This document shows, piece after piece, positions 1 to 64,000 of a stretch of DNA of 64,000 nucleotides. Source of the DNA: a bacterium (GTDB lineage: Bacteria; Bdellovibrionota; Bacteriovoracia; Bacteriovoracales; Bacteriovoracaceae). The first letter of the stretch is position 1. Each line of letters starts with the position of its first letter. Position numbers and translations under genes: made by a program. The stretch covers positions 1 to 64,000 of the forward strand of contig JAUHVL010000015.1 of the NCBI GenBank assembly GCA_030425045.1, in the 5' to 3' direction. The notes beneath the pieces were generated by a model. That model worked only from the letters and a program-made list of their open reading frames with translations. It ran no database searches and was not told where the DNA came from.

Positions 1-3027
<3,027 letters not shown>

Positions 3028-3216
3028 AAAATATCCGTTTGTTTTTCTATAATTATATTTTGACTATTTTTTTATATTTTTCAAAGAGTTTTTCAGTATT
3101 TAAATTATACTTGAGCTCAATAGTCATCGACTTGGTTGTGAGATCATTTGATAAAAATAGTTTACAAAATTTTGAAATAAGGCATACTAAAAATGTATTT
3201 ACTAAAAGGATCAGAC

Positions 3217-3363
3217 ATGATGTCAATCACAAATAAATTAGGGATGATTTTTAAGATCAGTTTATTACTAGTCAGTGTCGTTATACTTGCAGAAGTTCAG
3301 GCTTATCACCAAACAACTTTTATACTAGCGTTTAATCCCCAGGTTGAATTGGCCAATAAGTAA
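3217..3363 (+). CDS. Possible small secreted peptide, 48 aa
   Basis: An ATG at 3217 follows AAAAGGA by 6 nt and opens a 48-residue frame ending at TAA 3361-3363. The product starts MMSITNKLGMIFKISLLL, continues with a hydrophobic stretch and reaches AEVQA, a good signal-peptidase-I site, leaving a mature part of about 18 residues (YHQTTF to ELANK). The last 58 nt run antisense over the 3' end of the neighbouring outer-membrane protein gene. The Shine-Dalgarno plus signal peptide is what supports it. It could also be a remnant of a truncated secreted protein. Confidence 0.35.
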   Translation: MMSITNKLGMIFKISLLLVSVVILAEVQAYHQTTFILAFNPQVELANK

Positions 3364-4388
3364 TCTAAATGTACATTCAACTTCACTAGCGGAACCCCAA
3401 TTTGTTGACCGAAAAAAAGTCTCGGTGTGATTGTGGTAGGGCTATCTGATTGTCCTAAGTCTAAATTACCTGTTAGTGATGCATTAGAAATCCCTCCACC
3501 GCTTACGGTAATAGGAGCTTGAAGACTCGTTTTTGCTTCAGCTTCTCCAAAGTTTAGATCAGCACCAGCACCAACATATGACGTAAGAGCGTAGAGATAC
3601 TGAATACCAGTTGAAAGCTCAAAAGGGATCGACCAGGTTTGAACTTCAGCACCAGCATTAACAAGAGCATTATTCGCCGTTAACGTAATACCACTTGATG
3701 TAAATGATTTGGTTTCTCTTTTACTGGTATTAAGTTTCAAATAAGATCTTTCTAAACCACTAGTAAAATCAACTCCGGTCCAGTAAAGCATTCTACCTGG
3801 AATTATGCTGTAGGGATCAATATATTTATATCTAAAGTGAACACCGAAATTACTTGATTCCGCATCAATTGTTACACCACTAGATGTTTTATCGAAATCA
3901 GAAAGAGGAGAGAAGTTAAAAAAGACTTTGAGTTTATCTAGTGATATTCCCCATTTGTCTTCAAAGTAGCCACCCCAATCAAAAATCCCCATATTAATAC
4001 CACCCATGAGAACTAATGGCTGAACACCGATACCTCTTAATTGATTACCATCGACATCTCCAGAGATAACATCACTAAATCCATTATTTCCAAGATCAGC
4101 ACCAATGCCAATACCAGTTTGGACAATGAAAAGATCGATATCATTAGCATAATCGGTACCAACAGCTTTACCAGCGGCAATGGTTGCATTTGCCATCCCT
4201 TTTAGATAAGAGCTGGCGTCAGCATCAGGAAGGTCATTATTAATATCTGTTTCGTATTGTGAAATAAGACTTTGAACAGAAGAATTTGAACAGTCACTCC
4301 CCGAACAGGTGATGCTAAAAGGACCGGCAAAAACATTGGACGAGAAAATGAAAAAAGTTATGGCCAGTAGATAGTTGATTTTTAACAT
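3306..4388 (-). CDS. Outer-membrane beta-barrel-like secreted protein
   Basis: The ATG at 4388 is preferred because AAGGAAT lies 6 nt upstream; a longer in-frame start at 4415 would put a polar KKKE stretch before the signal peptide. The protein begins MLKINYLLAITFFIF with cleavage predicted after NVFA. The mature N-terminus carries a close Cys pair (SITCSGSDC). The rest alternates Gly/Ser turns with amphipathic strands and ends in IKVVW, a terminal aromatic typical of BAM-assembled barrels. I do not recognise a named family. Porin or lipid-transport roles are possible but cannot be separated from sequence alone. The next gene is divergent with a 90-bp spacer. Confidence 0.8.
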   Translation of the reverse strand: MLKINYLLAITFFIFSSNVFAGPFSITCSGSDCSNSSVQSLISQYETDINNDLPDADASSYLKGMANATIAAGKAVGTDYANDIDLFIVQTGIGIGADLGNNGFSDVISGDVDGNQLRGIGVQPLVLMGGINMGIFDWGGYFEDKWGISLDKLKVFFNFSPLSDFDKTSSGVTIDAESSNFGVHFRYKYIDPYSIIPGRMLYWTGVDFTSGLERSYLKLNTSKRETKSFTSSGITLTANNALVNAGAEVQTWSIPFELSTGIQYLYALTSYVGAGADLNFGEAEAKTSLQAPITVSGGGISNASLTGNLDLGQSDSPTTITPRLFFGQQIGVPLVKLNVHLDYLLANSTWGLNASIKVVW

Positions 4389-4478
4389 CGGTAATTCCTT
4401 TTTTTTGTATACCAATAGCTTACATAAATTTAAAAAATTTTAAAGGCGTGAATTCTTGTCCATGTTAAAATCATAGAT

Positions 4479-4874
4479 ATGAGATTTTTACTTTTTCTAA
4501 TTTTTCTTTTTTCTTGCTCTAAAAATGAAACAATAGGACCCAAAGAAATGTGGGCCATGGCAACTGCTGTAGAGCCTAATATTGAGTTAGTGGCCATTCC
4601 TAACCACGAAACAGAAAGAAGAGTACTTTGTTCACACTACCTTCGTGAAGGATGTATTCTTGGAAGCGGTAAGCGTATAAAAGTTAGATTGGTTGAACTT
4701 CTTGTGATTCAGTATGAAACTGAAAAACAAGCTTGTTTGGCGGCAAAAAGTATCGGACAGTGGTACTCCGCCAATTGGCTCTTTGATGATGTCACTAATG
4801 AGCCTGTTTTAGAATCATATGTTGTAGAGGCTTTTAGTGCAAAAAAGCCCCTACAAAATGAAAATTGCGATTAA
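4479..4874 (+). CDS. Small lipoprotein, 131 aa
   Basis: A very short signal peptide (MRFLLFLIFLFSC) ends in an FLFSC lipobox, so Cys13 should be acylated. The mature part is compact, with a CSHYLREGC motif whose two cysteines probably form a disulfide, further Cys residues and a mixed alpha/beta composition. No known domain is recognised. A TAAAAT at 4466-4471 lies only 7 nt before the ATG and there is no Shine-Dalgarno, so the mRNA may be leaderless. It converges with the dksA-like gene, leaving 1 nt between the two stops. Confidence 0.75.
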   Translation: MRFLLFLIFLFSCSKNETIGPKEMWAMATAVEPNIELVAIPNHETERRVLCSHYLREGCILGSGKRIKVRLVELLVIQYETEKQACLAAKSIGQWYSANWLFDDVTNEPVLESYVVEAFSAKKPLQNENCD

Positions 4875-4875
4875 A

Positions 4876-5316
4876 TTATCTTCGGCCTATCTCGTTGAGA
4901 GTTTTACCTAAAGACTTTGACTTTAAATGAAAGAAGTTACTTTTTTCTTCCATCTCTGCTTCCTCTTTACAACCAATACAAAGTTCAGCTGTAGGTCTAG
5001 CATTAAGTCTTTCAAAGGTAATGACAGATGCACACTCATCACAGAGTCCGTAAGAGTCATCGTTAAATTTTAAGAGTGCTTTATCGATTTTTTTTAGAAA
5101 AAAGTTTTCACGATTTCTAAAACGTAATTCGTGTGAAGCTTGAATGTTGATTGATGCTTCGTCTACTGGGTCAGAAAGTTCATTTTTATCGAGATAGTAT
5201 TTTGCTTGATCAGCATCTCGATTAATGATTTTTTCTTTTTCGCCTAGTAGTTTGTTTTGAAGTGCCTTCAGCTGCCTATCGCTGAGATGGCCGTTTTGTC
5301 TCTTGGTTGTCCCCAT
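4876..5316 (-). CDS. DksA/TraR-family zinc-finger transcription regulator
   Basis: DksA-type proteins insert a coiled coil into the RNA polymerase secondary channel and modulate ppGpp-sensitive promoters. The N-terminal two thirds is charged and helical (RQLKALQNKLLGEKE, then ELSDPVDEAS, the usual coiled-coil and tip region). The C-terminal third has the zinc finger CDEC-x18-CIGC within YGLCDECASVITFERLNA. ATG 5316 is chosen because AGGAG lies 8 nt upstream; a TTG at 5322 sits too close to it. The tip DPVDEAS keeps acidic residues but is not the exact DxxDxA of E. coli DksA, so another TraR/DksA subfamily is possible. Confidence 0.85.
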   Translation of the reverse strand: MGTTKRQNGHLSDRQLKALQNKLLGEKEKIINRDADQAKYYLDKNELSDPVDEASINIQASHELRFRNRENFFLKKIDKALLKFNDDSYGLCDECASVITFERLNARPTAELCIGCKEEAEMEEKSNFFHLKSKSLGKTLNEIGRR

Positions 5317-5560
5317 AAACAATACTCCTGCCAGATCGCTTTTCTAAAAAAACGATAGTTGTTGTATGTGTTAGTTAGTGAAGTAATTTATCTCTTTTAA
5401 AAAATAATCTTATCGTCCTGATGAAATTAATTTTTCTCAAGTGATGATGTCTCGCCTAAACTTTCACTAACGCTTTAGAAAAATCTTATATTTAGAATAA
5501 AACGTAAAGTTTTTTGTTTCTAACAAAGAGTGACTTTTTTTTTATGCATGGAGAAATTTT

Positions 5561-5899
5561 TTAAAAAAGTTTTCCACAATAGGGACAAAGTTTCCAAAAT
5601 TGAAGGTCTAAAAGTTTTCCACATGAGCATTCGTGTTTTACTTCGAGATCGGCGAAAAGCTCACTCCCTGCTGCAAAGAGATCTTTTCTAACGGCTTTAA
5701 TTGTCAGCGAATTTGCTTCATAGGTGTTAACGAGAAAAGGATGTGGTTTAAATTTTGCTGGAGAAATCTTTTCATTCACAAGTAATTTCACATCAGTTTC
5801 TGTGGCATTATTATGATTGAAATGCTGTTGGCCAACAGAGTTTTCCACATTTTTTAGACGGTTTAATTGTTCATTTGGATCAAAGAAATCATTACTCAT
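5561..5899 (-). CDS. Small protein with C-terminal zinc ribbon
   Basis: A 112-residue soluble protein. The N-terminal 80 residues are polar with no recognised motif. The C-terminus carries CSCGKLLDLQFWKLCPYCGK, a CxC...CPYCG arrangement typical of a zinc ribbon, so a nucleic-acid or protein interaction role is likely. No Shine-Dalgarno is visible before ATG 5899. It is a single-gene unit between the dksA-like gene and the divergent queE. Confidence 0.65.
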   Translation of the reverse strand: MSNDFFDPNEQLNRLKNVENSVGQQHFNHNNATETDVKLLVNEKISPAKFKPHPFLVNTYEANSLTIKAVRKDLFAAGSELFADLEVKHECSCGKLLDLQFWKLCPYCGKLF

Positions 5900-5954
5900 A
5901 GTGATATTTTTGCATAATTAGCAAAATTTACAAGCTGGGATATGCTGCTTTTGG

Positions 5955-5973
5955 ACAAATCAGATTGATTTGT
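5955..5973 (+). promoter_or_regulatory. Perfect 8-bp hairpin upstream of queE
   Basis: ACAAATCA, a 3-nt loop (GAT) and TGATTTGT form a perfect inverted repeat 27 nt before the queE start. A second shorter repeat, TTTTGC-7-GCAAAA, lies at 5908-5926. Either could be an operator or a 5' leader hairpin. The sequence does not match the preQ1-I riboswitch core. Confidence 0.4.
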
Positions 5974-5999
5974 GTTAAAAGCACTGCGTTGGAGAAAAA

Positions 6000-6695
6000 A
6001 TGAGTATAGCTGATATTCACGCCATTTATTTAGCGACAGAAGGAGAGGGGATCAATTTAGGAATTCCACAGGTCTTTGTACGCTTTCAGGGCTGCTCTAT
6101 TGGTTGTGTTAATTGTGACTCGATGGAAACGTGGGAGTTTGATAGTGGTCGACCAATGCTTTTTTCTCAGGTGATTGATGAAATTTCTCGTGTTGGTCAA
6201 AATGGTTTAATTAAAAGAGTTTCATTTACAGGTGGAGATCCTCTTCATCCTAAACACAGAGTAGCTTTAACGACGTTAATCGATAAACTAAAAGCTAAGG
6301 GTTATTGGATAAATATTGAAGCTGCTGGAACAGTCATCGTCGATGAAGTTTTTGATAAGTTAGACTTTATTTCTTTTGATATCAAAACTCCCTCAACAGG
6401 CGTTCGGTTTAATCCTAGGTTATTAAATAAAATGATGGATCAGTATTCTGATAAATTTCAGCTTAAAGCTGTAGTAGATAATCGTCAGGACTTTGATTTT
6501 ATCAGTAAACTCTATGATCAATTTTCGAGCAAAAATGTAAACTGGTGTATTACTCCTGGATTTATGAAAGGAGAGACACTTCCAAAAGAAAAAATACTTC
6601 AAATTATGGATTGGAATATTGCTGACGGTGGGAAGTTTAGAGTGATTTGTCAGCAACATAAGTTTCTTTTTGGTGCCGATCGTACAAACGTTTAA
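6000..6695 (+). CDS. queE: 7-carboxy-7-deazaguanine synthase (radical SAM)
   Basis: QueE converts 6-carboxy-tetrahydropterin to 7-carboxy-7-deazaguanine in the preQ0/queuosine pathway. Cys32, Cys36 and Cys39 (CSIGCVNC) form the CX3CX2C motif for the radical SAM 4Fe-4S cluster. The N-terminus has the family pattern IYLATEGEGINLGIPQVFVR, and FTGGDPLHP is the SAM-binding GGxP-like block. INIEAAGT and ISFDIKTPSTG are further typical QueE blocks. Its 231 residues fit the family. The start ATG follows GGAG by 6 nt. The stop abuts the convergent cinA stop with no gap. Confidence 0.93.
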   Translation: MSIADIHAIYLATEGEGINLGIPQVFVRFQGCSIGCVNCDSMETWEFDSGRPMLFSQVIDEISRVGQNGLIKRVSFTGGDPLHPKHRVALTTLIDKLKAKGYWINIEAAGTVIVDEVFDKLDFISFDIKTPSTGVRFNPRLLNKMMDQYSDKFQLKAVVDNRQDFDFISKLYDQFSSKNVNWCITPGFMKGETLPKEKILQIMDWNIADGGKFRVICQQHKFLFGADRTNV

Positions 6696-7955
6696 TTAGT
6701 ATTCTTCAATTGCCTCTAAAATCAAAAAAAGTGCTTGATGAGCAAACCGAGATCTGAGGAGAGTTCTTTCTCCGTAGAATTGGAATTTGAAAGGTTTTTC
6801 GATTGTTCCATTTTTTGTTGCGACGGCCATATGAACGGTCCCAACAGGTTTCTCTTCAGTACCGCCACCAGGACCTGCAATTCCCGTGATACTAAAACCT
6901 AGGTTACAATGAAGGATATTAAAAACACCCTTGGCCATGGCCTGCGCTGTTTCTGAACTTACTGCTCCATAGTGCTCTAGGGTTTCACTGGGAACCCCAA
7001 GAAGGGATATTTTGGCGTTATTGTGATAGCTTACAACAGAGCCTATAAACACATCACTACATCCCGGAACATCAGTTATTTGCTTACCAAGTAAACCACC
7101 AGTACAAGATTCAGCAAGACCTATGGTTAGGCTTTTTTCTCTGGCCTTTTTGAGTACATATGAAGGGAGTGGTTCATCTCCCCATTGCCAGACGTAAGGA
7201 GCGAGTAAGCTTTTATCAATATAAGCTTTGAACTGTTCTAAATACTGTTCTTTGTGTTGGTTTTTATCGCTATCGATTGTGATGACAAGGTCAATCCCCA
7301 TGATTTGAGGGAGTGAACTTGGTGAACCATACTTTTTCATTTCATCCCAAAGCTCCGGCATCATTGAAAACATTTTTTCTTCGTGAATTCCTTTTGTTCT
7401 GAGTGTGATGGATTCAATTCTTTGAGAGTTATTTTGTGGAAAGTATTTTTTTAAAATCTTAGTCCATAACTGGCCGGCCATAGCTTGAAGTTCTCTTGGA
7501 ACTCCGGGAGCACAAAGAAGTAGTTTATTGTCTTTAGATTTTAAAAGACCTGGAGCGAGACCAGCAGGATTTTCTATCGCCTCAAAGCCTTCTGGTATCA
7601 TATGGTAATGATTTAGTTCTGGATCCCAAGTACGTTTGATTCTTTGATAATGCTGTGTTGTCAGTTTTCTAGCGTTTTCACATTCCTTGATTTTTGCATT
7701 AAAAAAATTAGCGAGAATGTCTTTTGTCATATCATCGAGTGTCGGCCCAAGGCCCCCGGTGGTGATAACCAGGTCTGATTTATTCCAAGCCGATGTAAGT
7801 GCTTCTTGAACGGCTTCGTGATGATCTGGAACGACCACCATCTGAAGATTTTGAAACCCATTTTCTTTTAACCATTTAGATAAATAATGTCCGTTAGCAT
7901 CTCTGGTTCTTCCATTAAGTATTTCATTTCCTATAATTATAATTGATGTTTTCAT
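6696..7955 (-). CDS. cinA: CinA: N-terminal MoCF-like domain plus NMN amidohydrolase domain
   Basis: Full-length two-domain CinA. Residues 1-170 are the COG1058 domain (IIIGNEILNGRTRDANG, TTGGLGPTLDDMTKD), and about 255-419 are the PncC domain with LAESCTGGLLGKQITDVPG, VVSYHNNAK and TGIAGPGGGTEEKPVGTV. The C-terminal enzyme deamidates nicotinamide mononucleotide for NAD salvage; the N-terminal domain has ADP-ribose/NADH pyrophosphatase activity in some species. Length 419 is standard. There is no clear Shine-Dalgarno before ATG 7955. It is divergent from the COG2509 gene, with a perfect palindrome between them. Confidence 0.95.
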   Translation of the reverse strand: MKTSIIIIGNEILNGRTRDANGHYLSKWLKENGFQNLQMVVVPDHHEAVQEALTSAWNKSDLVITTGGLGPTLDDMTKDILANFFNAKIKECENARKLTTQHYQRIKRTWDPELNHYHMIPEGFEAIENPAGLAPGLLKSKDNKLLLCAPGVPRELQAMAGQLWTKILKKYFPQNNSQRIESITLRTKGIHEEKMFSMMPELWDEMKKYGSPSSLPQIMGIDLVITIDSDKNQHKEQYLEQFKAYIDKSLLAPYVWQWGDEPLPSYVLKKAREKSLTIGLAESCTGGLLGKQITDVPGCSDVFIGSVVSYHNNAKISLLGVPSETLEHYGAVSSETAQAMAKGVFNILHCNLGFSITGIAGPGGGTEEKPVGTVHMAVATKNGTIEKPFKFQFYGERTLLRSRFAHQALFLILEAIEEY

Positions 7956-7992
7956 AGCGGCTTTTGTTTTGTATTAACGATTCAATTCTTTT

Positions 7993-8026
7993 CTCTTTTG
8001 GAAAAGAGTCAATAGACGAGTATAAT
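7993..8026 (+). promoter_or_regulatory. Promoter with palindromic -35 region between cinA and flavoprotein gene
   Basis: A perfect 16-bp palindrome (CTCTTTTGGAAAAGAG, 7993-8008) overlaps a -35-like TTGGAA (7998-8003). A consensus TATAAT lies at 8021-8026, 17 bp downstream. Predicted initiation near 8033 is 2 nt before the ATG at 8035, so the transcript should be essentially leaderless. The palindrome also lies upstream of the divergent cinA, so a dimeric regulator could act on both. Confidence 0.6.
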
Positions 8027-8034
8027 TTAGTACG

Positions 8035-9579
8035 ATGAGTAAGAGACTTCAATTAACTTTAAAAATAAATTTAGATTTAGATCAATTTCTAAAAGAGAAC
8101 CATCCTGATATTGTTGATTACAGAATCTTATCTGAAGCTTTAGATGCCAGAGGGGCAAATCAAGGAAAAACCCCAAAGTTTAATTATACGCTAGAAGTCA
8201 TTCGTCGTGGAGAAACGTTTGAACAGACAGTCGAAAAATTCGATACAATAAAAACCTCTGCGAGACCAATTATTGTTGGTGCAGGACCAGCAGGTTTATT
8301 TGCGGCACTTCGTTTTGTCGAGTACGGAATAAAACCGTTTATTATCGAGCGAGGGGCCAGATCTCAAAAAAGAATGAAAAAGATAGCTCGTCATTGGCGA
8401 TACGGTGAATTTGATCGTGAGACCAATGTTTGTTTTGGTGAAGGAGGGGCCGGGCTTTTTAGTGATGGTAAACTTATTACACGGGTTAAATCAGGATATA
8501 TTAATTATGTCATGAATAAACTTGTCGATTTTGGTGCTCCCGCAGAAATTGCATATCAAACAAATCCACACCTTGGTTCAAATAAAATTCGAGCGTTGAT
8601 AGAGAAAATTACCACTTTTTTAGAATCTCATGGAGTTGAAATTTTAACTGATTCAAGAGTCAGTAATATTCTTTTTGAGGATAAGAAAGTTGTTGGTATT
8701 GAAATTGAAGATGGAAAGAAAATATTTAGTGAACATGTTGTTTTGGCCACAGGTCACTCCGCTGATGATATTTATAAAGTTTTAAAAAATGAAAATGTAA
8801 GGATGAAAAAAAAGGACTTCGCCGTTGGTGTAAGAGTAGAGCATCCTAGGAAAGAAATAAATAGATTGCAATATGGCAGTTTTGAAGATCATCCTAAGTT
8901 AGATACGGCCAGGTATCGTTTATCTTATCACATACCAGAAAGTGATAGAGGTTGTTATAGCTTTTGTATGTGCCCTGGAGGTTATGTATTATCTTCAGGA
9001 ACTGATGCCGATGGTATTGTTGTCAATGGAATGTCCAATTACAGAAGAAATTCTCCTTGGTCGAATTCTGCGTTTGTTATCACTGTTAAATCTGGGCAAG
9101 ACTTTCAATTTGATGATGTTTTAGATGGGTTAAAATTTCAAAGAGCTATTGAAAAAGAGGCTTTTTCTCTTTCAAAAAATACTTCATCGGGAAAAGAGAT
9201 ACCGAGTCAGTTGATGAAGGATTTTTTAAAAGATAAAAAAAGCTCTTCACTACCTACGAATAGTTGTCCATCAGGCGTTTTTAGTTATGACCTAAATGAA
9301 TTGGTTCCACAATTTATTTCTGAAAGTTTAAAAACGGGATTTGATAAGTTTAATAAATTCTTGCCAGGATTTATTTCTGATAATGCTCTATTGCTAGCAC
9401 CAGAAACGAGAACGTCATCTCCGCTAACGATTGAGCGAGATAGAACCTCACTTGAATCAATTTCTCACTCTGGATTGTTTCCCTGTGGTGAAGGTGCTGG
9501 TTATGCCGGGGGGATTACATCAGCGGCCATTGATGGAATCAAAGTAGCGGAAAAAATTAAGGAGCTGATAAAGACTTAA
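8035..9579 (+). CDS. COG2509-type FAD-dependent dehydrogenase
   Basis: The N-terminal 75 residues are the small domain of this family, followed by an FAD-binding Rossmann motif IIVGAGPAGLFAALRF near residues 80-95. Family blocks are NVCFGEGGAGLFSDGKL, VLATGHSADDIY, FAVGVRVEHP, the Cys-containing CYSFCMCPGG, and a C-terminal CGEGAGYAGGITSAAIDG that closes the FAD site. Length 514 is typical. The substrate of these flavoproteins is not established. Start ATG 8035 has no Shine-Dalgarno but an excellent promoter immediately upstream. Its 3' end overlaps the convergent haem lipoprotein gene by 23 nt. Confidence 0.88.
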   Translation: MSKRLQLTLKINLDLDQFLKENHPDIVDYRILSEALDARGANQGKTPKFNYTLEVIRRGETFEQTVEKFDTIKTSARPIIVGAGPAGLFAALRFVEYGIKPFIIERGARSQKRMKKIARHWRYGEFDRETNVCFGEGGAGLFSDGKLITRVKSGYINYVMNKLVDFGAPAEIAYQTNPHLGSNKIRALIEKITTFLESHGVEILTDSRVSNILFEDKKVVGIEIEDGKKIFSEHVVLATGHSADDIYKVLKNENVRMKKKDFAVGVRVEHPRKEINRLQYGSFEDHPKLDTARYRLSYHIPESDRGCYSFCMCPGGYVLSSGTDADGIVVNGMSNYRRNSPWSNSAFVITVKSGQDFQFDDVLDGLKFQRAIEKEAFSLSKNTSSGKEIPSQLMKDFLKDKKSSSLPTNSCPSGVFSYDLNELVPQFISESLKTGFDKFNKFLPGFISDNALLLAPETRTSSPLTIERDRTSLESISHSGLFPCGEGAGYAGGITSAAIDGIKVAEKIKELIKT

Positions 9580-10762
9580 CCCAGTTATCTAAAACTTGAA
9601 AGTCTTGTTGGGTAAATCCGTTATTTCCTTTTGGCATCAAGCCGACGCCGGTATAGGGATTAAATTTTGTAATATTGATGAGTAACGAAGCTTCAGGTCT
9701 TCCCGGTTGTACGAGACCTTGAGTGATATAATCTTGCTCAGTATAGTTGGCCCAACCGTTATGATAACCAGTGTGGCAGCTTACGCAGTACTTTTTTATT
9801 GTGGCCACAGCATCTTGCGGAACCGGTACTGGTGTCGGAGCTGGGATCGGAGCTGGCGTCGGAGCTGGTGTAGGAGCTGGTGTAGGAGCTGGTGTAGGAG
9901 CTGGCGTAGGAGCTGGGTTTCCTAAATCTGTAACCCAGTCATTTAGAATATCAAAATCAGCTTGAGAAAACCCATTATCACCTTTAGGCATAAGTTCAAC
10001 GCCTGAATAGGGATTATACTTTGTGATATTAATTAAGAGTGATGCTTCAGGCCTTCCCGGTTGTACCAGGCCATTATTAATATAGTCTTGTTCGCTATAA
10101 GCAGACCATCCATTATGGTAACCAGTATGACAACTAATACAATATTTTTGAACCACCCCAATTGCTGTTGTTGGATTTGTCGGTATAGGAGTTGGGCTTG
10201 GTGTAGGGGAAGGTGTGGGGGTCGGTGTAGATGGAGGTCCAAGTTCAGAAGCTTTCACGCTTAAAATAAAGTCATAAATTTTTTGTCTCTCAACATTATC
10301 AAGCATTCTGGTTGGGGGCATATTTTCAGCGCCCCGTCCTGCCGATACACCACTACCATTTAAGCGGTAATAAATTTTTGAATCACTTGGGTTCTCCGGA
10401 AAAATATAACCAGCATAAACAAGATCACTTACTGATACATTAAAGTTTCCGTAGGCAGAACCTGTGTTATGACAGCTAAAACAACTATTTCTTAATATTT
10501 CGTAAAACTCTATTTCTTCTTTTGATATTTGAACATTGGGGTTGGGGTTGGGGTTTGGATTACCACTTGAATCATCTTTAAAAGTATCAACTGTTGTATT
10601 AGTGACCAATTGGTCATTATATTCTAGTGATGTTTTTTCAGGTCCTTCTTTGATCGGTGAAGGGATACAGCTTTGAAACAAGAAAAATATCATTAAGCTG
10701 TTAATAATGACTATTAATCGATGTTTTCTAGATTGTTTTTCTGTTTTATTCAACACTTCCAC
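9557..10762 (-). CDS. Three-CxxCH cytochrome-c-like lipoprotein with Pro/Thr linkers
   Basis: A signal peptide (hydrophobic [11 protein letters not shown]) leads to a lipobox FQSC. Three c-haem sites follow: CFSCH, then CISCH and CVSCH in two near-identical modules of about 75 residues. Those modules share [12 protein letters not shown], a [18 protein letters not shown] block and an LMPKG segment whose Met could be the distal haem ligand. The modules are separated by Asn/Pro and Thr/Pro repeats, which look like extended periplasmic or surface spacers. It therefore looks like an envelope electron-transfer lipoprotein. The start is uncertain: GTG 10762 is the longest, and TTG 10753 is possible with GGAAG close by. 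The module recurs in the gene at 14556. Confidence 0.8.
9837..9916. repeat. 12-bp tandem repeat encoding Thr-Pro-Ala-Pro linker
   Basis: The core GGAGCTGG recurs every 12 bp at 9837, 9849, 9861, 9873, 9885, 9897 and 9909, with variable 4-bp spacers (GATC, CGTC, TGTA, CGTA). On the minus strand it encodes the alternating Pro linker between haem modules two and three of the lipoprotein. Copy number could vary by slippage without changing the frame. Confidence 0.9.
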
Positions 10763-10909
10763 GACCAGTTAAAAAATATCACTCTATCCTTATCGGGATT
10801 TAGTAAGAAAACTTAATTTTTAAACTTAACTGATGAAAATTCTTGAATTTGCTTTACAGAGTAGTTTGCTAATCAGAGAATATTTTATGCACAAATTCTG
10901 GGGTAATCG

Positions 10910-12058
10910 TTGAGAAATATAGTTTTGTTTCTCACTTCATTCATCATATCGACAAGCTGTTTCAGTTATCCACAATATATTGGCCATGGTTATAATTCTT
11001 GTATTACTTGCCATTATAACCCCGAAGGAAATGGCCCATTGAATGATTATGGGCGTGCCATTGGTGCTACAGCCATTGCTGCTAGGTGGTTTCATGATGA
11101 AAATATTACGGAAGAAGAGTTAGGTAAGAAGTCAGGCTTTTTTGGTTTTGAGCCATTTAATACATGGCTTAGGCCGTCTCTTGATTACCGCGGTTTAATG
11201 ATTAAACGTGACTTCAATGAAAAAACGGAAGAAACTGAGTGGATCAATATGATGGCCGACCTCAATGTGGTGATTAAGTTTGATCCAGCAGCTCGTTACT
11301 TTACAAGTGTCACTTTTGGTTATGCCCCAACTCCTTCAGTTTATGAGAAATCTAATACTCCTGTTGATCAGTATCGATGGCATGAAGCTTATTTTGGTAT
11401 GCGGCCTTTCGAAGGGTTTGGAGCTTACCTCGGTTTGATGGATAAAGTTTATGGTATAAGAATTGCGGAGCATTCCAGTTATTCACGCTCGGTGACGAAC
11501 CTTTCGCATAATGACCAGTCTCACGGACTACAGCTTCACTATACAAACGAGTTCGTTGAGCTGACGGGTGGTTATTTCTTGGGGAATCTCGCTCAAAAAG
11601 AGCGCTTGAGACAGAAAGGCTTTTCTGGAAAAGCGGAATATAAAGTAAATTATAAAAACTCTGTGGGAGTTTCTGTTTTAAAATCTAATAATAAATTTTT
11701 GGATATGTATATGGCAGCTTTTCACTACAAAACGGCCGTTGGAAAGGGCTCTGCTTTTATGGCCGAATACGGAAAGGTCGTAAAAGAGTCTATTTCAGAA
11801 AAAACAGAAACAAGCCAAGTTTATGGTCTCGGTCAGGTTTACCTTCAAGGAACCAGGGGATTATTTTTGATCAACTCAATTGAATATCTCAAAGATGATA
11901 CGGGAGATTTTAGAATTCGTTATGGACCTGGACTTCAAGTATTTCCAGCTCGTAGCTTTGAGTTTCGTTTTGAGCTCTATAATGCAAGAAGTTTTAGTGA
12001 TACGGGAAGTACCAGAGATACATGGGATCTTCTAGGGCAAACACACTTATGGTTTTAA
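10910..12058 (+). CDS. Secreted protein with N-terminal CxxCH haem site fused to a beta-barrel-like domain
   Basis: A signal peptide (MRNIVLFLTSFIIST, cleavage near CFSYP) is followed within about 30 residues by CITCHYNPEG, a c-type haem site, and NDYGRAIGA. Residues 90-382 alternate strands and turns rich in aromatic residues (FGYAPTPSV, YGLGQVYLQG, FRFELYNARSF) and end in HLWF, the terminal aromatic of an outer-membrane barrel. The order haem then barrel suggests a self-contained porin-cytochrome-like protein, which is my inference. The start is TTG 10910 with GGGG 6-7 nt upstream; there is no in-frame ATG nearby. The next gene starts inside its last ten bases, so both are translationally coupled. 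Confidence 0.8.
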   Translation: MRNIVLFLTSFIISTSCFSYPQYIGHGYNSCITCHYNPEGNGPLNDYGRAIGATAIAARWFHDENITEEELGKKSGFFGFEPFNTWLRPSLDYRGLMIKRDFNEKTEETEWINMMADLNVVIKFDPAARYFTSVTFGYAPTPSVYEKSNTPVDQYRWHEAYFGMRPFEGFGAYLGLMDKVYGIRIAEHSSYSRSVTNLSHNDQSHGLQLHYTNEFVELTGGYFLGNLAQKERLRQKGFSGKAEYKVNYKNSVGVSVLKSNNKFLDMYMAAFHYKTAVGKGSAFMAEYGKVVKESISEKTETSQVYGLGQVYLQGTRGLFLINSIEYLKDDTGDFRIRYGPGLQVFPARSFEFRFELYNARSFSDTGSTRDTWDLLGQTHLWF

Positions 12059-13071
12059 AACTATTTTTCATATTTATGATTGCTTTTAATGTCTTTACTC
12101 GAGCTGAAGATGACATTAATCGAAAGCGTTTACTTTTCGAAGTTTCTAATATTGATAACGATAGGGAATTTCTCAGTAATATCAAAGACTATGAATATAA
12201 AGCATTACTACTAGAAAAATCTGGTGATATTGATGCGGCTGCAAAGATTTATAAAAAGATATTGAGTAAGAAGTATGGTCGTTATAATAAATTAATTTTA
12301 AAATCTCATAAAGATTTTTCAGACCTTGAGGAAAAAATTCCTGAACTTAAGAAAATAAAATATTACTACACCCGTTTAGGAAATCTTTATATTGTAAAAT
12401 ATGAGCAAATTGATAGCGATAAGAATTCTTTTCAGGCCACTAGAATTAAAAAAAGAGTGAAGCTATTTGTTAAAGTACTTAACAGGCTAGGGGCCGAAGA
12501 AACAGCAGAGTCACTAGCTGACCGCTTAGAAGAAAAAGATGAATTAATAAAATCCTATCGGATAAAATCTAACCTCTATCCCTTTTTAAGTTATATTTCT
12601 TGGCAGGACTTTATCATTATCAAAAGAAGTGACGGTAGTGGGAGTTCTAAAATTTTGAATACCTTCTCTGGTAGTTGTAGTGGAGCAGGATTTCGTTTTA
12701 AAAATGAATATAATGAATATCATTTTGAGTCTTGCTATATTTTTGCTCAATCATCATCGTCACCCTTTGAAGGCCCATTAAGTTACACCCAAAAAAATGT
12801 TAACACTCAGGGATTATATGGTGGCTTTGGTTATATGAATCACTCACTCCTCGATTCATTATCTTTTGGCGGTCAGATTAATTACCTCTTTCGGTCGGGA
12901 GACTGGGACACACCAACCACTACGACATTAGAGGATACGAGCTATTTACGTTTTGGCGCGTCCTTAAGAACAACGTTCTTTTTGGGAAGTTACGGACTTA
13001 CTATGTCCATGGGAAAAATTCTTGATAATAAGTCGTCTCTGTTTTTAATCTCTTCTCAGTATCACTTTTAG
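12049..13071 (+). CDS. Envelope protein: helical-repeat N-terminus, barrel-like C-terminus
   Basis: ATG 12049 lies within the end of the preceding gene (10-nt overlap) and gives a clean signal peptide MVLKLFFIFMIAFNVF ending near TRAEDD; a longer in-frame start at 12022 adds polar residues. Residues 35-180 look like TPR-type helices (LLEKSGDIDAAAKIYKKIL). Residues 190-340 are strand-rich with many Gly/Ser/aromatics (YGGFGYMNHSLL, YGLTMSMGKIL) and end in SQYHF, consistent with a small outer-membrane barrel. Its coupling to the haem-barrel gene suggests the two products act together in the outer membrane. No known family is recognised. Confidence 0.72.
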   Translation: MVLKLFFIFMIAFNVFTRAEDDINRKRLLFEVSNIDNDREFLSNIKDYEYKALLLEKSGDIDAAAKIYKKILSKKYGRYNKLILKSHKDFSDLEEKIPELKKIKYYYTRLGNLYIVKYEQIDSDKNSFQATRIKKRVKLFVKVLNRLGAEETAESLADRLEEKDELIKSYRIKSNLYPFLSYISWQDFIIIKRSDGSGSSKILNTFSGSCSGAGFRFKNEYNEYHFESCYIFAQSSSSPFEGPLSYTQKNVNTQGLYGGFGYMNHSLLDSLSFGGQINYLFRSGDWDTPTTTTLEDTSYLRFGASLRTTFFLGSYGLTMSMGKILDNKSSLFLISSQYHF

Positions 13072-13556
13072 TTTATGGGTATTTTTGCTGTCACCATAAC
13101 TTTATCAGTGACTCCAACTCCCATATAGTTGATGCTTTGAAATTTAAAATCTTTAAGTGAAAGAGGAAACTTTGTCATCATCATATTGCTTCCAGCTTTT
13201 TTATATTTAAATTTGATTTTTTTGCTTATTCCTTTAATTTTGATTGTCCCGACTCCTATGCCTTTTTTCGCTTTAATATTTGTCACCGTTATATAGGGAA
13301 ATTTTTTATACTCTAACTTCTCTTTACTATGTTTATCTCTTAAATCCATACCTGTTTTAAGTGTTTTGACTTTTGCCGATAGCTTTTTGGCTTGAATGAC
13401 ACCATTAATATTTTTCAATTCACCTTTGACATCTTTGAACTCCATATTGAATGATCCTGCAGGAGAGAGCTTAACTTTTACTGATATTTTACCTGCAGCA
13501 TATAAAAAACTACTCAAAGAAAAAATCAGAGTCATGAAAGTTAATTTTTTAAACAT
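13068..13556 (-). CDS. YceI-like secreted lipid-binding protein
   Basis: A signal peptide (MFKKLTFMTLIFSLSSFLYA) precedes a YceI-like lipocalin-type fold: KLSPAGSFNMEFKDVKGEL, the family hallmark LRDKHSKEKLEYKKFP, VTNIKAKKG and GTIKIKGISKKIKFKYK. Characterised YceI proteins bind isoprenoid lipids such as polyprenyl phosphates or ubiquinone, often beside cytochromes. AAGGAT lies about 5 nt before ATG 13556. Its stop overlaps the convergent gene's stop by 4 nt (TTAG). A diverged paralogue is encoded at 14044. Confidence 0.8.
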   Translation of the reverse strand: MFKKLTFMTLIFSLSSFLYAAGKISVKVKLSPAGSFNMEFKDVKGELKNINGVIQAKKLSAKVKTLKTGMDLRDKHSKEKLEYKKFPYITVTNIKAKKGIGVGTIKIKGISKKIKFKYKKAGSNMMMTKFPLSLKDFKFQSINYMGVGVTDKVMVTAKIPIN

Positions 13557-13640
13557 TTTTTATCCTTTTCTATTAATCTTTTATAATTTTAATGCAAAAA
13601 TTAATTATTCATAAGGAAGAATTATTTTATTATCTGGAGT

Positions 13641-14060
13641 GTGTTTATCAGGTATTTGTATGTATTTTTTATATTCATTTTAATTTCATGCGGTAAAGAA
13701 AAATCAGAAGTTGAGTTTCAAGAGTTTGATAAAGAAAAGCTGGTTTCTGTTATTAACAATTATTCTTCTGAAGATGGCGGTAATAAGGAACTCGATAAAA
13801 TTATTTATAATGAAGATAAAGGAATTTATTTCAGTCTATTTAAAGATAATATTATGACCTACGAACTCGTGGGTCTAGGTGTTGGTAAAGGTATCTGGGA
13901 ATTGACTGATACGTCCCTAATAATTAAAGCAGATACCGGCTTATTTGATATGATTATAGATATTAAAGAGAAAGGAACAGAAGGACTTCATTTTTTCTAT
14001 CGAGACCGTTTTGGTTCTCAGGTTGTGAAGGTAAATATAAAAAATGAACAATCTCTTTAA
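13641..14060 (+). CDS. Small lipoprotein heading a YceI/cytochrome operon
   Basis: A signal peptide (RYLYVFFIFILIS) ends in a lipobox LISC. The mature 120 residues are acidic, with a beta-rich middle (LVGLGVGKGIWELTDTSLII) and no recognised domain. The frame opens at GTG 13641 with GGAG only 1 nt away, so a slightly later start (TTG within RYL) is possible. It overlaps the next gene by 17 nt, which points to an operon with the YceI-like and CxxCH genes. Confidence 0.7.
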   Translation: MFIRYLYVFFIFILISCGKEKSEVEFQEFDKEKLVSVINNYSSEDGGNKELDKIIYNEDKGIYFSLFKDNIMTYELVGLGVGKGIWELTDTSLIIKADTGLFDMIIDIKEKGTEGLHFFYRDRFGSQVVKVNIKNEQSL

Positions 14061-14559
14061 GTTTTTAATTTTAACTTTTTTCTTTGTATGTGTTTCCGTT
14101 CACTCTGGAGAAGTTGAAGTGATCGCCAGGCTTAGCCCTGCCGGAACGATCGAAATAAAATCTGATAAATTGCTGGGGCAATTAATTGTCAATAAAAGAT
14201 CTTATCGAGCGAGCAAACTATTTTTAGATGTTAGTACTCTTGATAGTGGAGTTGAGCTACGAGATCAGCATATTCATAAATATCTAAACAATAATGGAAC
14301 ATCTCAAGTCTCACTGGAAAATATTAAGATAGATAGAATGAAACAAACGGGAACAGGAAGGCTTCATATCAACGGAGTTAAAAGAAAAATTAATTTTAAA
14401 GTTGAGAAAAAAGAGAATTTTTTGTTTACAAGTTTTAACATTAATAAAAAAGATTATAACTTGCCAAAAGCAAGCTATATGGGAATTTCAGTTAGGCCAG
14501 AATTAGAGTTAAAGATAAAAATTTTTCCAAAAGATATTACGAAGGAAACGAGTTTATGA
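14044..14559 (+). CDS. Second YceI-like secreted protein, diverged
   Basis: A signal peptide (MNNLFKFLILTFFFVCVSVHS) is followed by ARLSPAGTIEIKSDKLLGQL, LRDQHIHKYLNN and TGTGRLHINGVKRKINFKV, the same order of blocks as the YceI-like protein at 13068. The otherwise conserved region after LRDxH is altered (no Pro before the strand). It probably binds a lipid or quinone in the periplasm by analogy with YceI. It starts inside the previous gene and overlaps the next by the 4-nt ATGA, so the three are co-translated. Confidence 0.72.
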   Translation: MNNLFKFLILTFFFVCVSVHSGEVEVIARLSPAGTIEIKSDKLLGQLIVNKRSYRASKLFLDVSTLDSGVELRDQHIHKYLNNNGTSQVSLENIKIDRMKQTGTGRLHINGVKRKINFKVEKKENFLFTSFNINKKDYNLPKASYMGISVRPELELKIKIFPKDITKETSL

Positions 14560-14927
14560 AAGTGCTAATAGGGCTTTTTCTCTTGGTTTTATTTTCTTGT
14601 GGCCAGGATTTTAACTCGAATACATTTGATGAATCTCGGTATGCGTCAAACATTTCTGCTAATACAGCAGAGGGACAGAGATTTCTTGCGGCTTATAATT
14701 TGATTGATTCGAAATGTACCAGTTGTCATCTCGGATACCATAACTCTTATTCAGGATACACAACAACAGATGATTGGATTAATAATGGTCTAATTGTTGC
14801 TGGTGATTTTGCTAGTTCAACCTTAAGGAATACCTTAAAGAACTATGGGGGGGATATGCCTCTTCAGGGAAGCCAGTTTTCTGATGCAGAGATAGAGATT
14901 TTACAAGATTGGATAGATAACCTGTAG
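14556..14927 (+). CDS. Single-CxxCH cytochrome-c-like lipoprotein
   Basis: A short signal peptide (MKVLIGLFLLVLFSC) carries a clear lipobox. Residues 50-123 form one module: CTSCHLGYHNSYSGY, WINNGLIVAG, a DMPL segment with a possible Met haem ligand, and a final ILQDWIDNL helix. This is the same module seen twice in the lipoprotein at 9557. It most likely serves as a small outer-membrane-anchored electron carrier next to the YceI-like protein. Translation is coupled by the ATGA overlap. After the stop there is no T-run terminator, only weak hairpins before the next operon. Confidence 0.82.
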   Translation: MKVLIGLFLLVLFSCGQDFNSNTFDESRYASNISANTAEGQRFLAAYNLIDSKCTSCHLGYHNSYSGYTTTDDWINNGLIVAGDFASSTLRNTLKNYGGDMPLQGSQFSDAEIEILQDWIDNL

Positions 14928-14997
14928 TGCGTCGCATTTCTATCTAAGACGCGAAAAGATGCTATAAAAAGCATAACTTCCGAAGTATAAACATTCC

Positions 14998-16431
14998 GTG
15001 TTATTTTCAAAAAGAGATAAAATTACAGAAAGTTATGACGTTGTTGTTATTGGCAGTGGTCTCGCAGGTATGACGGCCGCCAATATGATTGGTCGTAGTG
15101 GAAGAAAAGTACTTCTTTTAGAGGCCCATAATAAACTAGGCGGTCTGGCCACTTGGTTTAAGAGAAAAGGTGGGCATGTTTTTGATATCTCTCTACATGG
15201 TTTTCCCGCCGGTATGATAAAGACTTGTCGAAAGTATTGGAGTAAAGACATTGCCAATAAAATTGAACAAGTTAAAAGAGTTCGGTTTTTAAATCCTCAA
15301 TATGAATTAGAGTCAGATTTTACAAAAGAGGATTTTTCAAAAATCCTCGTTGAGCATTTTAACGTTAAGGAAGAAACAGTAGCAGCTTTTTTTGATGAGC
15401 TCGCTAATATGAATTACTACGACCCTCCTGAAATGAATAATGGTCAGCTCTTTGAAAAGTACTTTCCTGGTCGTAATGATATCACTCGATTTTTACTTGA
15501 GCCTATCGTCTATGCCAATGGTTCGAACCTTGAAGATCCTGCAATTTCCTACGGCATCGTGTTTTCTAATTTTATGAGTAAAGGGGTTTATATCTTTCGT
15601 GGTGGCACAGACATGATGATCTCAATGATGAAAGAAGAGTTACTCAAAAACAATGTTGATATTAGACTTCACTCTGAAGTTGACGAGATTTTATTAGATG
15701 ATGAAAAAATCGTAATGGCCGTAAGAGTTGGTGACGAAGTTATTAAAACAAGATCAGTGGTCTCAAATGCCAATATTAAAAAGACTATCTTTGATCTTGT
15801 CGGTGAAACAAACTTTGATGAGCAATTTATTAATGAGGCAAAAAAAGTAAGGCTCAATACTTCTAGTTGTCAGGTTTTTATGGGGTTAAAAGAGGGAGAG
15901 TCGATTCCAGATATTGGTGAGCTTATTTTTTGTTCAGATGATGAAGAGTTTTCTACAGATAAAATTTTATCAACTGATGTGAAAAGCCAAACATTTAGTG
16001 TTTATTATCCTGATATGAGACCTCATCTTGGCAATCGTTATGCGATCGTTTCGTCATCTAATGCTAGATACGAAGACTGGTTTAATCTTTCAAAAGAAGA
16101 ATACAAAAAGAGAAAAGATTTTTTAATTCAAAGAGCTCTCACGGCACTAGACAAAATTCTACCAGGGATTGAGTCGAAAATTGACCATATAGAAGCTTCA
16201 ACTCCTCTTACTGTTGAGAAGTATACACATCACTTACAAGGTTCTAGCTTCGGAACAAAGTTTGAAGGTTTACCAATCAGTATGAATTTGCATAAACAAG
16301 TTCCCGGTTTATTTCATAGTGGGTCTGTTGGAATTATCATGTCTGGTTGGTTAGGGGCCGCAAATTATGGGGTTATTCAATCACATGAAGTTGAAAATTA
16401 TTTATTTAATTTAGAGAAAAACGAAGGGTAA
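14998..16431 (+). CDS. Phytoene desaturase/carotenoid isomerase-like FAD oxidoreductase
   Basis: The N-terminal dinucleotide motif VVVIGSGLAGMTAANMIG and the EAHNKLGGLATWF block are the CrtI/CrtISO/retinol-saturase type. The C-terminus has LFHSGSVGIIMSGWLGAANYG, matching the second FAD-contact segment of that family. Length 477 fits. These enzymes oxidise, isomerise or saturate polyene chains; here the substrate may be an acyl or polyene chain, because fabG-, fabZ- and fabI-like genes follow within 6 nt or with overlap. Start GTG 14998 has no good Shine-Dalgarno. No other carotenoid gene (crtB, crtE) is in the window. Confidence 0.8.
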   Translation: MLFSKRDKITESYDVVVIGSGLAGMTAANMIGRSGRKVLLLEAHNKLGGLATWFKRKGGHVFDISLHGFPAGMIKTCRKYWSKDIANKIEQVKRVRFLNPQYELESDFTKEDFSKILVEHFNVKEETVAAFFDELANMNYYDPPEMNNGQLFEKYFPGRNDITRFLLEPIVYANGSNLEDPAISYGIVFSNFMSKGVYIFRGGTDMMISMMKEELLKNNVDIRLHSEVDEILLDDEKIVMAVRVGDEVIKTRSVVSNANIKKTIFDLVGETNFDEQFINEAKKVRLNTSSCQVFMGLKEGESIPDIGELIFCSDDEEFSTDKILSTDVKSQTFSVYYPDMRPHLGNRYAIVSSSNARYEDWFNLSKEEYKKRKDFLIQRALTALDKILPGIESKIDHIEASTPLTVEKYTHHLQGSSFGTKFEGLPISMNLHKQVPGLFHSGSVGIIMSGWLGAANYGVIQSHEVENYLFNLEKNEG

Positions 16432-16436
16432 ATATT

Positions 16437-17168
16437 ATGGATTTTTCAAATCAGGTTGTTGTAGTCACTGGCGGAACAAGAGGTATCGGAGCTGCCATTT
16501 CAAAAGAGTTTATTTCACTTGGAGCAAAAGTCATCGCTACTTACGTTTCTAACGATGATGCTGCAAAGGTTATGCAAGAAGAGTTAGGTGATCGCTTCAC
16601 TGCTAAAAAATTTAATGTGTCATCATCCTCTGCTGTTAATGACTTTTTTGGAGACCTTGAAAGAGAGTTTGAGAAAGTTGACGTTCTGATAAACAACTCT
16701 GGAGTTCGAAAAGATCAAATACTTGCTTCCATGAGTGAAGATGATTGGGATGATGTTTTAAATATTAACTTAAAAGGCTCTTATCTTATGTCCAAAGGGG
16801 CAGTCCTTTTAATGATGAAAAACCGCTACGGGAGAATTGTTAATATTAGTTCAATGAGTGGTGTGCTGGGTCTTGCAGGTCAAGCAAATTACTCTGCTTC
16901 AAAAGCAGGTCAAATGGCCATGGCGAAAGTTCTTTCTAAGGAAGTCGCAAAAAGGGGAATCACTGTTAACACGGTATTACCAGGGTTTATTGAAACAGAA
17001 CTCATTTCAAATTTAGATGATGAGTTAGTTAAAAATTATAAAAAAGAAATCCCTATGAGACGATTTGGTCAGGCAAAAGAAGTTGCTGATGCCGTTGTTT
17101 TTCTGGCATCAGATAAGGCTTCCTATATAACAGGAAGCACCCTTGAAATTAGTGGGGGGTTAGGATGA
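16437..17168 (+). CDS. FabG-like 3-oxoacyl-ACP reductase (SDR)
   Basis: A classical short-chain dehydrogenase of 243 residues. It has the nucleotide motif VVVTGGTRGIGAAIS, the structural NNSG block, catalytic Ser in VNISSMSGV and the YSASKAG active-site Tyr-x3-Lys, then PGFIETEL and a C-terminal YITGSTLEISGG. FabG reduces 3-oxoacyl-ACP with NADPH. It lies 5 nt after the desaturase-like gene and overlaps the dehydratase gene by 4 nt, so it probably acts on the same chain as those enzymes. It may be dedicated to this operon and not housekeeping FabG. Confidence 0.9.
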   Translation: MDFSNQVVVVTGGTRGIGAAISKEFISLGAKVIATYVSNDDAAKVMQEELGDRFTAKKFNVSSSSAVNDFFGDLEREFEKVDVLINNSGVRKDQILASMSEDDWDDVLNINLKGSYLMSKGAVLLMMKNRYGRIVNISSMSGVLGLAGQANYSASKAGQMAMAKVLSKEVAKRGITVNTVLPGFIETELISNLDDELVKNYKKEIPMRRFGQAKEVADAVVFLASDKASYITGSTLEISGGLG

Positions 17169-17587
17169 ATCCTTCTCAAGAAGTCCTTTCAAAAATACCT
17201 CAAAAACCACCTTTTTTATTTGTGGATAATATACTTTCAAAAACGGAAACATCACTTGAGGCGAATTACCATGTCTCTGGAGATGAATACTTTTTTGCAG
17301 GTCACTTTCCAGACAATCCGGTTCTCCCTGCCGTTATTATGCAAGAGTCATTGTTTCAAACAGCAGCACTTCTTCTAGCTCATATCCCTGGGGATGGCGT
17401 AGGAGTTGTTACGCGTGTTAGTGATGGTAAATTTAAAAAAATTGTAAGGCCTGGTGATACATTAAATTTATCTGTTTCTATCGATGAGCAAATTGATAAT
17501 GCTTTTTATATGAAAGGTAGGATAAAAGTTGATGGGAAGGCCGTTGTTGGACTAAGTTTTGTTGTAACGAAAACTCAAAAAGCTTAG
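17165..17587 (+). CDS. FabZ-like 3-hydroxyacyl-ACP dehydratase (hotdog)
   Basis: Residues 8-20 (IPQKPPFLFVDNI) and FFAGHFPDNPVLPAVIMQES match FabZ, with the catalytic His in GHFP and the Glu of MQES aligning with the catalytic Glu. VSDGKFKKIVRPGDTL is the usual RxxxPGD-type block, with Lys in the core. Length 140 is normal. It would dehydrate 3-hydroxyacyl-ACP made by the FabG encoded upstream. The start overlaps the FabG stop by 4 nt (ATGA). Confidence 0.85.
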   Translation: MNPSQEVLSKIPQKPPFLFVDNILSKTETSLEANYHVSGDEYFFAGHFPDNPVLPAVIMQESLFQTAALLLAHIPGDGVGVVTRVSDGKFKKIVRPGDTLNLSVSIDEQIDNAFYMKGRIKVDGKAVVGLSFVVTKTQKA

Positions 17588-17594
17588 GTAAGCG

Positions 17595-18389
17595 ATGAAG
17601 ACACTTCAATTAACAGATAAAACATTTCTAATTACAGGTGTGGCCAATAGAAAAAGTATTGCTTTTTCTGTCGCAAAATCTCTTGAAGAAAGTGGTGCTC
17701 GAGTCATACTGACCTTTCAAAATGACGATATAGCACAAAAAACCTTAAAGCTTTTCCCAGATGTGGATTCCTATATTGTTGATGTTGAAAACCAGGATTC
17801 GATCGATCAATTGAGAGATTCATTAAAAGAAAAAGAAATTGTTCTTGATGGTTTTTTACATTCCATGGCCTATGCAAACTATCTCAACCCAAAGCCTTTT
17901 CATGAAACAAGTTATGAGGATTATGTGCAAGCTGACAGGATCAGCCATTTTTCATTGATTGCACTATCTAATAGCTTAAAAGATATTTTTAATAAAAATG
18001 CATCTGTCGTCACTATGTCTATTTCTAATACCAGAGTGACAAGTTATGGTTATATGGGTCCAATCAAAGCTACGTTAGATGCTTCTGTAAGTTATCTTGC
18101 TAAAAGTTTTAGTGCTTTTTCAAAAGTTAGATTTAATGCTGTTTGTGCGGGACCTTTGAAAACCAGTGCATCCAGTGGAATTCCTGGTTATATCGATAAT
18201 TATCTCTACGCTGAAAAACTGACTCTAAGAAAAGAGGCCTTGAAAACTGAAGAAGTGGCCAATACTGCTCTTTTTCTCTTGTCTCCTCTATCTACTGGTA
18301 TCAATGCGACTGGGATTACCGTTGATGCCGGAATGAGTTGTAATTATTTTGATCAAGATGTGGTGAAGACGACTGTCGATAATTCTTAA
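17595..18389 (+). CDS. Divergent FabI-like enoyl reductase paralogue
   Basis: The N-terminus FLITGVANRKSIAFSVAKSL is the FabI-type variant of the SDR nucleotide motif, and LDGFLHSMAYA matches the FabI HSLA block. Tyr151 and Lys158 keep the Y-x6-K pair of enoyl-ACP reductases. The first conserved Tyr of FabI, ten residues before (Y145 in the paralogue at 52782), is missing here: the segment reads MSISNTRVTSY and is shorter. It would complete the reductive cycle after the FabG and FabZ of this operon. Loss of the Tyr and weak matching elsewhere suggest a changed substrate or reduced activity. Ends in a 4-nt TTAA stop overlap with the convergent gene. Confidence 0.8.
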   Translation: MKTLQLTDKTFLITGVANRKSIAFSVAKSLEESGARVILTFQNDDIAQKTLKLFPDVDSYIVDVENQDSIDQLRDSLKEKEIVLDGFLHSMAYANYLNPKPFHETSYEDYVQADRISHFSLIALSNSLKDIFNKNASVVTMSISNTRVTSYGYMGPIKATLDASVSYLAKSFSAFSKVRFNAVCAGPLKTSASSGIPGYIDNYLYAEKLTLRKEALKTEEVANTALFLLSPLSTGINATGITVDAGMSCNYFDQDVVKTTVDNS

Positions 18390-19069
18390 CTAGCTTTTTT
18401 ATAATCGATATTTTTTATAATAAGATCCGAATCATTATTGATACTAGGTTTTGTCAGTTTTTTTACAATGAGACCGTTTTCCGCTTTTCTAATAATGGGG
18501 AGAACCTGAAATTTTTTATTATGGTCTCTTTTCACAAGGTGGGTGGCCAATTGGTTCCATATCCCTTGATTTTCAGATGCGATTAAAATGGTTTGATGTG
18601 AAGTGAGTGATTGAATTTCGAGGGCCTTGATAAAGAGATTGAGGTTCTCTTTTGTTAAAAACTTTTCAGGGGAGTGATAAAAATAATAAGGTCCGGATCT
18701 AAAAAATGATTTCACCAATGAAGCTATTTTTACTGATTCTTTATCTTTTGTTTCTTTCTCTGACTGATCAACTTTTTTATAGAGTTCTGTTAGATAATAG
18801 TTCCCGAAGTTTTCAAGTATCTGTTCAATTTCAAAATTGCTAAAACTATCTATATCAGTCTTATCAGAGGAAAGTTCAATATTTTCTTTTAAGCTTAAGT
18901 TACCAAGTAGGCTTCCTTCTGAGTCGATATAAGAAAATTTTAATACCGGAACTTTGTAATTAAATTTTACAAAATTTGTTAGAAGTTTTAACTGACAAAA
19001 ATTGACGGTTTTTTCTTCTAGTGGGAAATAGAATATTTGAGTCGTGTTTAACTTCTTTCCGTTATCCAT
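18386..19069 (-). CDS. Degenerate ABC-ATPase-like protein, no Walker A
   Basis: A 227-residue soluble protein. EGSLLGNLSLKENIEL resembles the segment after the Q-loop of ABC ATPases of the Mla/Ttg2 type (LLSNLSVxxNIxLP). Further on, KIASLVKSFFRSGPYYFYH sits where the helix and Walker B strand would be, and SHQTILIASEN matches the H-loop strand, but the catalytic Asp/Glu and His are not there. No Walker A and no LSGGQ signature are visible. It may be a non-hydrolysing NBD-like regulator. The alternative is a chance resemblance in an unknown family. Single gene, divergent from the MnmA-like gene. Confidence 0.5.
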   Translation of the reverse strand: MDNGKKLNTTQIFYFPLEEKTVNFCQLKLLTNFVKFNYKVPVLKFSYIDSEGSLLGNLSLKENIELSSDKTDIDSFSNFEIEQILENFGNYYLTELYKKVDQSEKETKDKESVKIASLVKSFFRSGPYYFYHSPEKFLTKENLNLFIKALEIQSLTSHQTILIASENQGIWNQLATHLVKRDHNKKFQVLPIIRKAENGLIVKKLTKPSINNDSDLIIKNIDYKKAS

Positions 19070-19098
19070 ATTTATCTTTCGGTTTATAGTTAATAGTT

Positions 19099-19132
19099 TA
19101 TAATTAGAATGGAGTTATACCTATGATAGGTA
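19099..19132 (+). promoter_or_regulatory. TATAAT box followed by TACCTA-TGA-TAGGTA palindrome
   Basis: TATAAT at 19099-19104 has a weak TTTCGG -35 16 bp upstream. A perfect 15-nt palindrome lies at 19118-19132, just after the expected transcription start, where a repressor or a leader hairpin would act. It precedes the MnmA-like/M28-like/mnmA genes. Confidence 0.45.
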
Positions 19133-19164
19133 AAAAGTGCTTTGCGTTATAAAGAGGTGTTTTT

Positions 19165-20460
19165 ATTAATATTCCAAAACAAAAACAGGATAAAACCTCA
19201 AAGAAAGTTGTCATTGGAGTAACGGGAAAACTTGATTCAATCGTTGCGGCCTATTTGTTAAAAAAACAAGGATTTGATGTTATCTGTATAGGTATTCAGT
19301 TTTATTCTAAAGAAAAAGAAAAAATGATAGCCGATCGTTATAATCGACATCAGGATTTTGAGTTAGATCCTGAGGTTAGAGAACCAGCCCCTTTTATCGG
19401 CATATCTGTTATTGATAACCTTAATGAAGTTAAAAGTATTTGTGATAAAATTGGTCTGACATTTTACGCTGTCGATGCTTCAGGAGAGTATCAAAACTTA
19501 ATCACAGATAAATTAGTTGCGGCAAAAATTGGAGGGATGAGTTTTTCACCCTCTGTCTATGTGACAAAATTAATTTTTGAAATTCTTTTACAAAAATGTC
19601 AAAAGCTCAAGGCAGATCATATCGCTTCAGGACATTATGCTAAAGTTTTAAAAAACCAAGCGACAAAGTCATTTAATATTTTCGTTGCAAATGATGTTTT
19701 ACATGATCAGAGTAAAGATTTCTGTATTTTGGATCAAAAGATTTTATCCAAAATAATTTTACCGTTTTCTGAAATGAGAAGAGTAGAAGTTGAAAAGATT
19801 GGAAAACAAATATTAGGTTTAAAGTTTATAGAAAGTGTGGATAAAAACTTTGATTTATTATCTCATCAAAAAATGCCTCAATTTACACTTGAGAGAAGTC
19901 CTGAGGTTATGATTAAAGAGGGAGCTGTTTTAGACCTTCGCTCTGATACTGTAATTACCGATCATGAAGGCATTCATAATTTTTATTACGGTATGAATGA
20001 TCTTAAAACAAAGTCAGGTTTACCCTTAGATAAGTCTATGGCGGTTTTGGATATCGTATATTCGACAGGCTCTGTCGTTGCTGGTGTTTTAAGTGATATG
20101 AAAGTTCAAATGGTTATTCTAAAAGATGTGATTCTTCAAGGTGAACTCGATATTACTAAGCCCGTTGATATATACTTAAAAGTTAATAACTCTGAAGACT
20201 TATTAAGAGGGACAGTCTTTTTTAATAATAATTCCTTTTGCTATATAGAGTTAGAAGAGGAATACCATGGTCTAATTATAAGGGGAGAGTATGTGGCCTT
20301 TTATAATAAAAAAGGAGTCAGTGGTAGGCTTATGGGGGGAGGAGAAGTTTTAAAAGCTGGATTGATTGATAATGGAGAGTTTTTAAAACTACCTAAATAT
20401 GATGAATTTGCAGACGATGAACCCGAGGTCCTAGTTGATATCTATAAGTTTAAACTTTAG
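19165..20460 (+). CDS. Catalytically degenerate MnmA paralogue, probable AUU start
   Basis: The fold and block order match MnmA (tRNA 2-thiouridylase): KKVVIGVTGKLDSIVAAYLL, FYAVDASGEYQ, IASGHYAKV, DQSKDFCILDQKIL and a C-terminal barrel domain. All catalytic elements have changed. The PP-loop SGGVDSS is TGKLDSI, the Cys102 segment NPDILC is SPSVYV, and the STGICF Cys segment is absent. It cannot thiolate tRNA by the MnmA mechanism; a tRNA-binding or regulatory role is plausible. An in-frame TAA lies at 19150, and no ATG, GTG or TTG occurs before TTG 19255, which would cut off the first strand and loop. AGAGGTG at 19153-19159 places the start at ATT 19165. Confidence 0.78.
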   Translation: MNIPKQKQDKTSKKVVIGVTGKLDSIVAAYLLKKQGFDVICIGIQFYSKEKEKMIADRYNRHQDFELDPEVREPAPFIGISVIDNLNEVKSICDKIGLTFYAVDASGEYQNLITDKLVAAKIGGMSFSPSVYVTKLIFEILLQKCQKLKADHIASGHYAKVLKNQATKSFNIFVANDVLHDQSKDFCILDQKILSKIILPFSEMRRVEVEKIGKQILGLKFIESVDKNFDLLSHQKMPQFTLERSPEVMIKEGAVLDLRSDTVITDHEGIHNFYYGMNDLKTKSGLPLDKSMAVLDIVYSTGSVVAGVLSDMKVQMVILKDVILQGELDITKPVDIYLKVNNSEDLLRGTVFFNNNSFCYIELEEEYHGLIIRGEYVAFYNKKGVSGRLMGGGEVLKAGLIDNGEFLKLPKYDEFADDEPEVLVDIYKFKL

Positions 20461-21553
20461 TCTTTTGTTTTCCCTTCTCATTTCTCAAAGCTTTGCTAGT
20501 GGGTCTTTAGCAGATATTGATTCAGCAATTGTGAAAATTAATAAAAGAGCTCTTAAAAAAGAGCTGCGTGATTTTGTTAATTGCTGTCGACCAAATCGAA
20601 TGGTGGGGAGTTCTGGTCACTTGAAAAGTTCAAAATGGCTGATTGAGAGACTAAATAAGATCAAAGGTGATGGGCTCGTTCATGTGGATAATTTTAAGCC
20701 AGATATAGATTATGCGATTAAAGTTTATCAAAATGATTTTGAACAAAAAATTGCCAAAAGATTCTCTGCTCAAACTCCTGAGTATCAAAAGTGGAGTGTT
20801 GCCACCAATAGTGCAATCTCTCACCTTAAAAAAAGAAAAAATATTATTGGTAAAAATATTATTTGGGAAAAACGAGGAAGTTCTAAACCAGAAGAAATAT
20901 TGGTGATAGGGGCCAATTACGATACTATTGCTATTGATCAAAAAACGAATTTAATCCTTGAAAATAGTGAAATGCCTGGAGCCGATGACAATGGATCCGG
21001 TGTGGCGCTAGCACTAAGTCTAATAAAAACTATATCAAAAATGGAATTGAAAAAAACGATCGTAGTAGTTTTTTTTGATTTTCAAGAGCTGGGCTTTTTA
21101 GGCGCAAGATCATTTGTTGAAAAATATTCTCCCCATTGGAAAAAAAATAAGTTTATCGGCTTTGTTAATTTATTAATGTTAGGACATGACTCAACTTCAA
21201 ATGATCTTGTAAAAAAACAGGGAAATATGAAGGCTTATATAAGAAGAAGTGGAGAATTCGGTCATAAAAAAGATCTCACTCTTTTTGAGCAACTCAATCG
21301 CCATGGAGTTAAATCAAAGACAAAAAACACCTTTTCCTTACTTGCCAATAGTTTCGATTCTTCAGATATCGTGCAGTTTTGGGAAAAAGATCTTCCTGCT
21401 GTCGTTCTAACAGGTGATTGGGAAAATGATTACAATATCAAAAGACATCATACGGCAAATGACTTTCCTGAAACTCTTAATTTTAATTCTCTTTATCAAA
21501 CCTATCTTTATTTAGCTTATGGTGTACTAGGTATGAATTTTGATCTTCTTTAA
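20435..21553 (+). CDS. Secreted M28-peptidase-like protein with lost catalytic residues
   Basis: A signal peptide (ISLNFSLLFSLLISQSFAS) precedes an M28 aminopeptidase fold: ILVIGANYDTI, PGADDNGSGVALALSLI, VVFFDFQELGFLGARSFV, GFVNLLMLG and RHHTANDFPE. Compared with the family, the first zinc His is Asn (ANYDT for AHYDS), the general-base Glu is Gln (FQELG for EEL/EELG), and the zinc Asp of NLDMxG is Leu. The bridging Asp, one Glu and the last His remain. It is probably a non-enzymatic peptide-binding derivative. Start TTG 20435 follows GAGG by 6 nt and overlaps the MnmA-like gene by 26 nt, so the two are coupled despite acting in different compartments. Confidence 0.78.
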   Translation: MISISLNFSLLFSLLISQSFASGSLADIDSAIVKINKRALKKELRDFVNCCRPNRMVGSSGHLKSSKWLIERLNKIKGDGLVHVDNFKPDIDYAIKVYQNDFEQKIAKRFSAQTPEYQKWSVATNSAISHLKKRKNIIGKNIIWEKRGSSKPEEILVIGANYDTIAIDQKTNLILENSEMPGADDNGSGVALALSLIKTISKMELKKTIVVVFFDFQELGFLGARSFVEKYSPHWKKNKFIGFVNLLMLGHDSTSNDLVKKQGNMKAYIRRSGEFGHKKDLTLFEQLNRHGVKSKTKNTFSLLANSFDSSDIVQFWEKDLPAVVLTGDWENDYNIKRHHTANDFPETLNFNSLYQTYLYLAYGVLGMNFDLL

Positions 21554-21580
21554 TGATTAAATCTTTGATATGAAACCGAA

Positions 21581-22696
21581 ATGAATGCTAAAGGAAAAAC
21601 AGTCGTCGTTGGGATGAGTGGAGGGGTAGACTCCTCTGTCGCCGCTATTTTGTTAAAAAAACAAGGATTCAATGTCATTGGACTCTTTATGAAAAATTGG
21701 GAAGAGTTAGATGAAAACGGTGTTTGTACCAGTGAGAAAGACTTTAAAGATGTCGTGTCCGTCTGCGAACAATTAGATATTCCTTATTATTCGGTTGAGT
21801 TTGTAGAAGAATATCGAAATCAAGTTTTCAGTAAATTTTTAGAAAAATATAAAGCCGGGTTAACACCTAACCCTGATATCCTTTGTAATCGTGAAATTAA
21901 ATTTAAAGTGTTTTTCGAACGAGCAATGGAGTTAGGGGCAGATTATTTGGCCACTGGTCATTATTGTAAAATAGAAAAGATTGATGATCAGTTTCTTCTT
22001 GTAAAAGGAGATGATCCTAATAAAGATCAAAGTTATTTTTTACATGAGATAGGGGGGGATGTTTTAAATCGTGTTTTATTTCCTCTTGCTGAAATTCATA
22101 AGTCTGAAGTCCGTAAAATTGCCGAAGAGTATAATTTAATAAATAAAAGTAAAAAAGACAGTACGGGAATATGTTTTATAGGTGAGAGAAATTTTAAAAA
22201 CTTCCTTTCTCAATACATTAGTTTCCAAGATGGAGAATTTCAAAATCTCGATGGTACAGTTGTTGGTCAACACTCAGGAGCTTCATTTTATACCATTGGA
22301 CAAAGAAAAGGGTTGGGTCTTGGTGGTCCAGGTGAGCCTTGGTATGTGGTTGAAAAAAACACTAAGAAAAATATCGTTTATGTTGAAAGAGGTGAAAATC
22401 ATCCCGCCTTATTTGCCGGTGAACTATGGCTTGATAAAGTACATTGGATCAACCCTCATATAAAAAGAGAAGAAAACCTTTACTGTAAAATCAGATACCG
22501 CCAACAAGATCAGGAATGTCGTCTAATTGATTTAGGCGATTGTTTTCATGTCATTTTTAAGGAGCCTCAAAGGGCCATCACTATCGGTCAAAGTATTGTC
22601 TTTTATCAAGATAGGGAAGGCCATAGAGTTTGTCTTGGAGGTGGTGAAATTACTAAGAGAGGGCCTTCTCTTTATGATCAAGAGGCCTTGCCTTAG
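21581..22696 (+). CDS. mnmA: tRNA-specific 2-thiouridylase MnmA
   Basis: MnmA thiolates U34 of Lys, Glu and Gln tRNAs. The PP-loop GMSGGVDSSVAA is intact, catalytic Cys102 lies in NPDILCNREIKF, and Cys198 lies in STGICFIGERNF. LATGHYCK, KDQSYFL and TIGQRKGLG are further family blocks. Length 371 is standard. It lies 27 nt after the M28-like gene with no terminator between, so it may be the last gene of the unit that starts with its inactive paralogue. Its 3' end overlaps the convergent small gene by 44 nt. Confidence 0.97.
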   Translation: MNAKGKTVVVGMSGGVDSSVAAILLKKQGFNVIGLFMKNWEELDENGVCTSEKDFKDVVSVCEQLDIPYYSVEFVEEYRNQVFSKFLEKYKAGLTPNPDILCNREIKFKVFFERAMELGADYLATGHYCKIEKIDDQFLLVKGDDPNKDQSYFLHEIGGDVLNRVLFPLAEIHKSEVRKIAEEYNLINKSKKDSTGICFIGERNFKNFLSQYISFQDGEFQNLDGTVVGQHSGASFYTIGQRKGLGLGGPGEPWYVVEKNTKKNIVYVERGENHPALFAGELWLDKVHWINPHIKREENLYCKIRYRQQDQECRLIDLGDCFHVIFKEPQRAITIGQSIVFYQDREGHRVCLGGGEITKRGPSLYDQEALP

Positions 22697-22853
22697 TTTT
22701 TTGCTCATACGCCATACATTCTTTTCCACTTTGCTCTCTCACTATTTGAGAAGGAAATTTAGAAGACTGCATCGCAAACTTTTTGCATCCCCTAGGGCTA
22801 CTTGGGTTGTGGGTGACGAAATAATGTTTACACTTTAAACAAAAAGCATTCAT
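22653..22853 (-). CDS. Small conserved Cys-rich protein (CxxCxHYxVTH...PRGC type)
   Basis: 66 residues: FCLKCKHYFVTHNPSSPRGC, then KFAMQSSKFPSQIVREQSG and ECMAYE. I recall a widespread small family with the pattern CxxCxHYYVTWDPxxPxGCR...MPSxxVxxxSGxxC, sometimes labelled uracil-DNA-glycosylase-associated. Four cysteines suggest metal binding. The first 44 nt of overlap with the 3' end of mnmA on the other strand is unusual but the protein motif is convincing. The start ATG is at 22853, with no strong Shine-Dalgarno. Confidence 0.75.
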   Translation of the reverse strand: MNAFCLKCKHYFVTHNPSSPRGCKKFAMQSSKFPSQIVREQSGKECMAYEQKTKARPLDHKEKALS

Positions 22854-22939
22854 ACCTCTATTTTTTCAAATTATTAGACGGTTTTAAATATAGGCAAGAA
22901 TTTCACTCAAATGACTGTTCGAGTCTATAAAACTCTGAT

Positions 22940-23215
22940 ATGTATACTTTTATGACTCAAATTAAGAACTTAATCCTCAGACCATTTCTCTATTTTGATA
23001 AAAAAGTAGATGGTGCGGTTGTGTTTTTTATCAAACACTGGGGGAAAAGCCGTTTTATGATTTCCATGTCGAAAAAGGCACAAGTTTGGGGGCTAGAGCG
23101 GTTATGGCGCATGGGGCCAAAAGCTTTTATCTATTTTTTTCTCTTTTATCTCGTAAGAGACACAATCTTATATATTATTATCCCCATTTATATCTCCAGA
23201 GCTCTAACAGACTAA
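22940..23215 (+). CDS. Small membrane protein, 91 aa
   Basis: The N-terminal 60 residues are amphipathic and basic (FIKHWGKSRFMISMSKKAQ), and one strong C-terminal membrane segment follows (FIYFFLFYLVRDTILYIIIPIYI). No family is recognised. TATAAA at 22926-22931 lies 8 nt before the ATG and no Shine-Dalgarno is present, so translation may be leaderless, or may start at the internal ATG four codons later. Codon usage looks like its neighbours. Confidence 0.6.
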   Translation: MYTFMTQIKNLILRPFLYFDKKVDGAVVFFIKHWGKSRFMISMSKKAQVWGLERLWRMGPKAFIYFFLFYLVRDTILYIIIPIYISRALTD

Positions 23216-23322
23216 GAATTTTTTAGTTTAAAATGAGAAAATTTACTGAACAGCTGTCTTAAACTTTGGTAGATTCCTAGCTTACACACGCTTCAACGCC
23301 AATCTATTAACGGAGAGACTGT

Positions 23323-24384
23323 ATGAGTTTAATGTTTGACGCAAAATCAATTTGTGACCGTTCGAAAGGATTAACCTTCGATGATGTTTTACTAGTTCCT
23401 AGGCATAGCCAAATTTCTTCTAGACGTGATCCGATGCTAAAAACAAGACTGACGAAGAACTTCGAAATGGATATTCCGCTTGTTTCGGCCAATATGGATA
23501 CGATTACTGAAAAAGAAATGGCCTGTGCTCTTTCACAAATCGGTGGTGCGGGAATTGTGCATCGTTTTATGGATACAGCAGATCAAGTTGAACAGATCAA
23601 AGAAGTCATTAAGTTTCAAAGTGAAAATAATATTAATCGCGCAGTTTGTGCCTCAATTGGTGTTAAAGACGAGGGGATGAAAAGATGTGATCATCTTGTC
23701 GATGCTGGTGTTCAGGTTGTTACACTTGATATCGCTCACGGCGACTCAATCATGATGTTAGAAGTTTTAGAGTACGTAAAAAATAAATATCCCCAAATTG
23801 ATGTGATTGCAGGAAATGTGGCGACAGCAGAAGCGACAAGAAGACTAATTGATGCTGGAGCAGACGCCGTTAAGGTGGGGATCGGTCCTGGTTCTATGTG
23901 TACAACTCGTATCATTACAGGTCATGGAGTCCCTCAGCTAACAGCGATTTCATTGTGTGTAACTGAAGCGAGAAAAAGCGATATACCTATTATTGCTGAT
24001 GGTGGATTGAAAACCTCAGGAGATATGGTTAAGGCCCTGTGTGCTGGAGCGGATTCTGTCATGGTCGGCTCTCTCTTATCTGGTACACTAGAAACTCCAG
24101 GTGAAGTGAAGGGTGGAAAAAAAGCGTATCGAGGTATGGCCTCAAAGTCTGCGCAAGTTTCTTGGCGTGGGGAGCTTCCTGAAGGCATGGCCGCCGAAGG
24201 TGAAAGTACAATGGTTCCTTGTAAAGGGCCTGTTACTGATCTTGTCCATGAGCTCATGGGTGGAATTAGATCTGGAATGACTTATTTGGGTGCTTTAAAT
24301 ATTAAAGAAATGGAAGAGAAGGCGCTTTTTATGGAAATGACTGCTTCAGGTATGACTGAAAGTCGTCCACATGGTGTGAGATAA
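23323..24384 (+). CDS. IMP dehydrogenase/GMP reductase family enzyme without CBS domains
   Basis: A single TIM-barrel of 353 residues: [43 protein letters not shown], the active-site loop [11 protein letters not shown] with Cys193, and [25 protein letters not shown] normally carries a CBS pair and is about 490 residues; GMP reductase lacks it and is about 345. The flap region reads [13 protein letters not shown], close to GMP reductase (EGKxVEVPYKG) and lacking the IMPDH Arg-x-Tyr. The C-terminal SGMTESRPH is IMPDH-like. GMP reductase (GMP to IMP) is the better guess. GGAGAG lies 5 nt before the ATG. plsB follows after 12 nt. Confidence 0.85.
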
Positions 24385-24396
24385 TTTAGAGGTTCT

Positions 24397-26184
24397 ATGT
24401 TCTCAGGGATGCAAAAAATTGTTTTAAACTACCCTAAACTTAGGGAGAGAATTGAGACGAGAGAAAAGCCTCAAGAAGAAAAAAACAAAGTACTAGCTAA
24501 CCTTGATGAAATTAAGGCGCATTTTTCTCATAGTTTTACCAAAGGTTTCGTGCGCTTTCTAGATGCTACTTTACCTCAAGTATATGATGGTGTTGAATTT
24601 GATGAGGGCGGAGTCAATATTCAAGCTCTCTTAAAAGATCATTGTGTTGTTTTAGTGCCTAATCACCAATCCCATGCTGACTACTTAACGATTAATTATA
24701 GCTTTTATAAAAAATATACCAGCCCGCTTTATGTTGCTGGAGGAGTTAATTTAAATATTCCCGTTATTGGTCCAATGTTTAGAAAGATGGGTTGTTTTTT
24801 TATTCGTCGTTCGTTTCATAACGATGCCAGTTATAAACTAACTTTAGAGGCTTATCTCTATTATTTAATGAAAAAGAAAAGGGCCATTGAGTTTTTCTTT
24901 GAGGGAGGGAGATCACGTACAGGTAAACTTCGTTCTCCTCGTTTTGGTCTTTTTAATATGCTGCTTGAGGTTCATAAAGAGATTAGTAAAACAGAAGATG
25001 TTCCTCTTGTGTTTGTTCCCGTCTCGATTGTTCATGAGTATATCCCCGAAACGAGCTCTCTTACTAAAGAGCTTGGAGGAAAGAAAAAATCTAAAGAAAG
25101 CTTAGGACAGGTTTTTAAACTAGTTGGAATTTTTGCCTATCAATTTGGAACTGTTCAAATCAAGTTGGGGAAACCTATTTATGCTCCAGAATTTAATGAA
25201 GAGAATTTAAGAGATAAAACTCACGACTTGGCCTTTAAATGTTTTAGAGAGGTTGGCCGTAATATGATGGTGACACCATCATCGTTACTCGCGATGGTCT
25301 TACTTGATGATCCGTCGGGGGCCATGCCTTGGCAGGATATTTTTAATCGTGCAGAAATGATTATTAATTACTGTACGAAATACAATGTTCCCATGACCAA
25401 AAGTCTTGAAAAAGACAAATTCAAAAAAAGTCTTGAAAGAGCGATGGATATTTTTATTGGAAATAAAAGAGTCGATGTGATTGGAAGAGAACATCACGGT
25501 CATCTTTATTATTCAATTAGAGAAGAGTGTCGTGGAGAAATATTACATTCAAAAAATACAATCATTCACCATTTTATTATTCCTTCGATTATTAGTTATG
25601 CCTGGATAAGTTTATTTAGTGGTGAGATTAAAGATGTAAAAGATTTAAAGCTCTTTTTCTTAAGGCAGAGATCTCAACTAAAACATGAGTTTTACCTCCC
25701 AACGGTAAAAGAATTTTTTTATAAAACATTGAGTATCATCAGTGATATTGTAGGCAAGCGAATTACAACACTAGAAGAGTTGATGTCCTTTGATAATAAG
25801 GATTTATATGCCATCGCTTCTCACGTCGGTATTTTTAATAGGGCCTTATCTTATATCTATGAAGCTTATTATACTTCTGCTGTGGCCTTAAAGTCTCTTG
25901 ATGAAGAATACCCCGATGGCTTTAAATTAGATCAGTATGAAAAAAAATCAAAACAAGTTTTTGATTCAGAAGTAAAGCTTGGAAGAATTATCCGTTATAA
26001 AGAGGGTCATTCTCCACTACTTGTAAGCAATTCATTAAAGTATTACACTCATTTAGAAATGATAAAAGAAGAGAAAGGGCTACTATCAATTGCTAATACG
26101 GAAGAGTTCACTAACCTTATTTCTCGTTATGAGAAAGACTTACGAAATCAGTTGGCCATTAATATTCGTGGATTTGGCTCGTGA
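24397..26184 (+). CDS. plsB: Glycerol-3-phosphate acyltransferase PlsB-like
   Basis: PlsB acylates the sn-1 position of glycerol-3-phosphate at the inner membrane, the first step of phospholipid synthesis. The four acyltransferase motifs are in order: NHQSHADY (His90-x4-Asp95), GPMFRKMGCFFIRRSF, FFFEGGRSRTGKLRSPRFG and VPVSIVHEY. At 595 residues it is shorter than E. coli PlsB (807), mainly at the ends. GAGG lies just before ATG 24397. The next small gene starts on its stop (GTGA overlap). Confidence 0.93.
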   Translation: MFSGMQKIVLNYPKLRERIETREKPQEEKNKVLANLDEIKAHFSHSFTKGFVRFLDATLPQVYDGVEFDEGGVNIQALLKDHCVVLVPNHQSHADYLTINYSFYKKYTSPLYVAGGVNLNIPVIGPMFRKMGCFFIRRSFHNDASYKLTLEAYLYYLMKKKRAIEFFFEGGRSRTGKLRSPRFGLFNMLLEVHKEISKTEDVPLVFVPVSIVHEYIPETSSLTKELGGKKKSKESLGQVFKLVGIFAYQFGTVQIKLGKPIYAPEFNEENLRDKTHDLAFKCFREVGRNMMVTPSSLLAMVLLDDPSGAMPWQDIFNRAEMIINYCTKYNVPMTKSLEKDKFKKSLERAMDIFIGNKRVDVIGREHHGHLYYSIREECRGEILHSKNTIIHHFIIPSIISYAWISLFSGEIKDVKDLKLFFLRQRSQLKHEFYLPTVKEFFYKTLSIISDIVGKRITTLEELMSFDNKDLYAIASHVGIFNRALSYIYEAYYTSAVALKSLDEEYPDGFKLDQYEKKSKQVFDSEVKLGRIIRYKEGHSPLLVSNSLKYYTHLEMIKEEKGLLSIANTEEFTNLISRYEKDLRNQLAINIRGFGS

Positions 26185-26594
26185 GTAATACCATTATTCG
26201 TCCAAATGCTAGATTTGTTTTTCTTGAAATTTCCACAGACGAAAATTTAGTTGAATCTCTATCTAAAATAGATGAATTTGTGAAAAACTCTAAAGATCAT
26301 CTCTATGCTCATCATTATAATATTTTGTTAAAAAAAGGTGAGATAAAGAAACTTGGAAGAGATATTATAGGACCTATTCAAAGAAGCGGTGAATTACCTG
26401 ACGGCTTGAAATGTAGTGATATAAAGGCTTCAAACCGTCAAAAAGTAATACTCAATAGCGATATTTATGAGCTTTCATTGGATAATATAGAGAAAATAGC
26501 AGATGACACTGTGCGGGCTAATGAATTAAAATCTGATGAATGGGAATTATGGTGGAGTTCAAAAGAGGAAGACAATCCGTTCTTTCTTTTTTAA
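26181..26594 (+). CDS. Unknown soluble protein coupled to plsB
   Basis: 137 residues, no signal peptide or membrane segment. The N-terminus RPNARFVFLEISTDENLVESL and a C-terminal DEWELWWSSKEEDNPFFLF rich in Trp, Phe and acidic residues are notable. No family is recognised. GTG 26181 overlaps the plsB stop in the four bases GTGA, so it is co-translated and may act with or on PlsB. Confidence 0.65.
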   Translation: MSNTIIRPNARFVFLEISTDENLVESLSKIDEFVKNSKDHLYAHHYNILLKKGEIKKLGRDIIGPIQRSGELPDGLKCSDIKASNRQKVILNSDIYELSLDNIEKIADDTVRANELKSDEWELWWSSKEEDNPFFLF

Positions 26595-26647
26595 ATTACT
26601 GCTGTTATTTTTTATAAGAGATTCAATACACGAGATGGAGGTGTACC

Positions 26648-27271
26648 ATAAGAGGAAGAAAAGGGAGAGGGGCTCCGAAAAATAGTGGCCCTAGGGTTAA
26701 TGAGGATATTCGCGTTAGTGAATGTCGTTTGATTGGTGATGATGGCAATGCTTATGGAATTGTCTCAATGAGTGAAGCAAGAAATATTGCTGAAAATCAA
26801 GGACTTGATCTCGTTGAAGTGTCACCTAATGCAAAACCTCCTGTAGTGAAAGTCATCGATTATGGAAAATACAAGTACACACAACAGAAAAAGGCTAATG
26901 AGGCCAAAAAGAAACAAGCACAAGTTCAATTAAAAGAAATTCAATTTAGACCAAATATTGAATCACATGACCTATCAACCAAAATGAAAAAAATTGTTCA
27001 ATTTTTAGAAGAAGGGGATAAGGTAAAGCTGGTTATGCAGTTTCGTGGACGTGAAATGGCCTATCGAGAAGCTGGTATGGAAAAGTTTAAAGGTTTACTC
27101 GATGATGTCATCGCCATTGGTGCGACCATCGAAAGTGACCCCAAATTTATGGGAAATCGTATTATTACGATAGCAGCTCCCGATAAAGCAGCTATTGAGA
27201 AGCGAAAAAAAGAGCAGAAAAAAACTGAATCTAGCGATGCTTCTGTAACTGAAGAGACAGCAACGACCTGA
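26648..27271 (+). CDS. infC: Translation initiation factor IF-3, apparent AUA start
   Basis: IF3 binds the 30S subunit, prevents subunit joining and rejects non-canonical start codons. Conserved blocks are RVNEDIRVSECRLIGDDGN, LDLVEVSPNAKPPVVKVIDYGKYKY, KEIQFRPNIESHDLSTK, FLEEGDKVKL and FRGREMAYRE. The essential N-terminal block lies upstream of the first usual start (TTG 26729). An in-frame TAA occurs near 26612, and no ATG, GTG or TTG lies between. GGAGGTG ends 4 nt before ATA at 26648, so the gene starts at AUA. This parallels the AUU start of E. coli infC, through which IF3 represses its own synthesis. rpmI and rplT follow in the classical order. Confidence 0.93.
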   Translation: MRGRKGRGAPKNSGPRVNEDIRVSECRLIGDDGNAYGIVSMSEARNIAENQGLDLVEVSPNAKPPVVKVIDYGKYKYTQQKKANEAKKKQAQVQLKEIQFRPNIESHDLSTKMKKIVQFLEEGDKVKLVMQFRGREMAYREAGMEKFKGLLDDVIAIGATIESDPKFMGNRIITIAAPDKAAIEKRKKEQKKTESSDASVTEETATT

Positions 27272-27322
27272 ATTGCACAGTGCGCATCCAGTAAAATCGG
27301 TAAGTTTTACATAATCTAAGTA

Positions 27323-27351
27323 TTTACTTCTTACTTTATACCTGCTATTTT
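27323..27351 (+). promoter_or_regulatory. Possible internal promoter for rpmI-rplT
   Basis: TTTACT (27323-27328) and TATTTT (27346-27351) are separated by exactly 17 bp, giving a predicted start near 27358. The 114-bp infC-rpmI gap otherwise holds no obvious terminator and would be the place for an L20-binding leader. Confidence 0.4.
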
Positions 27352-27385
27352 ATGCACCTTTACGTTAGTTAAGACAGGGGAAATT

Positions 27386-27583
27386 ATGCCTAAGATGAAA
27401 ACAAGAAGAGCTGTGGCCAAGAGATTTAAAGCTACTGCATCTGGAAAATTGAAGAGAAAAAGAGCACATTTAAGACATATTTTGGAAAAGAAATCACAAA
27501 AGTGTAAAAAACGTGCTGGTAAGATTGATTACGTTCATGAAGCTGATGAAGCGAGAATGAAGCGTTGTCTTCCTTACGTTTAA
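27386..27583 (+). CDS. rpmI: 50S ribosomal protein L35
   Basis: 65 residues and strongly basic, with the standard L35 pattern MPKMKTRRAVAKRFKATASG, HLRHILEKKS and a KRCLPYV end. GGGGAA lies 5 nt before the ATG. It sits between infC and rplT in the conserved order. Confidence 0.97.
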   Translation: MPKMKTRRAVAKRFKATASGKLKRKRAHLRHILEKKSQKCKKRAGKIDYVHEADEARMKRCLPYV

Positions 27584-27658
27584 TAACAAATTAGTATTTG
27601 TAGATGTCTGGGTATCAAAGTGTGAATGATCACCCCCAGGGGTCCAAATGGAGGAATC

Positions 27659-28006
27659 ATGTCAAGAGTTAGAAGAGGCTTTAAGGCCAGAAGAAGAAGA
27701 AACAAAGTTTTAAAATTAGCGAAAGGTTTTCACTTTTCAAGAAGACAAAAGTATTACCATGCTGCCGAAACGGTAAAGCGTGCTCTACATTATGCTTATA
27801 TGGGCAGACGTCTTCGTAAGAGAGATATGAGAAAGCTCTGGATTGTTAGAATCAGTGCTGCTTCAAAAATCTTAGGTGGTTCTTACTCAAAATTTATGGG
27901 TAACCTGAAGAAAAATGGAATTGAATTAAATAGAAAGATGTTGGCCGACTTAGCTGCTACAGATTTCGATTCATTTAAAGCTATTTATCAATCTGTATCA
28001 AAATAG
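27659..28006 (+). CDS. rplT: 50S ribosomal protein L20
   Basis: 115 residues: MSRVRRGFKARRRRNKVLKL, AKGFHFSRRQKYYHAAETV, ALHYAYMGRRLRKRDMR and LWIVRISAAS. ATG 27659 is the start because GGAGG lies 4 nt upstream and L20 proteins begin at this point; an upstream in-frame start at 27626 would add an unconserved leader. L20 nucleates 23S rRNA assembly and represses this operon in other bacteria. A strong terminator follows. Confidence 0.97.
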   Translation: MSRVRRGFKARRRRNKVLKLAKGFHFSRRQKYYHAAETVKRALHYAYMGRRLRKRDMRKLWIVRISAASKILGGSYSKFMGNLKKNGIELNRKMLADLAATDFDSFKAIYQSVSK

Positions 28007-28045
28007 TTTAATCAGATATTAAAACAAAATTGAATCAATAAAATG

Positions 28046-28076
28046 AATAAGACCCGCTCTGGGTCTTATTTTTTTT
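28046..28076 (+). terminator. Intrinsic terminator after rplT
   Basis: A perfect 10-bp stem (AATAAGACCC / GGGTCTTATT) with loop GCTCT is followed by a run of at least six T. It closes the infC-rpmI-rplT unit. Confidence 0.95.
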
Positions 28077-28120
28077 AAGGTGACTCCGATCAGATTTAAA
28101 AATGATTAACGGAGGTCCCT

Positions 28121-28936
28121 ATGAATCGAATGATTCTGATATCAGTTTTTGTCCTTTCTATGTTTCATACACATGCTGAATTTTCGATGGTCAATCATAT
28201 TATTGATGAAATTAGATTTAATTCACCCAACGGAGTTGGTCGAGTTAATGGAATAAGTTTTGATATTGAACACGATCAAGATAAGTTAATTTTCACACCA
28301 CAAATAGCTGGGGCCGATGAGATTATCTGGGATAATATGCCAGCTCTTTTATCAGAGTTAGATGAATTTGTGATTCAGTCAGCACAAATAAGTAGTATGC
28401 CAAATGAAGCGAAAATAAGTGTGAACCTCTTGAGAGGTAGTGGAGCTGATAGTGAAGTTCATATCGAAGATTTTCTCTTTAGTTGTCTTAATTCAATGAA
28501 CTACGAAGATCCCTATGAAGAGATGATTGATAGCTGTACAACGAACTCTAGGCTTGAGTGGGATAAGTTTGAAAGCTCGATTCCAGCGACAGCGGCCAAT
28601 AGTACTCAAGGACTAAAGATTGCTCAAGCAGCTTCAAATCTTTTTCAGACGAACAAAGCACTTGATCAAATCAATATTTCAAATGTTAAATTAAGAATTG
28701 AGGAAAATAGATTAGGTGGATTCTTTAGAATGCCAGTCAAAGGCAAGGTTCGTAAAATTGATGTCAAAGGTAATGTGAAATACGATGGAAATCAAAAAAT
28801 GGTGAGAGTGAAATTTGACTGGATCAAGTATTTCTTTGTCACTGTGACTGATGACTTCTTTAAAGAGCTTGAACAGCTAGAATCACCTAGTTTTGTAGTT
28901 CAAAAGCCTTATATTTATATCTATCTCGATAAGTAA
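28121..28936 (+). CDS. Secreted protein of unknown function, 271 aa
   Basis: A signal peptide (MNRMILISVFVLSMFHTHA) precedes a beta-rich mature protein. The second half contains two cysteines (FSCLNSM and DSCTTN) and an LRIEENRLGGFFRMPVKGKV strand region that resembles lipid-binding or barrel-like secreted proteins. No family is recognised. GGAGGT lies 5 nt before ATG 28121. It is a single-gene unit bounded by two intrinsic terminators. Confidence 0.75.
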   Translation: MNRMILISVFVLSMFHTHAEFSMVNHIIDEIRFNSPNGVGRVNGISFDIEHDQDKLIFTPQIAGADEIIWDNMPALLSELDEFVIQSAQISSMPNEAKISVNLLRGSGADSEVHIEDFLFSCLNSMNYEDPYEEMIDSCTTNSRLEWDKFESSIPATAANSTQGLKIAQAASNLFQTNKALDQINISNVKLRIEENRLGGFFRMPVKGKVRKIDVKGNVKYDGNQKMVRVKFDWIKYFFVTVTDDFFKELEQLESPSFVVQKPYIYIYLDK

Positions 28937-28943
28937 AATTGAT

Positions 28944-28971
28944 AAGCCCTTGAAATAATAGGGCTTTTTTT
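28944..28971 (+). terminator. Intrinsic terminator
   Basis: A 7-bp stem (AAGCCCT / AGGGCTT) with a 9-nt loop runs into seven T, 8 nt after the preceding stop codon. Confidence 0.9.
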
Positions 28972-29101
28972 ACCGTCTAAAATTTGATCGAATTAAGATT
29001 CTCTCTTACTTTTCTACAATGCTAAGGAAGGCCATCCAAAGCTATGATAATCTTTTCTTGTTGATGATATTCATCGATAATATTTAAAAATAGCAGGAAA
29101 A

Positions 29102-29386
29102 ATGAACAACACAACAAATGATGATGGAAATAATAAGTTGATGGCCGATCCTTTGGTTATGTTTCCCTCTTCTAAAAACTTTGAAATTGAGGATGAGAGA
29201 GATCCGTTGAAGGAACTACTGACTGAATTTGACGAGTATGGTGATTGTGAAGATTCTTTTGATGAAGATAAAACATATATCAAAAAGCTTCCTGAGTTAA
29301 ATAAACATCGTGTTGAGGACTATCTTGAGTTAATGGATAAGTTTAATTTTTATTTATCTGAAATTGATCAATATTGGCATGAATAG
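29102..29386 (+). CDS. Small acidic protein, 94 aa
   Basis: Highly acidic, no signal or membrane segment, with Asp/Glu-rich ERDPLKELLTEFDEYGDCED and a C-terminal helix KFNFYLSEIDQYWHE. No family is recognised. AGGA lies 5 nt before ATG 29102. It lies 22 nt upstream of the M48 protease gene and probably shares its transcript. Confidence 0.6.
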   Translation: MNNTTNDDGNNKLMADPLVMFPSSKNFEIEDERDPLKELLTEFDEYGDCEDSFDEDKTYIKKLPELNKHRVEDYLELMDKFNFYLSEIDQYWHE

Positions 29387-29408
29387 AGTTCTTCTATAAA
29401 ATAAGCCT

Positions 29409-30521
29409 GTGAAGAAAACAGGCGTCTTACATTTTAAAGGTCGAGATAAAGTTTCCGTCGAGGTTGTTCTTGAAGACAATTCTATAAAAGTCCTCAATCA
29501 TGATACTTTAGATATTCTTAAATATGATCAACTAAGCTTAGAAATTGGCGGAGCGAATAATCATCTTTTTTTCTTTAAACCACAGCACTCTAAAGATTAT
29601 AGTCTTCAGTTAAATATTGATCATGATTTAAGCTCTTTTATTAAATCATTAGGTAGAGATTCTTTTAATAAAATTGTGAGTAAGCATAAAAGAGCAAAGA
29701 CGCTTTTCACGTCTCTTGTTTTAATCTCATTTCTAACAATCGGTTTGATTCTTTTTGCTCTTATTCAATCGAGAAGCTTTTTAGCCGATCGGATCGCAAA
29801 ATCTATTCCCTATGAAACAGAACAATTAATTGGAGAGCGGTTGGTTTCAGTGATGATTCCGCCCTCTAAAAGTATTCGAAAGGGAAAAGTGCAAGAGGAA
29901 CTTGAAAAAATGTTAGCTCCTCTTGTAAAGGTTCTGCCAAAAGAGTTTCAAGAGATGAATTTTTTTATTGCTGACGATAAAAACTTAAATGCTTTTGCTA
30001 TGCCAGGTGGAAATATTGTTCTAAACCGAGGACTATTGGAAAAAGCTGACAGTGATATTGAAGTATTGGGTGTAGTGGCCCATGAAATGGCCCATGTCAC
30101 GCAGAGACACGTACTTAGAAGTATGATCCAAGGAGTTGGGATCTTTCTTCTTATTCAAACTATGCTAGGTGATATGACAGGTCTCATCGCTGTCCTGGGT
30201 GATCAGGGGAGTTTTCTGTTAAGTCGTAGTTTTTCACGAGATATGGAGACTGAAGCCGACAAAGTTGGATTTCAGTATTTAATGGCAGCAAAGATTCCAC
30301 CTGAGGGATTGATCGCATTTTTTAAAAAAATTATTTTAGAAAGTGAAAAGGTGCTCGGAAAAGAGTTATCTAAAGTGAATATTTCTTTTTTAAGCACTCA
30401 TCCAGATACTGAAAAAAGAATTAGTGAAATTGAAAATATGATCAAAAGAGAAAAGAGTCAATTTCACTATAAGAGTGATTATTTAACAAAAATAAAGACC
30501 CAGCTAAAGGGGGAGAAATGA
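29409..30521 (+). CDS. M48-family metalloprotease, single membrane anchor
   Basis: Residues 1-95 form an N-terminal beta-rich domain. One membrane helix (TLFTSLVLISFLTIGLILFA, about 100-120) follows, then the M48 protease domain: AFAMPGGNIVLNRGLL, VVAHEMAHVTQRH (zinc His225 and His229, catalytic Glu226) and METEADKVGFQYL with the third ligand Glu. The C-terminus STHPDTEKRI is the usual M48B/YggG-type end. It probably degrades misfolded envelope proteins. Start GTG 29409 lacks a strong Shine-Dalgarno. Its stop overlaps the first AIM24 gene (ATGA), so protease and AIM24 proteins are co-made. Confidence 0.9.
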   Translation: MKKTGVLHFKGRDKVSVEVVLEDNSIKVLNHDTLDILKYDQLSLEIGGANNHLFFFKPQHSKDYSLQLNIDHDLSSFIKSLGRDSFNKIVSKHKRAKTLFTSLVLISFLTIGLILFALIQSRSFLADRIAKSIPYETEQLIGERLVSVMIPPSKSIRKGKVQEELEKMLAPLVKVLPKEFQEMNFFIADDKNLNAFAMPGGNIVLNRGLLEKADSDIEVLGVVAHEMAHVTQRHVLRSMIQGVGIFLLIQTMLGDMTGLIAVLGDQGSFLLSRSFSRDMETEADKVGFQYLMAAKIPPEGLIAFFKKIILESEKVLGKELSKVNISFLSTHPDTEKRISEIENMIKREKSQFHYKSDYLTKIKTQLKGEK

Positions 30522-31183
30522 ATGTAGAAGTGCTTGGAGGCAGTTCTTTTTCTTATTTAAAAGTAGAACTTGGTCCTAAAGAAGCGATGATTACGGAACC
30601 GGGCGCTATGTCGAGTATGGATTACGGAATTGATTTAAAGAGTAAATTAAATGGAGGGATTTTAAGAGCTCTCGTTTTAAAGTTTTTAGGAAAAGAATCA
30701 CTTTTTATTAATAGATTTTATAATACTGAATCTGAAAGTCAGACTCTCTATCTCTCTCAAAAGTTTCCCGGTCAAATTTGCCAAGAAACAATTAAGAATG
30801 AACCTCTCTACATACAACCGGGAGCTTTTATTGCCTGTACTCCTGGAGTTCGCTTTTCATTGAGGTGGGCCGGCTTTAGCTCTTGGCTTGGTGGCGAAGG
30901 ACTTTTTCGTTTATTGATAAGAGGAAAAGGGCAAGTTTGGTATGGGGCTTATGGTTCAGTTATTGAAAAAGAGGTGGTCGGAGAATATATCGTCGATAAC
31001 GGACATCTCTTGTCTTACCCAAAAGATATGGACCTTTCGATAAAATTGGCCGGAGGTATCTTTTCCAGCTTGTTTGGAGGTGAAGGCTTAGTTTTAAAAT
31101 TAAAAGGTAATGGAAAAATTAAATTACAAACAAGATCGCTGGGCGGTTTGGCCGGCTGGCTTAATCCTCGTTTTAGAGCATAG
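30518..31183 (+). CDS. AIM24/TIGR00266-family protein, copy 1
   Basis: 221 residues with the repeated Gly-rich beta pattern of the family: EPGAMSSMDYGIDLKSKLNGG, GKESLFINRF, YIQPGAFIACTPGV, GGEGLFRLLIRGKGQVW and GGEGLVLKLKGNGKI. AIM24 proteins form a pseudosymmetric TRAP-like barrel; the bacterial function is unknown. It is coupled to the M48 gene by the ATGA overlap and lies 8 nt from copy 2. Of the three, it has the strongest change at the start (LGGSSFSYLKVEL). Confidence 0.88.
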   Translation: MNVEVLGGSSFSYLKVELGPKEAMITEPGAMSSMDYGIDLKSKLNGGILRALVLKFLGKESLFINRFYNTESESQTLYLSQKFPGQICQETIKNEPLYIQPGAFIACTPGVRFSLRWAGFSSWLGGEGLFRLLIRGKGQVWYGAYGSVIEKEVVGEYIVDNGHLLSYPKDMDLSIKLAGGIFSSLFGGEGLVLKLKGNGKIKLQTRSLGGLAGWLNPRFRA

Positions 31184-31191
31184 GAATAAAT

Positions 31192-31878
31192 ATGGAAGTC
31201 TCAATTCAATACGGCCCAAGTAATACTGCTGCGAAAATAGATCTTCAAGATGGAGAAGTCATAACCGCAGAAGCTGGGTCAATGATTGCAATGAATGGAA
31301 ATTTATCAGTTGAAACATCAACTCATAAAAAAGGTAAGGGGAGTTTTCTTAAGTCCTTAAAAAGGATGTTTGCTGGAGAATCTTTCTTTTTAAATCATTA
31401 CACATCAAACGGCTCTGGAGAGTTGTGGTTATCTTCAACTCTTTCCGGTGAAATGATTACGAAGGAGTTAAGTGAAGGGGAAACATTAATTGTTCAAGCT
31501 GGCAGTTTTGTCGCCGCTGAGCACTCTGTGAATATGGATGTTGGCTGGCAAGGATTTAAAAATATTTTATCAGGTGAGGGACTCTTTTGGTTGAAGTTAA
31601 CAGGACCTGGAAAAATAGTTTTAACTTCATTTGGCTGTATTTATGAAGTGATCGATGATGACGATGGTTATGTTGTCGATACAGGGCATATTGTCGCTTT
31701 TGAAGAGTCATTAAATTTCTCCATTTCAAAAGCTGGAACAAGTTGGTTTTCCTCTTTTTTAGGTGGAGAAGGTTTTGTTTGTAAGTTTAGTGGCAGAGGA
31801 AAAATATGGTGTCAAAGCCATAATTCTAGAGAGTTTGGTTCACAGCTAACACCATTTTTAAGACCAAAAAAGAGGTAA
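31192..31878 (+). CDS. AIM24/TIGR00266-family protein, copy 2
   Basis: 228 residues, the most canonical copy: ITAEAGSMIAMNGNLSVETS, AGESFFLNHYTSNGSGELWL, VQAGSFVAAEHSV, SGEGLFWLKLTGPGKIVL and a C-terminal GGEGFVCKFSGRGKIWCQ. It probably assembles with copies 1 and 3, perhaps as a hetero-oligomer (inference). Its stop shares one base with the start of copy 3 (TAATG). Confidence 0.9.
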   Translation: MEVSIQYGPSNTAAKIDLQDGEVITAEAGSMIAMNGNLSVETSTHKKGKGSFLKSLKRMFAGESFFLNHYTSNGSGELWLSSTLSGEMITKELSEGETLIVQAGSFVAAEHSVNMDVGWQGFKNILSGEGLFWLKLTGPGKIVLTSFGCIYEVIDDDDGYVVDTGHIVAFEESLNFSISKAGTSWFSSFLGGEGFVCKFSGRGKIWCQSHNSREFGSQLTPFLRPKKR

Positions 31879-32552
31879 TGATGTTTGATTATAGTATTGA
31901 AGCGAGTCCTGATTATGCAATTTTAAATGTATCAGTACCTGAGGGTGAAAAGATTAAAGTTGAAGCTTCAAGTATGGCCTCAATGGATACAAATTTATCA
32001 ATGTCGACAAAAATTAAAGGAGGCTTTTCAAGGTTTCTTTCAAAAGAGTCGTTATTTATAAACGAATTTGAAGCACAAAATGGAGATGCTGAAATTTCAA
32101 TTGCACCAGGGCCTAGTGGTGATATCGGTCACTATAGTATAAGTGGTAACGAAAGTTTTTATTTAACAGCAGCTTCTTTTCTCGCTTCCACTATGGGTGT
32201 GCAACAAGAAACCAAATGGCAAGGACTCAAAAAAGGCTTCTTCTCTGGAGAGAGTTTTTTTCTCATTCGCTGTAGTGGTTCGGGACAAGTTTGGTTTAAT
32301 TGCTATGGGGCGCTTTTTAATGTCGACGTCAAGGATGAATATGTCGTTGATACAGGACATGTGGTGGCCTTCACTGAAGGACTTGATTACGATATTTCTA
32401 AATTTGGTGGATACAAGTCATTATTTCTTTCGGGAGAGGGTTTCGTTTGTCGTTTTCGAGGCGAAGGAAAAGTTTGGATTCAAACCAAAAACCCGATGGG
32501 TCTTGTTTCGTGGGCAGATCGTTTTCGTAGAATAGAGAGATCGAATAATTAG
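31878..32552 (+). CDS. AIM24/TIGR00266-family protein, copy 3
   Basis: 224 residues with KVEASSMASMDTNLSMSTKI, SKESLFINEFEAQNG, LTAASFLASTMGV, SGESFFLIRCSGSGQVWF and a C-terminal SGEGFVCRFRGEGKVWIQ. Like copies 1 and 2 it lacks a signal peptide, so the set is cytoplasmic or peripheral at the membrane. Two ATG codons at 31878 and 31881 are alternative starts. A tRNA-Leu gene on the other strand follows after 8 nt. Confidence 0.88.
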   Translation: MMFDYSIEASPDYAILNVSVPEGEKIKVEASSMASMDTNLSMSTKIKGGFSRFLSKESLFINEFEAQNGDAEISIAPGPSGDIGHYSISGNESFYLTAASFLASTMGVQQETKWQGLKKGFFSGESFFLIRCSGSGQVWFNCYGALFNVDVKDEYVVDTGHVVAFTEGLDYDISKFGGYKSLFLSGEGFVCRFRGEGKVWIQTKNPMGLVSWADRFRRIERSNN

Positions 32553-32560
32553 AAAAGATA

Positions 32561-32644
32561 TGGTGCCCGGGACTGGACTTGAACCAGCACGGCTTGCGCC
32601 ACACGCCCCTCAAGCGTGCGTGTCTACCATTCCACCACCCGGGC
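32561..32644 (-). tRNA. tRNA-Leu (anticodon GAG)
   Basis: The minus strand begins GCCCGGGTGGTGGAATGG and ends GTCCCGGGCACCA with an encoded CCA. The 7-bp acceptor stem pairs GCCCGGG with CCCGGGC. The anticodon stem CACGC/GCGTG holds loop TTGAGGG, giving anticodon GAG. A class II variable arm follows and the T arm contains GGTTCAAGTCC. It is 84 nt with CCA. Confidence 0.95.
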
Positions 32645-32739
32645 AATATTTAGCAGAGCTTAAAATTAACTGAATCATACGTTTGTGGCAAGAAATTATT
32701 CATCTATCTGTGATGATAAAAATACGTTAAAGTTTAAAT

Positions 32740-33879
32740 ATGGGTCCTAAAGCTAAGCTTGAACACGTTTCAGAAAGTATTGAGATAAACGATATTTTAA
32801 AGGCGTTACCAGGCACGATTATTATTTTTGATGATAAGTTTAAAGTCTTAGAGCTTTTTAATGACTTTAATAATCACGCGTTAAATTTAAGCTTAGAGTC
32901 AAGTCTCGTCAATGATATCAATGATGAGTTTAAAGAAAAGACCATCTCGTCTTTAAATAAAATTCAAAGTAAGCGCGGAGCAAAATATTTTCAAGCGGAC
33001 CACTCACAAGTCACAAAAGAAGAAATTTTTACTTTTCATTATGAAATCTCAAGCCATGAAAGGCCCTTGGTTTATTTTTGTACGTTAAATTGTCTTCAGG
33101 ATAATGTCTGGCTTGTTCATATACTTGATAAATCAGAGCAGTTTTACCAAGATGAAATTATTCAAAGGCAAAACGATCAGATAAGAGATATTGCACAAAT
33201 GTCTTCAGTTGGAGAGATGGCCGCTGGGGTTGCTCATGAGGTAAATAATCCTCTCCATATCATTGTCGGTCTGGCCTCAAAAATTAAAAAGAAGGTCCTT
33301 CATGGTAGTGATGATTTAACTGATATTATTGATTACGCCGGAAGAATAGAGAGCACTGTACAAAGAATATCAAAAATCGTGACAGGTCTTTCACAATTGG
33401 CGAGAAAAGATTCCGTCGTGGATAAAGAACTATTTAATGTTTCTGCCATGGTTGAGGATGTTCTCAGTATAAGTGGAGAGAAGTTTCAATCAATTGGACT
33501 AAATGTTGAATTGGATATTGATTCAAAAATAGATTTCTATGGAAAAAAGGTTCAGCTGTCACAAGTGATTTTAAATTTTATCAATAATTCTTTTGATGCA
33601 GTAAGTGAAATGGATGCGCCTTGGATAAAGATCAGTGCAAAATGTGAAGATAATTTGTTGAAGGTAGCGGTTATCGATAGTGGAACTGGTGTTCCTGATC
33701 ATGTGGCGACAAAAATGTTTGATCCTTTTTTTACAACCAAACCTATTGGGAAAGGCACAGGCCTAGGTACCAGTATATCTAAACAGATTATTGAGGATCA
33801 TCAGGGTAAAATTGGCCACGAATTACGTGGTGGGCATACTTGTTTTTTCTTTGAGCTTCCCATGCTTGATCAAGAATGA
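32740..33879 (+). CDS. Soluble sensor histidine kinase
   Basis: The N-terminal 120 residues look like a PAS-type sensor (ILKALPGTIIIFDDKFKVLE). The dimerisation box MSSVGEMAAGVAHEVNNPLH contains phospho-acceptor His166. The ATPase domain follows, with the N box VILNFINNSFDAVSE, G1 VIDSGTGVPD, and G2 GKGTGLGTSISKQII. No membrane segment is seen, so it senses a cytoplasmic signal. No response regulator is adjacent; the nearest receivers are at 59.6-61.8 kb. It lies between two tRNA-Leu genes of opposite strand. Confidence 0.92.
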   Translation: MGPKAKLEHVSESIEINDILKALPGTIIIFDDKFKVLELFNDFNNHALNLSLESSLVNDINDEFKEKTISSLNKIQSKRGAKYFQADHSQVTKEEIFTFHYEISSHERPLVYFCTLNCLQDNVWLVHILDKSEQFYQDEIIQRQNDQIRDIAQMSSVGEMAAGVAHEVNNPLHIIVGLASKIKKKVLHGSDDLTDIIDYAGRIESTVQRISKIVTGLSQLARKDSVVDKELFNVSAMVEDVLSISGEKFQSIGLNVELDIDSKIDFYGKKVQLSQVILNFINNSFDAVSEMDAPWIKISAKCEDNLLKVAVIDSGTGVPDHVATKMFDPFFTTKPIGKGTGLGTSISKQIIEDHQGKIGHELRGGHTCFFFELPMLDQE

Positions 33880-34044
33880 AAATATTTTAATAAAGACAAA
33901 CAAAGTCTCTTTTGTTTACAATATTTCTTAAATAGTTTTAAGGGTTTAGTCTTTTAGTTGTGATGCACAAATTAATTGATAACCACTTAGGGAGAAGAGA
34001 TGGTAGATTCTCTATATTTTAGATTTCAAAATTCTCTGAAGTAT

Positions 34045-34133
34045 TGGTGCCCAGGGCCGGACTTGAACCGGCACGGCCTATCAGGGCCCGCGGATTTTAA
34101 GTCCACTACGTCTACCAATTTCGTCACCCGGGC
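34045..34133 (-). tRNA. tRNA-Leu (anticodon TAA)
   Basis: The minus strand begins GCCCGGGTGACGAAATTGG, has anticodon stem and loop GGACTTAAAATCC with anticodon TAA, a class II variable arm, a T arm with GGTTCAAGTCC, and ends GCACCA. The acceptor stem contains one G-T wobble. It is 89 nt with CCA. Confidence 0.95.
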
Positions 34134-34154
34134 TATACTTCAAGGAACTGAATT

Positions 34155-35756
34155 TTGAACTATCGTCATTATATCTGTCAATTATTTATTGTGCTACCTC
34201 TATTTTTATTTTTTTCTTGTAGTACGGAAAAAAGAATTAGAGAGGCGGAGTATAAGGCCCCAGAGTATATATCAGCTAAGCCTGTTTGGTTTAATGGGCC
34301 TGAGCGATTTAGAACACCAACAAAGTATTTAGATATACCACCTCATCCATTTTTTGATCTTATGCCTTATTGGTTACCAAAAAGCTCTACTGTCAGTTTT
34401 GTGATGGTGACACCACAGAGCTCTCCTTATTTGTATAATTTTGATCTCAAAACAGGAAAGAAGTATTTACGCCATAAGAAATGTGCGCAAAGAGATATAT
34501 GGAAGCGTTATAAAGGTCGTATTGAAAAATCGCCTTTTTCAGAAGGTTTTGTTCCGAGACTTGTTGATCAAACAGGGAGGCCACAAACCATTTATGTTTT
34601 TGGTGATGAACGTTATTTTGAAAATCAGCAAAGCTCAGATATGGCCTTTTCTGAGCGTGTGAGAGTTGTCGGTGGGGTCGTTGTTCAATATTGTCGCTAT
34701 TATCCCTGTAAAGGTAATCGTTCTTGGAAAACAAAGCTTGTCTTAATTGCTGTGAACCCAAAAGATCCAAAATTTAGAGACATTTATAAAATTGAAAGGC
34801 TGAGAAAGAAGACAGATTGGAATTATGTGAGGGCCTATATTGAAAATTATCGCGGTCGAAAAGTGATGGCGAGCCGTGAGTATCCCTCATACAGAATTAT
34901 CGGTGAAATACCTGCTATAAAAGCAGGGCAATATGCTTTCGATAAAGGATTTCTTTTTTCCATTGATAATATGAATATTTTAAGAAAACAGTGTTACAAG
35001 CTTTATGATTATATGTGGAATCATATGGAAAAAATTAGAAACTATCAGCCTAAAAAAGGTGAGATTGAAAAGGCCATTAAGAAAATGGACCCCATTGGAT
35101 TTTATCAAAATGATTTTGGGGCAAATGTGATTAGTGATGAAATTAAAGAAGTTGAAAATATAGAAACAAAAGAAAAACTTGATGATAAATTAGATTTTAA
35201 GGGTGATTTCAATCGCTTCTTTGGTCACTTAATGACCAATTATCGAAGACAAGCGCGATCTTGTTTTAAATACGTTCAAAGCACGAATCTCAATGAAAAC
35301 TATAGACGACATTGGGCCTTTGCTTATATTGAAAATTTCTTCAACCTTCATTCCTTAGAGCAGTCATATGAATGTTATAGAAAAGTTTGGGTTGATAATC
35401 CCAAACTTTTATCAGGGAAAAAACAGTTTAAAGAACAATATAATAACTGTACAACAGATGCTTTTAATCGTTCAATGGAGCGAGGAATTACGAGAATGGC
35501 CGTATTGAAAAAAAGAGATAGTGAACATTATCAGTATATTCAATACGACAATAGAGTTGGTGGAACTCATGAAAAGATATATTCTTGGGTCTATCATAGT
35601 GGGAAAAACTTAAGTTGTGTTAGTAGTAAAAAAGATAAAAACAAAAAAAGTATTTATCAGCTAGTTGAACTGAAAGAAGAAGTGTTTCCTTTAGATGTTT
35701 CTTGGGAATATTTTGTTGGTGATAAAACCAGTGATAATGACATCATAATTAGGTAA
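34155..35756 (+). CDS. Large lipoprotein heading the Nuo-like operon
   Basis: A signal peptide (YICQLFIVLPLFLFFSC) ends in a lipobox. The mature protein of about 510 residues is rich in Tyr, Arg and Lys (IENYRGRKVMASREYPSYRI) and contains several scattered cysteines. No known domain is recognised. The start is TTG 34155 with AAGGAA 7 nt upstream. The stop TAA shares its last base with the ATG of the NuoB-like gene, so they are translationally coupled, although the lipoprotein is exported and the NuoB-like protein is cytoplasmic. Confidence 0.75.
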   Translation: MNYRHYICQLFIVLPLFLFFSCSTEKRIREAEYKAPEYISAKPVWFNGPERFRTPTKYLDIPPHPFFDLMPYWLPKSSTVSFVMVTPQSSPYLYNFDLKTGKKYLRHKKCAQRDIWKRYKGRIEKSPFSEGFVPRLVDQTGRPQTIYVFGDERYFENQQSSDMAFSERVRVVGGVVVQYCRYYPCKGNRSWKTKLVLIAVNPKDPKFRDIYKIERLRKKTDWNYVRAYIENYRGRKVMASREYPSYRIIGEIPAIKAGQYAFDKGFLFSIDNMNILRKQCYKLYDYMWNHMEKIRNYQPKKGEIEKAIKKMDPIGFYQNDFGANVISDEIKEVENIETKEKLDDKLDFKGDFNRFFGHLMTNYRRQARSCFKYVQSTNLNENYRRHWAFAYIENFFNLHSLEQSYECYRKVWVDNPKLLSGKKQFKEQYNNCTTDAFNRSMERGITRMAVLKKRDSEHYQYIQYDNRVGGTHEKIYSWVYHSGKNLSCVSSKKDKNKKSIYQLVELKEEVFPLDVSWEYFVGDKTSDNDIIIR

Positions 35757-36229
35757 TGGAAGAAAACAAATTAGTAAAAGCGACAAATTCAAATGCTCTT
35801 TTTAATTGGGCCTTAAGATGGTCTCAGTCTAAATTATTATGGGCCTTTCCTGTAGGGACCGCTTGTTGTGAGCCAGTGATTGACCCCGCTTTTAATATTA
35901 ATAATGACAATTATATTGAACCCTATCCTTTTTATTTAGATGCTAAAGATTGCGATGTTTTAATCGTCTCAGGAACGATATCAAAAAAGTATATTCCTTA
36001 TCTCGAAGAGCTTTATCAAAATATGGCCAGTGAAAAATGGGTGATGGCGATAGGGGCTTGTGCTATTTCGGGAGGCCCTTATAAATCTTATTCGACAGTC
36101 CATGGTTTGGATAAACTTTTTAATGTCGATGTATGGGTTCCAGGATGCCCTCCCGATTCTCTCGCTATCTATAGTGGGTTAGTTACGTTGGAAGCAAAAG
36201 TTAAAAAAGGTCTGGGTGTTTTGCAATGA
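35756..36229 (+). CDS. NuoB-like iron-sulfur subunit
   Basis: NuoB carries the terminal N2 4Fe-4S cluster of complex I. The ligand pattern is kept: TACCEP (two adjacent Cys), GACAISGGPYKSYS and VPGCPPDSLAIYSG. Between them KDCDVLIVSGTISKKYIPYL matches the NuoB ADVMIVAGTVTxKMAP block. At 157 residues it lacks the longer termini of some NuoB. ATGA couples it to the NuoCD-like gene. It could also be the small subunit of a hydrogenase-like complex, but the large-subunit partner lacks nickel ligands. Confidence 0.88.
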   Translation: MEENKLVKATNSNALFNWALRWSQSKLLWAFPVGTACCEPVIDPAFNINNDNYIEPYPFYLDAKDCDVLIVSGTISKKYIPYLEELYQNMASEKWVMAIGACAISGGPYKSYSTVHGLDKLFNVDVWVPGCPPDSLAIYSGLVTLEAKVKKGLGVLQ

Positions 36230-37827
36230 GTAGGTCTTTTTTAGAGTCACTCAAATTTGATTTTAATAACTCAAAAATAGATGAGATTGATTCGCATATT
36301 TTAATTGAAACATTTCTTAACAGTATTCAATCAGATGTTAAAAAATTGAAAAATGAGTATGGGTTTATTTTTTTAAGTGACATCATCGGAATTGATAAAG
36401 ATGACTCATTTGAAATTATCTATCACTTAACAAGTTTTGAAACGAAGTTTAAATTATTTTTGTCCTTAAAACTTGATAAAAGAGATGAATTACCGAGTAT
36501 GAATCATCTCTGGCCACTTGCTAAATTTTACGAACAAGAGCTTTGGGATCTTCTCGGAGTAAAAGTACATAAAGATAATCGTAAAAGAATCTTAAATCAT
36601 CCTGATTTTTTTGGGTACCCGCTTTCGAGAAATTTTGAGCAAAAGAATGTGAACTTATCTGATGTATCTAAAGAAGAGCTGCCTAAACTTAACCATTCTG
36701 TCATAAGTTCAAATCGTAATGATAAAGAATTATGGTCATCGGTAGGGCCTTGCTCACAAAACATTAAAAAACCTTTGCAGGTTTTTTTAAAATGTGAAGA
36801 TAACTTGATCATTGATAGTGTGCCTAAAATTGGACACGTCCACCGAGGTGTAGAGAAAATAGCAACAGAGCTGGATTATTTTAAGTTTAACGTTTTTGCA
36901 GATCGAATAAATTACCAATCAAGTGGTTTGGGTAGTATTTCTTGGTGTAAAACAGTAGAAAAACTTTTATCAATAGAAATTTCTGATCGATCAAAAGCCT
37001 TGCGCATGGTTTTTCTTGAACTCGGTCGTATTGCAGATCATTTAACTTGCCTTTCTCATATATGTCGTGAAATCTCCTTTATGGAGTTCTCTTGGAAAAG
37101 TTTAGATTTAAGAAATGCATTATATGATTTATTTTTCTCTTATAATGGAAAAAAAGACTTTCCAATGCCAGCAAGGATTGGTGGAATGTCAAATAAGCTA
37201 CCTTATGGCTGGAGTGCTCAATGCTTAGATACTGTTAAGCTAATTAAAAATGCACTCGTTGAATTTGAAACAGACCTTATTCGTTCAAGACTCTGGATGG
37301 ACTCTCTTAAAGTCTGTGATATTAATTCAACCACGGCTATTTTATATGGCGTAACTGGTCCAACATTACGTGCTTGTGGTATTAACTTTGATCTTAGAAA
37401 AGATAGGCCCTATTATTTTTATGAAGAAGTAGAGTTTGAAGTTCCTCTTGGTGTCAGAGGGGATGTTCATGATCGATATCTCGTTCGCTTTGAAGAAATT
37501 AAACAGTCATTAAATATTGTAACTCAAGTGATGGACAATTTACCTATTGAAAAAAATAACGATTACAATTACGACCCTAACTTTTGGTTTGATTTAGAAG
37601 AGGTAACACTAAGTAAAACGGTCTATGATGCTGTTGAGTCAGCCAATGGTGAATTTGGTTTTTATATAAGCTCTCTCACAAATAAAAGAGCAGATAGGGT
37701 GAAGATTAATACTCCCTCTTTTAACCATGTTTTCACTCTGCCTGAAGTTTTAAAAGGAAATGATGTTGATACTGTCCCTCTTTCTATCGAGTCATTAAAT
37801 ATTGTTTGTACGGAGCATGATCGTTGA
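36226..37827 (+). CDS. Fused NuoC-NuoD-like subunit, quinone-site His motif lost
   Basis: Residues 1-150 are NuoC-like, with FYEQELWDLLGVKVHKDNRK and ILNHPDFFGYPLSRNF. Residues 165-533 are NuoD-like: IGHVHRGVEKIATELDYFKF, FLELGRIADHLTCL, PARIGGMSNKLPYG and a SLNIVCTEHDR end matching SLDPVxGEVDR. The NuoD motif GPQHPSTHG, whose His residues line the quinone pocket, is GPCSQNIKK. The Tyr of MDYLHS survives as INYQSS. There are no CxxC nickel ligands, so it is not a hydrogenase. It presumably forms the connecting module with the NuoB- and NuoI-like proteins. The TTGA overlap couples it to the next gene. Confidence 0.86.
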   Translation: MSRSFLESLKFDFNNSKIDEIDSHILIETFLNSIQSDVKKLKNEYGFIFLSDIIGIDKDDSFEIIYHLTSFETKFKLFLSLKLDKRDELPSMNHLWPLAKFYEQELWDLLGVKVHKDNRKRILNHPDFFGYPLSRNFEQKNVNLSDVSKEELPKLNHSVISSNRNDKELWSSVGPCSQNIKKPLQVFLKCEDNLIIDSVPKIGHVHRGVEKIATELDYFKFNVFADRINYQSSGLGSISWCKTVEKLLSIEISDRSKALRMVFLELGRIADHLTCLSHICREISFMEFSWKSLDLRNALYDLFFSYNGKKDFPMPARIGGMSNKLPYGWSAQCLDTVKLIKNALVEFETDLIRSRLWMDSLKVCDINSTTAILYGVTGPTLRACGINFDLRKDRPYYFYEEVEFEVPLGVRGDVHDRYLVRFEEIKQSLNIVTQVMDNLPIEKNNDYNYDPNFWFDLEEVTLSKTVYDAVESANGEFGFYISSLTNKRADRVKINTPSFNHVFTLPEVLKGNDVDTVPLSIESLNIVCTEHDR

Positions 37828-38312
37828 TTTTAAATAGAAGGTATTATTTTTATAGAAATATATTTCACTCTCTTTTTAACACAATAAAAAGAGTGATGGT
37901 TCTATCTTTTTCTTTTTTTAAGAAAAATGACGAAATGAAAGAAGAGGCACTTTTTACAGGTCCTCCCTTTTTGGTTATTCATCCTGATCAAACTCTTTTG
38001 TGTACATCATGTGAAAAGTGCCAGGTTGTTTGTCCAACAAGTTGTATCGAGCTGTCAGGTAATGATCAAAAAAACCCACCAACGTCATTTCAGATTGATA
38101 TGATAAATTGTGTTTATTGTGGTCTATGTGAAGAGGTTTGCCCAGATGATGCTATTTATATGAGTCGTGAGCTTCCTCCGGTTTTTACTGATGCAAATGG
38201 GCCAGGGGACTTCTTGTGGGGAATAGATAAACTTGCTTTTAGAAAATCTCTTAATCAAGGCAAGGGGATTGTTGTAAAAGACGGTGAACTTCAGTTCCAA
38301 AACGAGTCGTAA
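37824..38312 (+). CDS. NuoI-like 2x[4Fe-4S] ferredoxin subunit
   Basis: Two 4Fe-4S motifs, CTSCEKCQVVCPTSCIE and CVYCGLCEEVCPDDAIY, are spaced as in NuoI and joined by FQIDMINC, which matches the family RYxIDMxxC. The N-terminus YYFYRNIFHSLFNTIKRV resembles the amphipathic NuoI helix. In complex I it passes electrons toward N2 in NuoB. Start TTG 37824 overlaps the previous stop. This is the last gene of the operon; its end is overlapped by 62 nt by the convergent hydrolase gene. Confidence 0.87.
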   Translation: MILNRRYYFYRNIFHSLFNTIKRVMVLSFSFFKKNDEMKEEALFTGPPFLVIHPDQTLLCTSCEKCQVVCPTSCIELSGNDQKNPPTSFQIDMINCVYCGLCEEVCPDDAIYMSRELPPVFTDANGPGDFLWGIDKLAFRKSLNQGKGIVVKDGELQFQNES

Positions 38313-38916
38313 GAAAATGACTTTCATTTTCTAAAAGAACAAATTCACCAAACAGCTTCTCTTGTCTCCTTGCTGCAAGAATTGGATCGACCATTTGATC
38401 ATTTTTTCCGTTTATTGCATCGGCCTTAACGGGTAACTCTTTTTGAAACATATCAATTCTATAGGAACAATTGACTCCAATAATATGGAGAATATTTTTA
38501 TTTTTTAATGCGAGAAAAGGGAGCAGGTAACCCCCCTGTGAATAACCAATAACGATGACGGGAAGGTGTTTTGGATTATTGATTTGTAAATAATTGTTTA
38601 AAATTTCAACAGGTATGTCATAAGGAATGTAAAAAAAATCTCTAGCGGCATCATAAAAATACCAAGCATTACCTGAAATAAGCTGTTTATTTTTTGGACG
38701 ATCACTTAAAGGGTGATTTGACAGCAAAGGAAATGGGGCAGTCGGTGCATGGACTTCCGCACACTCAGGTAAAAACTGTACTAACTTTTTATAGATGAAA
38801 CTACCACGTTGAGAGTATCCATGTAGTAATAATATTAATACTTTAGGGTTGGCAACCTCTCTGACAATAGACTTCAGTTGATAATTTGCCACAATTTTGA
38901 GGTTTTTTGTTTCCAT
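38251..38916 (-). CDS. Alpha/beta hydrolase (carboxylesterase/phospholipase type)
   Basis: The oxyanion strand LILLLHGYSQRG, the nucleophile elbow IGYSQGGYLLPF (Ser), an Asp after NGKNDQMVDP and the catalytic His in ENESHFL form a full triad. At 221 residues and without a signal peptide it matches the phospholipase/carboxylesterase group. Substrate unknown. Its 3' end lies inside the NuoI-like gene on the other strand. Confidence 0.85.
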   Translation of the reverse strand: METKNLKIVANYQLKSIVREVANPKVLILLLHGYSQRGSFIYKKLVQFLPECAEVHAPTAPFPLLSNHPLSDRPKNKQLISGNAWYFYDAARDFFYIPYDIPVEILNNYLQINNPKHLPVIVIGYSQGGYLLPFLALKNKNILHIIGVNCSYRIDMFQKELPVKADAINGKNDQMVDPILAARRQEKLFGEFVLLENESHFLTTRFGTEVHRLLQQSPCLD

Positions 38917-38991
38917 GGAATATAAAGAATTAACATATAATTGACGATAAGACTAAGAGAAAAGACCCGTACGTTTTAAAGGTTGTGTGAA

Positions 38992-39465
38992 TTGAAAAAT
39001 TTAATGAAATTTCTTTTTCTATTACTGTTCGTGAATTCACTAGCGTTTGCTGTGACTGTGAAGTGGAACACTCTTGAGTTAAAGATTCCTGATGCATGGA
39101 AGGCTAAAAAAGTACCTATGCCAAGTGTGAGTGGATATTTTCTGACTAGTAAAATTAATAATATTGAAAGAAGGTTTTTTGTTAGCTCTCATAAACCAGA
39201 TAGCTTTGCTACTAAGCTTGGTGGCGATCGTTATTTTAAAGAATATTTAAATGGATTTAACTATAAAGGTAAGTTTGATTGTGTAAGAGATATTAAAAAG
39301 ATGAGTTATTCGTGCCATACGTTTGTTAAGAAAAACAATAAATGGTCATTAAAGTTTATGTATTGGTATCAAGATAAAGAAAGATTACTTGTTAATCTCG
39401 ATAATATTGAAAACTTGGGGGAAGCGAGATCTATTTATTCTAAATTGAAGGTAGGAATCCCATGA
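38992..39465 (+). CDS. Small secreted protein
   Basis: A signal peptide (NLMKFLFLLLFVNSLAFA) precedes about 135 residues with VKWNTLELKIPDAW, SGYFLTSKINNIERRFFVSS and two Cys near DCVRDIKKMSYSC. No family is recognised. TTG 38992 is preferred because AAGG lies 9 nt upstream; TTG 38983 and ATG 39004 are alternatives. The stop overlaps the next ATG (ATGA), so it is coupled to the large lipoprotein gene. Confidence 0.7.
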   Translation: MKNLMKFLFLLLFVNSLAFAVTVKWNTLELKIPDAWKAKKVPMPSVSGYFLTSKINNIERRFFVSSHKPDSFATKLGGDRYFKEYLNGFNYKGKFDCVRDIKKMSYSCHTFVKKNNKWSLKFMYWYQDKERLLVNLDNIENLGEARSIYSKLKVGIP

Positions 39466-41423
39466 AAAAGATTTATGTTCTATTGATTTCAGTACTATTA
39501 TTTGTTGGTTGTCGTGATGGCGATCGTACGGCTGATCTGGTCGGTGGGATTGAAGACGATCTAAGTGGAATGGATGGAGGCCTTCATGGTGCTTGTTCAC
39601 TTTCAAGAAATACCAGCTTGCAAAATGTCTTAAGAATTAATAATGGGCTCTCTTCAATGGTCGCGGGAGCAGATGCTGCCTGCCAAAACAGTGTGGGTCT
39701 TCTAAATGGTGATATGTCGAGAAATACAATTCAAACATTAGCAGGGAATGATATCGCTGCAACTGACTATGCTCAACTTGCTAGAGAGTTAGAAGTAGAA
39801 ATTGAATATTTAATGGCCAATAATACCAACGGTGTTTATGACCAACAGATTCAAACACTAACTCAAAGAAGATCAAATGCTCTTATGATGATGAGATCAA
39901 ATTTAACACAATTTGATAACGCTCAAATTGCTGCCAGAAGAGATGCTCTTAGAAACCTTGGATCACTTTATACAAATTATCAAAATGTTTTTGAGGCATG
40001 TGATAATGCTGACCCTAGGGCCATTTCTGCAATTGCAAACTCTGGCCTCAATTTAGCTTCTTCACTAGGGGCATTCTCTGGTGGTTCAGCGATGGCCGCT
40101 AGCTTAATGATGCAAGTTATTTCTGCAGTAGGAAATTCAATAGTCACCATGAATGAAAGAATTAGAGATAATTTGCAATCGGCAAGGCTTCCTACCATTT
40201 TAACATGTGCAACAGAAGCCGTGTCAAAAGCTTATTGTGAAGCAAAGAAACAATACGAGATGATCTCTTTTAGAGAAGCGCAAGCTCGTTATAATGGTAC
40301 TTGCTCTATGCATGAAGGAGTTGAGTCTTTGGTTGCGGTTTCTGATCATATTGAAGATTTAAGAGATATTTTTACAGGTGTTTCTAACCCCGCTGGTTTT
40401 CCTCGTGCAGTATACCCTAATGATGATCCTGATGCAGCAGGAGGAGATCTTGGTGTTACACCAGTGGTACAAAGTGGAAAGGGTGGAGAGAATCCTGTTC
40501 CTGCAGCAGCTCCGACGGAAGAAGGTGTAACGCCTTCTGGTTTTACGGGGGATGTAAGGGCCGGTCAAACTATGGCCTTAGGTAGTAACGAACTCCAAAG
40601 ACGATTTTTAGAATTAACAGATGCCGATAATATGAATGCCATTCGTGCCTATGCCTCTAGTTTAGAAGGATATGCTGATGCAGAAGACGGTGATACAGCT
40701 AGAATTACTTACCTTAGAGATCAATTAGCAACTGCGACTGAACAGTTAGATCAGGCCATTTCAAATATCGATAATCAACTTGCTGGAGGGGAAGATACAG
40801 GAACGCTTGCAGAATTTTTTACGAACCCGACCAATAATATTGAAGAGAGAATAGAGGCCGTAGCCATCTTACAAGAGAATATTATTAGAGAGCAAATTAA
40901 CGCTCAAGAGAGTGGAGAAAATCCCACCAGAAGTGCAGATAATGCCGATTATAATCTTTCTGTTCTTGCTGGAGCATCGGCGAGAATTGCTGGAGCTGAT
41001 TTTATTTCAGATGCTATAAACTTAAATGCTGATGTGGCAGCAGATATTGAAAGTAGAAGTACCGTGGCCGCATTAGAAAATGCAATTGATCTTGGTGCAC
41101 AAAATATGGACTCTTTATCAAATTTTGTTACCGGAAATGATATCAATATTGGTGTTGTTATTGATCAGGTGAGAGCGAGAAATGCCGACGCTGCCGAAGG
41201 CGAAACACGTCGTGAAGCCGCAGAAGGAATCGTTCAGACACTTTGTGGATCGAGTTTAACTCTTTATAAAAGTTCTCCCATTCCAAGTGATTTGAGAGAG
41301 AAATGTCGTGACTTCAACCTTGTGCCTGGGCAATCTTATGAAGAACTGGCCAACCTCTCTTGGGATCAACGTGTTTGTATTCCAATTGAAGCAGGTATTA
41401 TCGGTGATGCTTTAGAAGAATAG
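39462..41423 (+). CDS. Large Ala/Asn-rich lipoprotein, 653 aa
   Basis: A signal peptide (MKKIYVLLISVLLFVGC) has a clear lipobox. The mature protein is rich in Ala, Asn, Asp and Gln and looks largely helical (LARELEVEIEYLMANNTNG, AAMASLMMQ-type segments). Cys residues appear near each end (GACSLS, TLCGSS, VCIPIE). A Pro/Gly/Glu-rich segment (about 330-355) divides the helical parts. No domain is recognised. It is coupled to the preceding secreted protein and ends 4 nt from the convergent gene. Confidence 0.75.
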   Translation: MKKIYVLLISVLLFVGCRDGDRTADLVGGIEDDLSGMDGGLHGACSLSRNTSLQNVLRINNGLSSMVAGADAACQNSVGLLNGDMSRNTIQTLAGNDIAATDYAQLARELEVEIEYLMANNTNGVYDQQIQTLTQRRSNALMMMRSNLTQFDNAQIAARRDALRNLGSLYTNYQNVFEACDNADPRAISAIANSGLNLASSLGAFSGGSAMAASLMMQVISAVGNSIVTMNERIRDNLQSARLPTILTCATEAVSKAYCEAKKQYEMISFREAQARYNGTCSMHEGVESLVAVSDHIEDLRDIFTGVSNPAGFPRAVYPNDDPDAAGGDLGVTPVVQSGKGGENPVPAAAPTEEGVTPSGFTGDVRAGQTMALGSNELQRRFLELTDADNMNAIRAYASSLEGYADAEDGDTARITYLRDQLATATEQLDQAISNIDNQLAGGEDTGTLAEFFTNPTNNIEERIEAVAILQENIIREQINAQESGENPTRSADNADYNLSVLAGASARIAGADFISDAINLNADVAADIESRSTVAALENAIDLGAQNMDSLSNFVTGNDINIGVVIDQVRARNADAAEGETRREAAEGIVQTLCGSSLTLYKSSPIPSDLREKCRDFNLVPGQSYEELANLSWDQRVCIPIEAGIIGDALEE

Positions 41424-41427
41424 TTTT

Positions 41428-41892
41428 TTACTGGCAATAAGTTGGTCTTTGTTCTTTTCTTATGGGAACTAACTTATTGCCTCTAATGGCAAAATAATTT
41501 TTATACTCATCTGGAACATTTGTGTTTTCGCTGACTGTTCTCATACAAAGATCAGTGAGAGAGTAACCAATGAGTTGAAAGCTTCTTGTTTTCTCATCAA
41601 ATTTATAGAGATCGTTATTTTCGATGATATAGGGAAATTCAATTTCCGACGTACCATAACTAACGGCCTTTGAGGACATTTTAAAACCATTCGTTTTATC
41701 TTCTTTGGCCATATAGAGTGTTCCATCTGTTAATAAGATAAATCCGTAACTGGTATTATAAAAATCTAAATTAACGGCCTTGACACCTGATACATGCATA
41801 TACTGATCTTGATCGTTATAGAGCTGACCATTGTCGATATAATAGGCTTGAGTAGATAAAATAAAAGTTAAAAAGAATATTATTGTTTTCAT
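41428..41892 (-). CDS. Small secreted protein, 154 aa
   Basis: A signal peptide (MKTIIFFLTFILSTQAYY) is followed by repeated short beta motifs such as YIDNGQLYNDQDQYMHV, ILLTDGTLYMAKEDK and YIIENNDLYKFDEKT. These look like imperfect blades of a small propeller or a beta-repeat protein. Two Cys lie near the C-terminus. No family is recognised. Confidence 0.68.
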   Translation of the reverse strand: MKTIIFFLTFILSTQAYYIDNGQLYNDQDQYMHVSGVKAVNLDFYNTSYGFILLTDGTLYMAKEDKTNGFKMSSKAVSYGTSEIEFPYIIENNDLYKFDEKTRSFQLIGYSLTDLCMRTVSENTNVPDEYKNYFAIRGNKLVPIRKEQRPTYCQ

Positions 41893-42012
41893 GGCCAGAT
41901 AATAGCACTTTTTTTGAAATCGTTTTAAATAAAATCAATAATTTATAAAAATTACTCTCTTTGTCAAATTGGTGTACAGCTGCTAAGTTGCCTAAATTAA
42001 AAGGAAGTGTAA

Positions 42013-43674
42013 ATGTCATTTATAAAATCGATGATTTTAGAGTCAAAAGCTTATCACTCTTTAGAGAACCTTGGTGATTTGATTGAGCAAGGTCAGTCCC
42101 TTGAAAACTTACCACTTCAGCCACTTTATATGACCTTAAAAAGTCTTCCTGTTGAAGAGGCCGGAAACTACCTTGTTCATCTTTCAGGTGAACAAAGAAA
42201 ACTGATGTTGGATATCGATCTCTGGCAAAAAGATAATATTGATGTCAATGAGTTTGAATTTTGGCTAACGACTTATGCTAGTTCTGCGGATCTAGAAATA
42301 AGAGATGAGTTTGCCAGCTCTGAGGAGTTTGCCCTTTATTTAAAAAGTCGTTTTAATATTTGGACTTTTGATATTGAAGACCCTGAATATCCTGATCATG
42401 ATAATTATTTTTTAACAGATGATTCTCTTCTTCTTTTTGAGTTTGATGAAAAATACCCGTATGTGAATGAAGTGAAAGCTATTATTCAGAATTTATACTC
42501 ATCAATGGGAGTTGAGAAGGCCTATGCTCATCTTTTTAAATATGTTTCAGAAGGTTATATGAGCATACTTGAAGAAGAGTATCGTTTTAAAAAAGGGCGT
42601 TTAGTTGATGCTGGTTTTGTCGACTATTATGACTCGCTAGAAATGGTGGCACCTTTTAGTAAAAGTGAGTTGGTTGATCATTTTATAAAAACAAAAACAA
42701 AAGTTACGGGAAATATTGATACTTTTTCCAAACTTCAAGTATTAGACCAAAGAAGCCTTACTGTCTTTGAACAAAAAGACGATGTGATTGATCATGAGTT
42801 ATCACTTCTTGGTGATCCCGTACGTGAACAGTATCTTCGCTTTAATTTTATTAGATTAATGAACGGAACTCTTACCCTTGCGAATGCTTTTAAAGAGGGT
42901 TCTGTGGTTTGTAATAGAGTCGGTCAATATGTTTGGGATTGTTTAAATTTAGCAATGAATTATTGTCAAGATTATCGCGGTGAAAAAGGTCTCTTTGAAA
43001 AATTTGATTTTGTTGATCTCTATCGAATCGGAAATTCTCTTGTGACAATCAATAACCGCAGCTTAATTAAAAAGTTAAAAAATAATGATCTTCATATTCA
43101 AGATGGATTTCTCGGACAGTTTTTTGAGCGTTTCCTCACCGGACTCGATGCTGACCGACCTTATTTAGAAATAAACGATAATAAACAAAATCTAGATGAA
43201 AAAGATGCTTTTAAAAAAATGAAAATTTGGAGCGATTGTTTGGGTGAGATGGCGCCTTTTGTAAATAAATTAAAAAAGACATTTGAAGAACTAAAAGCAA
43301 GCGGTCAGTTAAATGATAATTTTTATCTCAATTATAATATCGATCAAATTGATTTAGAGGCATTGATGCTTTCTTCTATGGCAAAAACATATTTAAATAT
43401 ATCTGGTGATCAGCTTAAGCTTGGACTAACGCTTGATGAGTTTAAACAGTTTACAAAAATGATCATCGATGAAAAAACTTCAACACTTATTTGTAATGAT
43501 CAGTTTAAATCACGGTTAGAGAGTTTTATTTCATTATATGGTCTTTCGGATATTCCTAATATTGATCAATACTTTATCAATATAACAAAGTTATCATTAG
43601 AGGGTGTCGATTACTCATCTCTTATAGATGAAGATTATGAACATATTGGTGGCCCTATTATTCTTGTTTCTTAA
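42013..43674 (+). CDS. DUF6178-like cytoplasmic protein
   Basis: 553 residues, soluble and mainly helical. The N-terminus (LQPLYMTLKSLPVEEAGNYL, HLSGEQRKLMLDIDLW) resembles my memory of the DUF6178 family found in deltaproteobacteria, whose role is unknown. Other recognisable stretches are FDEKYPYVNEVKAIIQNLY and a central FNFIRLMNGTLTLANAFKEG. GGAAGTG lies about 5 nt before ATG 42013. Its stop shares TTAA with the stop of the convergent gene. Confidence 0.7.
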   Translation: MSFIKSMILESKAYHSLENLGDLIEQGQSLENLPLQPLYMTLKSLPVEEAGNYLVHLSGEQRKLMLDIDLWQKDNIDVNEFEFWLTTYASSADLEIRDEFASSEEFALYLKSRFNIWTFDIEDPEYPDHDNYFLTDDSLLLFEFDEKYPYVNEVKAIIQNLYSSMGVEKAYAHLFKYVSEGYMSILEEEYRFKKGRLVDAGFVDYYDSLEMVAPFSKSELVDHFIKTKTKVTGNIDTFSKLQVLDQRSLTVFEQKDDVIDHELSLLGDPVREQYLRFNFIRLMNGTLTLANAFKEGSVVCNRVGQYVWDCLNLAMNYCQDYRGEKGLFEKFDFVDLYRIGNSLVTINNRSLIKKLKNNDLHIQDGFLGQFFERFLTGLDADRPYLEINDNKQNLDEKDAFKKMKIWSDCLGEMAPFVNKLKKTFEELKASGQLNDNFYLNYNIDQIDLEALMLSSMAKTYLNISGDQLKLGLTLDEFKQFTKMIIDEKTSTLICNDQFKSRLESFISLYGLSDIPNIDQYFINITKLSLEGVDYSSLIDEDYEHIGGPIILVS

Positions 43675-44033
43675 AGATCAAAAAATTTATTAAACCTTGA
43701 GGACATAAACTGTTGAAAAGCAGAGTTTTCATCTTTTACTTTTTGACAAAGTTCTTTTTGGAGGTCATTTCGGACAACTTTTTGTTGTTCGATTAAACTT
43801 GTATATTGTCCATGCTCTTCTAGGATCGGAACCTTGTTACTAAAGAATTGATCTAGTTTTTTTAATCGTACGGATTCTCTTTCAAGAAAATCATAAATTT
43901 CAAAGTTTTGAGCTGGTCTGGTATCTCGCTTGTGGACTTCGGCTTTATCAATATTTACCAGATCAAGCACGTCTTCGAAACCTTCAAGGTCTTTTAGTTT
44001 GCTTTTTGGAATGTTTAGTTTTTTCTTTACCAT
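43671..44033 (-). CDS. Small charged helical protein
   Basis: 120 residues, basic N-terminus (MVKKKLNIPKSKLKDLEGF), then helical Glu/Lys/Gln-rich segments (FLERESVRLKKLDQFF, VVRNDLQKELCQKVKDEN). No domain is recognised. Its start shares one base with the stop of the upstream gene (TAATG), so the two form an operon. Confidence 0.6.
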   Translation of the reverse strand: MVKKKLNIPKSKLKDLEGFEDVLDLVNIDKAEVHKRDTRPAQNFEIYDFLERESVRLKKLDQFFSNKVPILEEHGQYTSLIEQQKVVRNDLQKELCQKVKDENSAFQQFMSSRFNKFFDL

Positions 44034-44536
44034 TATGAGTGTTCTTTGTTTTCTTTTTTAAGCTTACTTAAAACCTGTTGATAAAAATAGCTTTCTCGAG
44101 TCAGTTCACTTAAGAGTCTTTGACCATCAGATAAATCTTTAAGTAATTCCATTTTCTTTTTGATATCGAGATTTTTAATCCTGCTTGAAGAGATTTCTGT
44201 TTTTGCTAAGAGGCCCATTTCTTTAGTTTTAAGTTTTTGTGGCTTTTTCTTAAAATGAGATGGTAGCTGATTTTTATCTTGAATTAAATTAAGGTTTTTA
44301 AAATGATTTCGCTTAGAGCAGATAATATACAAAGGAAAAGGAAACCTAGGGTTAATATTTAAATCAGTTAAAACTTTATCGATACTTTCAAGGGCCAGAT
44401 CGATGAGTTCTTCCTTTTCGATTTCGAGTGAAAAAAAAGCGGGGACATTTCCAACTTGATTGTTAACAAACAACTGCTTTAAAGACATATAGGAATAGTC
44501 AGATACTTTTATTTCATAAAGTACGGGGCTTTTCAT
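44033..44536 (-). CDS. Unknown cytoplasmic protein, 167 aa
   Basis: The N-terminal 90 residues look like an alpha/beta fold (VLYEIKVSDYSYMSLKQLF, FPFPLYIICSKRNHF). The C-terminal part is a Lys-rich helix (IKKKMELLKDLSDGQRLL). No family is recognised. The ATG has no Shine-Dalgarno, and a -10-like TAAGAT ends 7 nt upstream, so it may be leaderless. It is divergent from the gene at 44601. Confidence 0.6.
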   Translation of the reverse strand: MKSPVLYEIKVSDYSYMSLKQLFVNNQVGNVPAFFSLEIEKEELIDLALESIDKVLTDLNINPRFPFPLYIICSKRNHFKNLNLIQDKNQLPSHFKKKPQKLKTKEMGLLAKTEISSSRIKNLDIKKKMELLKDLSDGQRLLSELTRESYFYQQVLSKLKKENKEHS

Positions 44537-44542
44537 AATAAT

Positions 44543-44594
44543 ATCTTAACCTGAGCTCATTCAATTACCAAGTAAGAGCAGCTTGTATTATAAT
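44543..44594. promoter_or_regulatory. Back-to-back promoters for two leaderless-looking genes
   Basis: Rightward: TTACCA (44565-44570), 18-bp spacer, TATAAT (44589-44594), predicted start on the A of ATG 44601. Leftward, read on the minus strand: TTGGTA (44571-44566), 17-bp spacer, TAAGAT (44548-44543), predicted start on the A of ATG 44536. The two -35 elements overlap, so the promoters should compete. Confidence 0.5.
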
Positions 44595-44600
44595 TGATTT

Positions 44601-45299
44601 ATGACAATAAAGGTTCCTCCTCTTCGATTTATCTCAACGCCAAGCTCTTTTATGATTTTGTTGCGAATGAATATGCAAAAATCAGATAAAATTCATCACC
44701 ATATCAAAGGTTTTGTTGAGAAACATCAAGATCTCCATGGTTTAATTTTAAGAGGAATGAAGGATATAGATGAAAATCAAAGGCTCGATAAAATTCTTGT
44801 CTCTCTTGGTTGGTATGGATTAAGGGATCGATTGGCCGCTCACTATTTACATTATTCCAAACATAAAAATTACGCCATTAAAGCTGATGTTAATCTTGTG
44901 GATGATATCTTAATTTTTGAAAAAAAATTAATTGGTCATACTGTTGAGGGTTATTCTCGATCTTTTATGTTGGGATTTTATCTCAAGCTTTTGAATGATC
45001 ATTTAAGTGATTATTTAGATAAGTCGGAGATCTTTTCTATTTCAACTGAGACCGTAGAGTTATGTGAGCTGGCAAAGATCAAAACATTACCAATTGATTG
45101 GATTCTCCTTGCCATCGAACACTTTAAATCTTTTATTGGAAAAGATGAGGTTCATCGTTTTCTTCTCGATGGTGGACAATATTTTGATCTTTTTTCAAAA
45201 CTAAATGATGAAGAAAAAAATATTTATATAAAAAACATGATCATTTATGGAGCCTCTATCGGAGAGCAAACTCCTTTTGTGAACAATCATTTGGAATAA
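44601..45299 (+). CDS. Unknown helical protein upstream of CpaF-type ATPase
   Basis: 232 residues, no signal or membrane segment. Blocks include HHIKGFVEKHQDLHGLILRG, ILVSLGWYGLRDRLAAHYL and YSRSFMLGFYLKLLNDHL. No family is recognised. TATAAT ends 7 nt before the ATG and there is no Shine-Dalgarno. It lies 2 nt from the ATPase gene, so the product is probably a partner of that ATPase. Confidence 0.65.
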   Translation: MTIKVPPLRFISTPSSFMILLRMNMQKSDKIHHHIKGFVEKHQDLHGLILRGMKDIDENQRLDKILVSLGWYGLRDRLAAHYLHYSKHKNYAIKADVNLVDDILIFEKKLIGHTVEGYSRSFMLGFYLKLLNDHLSDYLDKSEIFSISTETVELCELAKIKTLPIDWILLAIEHFKSFIGKDEVHRFLLDGGQYFDLFSKLNDEEKNIYIKNMIIYGASIGEQTPFVNNHLE

Positions 45300-45301
45300 T
45301 T

Positions 45302-46327
45302 ATGTCAGAACAGCAAAACTCAGTTTGGAAAATGATTCAAGATTTATCAAATAAAAAAGGTATCTCTGAAATTGTTATCAATGGCCCTAAAAATATTTTT
45401 GTTGAAAGAAGCGGGCAGTTTATTCAACTAGATGTTCAATTATCAAAAAATGATATCTACGAGTTTTGTCACGATATTGCTTCATATAATAAAAAAGTTT
45501 TTGATAAAGAGCATCTTATCTTAGATGGCAATTTACCTGATGGTAGTCGAGTCAATTTGGTTGGTGAGCCTATCTCAAAAGGATCACCTGCCGTTTCAAT
45601 CCGTAAATATCTAAATTTTATTAAAAGTTTTGATGAGAATCCTGATATTTTTGGTCTCGGTCAAGATTGGATTGATTTTTTTAAGGCCCTCATTAGTGCC
45701 AGAATGAATATCATTGTTAGTGGTGGAACTGGAGTTGGTAAAACGACCTTTTTAAATTTACTTTTACGTGAATTATCTCCCGCTGAGCGTGTCGTCACCA
45801 TTGAAGATACGATTGAAATTTCTCTAAGTTTACCTAATGTTGTGAGACTAGAGGCTTCCGGTCAGCAAAAACTAACGATGAGTGATTTAGTCAAAAACAC
45901 ATTGAGAATGAGGCCTGATAGAATTATCATTGGTGAGGTGAGAGGTGGTGAGTTGTTTGATCTCCTTCAAGCAATGAATACCGGACATGAAGGTTCGATG
46001 AGTTCCATTCATGCCAATAATACCGGTGAATGTTTAAATCGAATGGAAAACCTTTTTTTAATGTCAGGCTTTGATCTTCCTTTTCATGTGGTAAGAAAAC
46101 AAATGGCCCTTGGTATTGATTTTATCGTGCAGTTAAATAGAGATAGAGAGGGCAATCGAATTATTTCACAAATTACTGAGGTAACAGGCATGGAGGCCAA
46201 TACTGTTTTAACTCAAGATATCGCTCTCGCTGAAGATGGACCTCTACTTAAAACAGGATTAAGTCCTCAAAACAGAAGAAAGTTAGAAAAGATGGGTGGT
46301 TTAAGACCAGATTTTTTTAATTCGTAA
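45302..46327 (+). CDS. CpaF/TadA-type secretion ATPase, orphan
   Basis: A PilT/VirB11-superfamily ATPase of 341 residues. It has the N-terminal domain block EIVINGPKNIFVERSGQFI, Walker A SGGTGVGKTTFLN near residues 139-151, the Asp box TIEDTIEISL, Walker B RIIIGEVRGGELFDLLQAM and the His box GHEGSMSSIHAN. CpaF proteins power Tad pili and related secretion. The usual cpaE, tadB/C, rcpA and pilin genes are absent here, so its partners are elsewhere or it has another role. It overlaps the convergent deoC by 11 nt. Confidence 0.92.
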   Translation: MSEQQNSVWKMIQDLSNKKGISEIVINGPKNIFVERSGQFIQLDVQLSKNDIYEFCHDIASYNKKVFDKEHLILDGNLPDGSRVNLVGEPISKGSPAVSIRKYLNFIKSFDENPDIFGLGQDWIDFFKALISARMNIIVSGGTGVGKTTFLNLLLRELSPAERVVTIEDTIEISLSLPNVVRLEASGQQKLTMSDLVKNTLRMRPDRIIIGEVRGGELFDLLQAMNTGHEGSMSSIHANNTGECLNRMENLFLMSGFDLPFHVVRKQMALGIDFIVQLNRDREGNRIISQITEVTGMEANTVLTQDIALAEDGPLLKTGLSPQNRRKLEKMGGLRPDFFNS

Positions 46328-46970
46328 CAATTTCAATACCTGAACTTGTTCCAATTCTATGAACGCCCAGTTCAATATACTCCATGGCAGCTTCTTTGTT
46401 TTTGATTCCACCGCTTGCTTTTATTTTTGTACCTTTTGATAAATGGTCTTTAAAAAGTTTTATATCTTCGAGTTTGGCCCCGTGATGTGAAAAACCAGTA
46501 GATGTTTTAATAAAATGAGCATTAGCTTTTTCTATTAAGTGACAAGCCTTGATTTTTTCACTTTCTGATAAAAGGCAGGTTTCGATAATTACTTTAACTA
46601 CATGATTCTGGGCCGCTTCCACCACTTGAGATATCTCATCAACAATGTAGTTCTCTTCACTATTTTTTAACGCCCCAATATTGATCACCATATCGATTTC
46701 GGTGGCCCCCAAGTCGATAGCATTTTGAGTTTCAAAGACTTTTGTTTTGATTTGATTAGCTCCAAGAGGAAAGCCAATAACGGTACAAAGGGCTACGTCT
46801 TTACTGAGAATAGCTTTTGCCTCGTTTAGGAAAGTCGGATTAAGGCAAACGGAAAAAAAGCCGTATTCATTGGCCTCATGGCAAAGCTTATGAATCATCT
46901 CTTTTGTAGCATCTGGTTTAAGTAAGGTGTGATCGATATATTTGGCCAATTCTTTAGAATTTTTTGTCAT
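46317..46970 (-). CDS. deoC: Deoxyribose-phosphate aldolase
   Basis: DeoC splits 2-deoxyribose-5-phosphate into acetaldehyde and glyceraldehyde-3-phosphate, using carbon from DNA. Blocks: YIDHTLLKPDAT, SVCLNPTFLNEA, TVIGFPLGANQIKTKVFE, EIDMVINIGALK, VIIETCLLSESEK, FIKTSTGF (Schiff-base Lys) and IKASGGIKNKEAA. ATG 46970 follows GAGGAT closely; an upstream GTG at 47000 would add ten unconserved residues. Deoxynucleoside salvage fits an organism that digests prey DNA, but that is inference. Confidence 0.96.
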   Translation of the reverse strand: MTKNSKELAKYIDHTLLKPDATKEMIHKLCHEANEYGFFSVCLNPTFLNEAKAILSKDVALCTVIGFPLGANQIKTKVFETQNAIDLGATEIDMVINIGALKNSEENYIVDEISQVVEAAQNHVVKVIIETCLLSESEKIKACHLIEKANAHFIKTSTGFSHHGAKLEDIKLFKDHLSKGTKIKASGGIKNKEAAMEYIELGVHRIGTSSGIEIVTN

Positions 46971-47106
46971 GATATCCTCAATTTTGTTAGTTTTGTGCAC
47001 CGTGACCCAAGTCTTATTATTCTAGATTTGTCCCTTCTCAAGTGACAAGTCAAATAATATAATACTTAAGTTTTACGTATTTAGTCATAAATTAAGTGTA
47101 GGTGTA

Positions 47107-48585
47107 ATGAACCGTCGGAAAACTATTGCTTTTATTGGGGCAGGACCTGCATGTCTTACGAGTGCTTATCAATTAGCTAAAACACAAAACTTTGATATTT
47201 TAATTTTTGAACAAGATCCAGATTTTTTAGGTGGGTTATCAAAAACGATTTCATACGATGGTTATTTGTTTGATGTTGGAGGTCATCGGTTTTTTTCAAA
47301 GTCTCAAACGATTAGAAAAATGTGGGAAGAAATTTTACCTGACGATATGATTATTCGTGATCGGAAATCTCGTATCTATTATAACGGTAACTTTTTTCAC
47401 TATCCATTACGTCCTTGGGAGGCATTACGCTCATTAGGTCCGGTGGAAGCGGTTTTTTGTGTTCTGTCTTATTTAAAAGTTAAGTTATTTCCCATTTCAA
47501 ATATTAAATCTTTTGAACAATGGGTTAGTAATCAATTTGGAAAAAGACTTTTTAATATATTTTTCAAAACCTATACGGAAAAAGTTTGGGGGATGAAATG
47601 TGATGAGATTTCTTCCGATTGGGCCGCTCAGCGAATTAAAAATTTATCTTTATCTAAAGCCGTTTTTAGTTCTATCTTTAAAGGGTCTGGATATAACGTT
47701 CAATCTCTGATTGAAAAATTTCATTACCCAAGAAAGGGTCCTGGTATGATGTGGGATTCTTGTGGTGAGAAAATTAAAAAGTTAGGTGGTTATATCCATC
47801 AGGGGCATCGAGTTACAGGCCTTAAAAAAGTAACGAATGATGGATGGATTCTCACAACAAAAACTGAAGAAAATTGTGAAGAATTTAGAGCGGATATTGT
47901 CGTTAGCTCAACTGATCTCTCCATGTTGGTTAGATCAATTAATCCTTCTGTACCGACTCATATCCAAAATGCAGGAAAAAACCTTAAGTATAGAGACTTC
48001 TTAATGGTTGCCTTAGTGGTTGAGGACGACGGTACTATTTTTGATGATCAATGGCTTTATATCCACGGTCCAGAAGTTAAGGTCGGAAGAATTCAAAATT
48101 TTAAATCATGGTCTCCCGAGATGGTACCTTGTCCATCTGAAACATGCTTGGGAATGGAGTATTTTTGTTTTGAAGGTGATGATCTTTGGAAGATGAGTGA
48201 AAAAGATGTAAGTGAGCTAGCTAAAAAAGAGTTGGCCTTATTGGGGCTGGTTGAAGCTAATAAAGTTAAAAAAGTTAAAGTTGTTAAACAAAGAAAAGCA
48301 TATCCCGTTTATGATGATGCTTATCAAGAACATTTAAAAACGATCAAAGAGTTTATTAATACCAATTATGATGACCTTTATACAATTGGTAGAAATGGTA
48401 TGCATCAGTACAATAACCAAGACCATGCAATGATGACGGGAATGTTAGTTGCCAGTAATATAATTGAGGGATCAAAAAAGTATAATCATTGGCAGGTTAA
48501 CCAGCAAGCTGAATACCTTGAAAACAATGATGAAGCTGAGGATACTTCTTTAAGAATGGTTCCTCAGCCACGACCAAATAATTAA
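47107..48585 (+). CDS. Amine-oxidase/UDP-galactopyranose-mutase-like flavoprotein
   Basis: The FAD motif reads IAFIGAGPACLTSAYQLAK, with Cys where the second Gly of GAGPAGL is usual. LGGLSKTISYDGYLFDVGGHRFFSKS is the arginine/His region of the NAD(P)-binding flavoprotein family near protoporphyrinogen oxidase and UGM, given here in parts: DGYLFDVGGHRFFS. The C-terminus LYTIGRNGMHQYNNQDHAMM closes the FAD site. The substrate is unknown and may be a glycan nucleotide or a lipid precursor. AGGTG lies 3 nt before the ATG. AtuA follows 1 nt after the stop. Confidence 0.8.
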   Translation: MNRRKTIAFIGAGPACLTSAYQLAKTQNFDILIFEQDPDFLGGLSKTISYDGYLFDVGGHRFFSKSQTIRKMWEEILPDDMIIRDRKSRIYYNGNFFHYPLRPWEALRSLGPVEAVFCVLSYLKVKLFPISNIKSFEQWVSNQFGKRLFNIFFKTYTEKVWGMKCDEISSDWAAQRIKNLSLSKAVFSSIFKGSGYNVQSLIEKFHYPRKGPGMMWDSCGEKIKKLGGYIHQGHRVTGLKKVTNDGWILTTKTEENCEEFRADIVVSSTDLSMLVRSINPSVPTHIQNAGKNLKYRDFLMVALVVEDDGTIFDDQWLYIHGPEVKVGRIQNFKSWSPEMVPCPSETCLGMEYFCFEGDDLWKMSEKDVSELAKKELALLGLVEANKVKKVKVVKQRKAYPVYDDAYQEHLKTIKEFINTNYDDLYTIGRNGMHQYNNQDHAMMTGMLVASNIIEGSKKYNHWQVNQQAEYLENNDEAEDTSLRMVPQPRPNN

Positions 48586-48586
48586 A

Positions 48587-50260
48587 ATGAAAAATAACAT
48601 CAATATTATTAATCATTCTGGCTTTTGGGGTGATTCAGATTTTGCACTGGAATCAATTTTTTCTTCTGGAGAGAGTTTTGATTATCTTGTTTCGGATTAT
48701 TTATCCGAAGTGACCTTAGGGCTTCTTGAAAAACTAAAAAAGATTCGCCCTGGTTATATTGAAGATTTTATCACTCACGTAAATCCATTCTTAAAAACTA
48801 TTTCTGATAAAAAAATTAAAGTGATTACAAATGCTGGGGCCAATGATCCCCAGGGACTTGCCACAAAATTAAGAGAAATTATTCAACAAAATAATCTATC
48901 TCTTACAGTAATGACCATTACTGGAGATAAAATAAACGATACAACACATGCCTATTTAGGAGCATTTCCCATTGCTGAAGCCTTAAAGAAAGGGGCCGAT
49001 ATTATTATTACGGGTAGAGTTGTTGATAGTGCCGTCTGTTTAGCTCCCATGATTTATGAATTTTCATGGAACGAAGATAATTTTGATCTTCTTGCACAAG
49101 GTTCTCTTGGCGGTCACCTCATAGAGTGTGGTACTCAGGTTTGTGGTGGTAATTTTTCGCAGTATCATGAATTAGATCTGACATTCACAAGCTACCCTTT
49201 ATTAAATGTAACAATGGATGGAAAGCTGACGCTAAAAAAACTACCTAATATGACAGGGTTGGTGAATCGGTATACAGTTGCTGAACAACTGGTTTATGAA
49301 ATAGGTGATCCGGGCAATTATTTATTACCAGATGTTATTTGTGATTTCTCTCATGTCGTGATTGAACAAAAGAAGGACTCTGTTGAAATTACAGGGGCTA
49401 AAGGTTTTGCTCCTCCAACAACCTTTAAGACGCTAATGAATAAGTCTGAATTTTATAAGCTTAGTGCCCCATTTGTTCTTGTCGGTGCAGATGTCAATGA
49501 AAAGGCAAAGAGAGTTTGTGACAATATTCTTAAAAGATGTGAGCGGTTTTATGGATCTACCGTTGAGCAGTATCACTTAGAGCTTCTTGGAAGTGAGTCG
49601 ACCTATGGTTACGGAGCAAAAAGTAACCTTACTCGAGAAGTGGTTGCCGTCTTTTCTGCTAAATCAAAAGATAAAAAACTTCTAGAGATAATTGCAAAAG
49701 AAATTGCTCCATCGGCCCTTTCTATGGTGCCTGGAATGATAAGTTTGCTTGGTGGACGAGCGAAAGTTGTACCATTGATGTCTTTAGAAAGTGGAACAGT
49801 ATCTAGAGATCAAGTTTCGATCATGATTTCTGATGAAAAAAATACGTTTAATTTTGATGAGAAGTTAGCGCAATTTAGTAATGAATTTAAATCAAGTAAG
49901 CCTCTTGTTTTTGAAAAAGAAATTCATCAAGATTTTAGATGTATAAAACTTTATAAATTGGCCGTAGCAAGAAGTGGCGATAAGGGGAATCATGCTAATA
50001 TTGGTTTGGTCGCGAAAAACGCAGACAGTTATGAGTTACTTAAAAAACGTCTAACAAATAAGGTCGTTGCACATTATTTTAATCATCAAGGAAAGATTGA
50101 GATTTTTGATTTACCTGGCATCCAAGGACTTAATATTATGCTTTATGATTTCTTAGAAGGGGGAGGGCTTTCTTCTTTAAGAGTTGATTCTCAAGGTAAA
50201 GGTCTTGGTCAGCAAATTTTAGATTTAGAAATTCCACTGAGAGAAGATGATGAAATATGA
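48587..50260 (+). CDS. AtuA-like (DUF1446) protein
   Basis: AtuA belongs to acyclic terpene and related branched acyl-CoA catabolism; its biochemical step is not established. Blocks: TNAGANDPQGLATKLREII, YLGAFPIAEALKKGADIIIT, GRVVDSAVCLAPMIY, ECGTQVCGGNFS and, near the C-terminus, LAVARSGDKGNHANIGLVAK, a characteristic end domain. Length 557 fits the two-part form. It is followed with a 14-nt overlap by a carboxyltransferase gene, the pairing found in atu/liu loci. Confidence 0.88.
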   Translation: MKNNINIINHSGFWGDSDFALESIFSSGESFDYLVSDYLSEVTLGLLEKLKKIRPGYIEDFITHVNPFLKTISDKKIKVITNAGANDPQGLATKLREIIQQNNLSLTVMTITGDKINDTTHAYLGAFPIAEALKKGADIIITGRVVDSAVCLAPMIYEFSWNEDNFDLLAQGSLGGHLIECGTQVCGGNFSQYHELDLTFTSYPLLNVTMDGKLTLKKLPNMTGLVNRYTVAEQLVYEIGDPGNYLLPDVICDFSHVVIEQKKDSVEITGAKGFAPPTTFKTLMNKSEFYKLSAPFVLVGADVNEKAKRVCDNILKRCERFYGSTVEQYHLELLGSESTYGYGAKSNLTREVVAVFSAKSKDKKLLEIIAKEIAPSALSMVPGMISLLGGRAKVVPLMSLESGTVSRDQVSIMISDEKNTFNFDEKLAQFSNEFKSSKPLVFEKEIHQDFRCIKLYKLAVARSGDKGNHANIGLVAKNADSYELLKKRLTNKVVAHYFNHQGKIEIFDLPGIQGLNIMLYDFLEGGGLSSLRVDSQGKGLGQQILDLEIPLREDDEI

Positions 50261-51839
50261 TATCGATTTAAATTCAAAGGAAGCAAAAGAAAATCATAAT
50301 GCTCTACTTAGTTCTCTGAATGAGTTCAAAACTATTGAGCATAAAATAGTTGATCTTAGTGAAAAGAAAAAAAGAGGAACAAAACTATTACCCTTTGAGA
50401 GATTGAAACATCTGATTGATCCAGACTCTTTCTATTTACCCCTTAGTACCATTGCAGGTCTTAGGATGCATGGAGATAGTGATGGCTCCGGTGCCGGTGG
50501 TGGTCTCATAACGGGAATTGGCCTCATCAATAATATTAGATGCGCCATTATGATCAATAATTACACCATTAAAGGGGGAACTTTTTCTCCTAGTGGTATG
50601 AAAAAAATCTTACGACTTCAAAAAATTGCCTTACAAAATAAATTACCTCTTGTTCACCTATGCGAAAGCGGAGGGGCAAATTTAAATCATGCTTCTGAGA
50701 TTTTTGTTCCAGGCGGTGAAGCATTTGCTAATCAGGCCAGGTTATCTGCTGCAGGAATCCCGCAAGTGGTAGTTGTTCATGGTAATGCCACTGCTGGTGG
50801 TGCTTACCAACCAGGTATGGCCGACTTTATTATTTTAATAAAAGGCCAATCTAAAATGTTTTTAGGCGGGCCACCCCTTGTTAAAGCTGCTATTGGTGAA
50901 GAAGCGACTGAGGAAGAGCTTGGAGGTTCAAAACTTCATTTTGAACTGACAGGTACGGGAGAGTTTTTAGTCAATGATGATCGTGAGGCCATTTTAAAGG
51001 CCAGAAGTGTCGTGAAGAATTTTAAAAATATTTTTGAATTCCCTACAGCTGAAGAAAATAAATCTTGTGCATATGATTCTGAAGAAATTTTATCTTTGAT
51101 TCCTGTGAATAAAAAGAAGTCTTATGATGTCAAAAAAGTATGGGTTCGTATTATTGATGAAAACTCACTAGAGGAATATAAACCAGACTTCGATAAATAT
51201 ACAGTTTGCAGTTTTGCTGAAATTAAGGGCAAAAAATGTGGTCTAATAGGAAATAATGGTCCTATTACATCAAATGGGGCCAACAAAGCAGCTCAATTTA
51301 TTCAACAATGTGATCAACTTAATCTTCCCATCGTTTTTTGTCATAATACCACGGGCTTTATGGTGGGTTCTCATAGTGAAAAATCAGGCATGATTAAACA
51401 TGGATCCAAAATGATTCAAGCTGTAACCAACGCGAGAGTTGGTAAAATAAGTCTCCATATAGGGGGCTCTTATGGTGCTGGTAACTATGCCATGTGTGGA
51501 AGAGGGATGGGACCTGATTTTGTTTTTTCTTGGCCGAACTCTAAAACAGCTGTGATGGGGGGAGAGCAAGCCGGTAAAGTGATGAGAATCGTAACGGAGG
51601 CCCAGATGAAAAAGAAAGGTCAAGAAGTAGATATTAATCAGCTTGATCAGATGGAGAAGGGGATTATTGATAAAGTAAATGCTGAAGCGGGTGTTCTTTA
51701 TGGCAGTGCTAGGCTTTGGGATGATGGCATTATCGATCCAAGAGAGACAAGAAAGGTTCTTGGTGAGTTATTATGTATATTAAAAAACCGTGAGCAAATA
51801 AAATGCAAACCAAATACATTTGGAATATCTCGTTTTTAA
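50247..51839 (+). CDS. Acyl-CoA carboxylase carboxyltransferase (beta) subunit
   Basis: A 530-residue carboxyltransferase of the MccB/AtuC/LiuB type: LCESGGANLNHASEIFVPGG, the oxyanion Gly-rich HGNATAGGAYQPGM, FLGGPPLVKAAIGEEATEEE and, in the C-terminal half, HNTTGFMVGSHSEKSGMIKHG, GGSYGAGNYAMCGRGM and MGGEQAGKVM. It transfers carboxyl from biotin to an acyl-CoA. No biotin carboxylase/carrier gene is in this operon, so the alpha subunit must be supplied from elsewhere. Next to AtuA, substrates such as geranyl-CoA or methylcrotonyl-CoA are plausible. Confidence 0.92.
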   Translation: MMKYDIDLNSKEAKENHNALLSSLNEFKTIEHKIVDLSEKKKRGTKLLPFERLKHLIDPDSFYLPLSTIAGLRMHGDSDGSGAGGGLITGIGLINNIRCAIMINNYTIKGGTFSPSGMKKILRLQKIALQNKLPLVHLCESGGANLNHASEIFVPGGEAFANQARLSAAGIPQVVVVHGNATAGGAYQPGMADFIILIKGQSKMFLGGPPLVKAAIGEEATEEELGGSKLHFELTGTGEFLVNDDREAILKARSVVKNFKNIFEFPTAEENKSCAYDSEEILSLIPVNKKKSYDVKKVWVRIIDENSLEEYKPDFDKYTVCSFAEIKGKKCGLIGNNGPITSNGANKAAQFIQQCDQLNLPIVFCHNTTGFMVGSHSEKSGMIKHGSKMIQAVTNARVGKISLHIGGSYGAGNYAMCGRGMGPDFVFSWPNSKTAVMGGEQAGKVMRIVTEAQMKKKGQEVDINQLDQMEKGIIDKVNAEAGVLYGSARLWDDGIIDPRETRKVLGELLCILKNREQIKCKPNTFGISRF

Positions 51840-51848
51840 GGAAGAGTT

Positions 51849-52772
51849 ATGATTGATTTAAAAAAATTAGAGTTACCTGTTGTTTGTGCCCCTATGTTTT
51901 TAGTTTCTGGAACTAGTCTGGTGATTGAGGCTTGTAAGGCCGGCATACTAGGAACGTTTCCCGCATTAAATGCGAGAACGACAGAAGAATTTGAAAGTTG
52001 GCTTGTGGAAATTAAGGCAGAACTTGGTGAAGATGCTCTTTATGGAGTTAATCTTATCGTTCATAAAACAAATCCGCGATTAGAAGATGATTTAAAAATA
52101 TGTATTAAACATAAGGTTCCTCTCATTATTACTTCACTTGGGGCCGTCTCAGAGTTAGTCGATCAGGTTCATCATTATGGAGGTTCTGTTTTTCACGATG
52201 TAACAAATATTAGGCATGCTAAAAAAGCGGCTTCTGCAGGAGTGGATGGATTGATCGCTGTTTGTGGAGGAGCGGGCGGACACGCTGGTACGCTTAATCC
52301 TTTTGCGCTGACATATGAAATCAGAAGTTTCTTTGATAAAACCCTTTTACTGGCGGGTGCCCTTTCAACAGGTGCACATGTGGCCGCTGCTAAAATGCTT
52401 GGTGCTGATTTGGCCTATATGGGCACAAGGTTTATTTGTACTCAAGAGAGTAATGCTCAAGAGGAGTATAAAAAAATGATTACGGATGCCGTTGCAACAG
52501 ACATTGTCCACACACCGGCAGTCTCAGGTGTGCCAGCTAGTTTTATGCGTCAAAGTCTCGAAAAAGCTGGTTATGATCTTAATAAAATGCATGAAAAAGG
52601 AAAGCTAGACTTTGGAGACAAGTTAACCCTTGATAATGAGGCCAAGGCTTGGAAGAATATTTGGTCAGCTGGCCATGGGGCAAGCTGTATCGACGATATT
52701 CCAACTGTTTCTGAACTTGTTAGCAGGTTAAAAGAAGAGTATAAAACAGCAGTTGATAATTTTAAGAGTTAG
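51849..52772 (+). CDS. Nitronate monooxygenase-like FMN enzyme
   Basis: 307-residue TIM-barrel with VVCAPMFLVSGTSLVIEACK, LNARTTEEFESWL, YGVNLIVHKTNPRLEDDL, AVCGGAGGHAGTLNPFAL and LAGALSTGAHVAAAKMLGADL, typical of the NMO/2-nitropropane dioxygenase family. The HDVTN segment keeps the region of the catalytic His, although the family is also used as enoyl-reductase-like FMN proteins such as FabK. GGAAGAG precedes the ATG. It lies between carboxyltransferase and fabI, so an acyl-CoA or enoyl substrate is as likely as a nitronate. Confidence 0.85.
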   Translation: MIDLKKLELPVVCAPMFLVSGTSLVIEACKAGILGTFPALNARTTEEFESWLVEIKAELGEDALYGVNLIVHKTNPRLEDDLKICIKHKVPLIITSLGAVSELVDQVHHYGGSVFHDVTNIRHAKKAASAGVDGLIAVCGGAGGHAGTLNPFALTYEIRSFFDKTLLLAGALSTGAHVAAAKMLGADLAYMGTRFICTQESNAQEEYKKMITDAVATDIVHTPAVSGVPASFMRQSLEKAGYDLNKMHEKGKLDFGDKLTLDNEAKAWKNIWSAGHGASCIDDIPTVSELVSRLKEEYKTAVDNFKS

Positions 52773-52781
52773 GAGATTTTC

Positions 52782-53558
52782 ATGGGAATTTTAGCTGGAA
52801 AAAAAGCCTTAGTATTAGGAGTCGCTAACGAAAGGTCGATTGCTTGGGGAATCACTCGTGCTTTCAAAGAGCAAGGGGCAAGCGTGGCCATGAGTTATCT
52901 TAACGATAAATTAAAAGAAAAAGTTACCCCCTTGGCCGACGAAGTGGGAGCAGACTTTACTTTCGAAATGGATGTGACCAATGACGATCATTACCAAGCG
53001 ATGGTCAATACTGTTAAAGAAAAGTGGGGCACATTTGATATTCTTATTCACTCATTAGCTTTTGCTGATAGAGATGACCTCAAGGGAACATTTGTTGAAA
53101 CAAGCCGAAGTGGTTTTAAACTTGCTTGTGATATTTCGGCTTTTTCCTTAATAGGGTTATGTAATTCATTAAAAGAGCTTATGAATGAAAATGGTTCTGT
53201 TATCGCGATGACATATCATGGTTCTCAGCAAGTGGTGAATGGTTATAATGTGATGGGTGTTGCCAAAGCGGCCCTTGAAGCTTCTGCTCGTTATCTTGCA
53301 GATGATATGGGTGCTCAAAAAGGTATTCGAGTTAACTGTATTTCAGCAGGGCCAATTAGAACACTTGCCGCATCTGGAGTTCCTGGGTTACGTCAAATTT
53401 TTAAAACGGTAGATGAGAAGGCCCCTCTCAGAAGAAACGTGACAACTGAAGATGTTGGTGGAACTGCTGCTTATTTAGCTTCAGACTTATCAAGTGGTGT
53501 AACTGGTCAAATTCTTTATGTTGATAGCGGTATTTCAACTATTGCTTGTACTTCTTAA
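52782..53558 (+). CDS. fabI: Enoyl-[acyl-carrier-protein] reductase FabI, canonical
   Basis: FabI reduces trans-2-enoyl-ACP with NADH. LVLGVANERSIAWGITRAF is the FabI nucleotide motif, ILIHSLAFADRDDL the HSLA block, and Tyr145 and Tyr155-x6-Lys162 (MTYHGSQQ, GYNVMGVAKAALE) the complete active-site triad. PIRTLAASGVPG and YVDSGIS complete the family pattern. 258 residues is standard. AGGAG lies 7 nt before the ATG. It probably serves as the housekeeping enzyme, while the copy at 17595 has diverged. Confidence 0.94.
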   Translation: MGILAGKKALVLGVANERSIAWGITRAFKEQGASVAMSYLNDKLKEKVTPLADEVGADFTFEMDVTNDDHYQAMVNTVKEKWGTFDILIHSLAFADRDDLKGTFVETSRSGFKLACDISAFSLIGLCNSLKELMNENGSVIAMTYHGSQQVVNGYNVMGVAKAALEASARYLADDMGAQKGIRVNCISAGPIRTLAASGVPGLRQIFKTVDEKAPLRRNVTTEDVGGTAAYLASDLSSGVTGQILYVDSGISTIACTS

Positions 53559-53565
53559 GTAGTAA

Positions 53566-53628
53566 TTTCACTGAATAATTGCAATCTATATAAAAAATGA
53601 TATGAACTCTTCATCTAAGGAGAGTTCA
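53566..53628 (+). promoter_or_regulatory. Promoter and 5' hairpin that displays the Shine-Dalgarno in its loop
   Basis: TTTCAC (53566-53571) and TATAAA (53589-53594) are 17 bp apart, predicting initiation near 53601. An 8-bp perfect stem, TGAACTCT (53603-53610) with AGAGTTCA (53621-53628), would form at the very 5' end. Its loop TCATCTAAGG holds part of the AAGGAG ribosome site, and the stem ends on the A of the ATG. Confidence 0.55.
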
Positions 53629-53990
53629 TGAAAAATTTACTTTTAGTTTTCTGTTTAATTGCTAGTACTTCAAGCCTTCATGCTACTGAAGTTTTGTGGA
53701 ACACAACAAAAGAAAAAAGTGTTTTAGATCTTTATACCACTCCAGGTGCACCACTATGGAAGCAGCTAACTTCTCTTTATGAACTTTGTTATCGTGATGT
53801 CACTGCTGAAAAAGCATTAGAAGAAATTATGTTTTTAAAAGAAGAAGGAATTCTTTTTTATGACGATCAAGTTGAGCAGTATCTAGACTCTTACCTTGAT
53901 GGTGAAACAATTGTTATCGTTGTTTATAATGATAAGATTGAAGAAGACTATAAAAAAGAGCATCACGAGATTAATCGTTGTACTTTTTAG
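53628..53990 (+). CDS. Small secreted protein, 120 aa
   Basis: A signal peptide (MKNLLLVFCLIASTSSLHA) is followed by about 100 acidic residues with VLWNTTKEKSVLDLYTTPGA, two Cys (ELCYRD, NRCTF) that may form a disulfide, and no known domain. AAGGAGAG lies 4 nt before the ATG, partly inside a hairpin. It overlaps the convergent TetR gene by 20 nt. Confidence 0.75.
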   Translation: MKNLLLVFCLIASTSSLHATEVLWNTTKEKSVLDLYTTPGAPLWKQLTSLYELCYRDVTAEKALEEIMFLKEEGILFYDDQVEQYLDSYLDGETIVIVVYNDKIEEDYKKEHHEINRCTF

Positions 53991-54579
53991 TATAAATTGA
54001 TTCTTTGTATACGTTATTGAGATTTTTTTTAAGTTCTAATAATTCTTGAGTATTATTTGTTTTTACTGCTTGTCTACATACCCCAAGTGTGGCGTAAACG
54101 AGTATGAAAGATAATTCTCTCGGTTTTAATTGAATTTCATTGGTGTGCTTAAGCAATTTGTATTCAATACTCTCTTGAACAAACTTTTCAAGTGAAGAAA
54201 TGCTCTTGTAGAATTCTGTTGGGGCATAGTTAAAAAAAGTAGATTTTATATTTTTATTTTCAACTAAAAGGTCAAAAAATATATCCAATAATTGATCAAA
54301 AAATTGGTCTAGTGGTAATGCTTCTGCTGATTCAAAAAATGAACGAAACTCTCTTTTGTGTCTTTCTAGTTGATTATAGAGTAGACCATGAAAAATCGAA
54401 TTTTTGTTTTTGAAATATTGATATAGCGACCCAACACTGACTCCCGCTACTTGTGCTACTTTGTTTGTCGAAAAGTGAGGGTTTTTTTGAGTTTGTATAA
54501 GGCGAGTTGTCGCTTGAAAAATACTCAAAACGATTTCTTTAGACTGTCTTCTTTTTGGTATTCTTTTAAGGTATTCCAT
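53971..54579 (-). CDS. TetR-family transcriptional regulator
   Basis: The N-terminal DNA-binding domain shows STNKVAQVAGVSVGSLYQYF, the classical helix-turn-helix of TetR proteins, followed by KNKNSIFHGLL. The C-terminal ligand domain is unconserved as usual. A TTATGA-16-TATACT promoter can be read on the minus strand upstream. It is divergent from the fatty acid hydroxylase gene with 72 bp between, so the hydroxylase is the likely target, with a lipid or hydrophobic ligand. Confidence 0.9.
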   Translation of the reverse strand: MEYLKRIPKRRQSKEIVLSIFQATTRLIQTQKNPHFSTNKVAQVAGVSVGSLYQYFKNKNSIFHGLLYNQLERHKREFRSFFESAEALPLDQFFDQLLDIFFDLLVENKNIKSTFFNYAPTEFYKSISSLEKFVQESIEYKLLKHTNEIQLKPRELSFILVYATLGVCRQAVKTNNTQELLELKKNLNNVYKESIYTKKYND

Positions 54580-54651
54580 TTCTTTTGGTATTGTGCGCTG
54601 CGCCGCATTGGCGAGTATAAACTTTTACTACTTACTCATAACATAACTTTT

Positions 54652-55365
54652 ATGAAGCTATTTATATTTTTTAAAATCTTTTTCTTACTTTTATTAAGGT
54701 ATGGGCTAACGGCCCTTATTGTCGTTTATTTTCTCGACAAGAGAGCATGCCTTTTAAATTATAAAACGAGAGTTCATTCATTGAAGAAAAAACAGCTACT
54801 TTTTGAAATGAAATACTCCATCTTATCAATGTTAATTTTTTCACTAGTTATTTTTTTTACAGTTTGGGGAATTCAGCTTGATTATTTTTTTGTCTATGTA
54901 GACTTTAATGAATATTCAATTTTTTGGACTATCGCTACCATTCCAATCGTGATTGTCGTTCATGATTTTTATTTTTACTTTTGGCATTTATTGCTTCATC
55001 AACATTATTTTTACAAAAATATTCATTATGTTCACCACCGCTTTCGTGAACCATCTATCTTTTCAACCTTCTGTTTTCATCCAATAGAAGCTTTCATTCA
55101 GGTTGGAATATTTCCCTTACTTTTGGTGATTTTTCCTCTCCATTTATATGTATTAATTCTCTTTGGATTAATATCATTTCTAATGAACGTTTATGGACAT
55201 TTCGGATACGATTTTTACCCTGATTTAAGGTATAACAAAGTATTGAAAAAAATATTGAATACTTCTACTCATCATTACATGCACCATAAATATAATAGGT
55301 ATAACTATTCGCTGTATTTGAATTATTTAGATTTTCTTATGAATACAAACCACAAAAAGTATTAG
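54652..55365 (+). CDS. Fatty acid hydroxylase / sterol desaturase superfamily membrane enzyme
   Basis: The ATG at 54652 begins a hydrophobic N-terminus (LFIFFKIFFLLLLRYG); longer in-frame starts lie inside the divergent tetR. The di-iron His clusters are in order: HDFYFYFWHLLLHQH, HYVHHRF and, near the end, HHYMHH. Four membrane segments surround them. At 237 residues it is a typical small member of the group that hydroxylates or desaturates fatty acyl, ceramide or sterol substrates. Regulation by the adjacent TetR is inferred. Its stop shares TTAG with the tiny convergent gene. Confidence 0.88.
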   Translation: MKLFIFFKIFFLLLLRYGLTALIVVYFLDKRACLLNYKTRVHSLKKKQLLFEMKYSILSMLIFSLVIFFTVWGIQLDYFFVYVDFNEYSIFWTIATIPIVIVVHDFYFYFWHLLLHQHYFYKNIHYVHHRFREPSIFSTFCFHPIEAFIQVGIFPLLLVIFPLHLYVLILFGLISFLMNVYGHFGYDFYPDLRYNKVLKKILNTSTHHYMHHKYNRYNYSLYLNYLDFLMNTNHKKY

Positions 55366-55481
55366 TGATGATCTTTGTGAAGAACTTCGTCATCAAATTG
55401 AGTTAAAGCAATAATCAAGCTCAAAGGTAATAGTGCCCAAGTTCCAACTAGCATGATCGCAACAAAAAGAGAAAAGCTCAT
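55362..55481 (-). CDS. 39-aa single-helix membrane peptide with QFDD motif
   Basis: Minus-strand ATG 55481, with GAGGA 8-9 nt upstream. The product is one hydrophobic helix (FVAIMLVGTWALLPLSLIIA) followed by LTQFDDEVLHKDHH. The helix followed by QFDD recalls CcoS, the small cbb3-oxidase maturation protein (QFDDLEG), but the LEGPAxRIL continuation is missing and no cbb3 gene is in the window. The HHxHH-free tail DHH may bind metal. The stop overlaps the hydroxylase stop by 3 of 4 nt (TTAG). Confidence 0.6.
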   Translation of the reverse strand: MSFSLFVAIMLVGTWALLPLSLIIALTQFDDEVLHKDHH

Positions 55482-55539
55482 ATAGTATGTCCTCAAAATG
55501 ATTCAGTTTTTTCTATTTTAGTCCAGTTTTACCCAGATT

Positions 55540-56481
55540 TCAATGGGAACGAAAGTGCGCAGGGCTAACTCTGGTTGGAAACAGTATAAATGCTGCTCGA
55601 TAGCAAATATAGGCCAGAGGAAGGGCACAGATCAAATCTAGAGTGTAATGATAACGGATGGCCAAGGTTGCACAAATTGTTAAAAAACAGATAATCATCG
55701 ACGTAAATCTAAAAAGATGATTGATCTTAAACATCCAAATGGTTACGAGAAATGTAATGCCAGTATGGCCTGAAGGGAAGCAGTCGATAAATGTCCCTTG
55801 AGCATTATTAATTTGATGCCATAGAAATTCACCAAAAGCAGAAAAGGGAAGCGGGTAATTAAACTGATCCATCATCCAATACTGAGGACCTGTAACCGGG
55901 ATGATCATATAAAATAAATAATTGGCCTGATAAAATAAAATCACACTGGCGACATAGCGACCAACTTGATGATGTTTTTCAAAGGGAAGGAGACGGTAGT
56001 AAATAATAAGTCCAATAATAGCGAGAAAAAAATACGCATTATAGGCAAGCATTAATAAGTCATAGATGATCGTTTGAAAATATCCTAGCGGAGCTGTAAA
56101 GTTATAAAACCAATCTGCAGCAGAATGTTCAAAAATATATTGATCAAACTTAACTAAAAAGGGATCCATGCGAATAAGAGCACCAACACTTTCATCAAAT
56201 TGGCCAATAAGAAAATAATTTAAAATTACTGTAAGGGTTACGGGAACGAGAGCAAGACTTAAGATGATAGGGTGTGGAAGTTTTATGATTTGCGGTCTTA
56301 AAAAATAAAAAATAATAGCAATGGCGATAGGATAAAGAGCTGCCGAATGAAAATATCCAAAAGCTGTCCCGGATAGAAAAAAGAGAAAGGAATTAAAAAA
56401 CATAACAAATAATGCATTTCTTCCAATTCCAAAATCTTCACGGTAATTATCCCATGCTTCTTGAACACGATACTCAAACAT
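55540..56481 (-). CDS. PAP2-superfamily membrane phosphatase/transferase, Aur1-like
   Basis: Six or so membrane helices surround the PAP2 motifs FIDCFPSGHTGITF (Ser-Gly-His) and LAIRYHYTLDLICA (Arg and HxxxD). VTGPQYW upstream and the overall arrangement resemble the PAP2_3 branch that includes inositol phosphorylceramide synthase (Aur1). It could transfer a phospho-headgroup between lipids or act as a plain lipid phosphatase. Sphingophospholipids are known in Bacteriovorax stolpii, which makes a ceramide-headgroup role worth testing. Confidence 0.82.
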   Translation of the reverse strand: MFEYRVQEAWDNYREDFGIGRNALFVMFFNSFLFFLSGTAFGYFHSAALYPIAIAIIFYFLRPQIIKLPHPIILSLALVPVTLTVILNYFLIGQFDESVGALIRMDPFLVKFDQYIFEHSAADWFYNFTAPLGYFQTIIYDLLMLAYNAYFFLAIIGLIIYYRLLPFEKHHQVGRYVASVILFYQANYLFYMIIPVTGPQYWMMDQFNYPLPFSAFGEFLWHQINNAQGTFIDCFPSGHTGITFLVTIWMFKINHLFRFTSMIICFLTICATLAIRYHYTLDLICALPLAYICYRAAFILFPTRVSPAHFRSH

Positions 56482-56520
56482 TATTAAAATTTTACACTAG
56501 ATATGGGTTTTTAAATAGTA

Positions 56521-57396
56521 CTAGCGAAGTTTTGCTTTATGAGATTCGATCAGTTTTCCCTCGAGGTAGTGGTGACAATCACCTGAAGGCATTAACTCGA
56601 TAACCCCTCTTACGATTTCGCCATCATCTGGATGTGACGTTGGAGTGATGGCCCCGTTGGTTTTGAGAAGACTTTTAACGGCCAAATTATTTGAACCATA
56701 AAGGTTGGCAATATTTGTTTTATCGTAGAAAAGATCTCTTTTAACTTCATAAGAGGCCAAAGTAGGGGCCATGACAGCATAGGGGTGACTATAGTGACCA
56801 AGACCTAAAAGGTGTCCAAGCTCGTGGAGCATAACTGTGGGAAGATCATAAGAGCCATAATCAAAACGATCTGTAGTAAACGTATAACTTGCATAATTTA
56901 AAATTATATCGGCATGAATAATTTCTACATACTGAGAACCAGTTGAAGAAGTTCTTTTATTTCCATAATACTGCGTAACGGCCAGGGCGGCAGATGAGAC
57001 ATCTGAAAACCAACTGTTTGATTTATAAATTCCAAATTGAGCACCGTCTTGATAATAATAATCAGTAAGGTTTGAATATTCGCGGTTGCCAACATTGGCC
57101 TCAGATAGGTTAAAAAAATCATAGAGAGTGGTGGACTCATTCCAAAGCTTCATCATTTGTCTAATTGGCCCATACCCATCACTGTCGTAATCACCGGCCG
57201 TAAAGTCCGTATCAAAGGCGCTAGATACTTTGACAGAAAGAGGTGATGAGAGCTTTGAGCTACTCCACCTTGCAGGAAGCCCAGTTGTTGAACTACTTCC
57301 AGCAGAACTAGAGGCGGGAGAACGGTTCGTTGTTTCCGTTTCCGGTGTACATGAAATTAAGGCCAGTAAACATGCTAATAAAATAGCAAGGCGCAT
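56521..57396 (-). CDS. Matrixin-type zinc metalloprotease lipoprotein
   Basis: ATG 57396 is chosen because GGGAG lies 6 nt upstream and the signal peptide MRLAILLACLLALISC then starts cleanly with a lipobox. A Ser/Thr/Pro-rich spacer follows. The metzincin signature is MLHELGHLLGLGHYSHPYAVM: HExxHxxGxxH plus the Met-turn a few residues on. It would be a surface- or periplasm-anchored protease, suited to digesting prey or matrix protein (inference). The upstream part FDTDFTAGDYDSDGYGPIRQ fits matrixin catalytic domains. Confidence 0.88.
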   Translation of the reverse strand: MRLAILLACLLALISCTPETETTNRSPASSSAGSSSTTGLPARWSSSKLSSPLSVKVSSAFDTDFTAGDYDSDGYGPIRQMMKLWNESTTLYDFFNLSEANVGNREYSNLTDYYYQDGAQFGIYKSNSWFSDVSSAALAVTQYYGNKRTSSTGSQYVEIIHADIILNYASYTFTTDRFDYGSYDLPTVMLHELGHLLGLGHYSHPYAVMAPTLASYEVKRDLFYDKTNIANLYGSNNLAVKSLLKTNGAITPTSHPDDGEIVRGVIELMPSGDCHHYLEGKLIESHKAKLR

Positions 57397-57475
57397 AGAC
57401 ATCTCCCACAAAGGCCATAAGTGACCTTAGTAATGTCATCGGCAAAAATTACCTATTGGCTTAATTTTAAATGGA

Positions 57476-58117
57476 TTACTGACTATTCTTGTGATCAGAA
57501 AGAAATTTTTCTAGTCCACTTGTGGTAAGAGGGTGTCCAAATAACTGTTTTAAGACCTTTAAAGGCATGGTAGCGACATCAGTTCCCACGAGGGCAAGTC
57601 TACGCACATGATCTGAATGCCGGACAGAGGCGCCAAGAATTTTGGTCAAAAAGCCATAATTATCATAAATCTGACGAATTTCTTCAATTAAGAGAAGTCC
57701 GTCGTGTCCGATATCATCAAGTCTTCCTAGAAAGGGAGAAATATAGGTCGCACCATTTTTAGCGGCTAATAAAGCTTGGTTACTACTGAAACATAAAGTT
57801 ACGTTTGTTTTGATTTCTCTTTTACTAAGTTCTCCACAAGCTGAAATACCATCTTCTGTTAAAGGAAGTTTGATAACGACGTTTTTATGCCAGGTCGCGA
57901 TTTCAAGTGCTTCTTTCATCATGCCGTCTTTATCGGTGGAGATAACTTCGGCAGAGATTGGCCCATCAATAATTGAGCAAATTTCTTCAATAACTTCTTT
58001 TTGTGTTCTTCCTGTTTTTGCAATGAGGGAAGGATTGGTTGTGACGCCATTAACGATACCCCATGTCGCGGCTTCTTTAATTTCGTCTACGTTTCCAGTG
58101 TCTAGAAAGAATTCCAT
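57476..58117 (-). CDS. Transaldolase, TalC/FSA-like subfamily
   Basis: 213 residues: [49 protein letters not shown], the Schiff-base Lys in [27 protein letters not shown] and [14 protein letters not shown]. It transfers a dihydroxyacetone unit in the pentose phosphate pathway; the short subfamily also includes fructose-6-phosphate aldolases. The Phe (CFSS) in the position of the discriminating residue favours transaldolase. Single-gene unit. Confidence 0.94.
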
Positions 58118-58204
58118 ATAATTTCCCCATTTAGGTTAAAATATTAAAAATGCTAAGATTTTCCGATCATAGCGAAAGAGATCAAAAAAAGCGATAATTT
58201 TGTT

Positions 58205-59029
58205 ATGCAAAAAATTATTAATGGCCTTCTCATCTTTATCATTCTTTGTATGCCGAGTTATGGACTTGAAGAGTTTAATGACTCACGAATTAAATACCGC
58301 AAGGCCTTAATGGATAATAATAAAAATAAAATGAAAAAAGATCGAGAAGCAAAAATCGATACTTTTTATGATCCCGAATATGATTATTCAAAATTCACCG
58401 CCAGGATTACAGATAGAGATAAAACGACGCGAGTATATAAAGTATCTTCAGAAAATAAAAATATCGCATTTTTTTATTCTGGAGATCGCATTAAGTTGAG
58501 ACCAGCAACGGGCTCAAGTTATTGTCATGCCAGCGTTCGTTCTGTCGAAGAAGGTTATTTTGTGATTTATATCGATAATATTGCTCAATGTTGGGATCAT
58601 GATCCCTTTATTAGAAGAGGCTCGATGATTATCGTTAAGTCAGATACATTGGCGGAAAGAGTAAGAGATGCCAGTATCTACCGACATGTTTTACTCAAAA
58701 GGAAAAAAGATTATTACGGTCAGTTTAATCGCGTTAATCATTTTCTCTGGTCTTATGAACAAAAAAGAATTCAATTGGCCGAGCAGTACGATAAGAAAAT
58801 CGCAGAGCTAGAAAAACTAAAAGCAGATGCGCTTGAGCATTTAAGAAGTAAAAAAGAAGATAGCATAAAATTACAAAAAGAATTATCATACCGATTAGAC
58901 GGATTGGACAGAGACTTGGATATTTATCAGATTAAAAAAGATGATCTTATCATCGATCGTTGGCATTTAGATCACGATCTTGGTTTACCTGTTCAAAAAA
59001 GACCAGACGCTGTTGAATTAATAAAGTGA
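58205..59029 (+). CDS. Secreted protein with coiled coil, unknown
   Basis: A signal peptide (MQKIINGLLIFIILCMPSYG) precedes a beta-rich central domain (FFYSGDRIKLRPATGSSYC, GYFVIYIDNIAQCW) and a long Lys/Glu-rich coiled coil (about 190-250, IAELEKLKADALEHLRSKKE). A GATAAT ends 7 nt before the ATG with no Shine-Dalgarno, so the mRNA looks leaderless. It is followed after 15 nt by the CheX-like gene. No family recognised. Confidence 0.72.
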   Translation: MQKIINGLLIFIILCMPSYGLEEFNDSRIKYRKALMDNNKNKMKKDREAKIDTFYDPEYDYSKFTARITDRDKTTRVYKVSSENKNIAFFYSGDRIKLRPATGSSYCHASVRSVEEGYFVIYIDNIAQCWDHDPFIRRGSMIIVKSDTLAERVRDASIYRHVLLKRKKDYYGQFNRVNHFLWSYEQKRIQLAEQYDKKIAELEKLKADALEHLRSKKEDSIKLQKELSYRLDGLDRDLDIYQIKKDDLIIDRWHLDHDLGLPVQKRPDAVELIK

Positions 59030-59044
59030 TTTTGGAGAATATTT

Positions 59045-59551
59045 ATGAAAGATGAAGATCAAAGGTACCTTGAGTTTTGTAAACCTTTTATTGATGCAGT
59101 TAAAGATCTTTACGACACCATGATGAGTACACAGTTAAAAGCGGGGACTCCCTTTTTTAAAACAGATGTTAAACCCTACGGTGATATTACTGCCCTGATG
59201 GGGATTAATGGAACGGTTGATAAGGATGGCGTTAAAAAAGCTTTTAAAGGAAATATGATATTGTCCTGGCCTATGGAGAGTTATATTAAATCGGCCAATG
59301 CTATGATGATGGAAGAGTATACCGAAATGAATGAAGAGATTGCTGATGTTGGTATGGAGATCAGTAATATCACCACCGGAAATGCTAAAAAAGTATTAGC
59401 AGAGATGGGTTACCTCATTGAAATGGCCACTCCGACAACAGTTAATGGTAAGGATTATCAATTGCGCTCTGCCGGTAATACAAGAACAATTCATATTCCT
59501 TTTGAAAGTGATCTTGGAACCTTTTTTATCGAACTCAATTACGAGGATTAA
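59045..59551 (+). CDS. CheX-like chemotaxis phosphatase
   Basis: CheX-type proteins dephosphorylate CheY. The motif MEISNITTGNAKKVL carries the ExxN pair (Glu, Asn) that contacts the phospho-Asp, followed by the usual Gly-Asn-Ala. Preceding strands (MGINGTVDKDG, GNMILSWPMESYIK) and the final IHIPFESDLGTFFIELNY fit the fold. 168 residues is normal. It sits directly before a pseudo-receiver gene and 1.9 kb before a complete CheY. Confidence 0.82.
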   Translation: MKDEDQRYLEFCKPFIDAVKDLYDTMMSTQLKAGTPFFKTDVKPYGDITALMGINGTVDKDGVKKAFKGNMILSWPMESYIKSANAMMMEEYTEMNEEIADVGMEISNITTGNAKKVLAEMGYLIEMATPTTVNGKDYQLRSAGNTRTIHIPFESDLGTFFIELNYED

Positions 59552-59562
59552 TAGATTAAGTT

Positions 59563-61299
59563 TTGAAAGTCATTTATGTCGATCATGATCCCGAAATAAG
59601 ATCTTATGTTTCGATGATCTTAGAGACATCAGTTGATTGTGAACTTCTCGAGTTTAGCTCTATTCCCGAATGTATATCTTATATTGAAATAGATCCACCA
59701 GAGGATTTGCTCTTTGTTTTAAGTGAAGTGGAGATCAATGAAAAAAGTGGCATGGAACTTTTAGAGTGGTTTCGAAATCATTTTAAAGGAATACCTTTTA
59801 TTTGGATTTCAACTCCTGAAAACCGTGGAAAACTTATTACCAGACAAAGTCTCGAGCAAGGTAGGGCCAGTGGTTTTATTCCGAAACCTTTTAAAGATGA
59901 TGAGTTTTTTCCTATTGTAGATAAAGTCTTATTGGAAAGAGCTGAGAAAATTAAAAATCAAAGTGAGGATGCTGAAGAAGATTCTCTTTATTCTGATAAG
60001 AAAAAAAAACAACAAGAAGAGGTGGAGGCAGATTGGGATTTAAACTCGAAAAAAGAAGCTAAAGAAGTTGAGGCTGATTGGGATACAAATTCGAAAAGTG
60101 AAAACCGTGAGCAGGAAGCGGATTGGGATCTTAATGCCAAAGGTAATGGAAATGAAGGTGAAGCTGATTGGGATATTCAGGCCAAAGGTGAGGGCAGTGA
60201 ACAAGAGGCTGACTGGGATCTCAATGCCAAAGGTGAAGGCAGTGAGCAAGAAGCTGATTGGGATATCAATGCCAAAGGTGATGGAAGTGAACAAGAGGCG
60301 GACTGGGATATCAATGCCAAAGGTGTTGGGAGTGAGCAGGAAGCGGACTGGGATCTAAATGTAAACAGTAATACTAGTGAAGTTGAAGCAGATTGGTCTC
60401 TATCATCTTCAAAAAAATCTTATATCAAAGAAGGTTGTAAATCATTTAAAGCAAAAAGATTATTTGCCTTAGATAAAATGGTAACCGATGTTTACATCTC
60501 TCTTTCAAACGATAAGTTTTTAAAAATATTTTCTCAAAAAGATCCACTGGAAGATCATCGATTACAAAAGTATATAGATAAAGGAGTAGAGTATCTCTAC
60601 ATAACAGATGAGGAGTTTCCTACTTTTAGTGAATACTTTTTAAATATAGTCGTTGATAAACTTAAAAAAGTTAAAGAAGTACCAATTCAAGTTAAAAGTG
60701 TCGCTGAGCTTGCCGCTTTTGATAATATTCTTTCAACAGTCAAACAAATTGGAATTACGGGAGCGACGGCAGAGCAGATTAAAGAGAGTATAGCGAGTGG
60801 AATTGAAACGATTGATAAGATAAATTCTTTAAAAGATATCTTTTCAACGATCTATCGATCTCAAAATTATATATCTGAACACTCTCTCTTAACTTCTTAT
60901 ATTGCGGGTAAAATTGCTACTGACACCAGTTGGAATAGTCCCCAGACATTAGAAAAACTATCACTAGTAGCATTATTACATGATGTGGCCATCGAAGATC
61001 AGTATTTGGCCTCACAGCATGATTTATATTTTAATGATTTAGATAAACTTAAAAGTGAACAAGGTGAAGAAATTTATCAAATGATTTTTAATCATGCCTC
61101 TAAAGCTTGTGAAGTTTTATCAAAAGGACAGCATATTTTTGCCGATGTCGAAAATATTATTATTCAACATCACGAAAGTCCTAAGGCCAGCGGTTACCCT
61201 GCAAAGCTCAATAGTTCTGTCATCTCTCCACTTTCTTGTCTTTTCATAATAGCTGAAAGATATACTCACTTATTGATAAAGCATAATATGAATATTTAA
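59563..61299 (+). CDS. Pseudo-receiver / repeat / HD-domain signalling protein, in-frame stop near the end
   Basis: Residues 1-125 are a receiver domain (VIYVDHDPEIRSYV, FIPKPFKDDE), but the phospho-acceptor position reads LSEVEI: the Asp is Glu, which could mimic phosphorylation. Residues 153-287 are nine 15-residue units of the form EQEADWDxNAKGxGS. Residues 310-579 contain an HD-type output with LLHDVAIED, FNHASKACEVL and HHESPKASGYP, a degenerate HD-GYP. The frame ends at TAA 61297, inside the domain. Directly after it the same frame stays open for 29 codons to TAA 61387 and looks coding. The start is TTG 59563 with no close Shine-Dalgarno. Confidence 0.82.
   Translation: MKVIYVDHDPEIRSYVSMILETSVDCELLEFSSIPECISYIEIDPPEDLLFVLSEVEINEKSGMELLEWFRNHFKGIPFIWISTPENRGKLITRQSLEQGRASGFIPKPFKDDEFFPIVDKVLLERAEKIKNQSEDAEEDSLYSDKKKKQQEEVEADWDLNSKKEAKEVEADWDTNSKSENREQEADWDLNAKGNGNEGEADWDIQAKGEGSEQEADWDLNAKGEGSEQEADWDINAKGDGSEQEADWDINAKGVGSEQEADWDLNVNSNTSEVEADWSLSSSKKSYIKEGCKSFKAKRLFALDKMVTDVYISLSNDKFLKIFSQKDPLEDHRLQKYIDKGVEYLYITDEEFPTFSEYFLNIVVDKLKKVKEVPIQVKSVAELAAFDNILSTVKQIGITGATAEQIKESIASGIETIDKINSLKDIFSTIYRSQNYISEHSLLTSYIAGKIATDTSWNSPQTLEKLSLVALLHDVAIEDQYLASQHDLYFNDLDKLKSEQGEEIYQMIFNHASKACEVLSKGQHIFADVENIIIQHHESPKASGYPAKLNSSVISPLSCLFIIAERYTHLLIKHNMNI
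60019..60423. repeat. Nine 45-bp tandem coding repeats
   Basis: Nine units start at 60019, 60064, 60109, 60154, 60199, 60244, 60289, 60334 and 60379. Each encodes about E-x-E-A-D-W-D followed by a variable eight-residue tail. The first, second and last units are most diverged and the central ones nearly identical, which indicates expansion by unequal exchange or slippage in the middle. Reading frames on either strand through this repeat are artefacts. Confidence 0.95.
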
Positions 61300-61441
61300 G
61301 GGTCGCTTGAAACGCATTTTGAGGACTTTAATACAGGTAATTTTAAAACCCCACTAAAATCATTTTATAATGTATTTAGTCAGGTTTAAGTTTCTTGCTC
61401 GAAAAAAAAATACAAGTAAAATAATTGAAAAGGAGTTGATT

Positions 61442-61837
61442 ATGGCCATTGATTTTAATATGAAGACGATTGTTATCGACGATATGATGACGATGAGAAA
61501 AATTATTACCAAGATGTTAAAGCAAATTGGGTTTACTAATATTGTTGATGCAGATGATGGAGCGACGGCATGGCCTATGATTGAAGAGGCTTATAAAAAT
61601 GGTGAGCCGTTTGATTTTATTGTGAGTGATTGGAACATGCCTAAGATGAGTGGACTTGATTTACTGATCAAAATTAGAGAAACAGATGGGCTCAGTAAGA
61701 CTCCTTTTTTAATGATTACCGCTGAAGCTGAGCAATCAAATGTTGTCAAAGTTGTGAAGGCCGGAGTGAGTAACTTTATTGTTAAGCCTTTTAAGCCAGA
61801 AACATTAAAAGAAAAAATCGAGAAAATTTTCCCATAA
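61442..61837 (+). CDS. CheY-like response regulator
   Basis: A stand-alone receiver of 131 residues: VIDDMMTMRKIITKML (acidic pair), FIVSDWNMPKMSGLDLL (phospho-Asp in SDWNMP), MITAEAEQ (Thr/Ala switch) and FIVKPFKPETL (Lys). It is very close to chemotaxis CheY, so it probably binds a flagellar switch or another protein. ATG 61442 is the start because AGGAG lies 6-7 nt upstream; a longer in-frame start at 61370 is not supported. The CheX-like gene nearby would supply its phosphatase. Confidence 0.94.
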   Translation: MAIDFNMKTIVIDDMMTMRKIITKMLKQIGFTNIVDADDGATAWPMIEEAYKNGEPFDFIVSDWNMPKMSGLDLLIKIRETDGLSKTPFLMITAEAEQSNVVKVVKAGVSNFIVKPFKPETLKEKIEKIFP

Positions 61838-61917
61838 GTGACCGAAAATATTTAAATATTGATAAAATAACTCAAGATTGTTCGCTTTTTATCCGAGAAG
61901 GTTAAAAAGGAGCATTC

Positions 61918-62178
61918 TTGGCAAGTCCTCAAATTAGAAAATTAAATAATCTTTATAATTCAAACCTCGCACTTACTGATGAAGTGGCAGGTTTACGTCT
62001 TGATGTTAAAAAAGGTCTTAAGAGAATAGAGAAGGCCACCCGTGAGTTAGATAAAACGAAAAAAGCCGAAGAGGTTGGTGATTGGCGAAAAGTTGAAAAT
62101 CCAACTGATGAAACGTTTAGGCCTTTGGTTTTAAATGAATTTGAAAGTGCTATTAAAAAGCTCGATATAATCGGTTAG
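61918..62178 (+). CDS. Small helical protein after cheY
   Basis: 86 residues, all helix and charged: QIRKLNNLYNSNLALTDEVA, then LRLDVKKGLKRIEKATRELD, and NEFESAIKKLDIIG at the end. No signal or membrane segment. TTG 61918 follows AGGAG by 6-7 nt, so this start is well supported. It converges on the small gene at 62175 with a TTAG stop overlap. Role unknown; a signalling adaptor is possible from context. Confidence 0.7.
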   Translation: MASPQIRKLNNLYNSNLALTDEVAGLRLDVKKGLKRIEKATRELDKTKKAEEVGDWRKVENPTDETFRPLVLNEFESAIKKLDIIG

Positions 62179-62378
62179 AGAATTAATCCTAATGTATTTT
62201 TAACTTCCTCTTCCGTCATATTTCCCCTTGCAACTTCTTGTCTAATTAACATTAAAGCATATTGATATTGATCGCGATCTTCAGCTGGAGCTAACGTTAA
62301 ATCCAAATGTTTTTGATTGTCGAGGTGAGAGTCTTTAACAATTGTTTTTAAAAGTGTGATGGCCTCGTCGGTAGTCAT
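62175..62378 (-). CDS. Small conserved-looking protein after livF
   Basis: 67 residues: TTDEAITLLKTIVKDSHLD, APAEDRDQYQYALMLIRQEV and GNMTEEEVKNTLGLIL, a soluble helical bundle. Its ATG overlaps the livF stop (TAATG), and AGGAG lies 7 nt upstream, so it belongs to the liv operon. No family recognised. Confidence 0.7.
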   Translation of the reverse strand: MTTDEAITLLKTIVKDSHLDNQKHLDLTLAPAEDRDQYQYALMLIRQEVARGNMTEEEVKNTLGLIL

Positions 62379-63094
62379 TAATGTTCTCCTAAATATGCTT
62401 TTCTGATTTCGTCGTTATTAAGAAGCTCTTTTGCTGGCCCTTGCATTGTAATCTCGCCCGTCGTCAGGACGAACCCTGTGTGAGCAATTTTTAGTGCTGC
62501 AAAGGCATTTTGTTCAACTAATAAAACAGTTGTCCCTTTTTGATTGATTTCAACAATGGCCTTAAAAATATCTTGAACTAAAATAGGGGCGATACCAAGT
62601 GATGGTTCATCTAAAAGAAGAAGCTCGGGGTTCGCCATATAAGCGCGAGAGATAGCAAGCATTTGTTGCTCACCACCAGAAAGTGTTCCCGCTGGTTGAT
62701 TAATTCTTTCTTTTAATCTTGGAAAAAGAGAAAAGACATAATCATAGTCGTCATTGATTTTATCATCTTTTCTTAAATAAGCGCCCATTTCGAGGTTTTC
62801 TTTGATGGTCATATCGGCAAAAACCATACGACCCTCAGGTGATTGAGCTATTCCTTTACTCACAATTGTGTGAGCAGGAGTCGATGTAATATCTTCTCCT
62901 TTGAAATTAATACTTCCATTTGAGATAGGGATTAATCCAGAAATGGCGTGAAGACAAGTCGTTTTACCTGCACCATTAGGGCCAAGTATAGTGACGATTT
63001 CACCTTTTTTAATCTTTAACGAGATGCCGTGAATGGCGTGTATCGCTCCATAATGGACGTGCATATCCTTCAGTTCTAATAAGGTGTCACTCAT
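62378..63094 (-). CDS. livF: Branched-chain amino acid ABC transporter ATPase LivF
   Basis: LivF is one of two ATPases of the high-affinity branched-chain amino acid importer. Walker A LGPNGAGKTTCLHAI, the Q-loop, the signature LSGGEQQMLAISRA, Walker B PELLLLDEPSLGIAP and the H-loop VEQNAFAAL are intact. QSPEGRMVFADMTIKENLEMG is diagnostic for LivF. ATG 63094 follows AGGAG by 6 nt; a start at 63109 would place the Shine-Dalgarno inside the gene. Overlaps the livG end by 8 nt. Confidence 0.95.
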   Translation of the reverse strand: MSDTLLELKDMHVHYGAIHAIHGISLKIKKGEIVTILGPNGAGKTTCLHAISGLIPISNGSINFKGEDITSTPAHTIVSKGIAQSPEGRMVFADMTIKENLEMGAYLRKDDKINDDYDYVFSLFPRLKERINQPAGTLSGGEQQMLAISRAYMANPELLLLDEPSLGIAPILVQDIFKAIVEINQKGTTVLLVEQNAFAALKIAHTGFVLTTGEITMQGPAKELLNNDEIRKAYLGEH

Positions 63095-63866
63095 TTTCGA
63101 CTCCTTCACTTCCTAAATATGCTTCAATAACTTTTGGATTATTTTGAATTTCTGATGGCGTACCCACTGCGATTGTCTTTCCATAATCAAGCACATAAAT
63201 TTTCTCACAGACTTCCATCACTAAACGCATATCATGCTCAATTAATAAAATGGCCAGTTTAAACTCATCTCTGATCCAACGAATTAGTTTAGTAAGTTCA
63301 ATGGTTTCATTAGGGTTCATTCCCGCAGCTGGTTCATCTAAGAGAAGAAGTGAAGGTTTGGTGGCCATGGCCCTCGCAATTTCCAATCTTCTTTGCATTC
63401 CATAGGGGAGGTTTTTTGCAAGGTGATCACTATAGCCTTGCATCTTAAAAATACTTAATAAACTAATGGCCTCTTCTTCAATTTTTCTTTCGTAATCTTT
63501 AAATTTTTTGGTGCGAAAAATACTATCAAAAAAACCGTACTCACAACGAGAATGGGCCGCAATTCTAATATTATCGAGAACTGTTAAATCTTTAAAAAGG
63601 CGAATATTTTGAAAAGTTCGTGCGATTCCTTTTTGCGTAATAACAGCAGGTCTTACACCATTAATTTTTTCATTGTTTAAAAAGACATTACCTTTTGTCG
63701 GCAGGTAGTGACCAGTAATCATATTAAAGGCCGTTGTTTTCCCCGCTCCATTAGGACCAATAATACCGATCAAATCATTTTGATTAATTTCTAAGGATAA
63801 TGAATCAACGGCAGTGAGACCTCCAAACTGCATTGTTATGGCATCTGTTTTTAAAACTTGGCTCAC
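63087..63866 (-). CDS. livG: Branched-chain amino acid ABC transporter ATPase LivG
   Basis: LivG pairs with LivF. It has Walker A IGPNGAGKTTAFNMI, the LivG-type insertion IARTFQNIRLFKDLTVLDNI, the signature LPYGMQRRLEIARAMA (Leu-Pro-Tyr-Gly in place of LSGG, usual for LivG), Walker B SLLLLDEPAAGMNP and the H-loop LIEHDMRLVMEV. GTG 63866 is preceded by AAGGAG at 5 nt. It overlaps the livM stop. Confidence 0.95.
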   Translation of the reverse strand: MSQVLKTDAITMQFGGLTAVDSLSLEINQNDLIGIIGPNGAGKTTAFNMITGHYLPTKGNVFLNNEKINGVRPAVITQKGIARTFQNIRLFKDLTVLDNIRIAAHSRCEYGFFDSIFRTKKFKDYERKIEEEAISLLSIFKMQGYSDHLAKNLPYGMQRRLEIARAMATKPSLLLLDEPAAGMNPNETIELTKLIRWIRDEFKLAILLIEHDMRLVMEVCEKIYVLDYGKTIAVGTPSEIQNNPKVIEAYLGSEGVENE

Positions 63867-64000
63867 GCTTTCTCCTTTTTACCAAAAGAAAAAGTGATTT
63901 CTTTTTTCCCAAGGATCCCTGTGGGTTTGGCCAACATAAGAAGTATCAGTAAGACGGAGTAAATCACCATTCGCCATTCACTAACTGTTGGTCCAAGTAA
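63863..64000 (-). CDS. livM: Branched-chain amino acid ABC transporter permease LivM, C-terminal end only
   Basis: The minus strand from the right edge reads LLGPTVSEWRMVIYSVLLIL, then a LMLAKPTGILGKKEI end and a Lys-rich tail to the stop at 63863-63865. The hydrophobic helix followed by RPxGLxG-type KPTGILG is the standard LivM C-terminus. The stop overlaps the livG start, as expected in a livM-livG-livF operon. Confidence 0.85.
   Translation of the reverse strand, partial: LLGPTVSEWRMVIYSVLLILLMLAKPTGILGKKEITFSFGKKEKA

Follow-up and report, generated by a model that had tools for sequence, protein, structure and literature searches.

A lipoprotein-linked operon in the Bacteriovoracaceae, very probably the soluble half of a second complex I that has decayed

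The operon and its lipoprotein

The window analysed here is the whole stretch of 64,000 nt (positions 1 to 64,000 of contig JAUHVL010000015.1, assembly GCA_030425045.1). An operon of four ORFs lies at positions 34155-38312 on the forward strand, in which neighbouring genes overlap by 1-4 nt. The first gene (34155..35756, +) encodes a lipoprotein of 533 aa with a TTG start and a lipobox cysteine, Cys22. It is succeeded by genes for a NuoB-like subunit (B', 35756..36229, +, 157 aa), a fused NuoC-NuoD-like subunit (CD', 36226..37827, +, 533 aa) and a NuoI-like 2x[4Fe-4S] subunit (I', 37824..38312, +, 162 aa, TTG start). The initial annotation had read four coupled genes here, lipoprotein-NuoB-NuoCD-NuoI, and Pfam and NCBIfam searches agree: B' matches Oxidored_q6 (3.9e-20), CD' matches both Complex1_30kDa (2.3e-22) and Complex1_49kDa (1.1e-53), and the top NCBIfam match of I' is NuoI (3.4e-18). 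The lipoprotein matched no family in these databases. Upstream, the window carries three tandem similar genes of 221-228 aa (30518-32552), AIM24-type in look when judged by eye, and two tRNA-Leu genes on the reverse strand (32561-32644 and 34045-34133; gag, taa), the second of which stops just upstream of the lipoprotein start.

The cofactor sites of the three Nuo-like proteins have fared differently. All four N2 cysteines (CC...C...C) are present in B' by alignment, and all eight cluster cysteines of I' are found in its two 4Fe-4S motifs, CTSCEKCQVVC (38001..38033, +) and CVYCGLCEEVC (38109..38141, +). In CD', the quinone-site motif GPQHPATHG is replaced by GPCSQNIKK (36745..36771, +); by alignment the quinone-site His has become Ser and the Asp has become Glu, and the Tyr is unchanged. 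CxxC pairs of the kind that ligate NiFe are lacking in the CD' sequence. The intact N2 ligands, the altered quinone motif and the missing NiFe ligands had all been claimed from the letters of the window, and each was borne out.

The lipoprotein is family-specific and, besides the lipobox cysteine, has eight further cysteines that are invariant in 16 orthologues. An AF2 model based on these orthologues (pLDDT 78, pTM 0.79) was searched against the PDB with Foldseek, and among the matches listed 50/50 were inorganic pyrophosphatases by title (best E 3.6e-8). The TM score of the best match is 0.77 normalised to the target and 0.27 normalised to the query, pointing to a single domain with this predicted fold (~34332..34934, +; approximate limits, from the DSSP string). 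The only PDB sequence matched by the lipoprotein profile at E<=10 was also a pyrophosphatase (E 0.18). At the positions of Asp65, Asp67 and Asp70, which we take to be the catalytic aspartates in E. coli pyrophosphatase numbering, Asp is kept in 0, 1 and 0 of 48 lipoproteins, respectively. Given that the catalytic aspartates of the modelled domain are replaced, the lipoprotein is most likely a pseudo-pyrophosphatase, and this extends to genome G004, in which the rest of the system looks intact (see below). It would share its predicted fold with soluble family I inorganic pyrophosphatases but differ from them in being lipid-anchored and longer, in its eight extra conserved cysteines and in the replaced Asp residues. 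Many orthologues share the residues CQLK right before the hydrophobic signal stretch, which may point to an incorrectly assigned start or to a DNA element that is conserved. Moreover, a secreted protein of 371 aa in G120 (L284 1278-2393) scores 77.6 bits against PF00719 and 82.6 bits against the lipoprotein model, with DGDPVD still in place; it is possibly of the ancestor type.

Canonical and degenerate membrane arms in the same genome

The source genome (3.97 Mb, 91 contigs) was searched for a separate canonical nuo set, as the initial annotation had proposed, and one was found. Its canonical NuoB-C genes close contig C32 and its NuoD-I genes open C57, with GPQHPATHG in this NuoD; a canonical nuoA-H-J-K-L-M-N arm lies at C34:79384-87123. 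We refer to this set (B-C-D-I plus the nuoAHJKLMN arm) as type-1, and to the standard 14-gene nuoA-N operon found in some genera as type-2. NuoF (PF01512), by which the NuoEFG module was judged, was found nowhere in the source genome. The type-1 B-C-D-I operon is without adjoining NuoEFG in the source genome and in nine relatives fetched (L175-L183, L004, L013). Elsewhere in the family, the type-1 arm of G060 and G059 (L108, L129) itself looks degenerate (M and N score only 51-95 bits against the canonical proteins), as though decay had set in for a second arm too. In G061 (L167) complex I has yet another, third layout, A-B-CD-H-I-J-K-L-M-N, which lacks EFG.

Directly after type-1 nuoN there is a second set of seven overlapping membrane-protein genes (C34:87148-92546), of 77, 321, 135, 73, 470, 342 and 390 aa, whose order and relative lengths are those of A-H-J-K-L-M-N. 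We call this the ghost arm and mark its genes, like those of the window operon, with a prime. The absence of a membrane arm and of NuoEFG that had been reported therefore stands within the window, and for NuoF across the whole genome, but not for the arm, of which there are two on C34; the view of a stand-alone, arm-less module does not hold, the seven degenerate genes being too diverged for Pfam. Behind the ghost arm lies the gene of a TPR protein of 1041 aa that matches GYF_2 weakly. This protein was considered as a partner and rejected: it remains where either or both arms are gone (L095, L109), so that its link to the arm may be positional.

Assignment of the ghost genes rests on several lines of comparison. 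H', L', M' and N' of the source genome gave no Pfam match at E<=1. H' was nevertheless retrieved by models that excluded H' itself, at E 8e-5 and, as relatives were added, at 2.8e-19 and 1.2e-22, with no other family scoring better than 0.018. In profile-profile comparison each of the seven less-decayed ghost genes matches canonical subunits at 98-100%, and the deep ghosts in turn match the less-decayed ones for H', J' and K'. Homology of A', L', M' and the deep N' was unsupported by a BLAST network, iterative HMMs and profile-profile comparison alike, and the AF2 model of N' from the source genome is of low confidence (pLDDT 60), its fold search giving no significant match. In the source genome only H' is confirmed by sequence, and A', J', K', L', M' and N' are assigned by position, order, length and hydropathy. 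Across the family, ORF chaining gave exactly seven ghost genes in 39 genomes, a count that is partly a product of the chaining rule, which drops small or nested ORFs. The rank correlation of their lengths with the canonical order has a median of 0.96 and a lowest value of 0.71; for comparison, a value of 0.89 is reached by about 0.6% of the possible orders of seven. The ghost arm of g43 has five genes, and a few loci are cut by contig ends.

The decay of this arm is graded. In G004 and G065 the arm is plainly that of a complex I (H' of G004 matches PF00146 at 4.4e-105, and L' and M' match Proton_antipo_M), and the proton-path motifs are intact where read in the alignment. Some proton-path residues are lost in G057, G064, G056 and G062, and nearly all in G000. 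Nearly all key proton-path residues are likewise gone from the arm assigned in the source genome, with the alignment of such deep ghosts being uncertain. That the ghost arm is a duplicate of the adjoining type-1 arm was rejected, because in most loci type-2 H (~120-156 bits) fits the model of ghost H better than type-1 H does (75-106 bits) and CD' groups with type-2 D.

Descent and distribution across the family

The NuoD tree that had been suggested was built from some 70 rows and 356 columns. Type-1, type-2 and lipoprotein-linked copies form separate groups, and the lipoprotein-linked copies, CD' of the window among them, are one clade that is sister to NADH-type NuoD. G065 and G004 are basal in this clade on branches of 0.12-0.16, with other branches reaching 2.9. 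Deep nodes within the clade have weak support and hence the number of independent losses was left uncounted. Taken together with the ghost arm, the operon very probably represents the soluble half of a second complex I that has decayed. The system belongs by descent to the complex I superfamily and, by the features tested, is not a complex I.

We examined 129 genomes of the order sample, all labelled as one family that includes Halobacteriovorax. The lipoprotein profile matches 109 of these 129 genomes, as against 1 of 240 other genomes of the phylum. Operon neighbourhoods were read at ~20 loci and then at some 35 more. The suspected link to an envelope lipoprotein was upheld, the lipoprotein being a standing partner in an operon that recurs across the family, most commonly as lipo-B'-CD'-I'. 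At one end of the range, the catalytic set is complete in genus g4 and in G065: the G004 operon reads lipo-B-CD-E-F-G-I with GPSHPATHG (L055; arm at L085), and G065 has intact counterparts of operon and arm (L111/L153). E, F and G are present but degenerate-looking in G112, an F remnant is found in G119 and a G-like gene in G128. At the other end, G022, G048, G059, G060 and G061 have the lipoprotein and CD', and no B' or I' was found there by script. Two lipo-B'-CD'-I' operons were seen in G026 (L144, L145), an assembly with 9% contamination. In genus g36 (L155, L157-L158; G103, G089) lipo-B'-CD'-I' comes immediately after a full 14-gene type-2 nuoA-N operon, and the g36 genomes that were checked showed no ghost arm at their TPR locus.

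The catalytic residues have disappeared just as unevenly. Among ~50 CD' copies aligned, quinone His, Tyr and Asp are all kept only in G004, G065 and G120/G121, whereas all three are intact in type-1 and, save for one Glu, in type-2 NuoD. B' cysteines are gone and both I' motifs kept in G002, G003, G019, G026-G028 and G123; I' cysteines are gone in G050 and G054, where B' has at least the CC pair; and both are gone in G021, G063, g36, G024, G115 and G116. Outside g4 and G065, the order of loss differs between lineages for NuoEFG, the N2 cysteines, the quinone His/Tyr/Asp, the proton-path residues and the NuoI clusters.

The system shares features with several known ones. With NADH-type complex I (NDH-1, nuoA-N) it has in common homologous B, C, D and I, membrane genes in the same order and a sister NuoD clade, but in the window system NuoF, the quinone His/Asp and the proton-path residues are missing and a lipoprotein is added. 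The 11-subunit NDH-1 and Fpo-like complexes, and the family's own type-1, equally consist of B-C-D-I plus AHJKLMN without NuoEFG, but in them the proton-path residues and the quinone site (GPQHPATHG) are both retained. Energy-converting NiFe hydrogenases (Ech, Hyc, Mbh) have B/C/D/I and antiporter-like subunits of common ancestry with complex I; CD' differs from their counterpart in lacking NiFe ligand cysteines and in grouping with NADH-type NuoD. In a study of complex I isozymes both sets are reportedly catalytic, whereas the second set here reads as non-catalytic. Such isozymes within one genome are the topic of PMC4859585, which resembles our case in presenting two paralogous complex I sets in one bacterium.

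Selection, co-occurrence and a possible scaffold role

Pairwise dN/dS (Nei-Gojobori) was calculated for five species pairs, with a gene set that differs by pair. For G045/G046 and G043/G045, from the same genus as H. marinus (G044), the type-1 arm, primed genes, lipoprotein and TPR gene were measured; for G126/G127 the primed genes, lipoprotein and TPR gene only; for G120/G121 B', CD', I' and the lipoprotein only; and for G104/G086 type-1, B', CD', I', lipoprotein and TPR. Many values for primed genes, lipoprotein and TPR gene are saturated (dS infinite), including all of these in G104/G086, and a printed 0.00 is to be read as unmeasurable; other values rest on dS of 1-2.8 and are rough. For the type-1 arm the values were 0.02-0.07 in the first two pairs, and in G104/G086 they were 0.02-0.11. 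Where dS was measurable, primed genes ranged over 0.05-0.27 in the first two pairs, 0.06-0.20 in G126/G127 (0.04-0.20 with the lipoprotein included) and 0.03-0.06 in G120/G121, and the lipoprotein over 0.04-0.05. Primed genes and lipoprotein are therefore under purifying selection where measurable (0.03-0.27, far below 1), the ghost genes mostly being looser than type-1 in pairs with both measured.

The co-occurrence and INDEPENDENCE of CD' and the ghost arm were scored by hand from loci: by genus, 32 have both, 2 CD' only (g36, g10), 2 the arm only (g12, g30) and 5 neither (Fisher p 5e-4, which is indicative, as genera lack independence and the scoring of some drew on a single genome). Within genera scored as having both, G007 and G017 have two arms without a CD' or lipoprotein match. 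Genus g36 and G024 have CD', but the loci examined there show no ghost arm. G018 is without CD' and ghost arm, and its sister G019 has both. The lipoprotein occurs without adjoining CD' in G107, G108, G110, G111 and G018, the ghost arm also being absent in G107, G108, G110 and G018. Conversely, the ghost arm occurs without CD' or lipoprotein in G029 (88% complete), G071 (66%), G007 (91%) and G017 (89%), and the G065 ghost arm without the lipoprotein at a contig end; assembly gaps may be the cause of ghosts without a lipoprotein. In six genomes, all at least 90% complete (G019, G026, G028, G062, G064, G123), the ghost copy is the sole NuoD/NuoH found: CD' is the one NuoD seen, PF00146 gives nothing but weak matches of the ghost type, and the arm locus is the ghost alone (in G019 and G028 the stretch ends near A', and G026 is 9% contaminated).

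Across this family, most of whose members are predatory, nearly all catalytic residues have been lost while the genes stay under selection, and so the second complex I copy probably serves a non-respiratory role. Taken as a whole, the account we favour, with somewhat better than even confidence, is that of a second complex-I-derived assembly kept as a non-catalytic membrane scaffold. The operon would encode the lipoprotein and the peripheral arm of this assembly, and the A'H'J'K'L'M'N' cluster at C34:87148-92546 would be its membrane arm. It would descend from an NADH-type (NuoEFG-bearing) complex I that gained the lipoprotein partner in the family ancestor, after which most lineages would have lost the NADH module, the quinone site, the proton-path residues and often the iron-sulphur clusters, the genes staying under purifying selection. 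The products may assemble into an L-shaped membrane complex that docks cytoplasmic and periplasmic partners, for example the pyrophosphatase-fold lipoprotein; we infer this assembly, its structural role and the lipoprotein contact.

Of the alternatives, a still-active oxidoreductase, with electrons passing from I' through N2 in B' to a non-quinone acceptor at the remodelled CD' site, survives best and is nonetheless unlikely. Because B' and I' of the source genome keep all their cluster cysteines, residual redox activity is possible there, and the retained quinone-site Tyr of CD' fits with it. However, the source genome lacks NuoF, and relatives have lost the ligands of B', of I' or of both, independently, and yet keep the genes. 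Electron transfer cannot then be the function that these lineages share, and the connecting module with a non-quinone redox partner that was first envisaged is unlikely as a family-wide function. That a redundant complex I is decaying slowly and neutrally, and does nothing at present, appears more doubtful still. The faster evolution of the primed genes relative to canonical ones would agree with it, as would the graded loss of subunits across the family and outright loss in g28, g32, g34, g39, g41 and G018, but in most genera examined the ghost ORFs are open and overlapping despite identities that are often <20% for the antiporter-like ones, and dN/dS is well under 1 where measurable, even in G126/G127, where the locus lacks a canonical arm. 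An accessory of the type-1 complex I, as assembly partner or as the other half of a heterodimer, would explain why the ghost arm lies directly downstream of the type-1 arm; it is nevertheless improbable, given the six genomes with a ghost and no type-1 NuoD/NuoH found, and several with type-1 and no ghost. A simply split, diverged but working complex I, which the g4 and G065 copies do resemble, is the least probable of all, since B', CD' and I' are not the only such genes in a source genome that also has the canonical set, and since this genome has lost NuoF, the quinone His/Asp and the proton-path residues, barring sites that were rebuilt in other places.

Returning to the scaffold, we give roughly even chances to its full form, in which a whole complex has become a non-redox, non-pumping, complex-I-shaped scaffold with a pseudo-pyrophosphatase lipoprotein and is retained where every other complex I has been lost. 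The system was not described in the open-access literature searched. Single dead enzymes are common, but we know of no report of a whole multi-subunit respiratory complex being kept by selection after losing its chemistry. Within the family the copies grade from a lipoprotein-linked complex I that is intact (g4, G065) down to a minimal remnant of the soluble arm, lipoprotein plus CD' (G022, G048, G059-G061), a natural series that shows the losses that complex I architecture tolerates and makes alternative scaffold roles testable. If true, an entire respiratory complex would have turned pseudoenzyme in a family that includes predatory bacteria.
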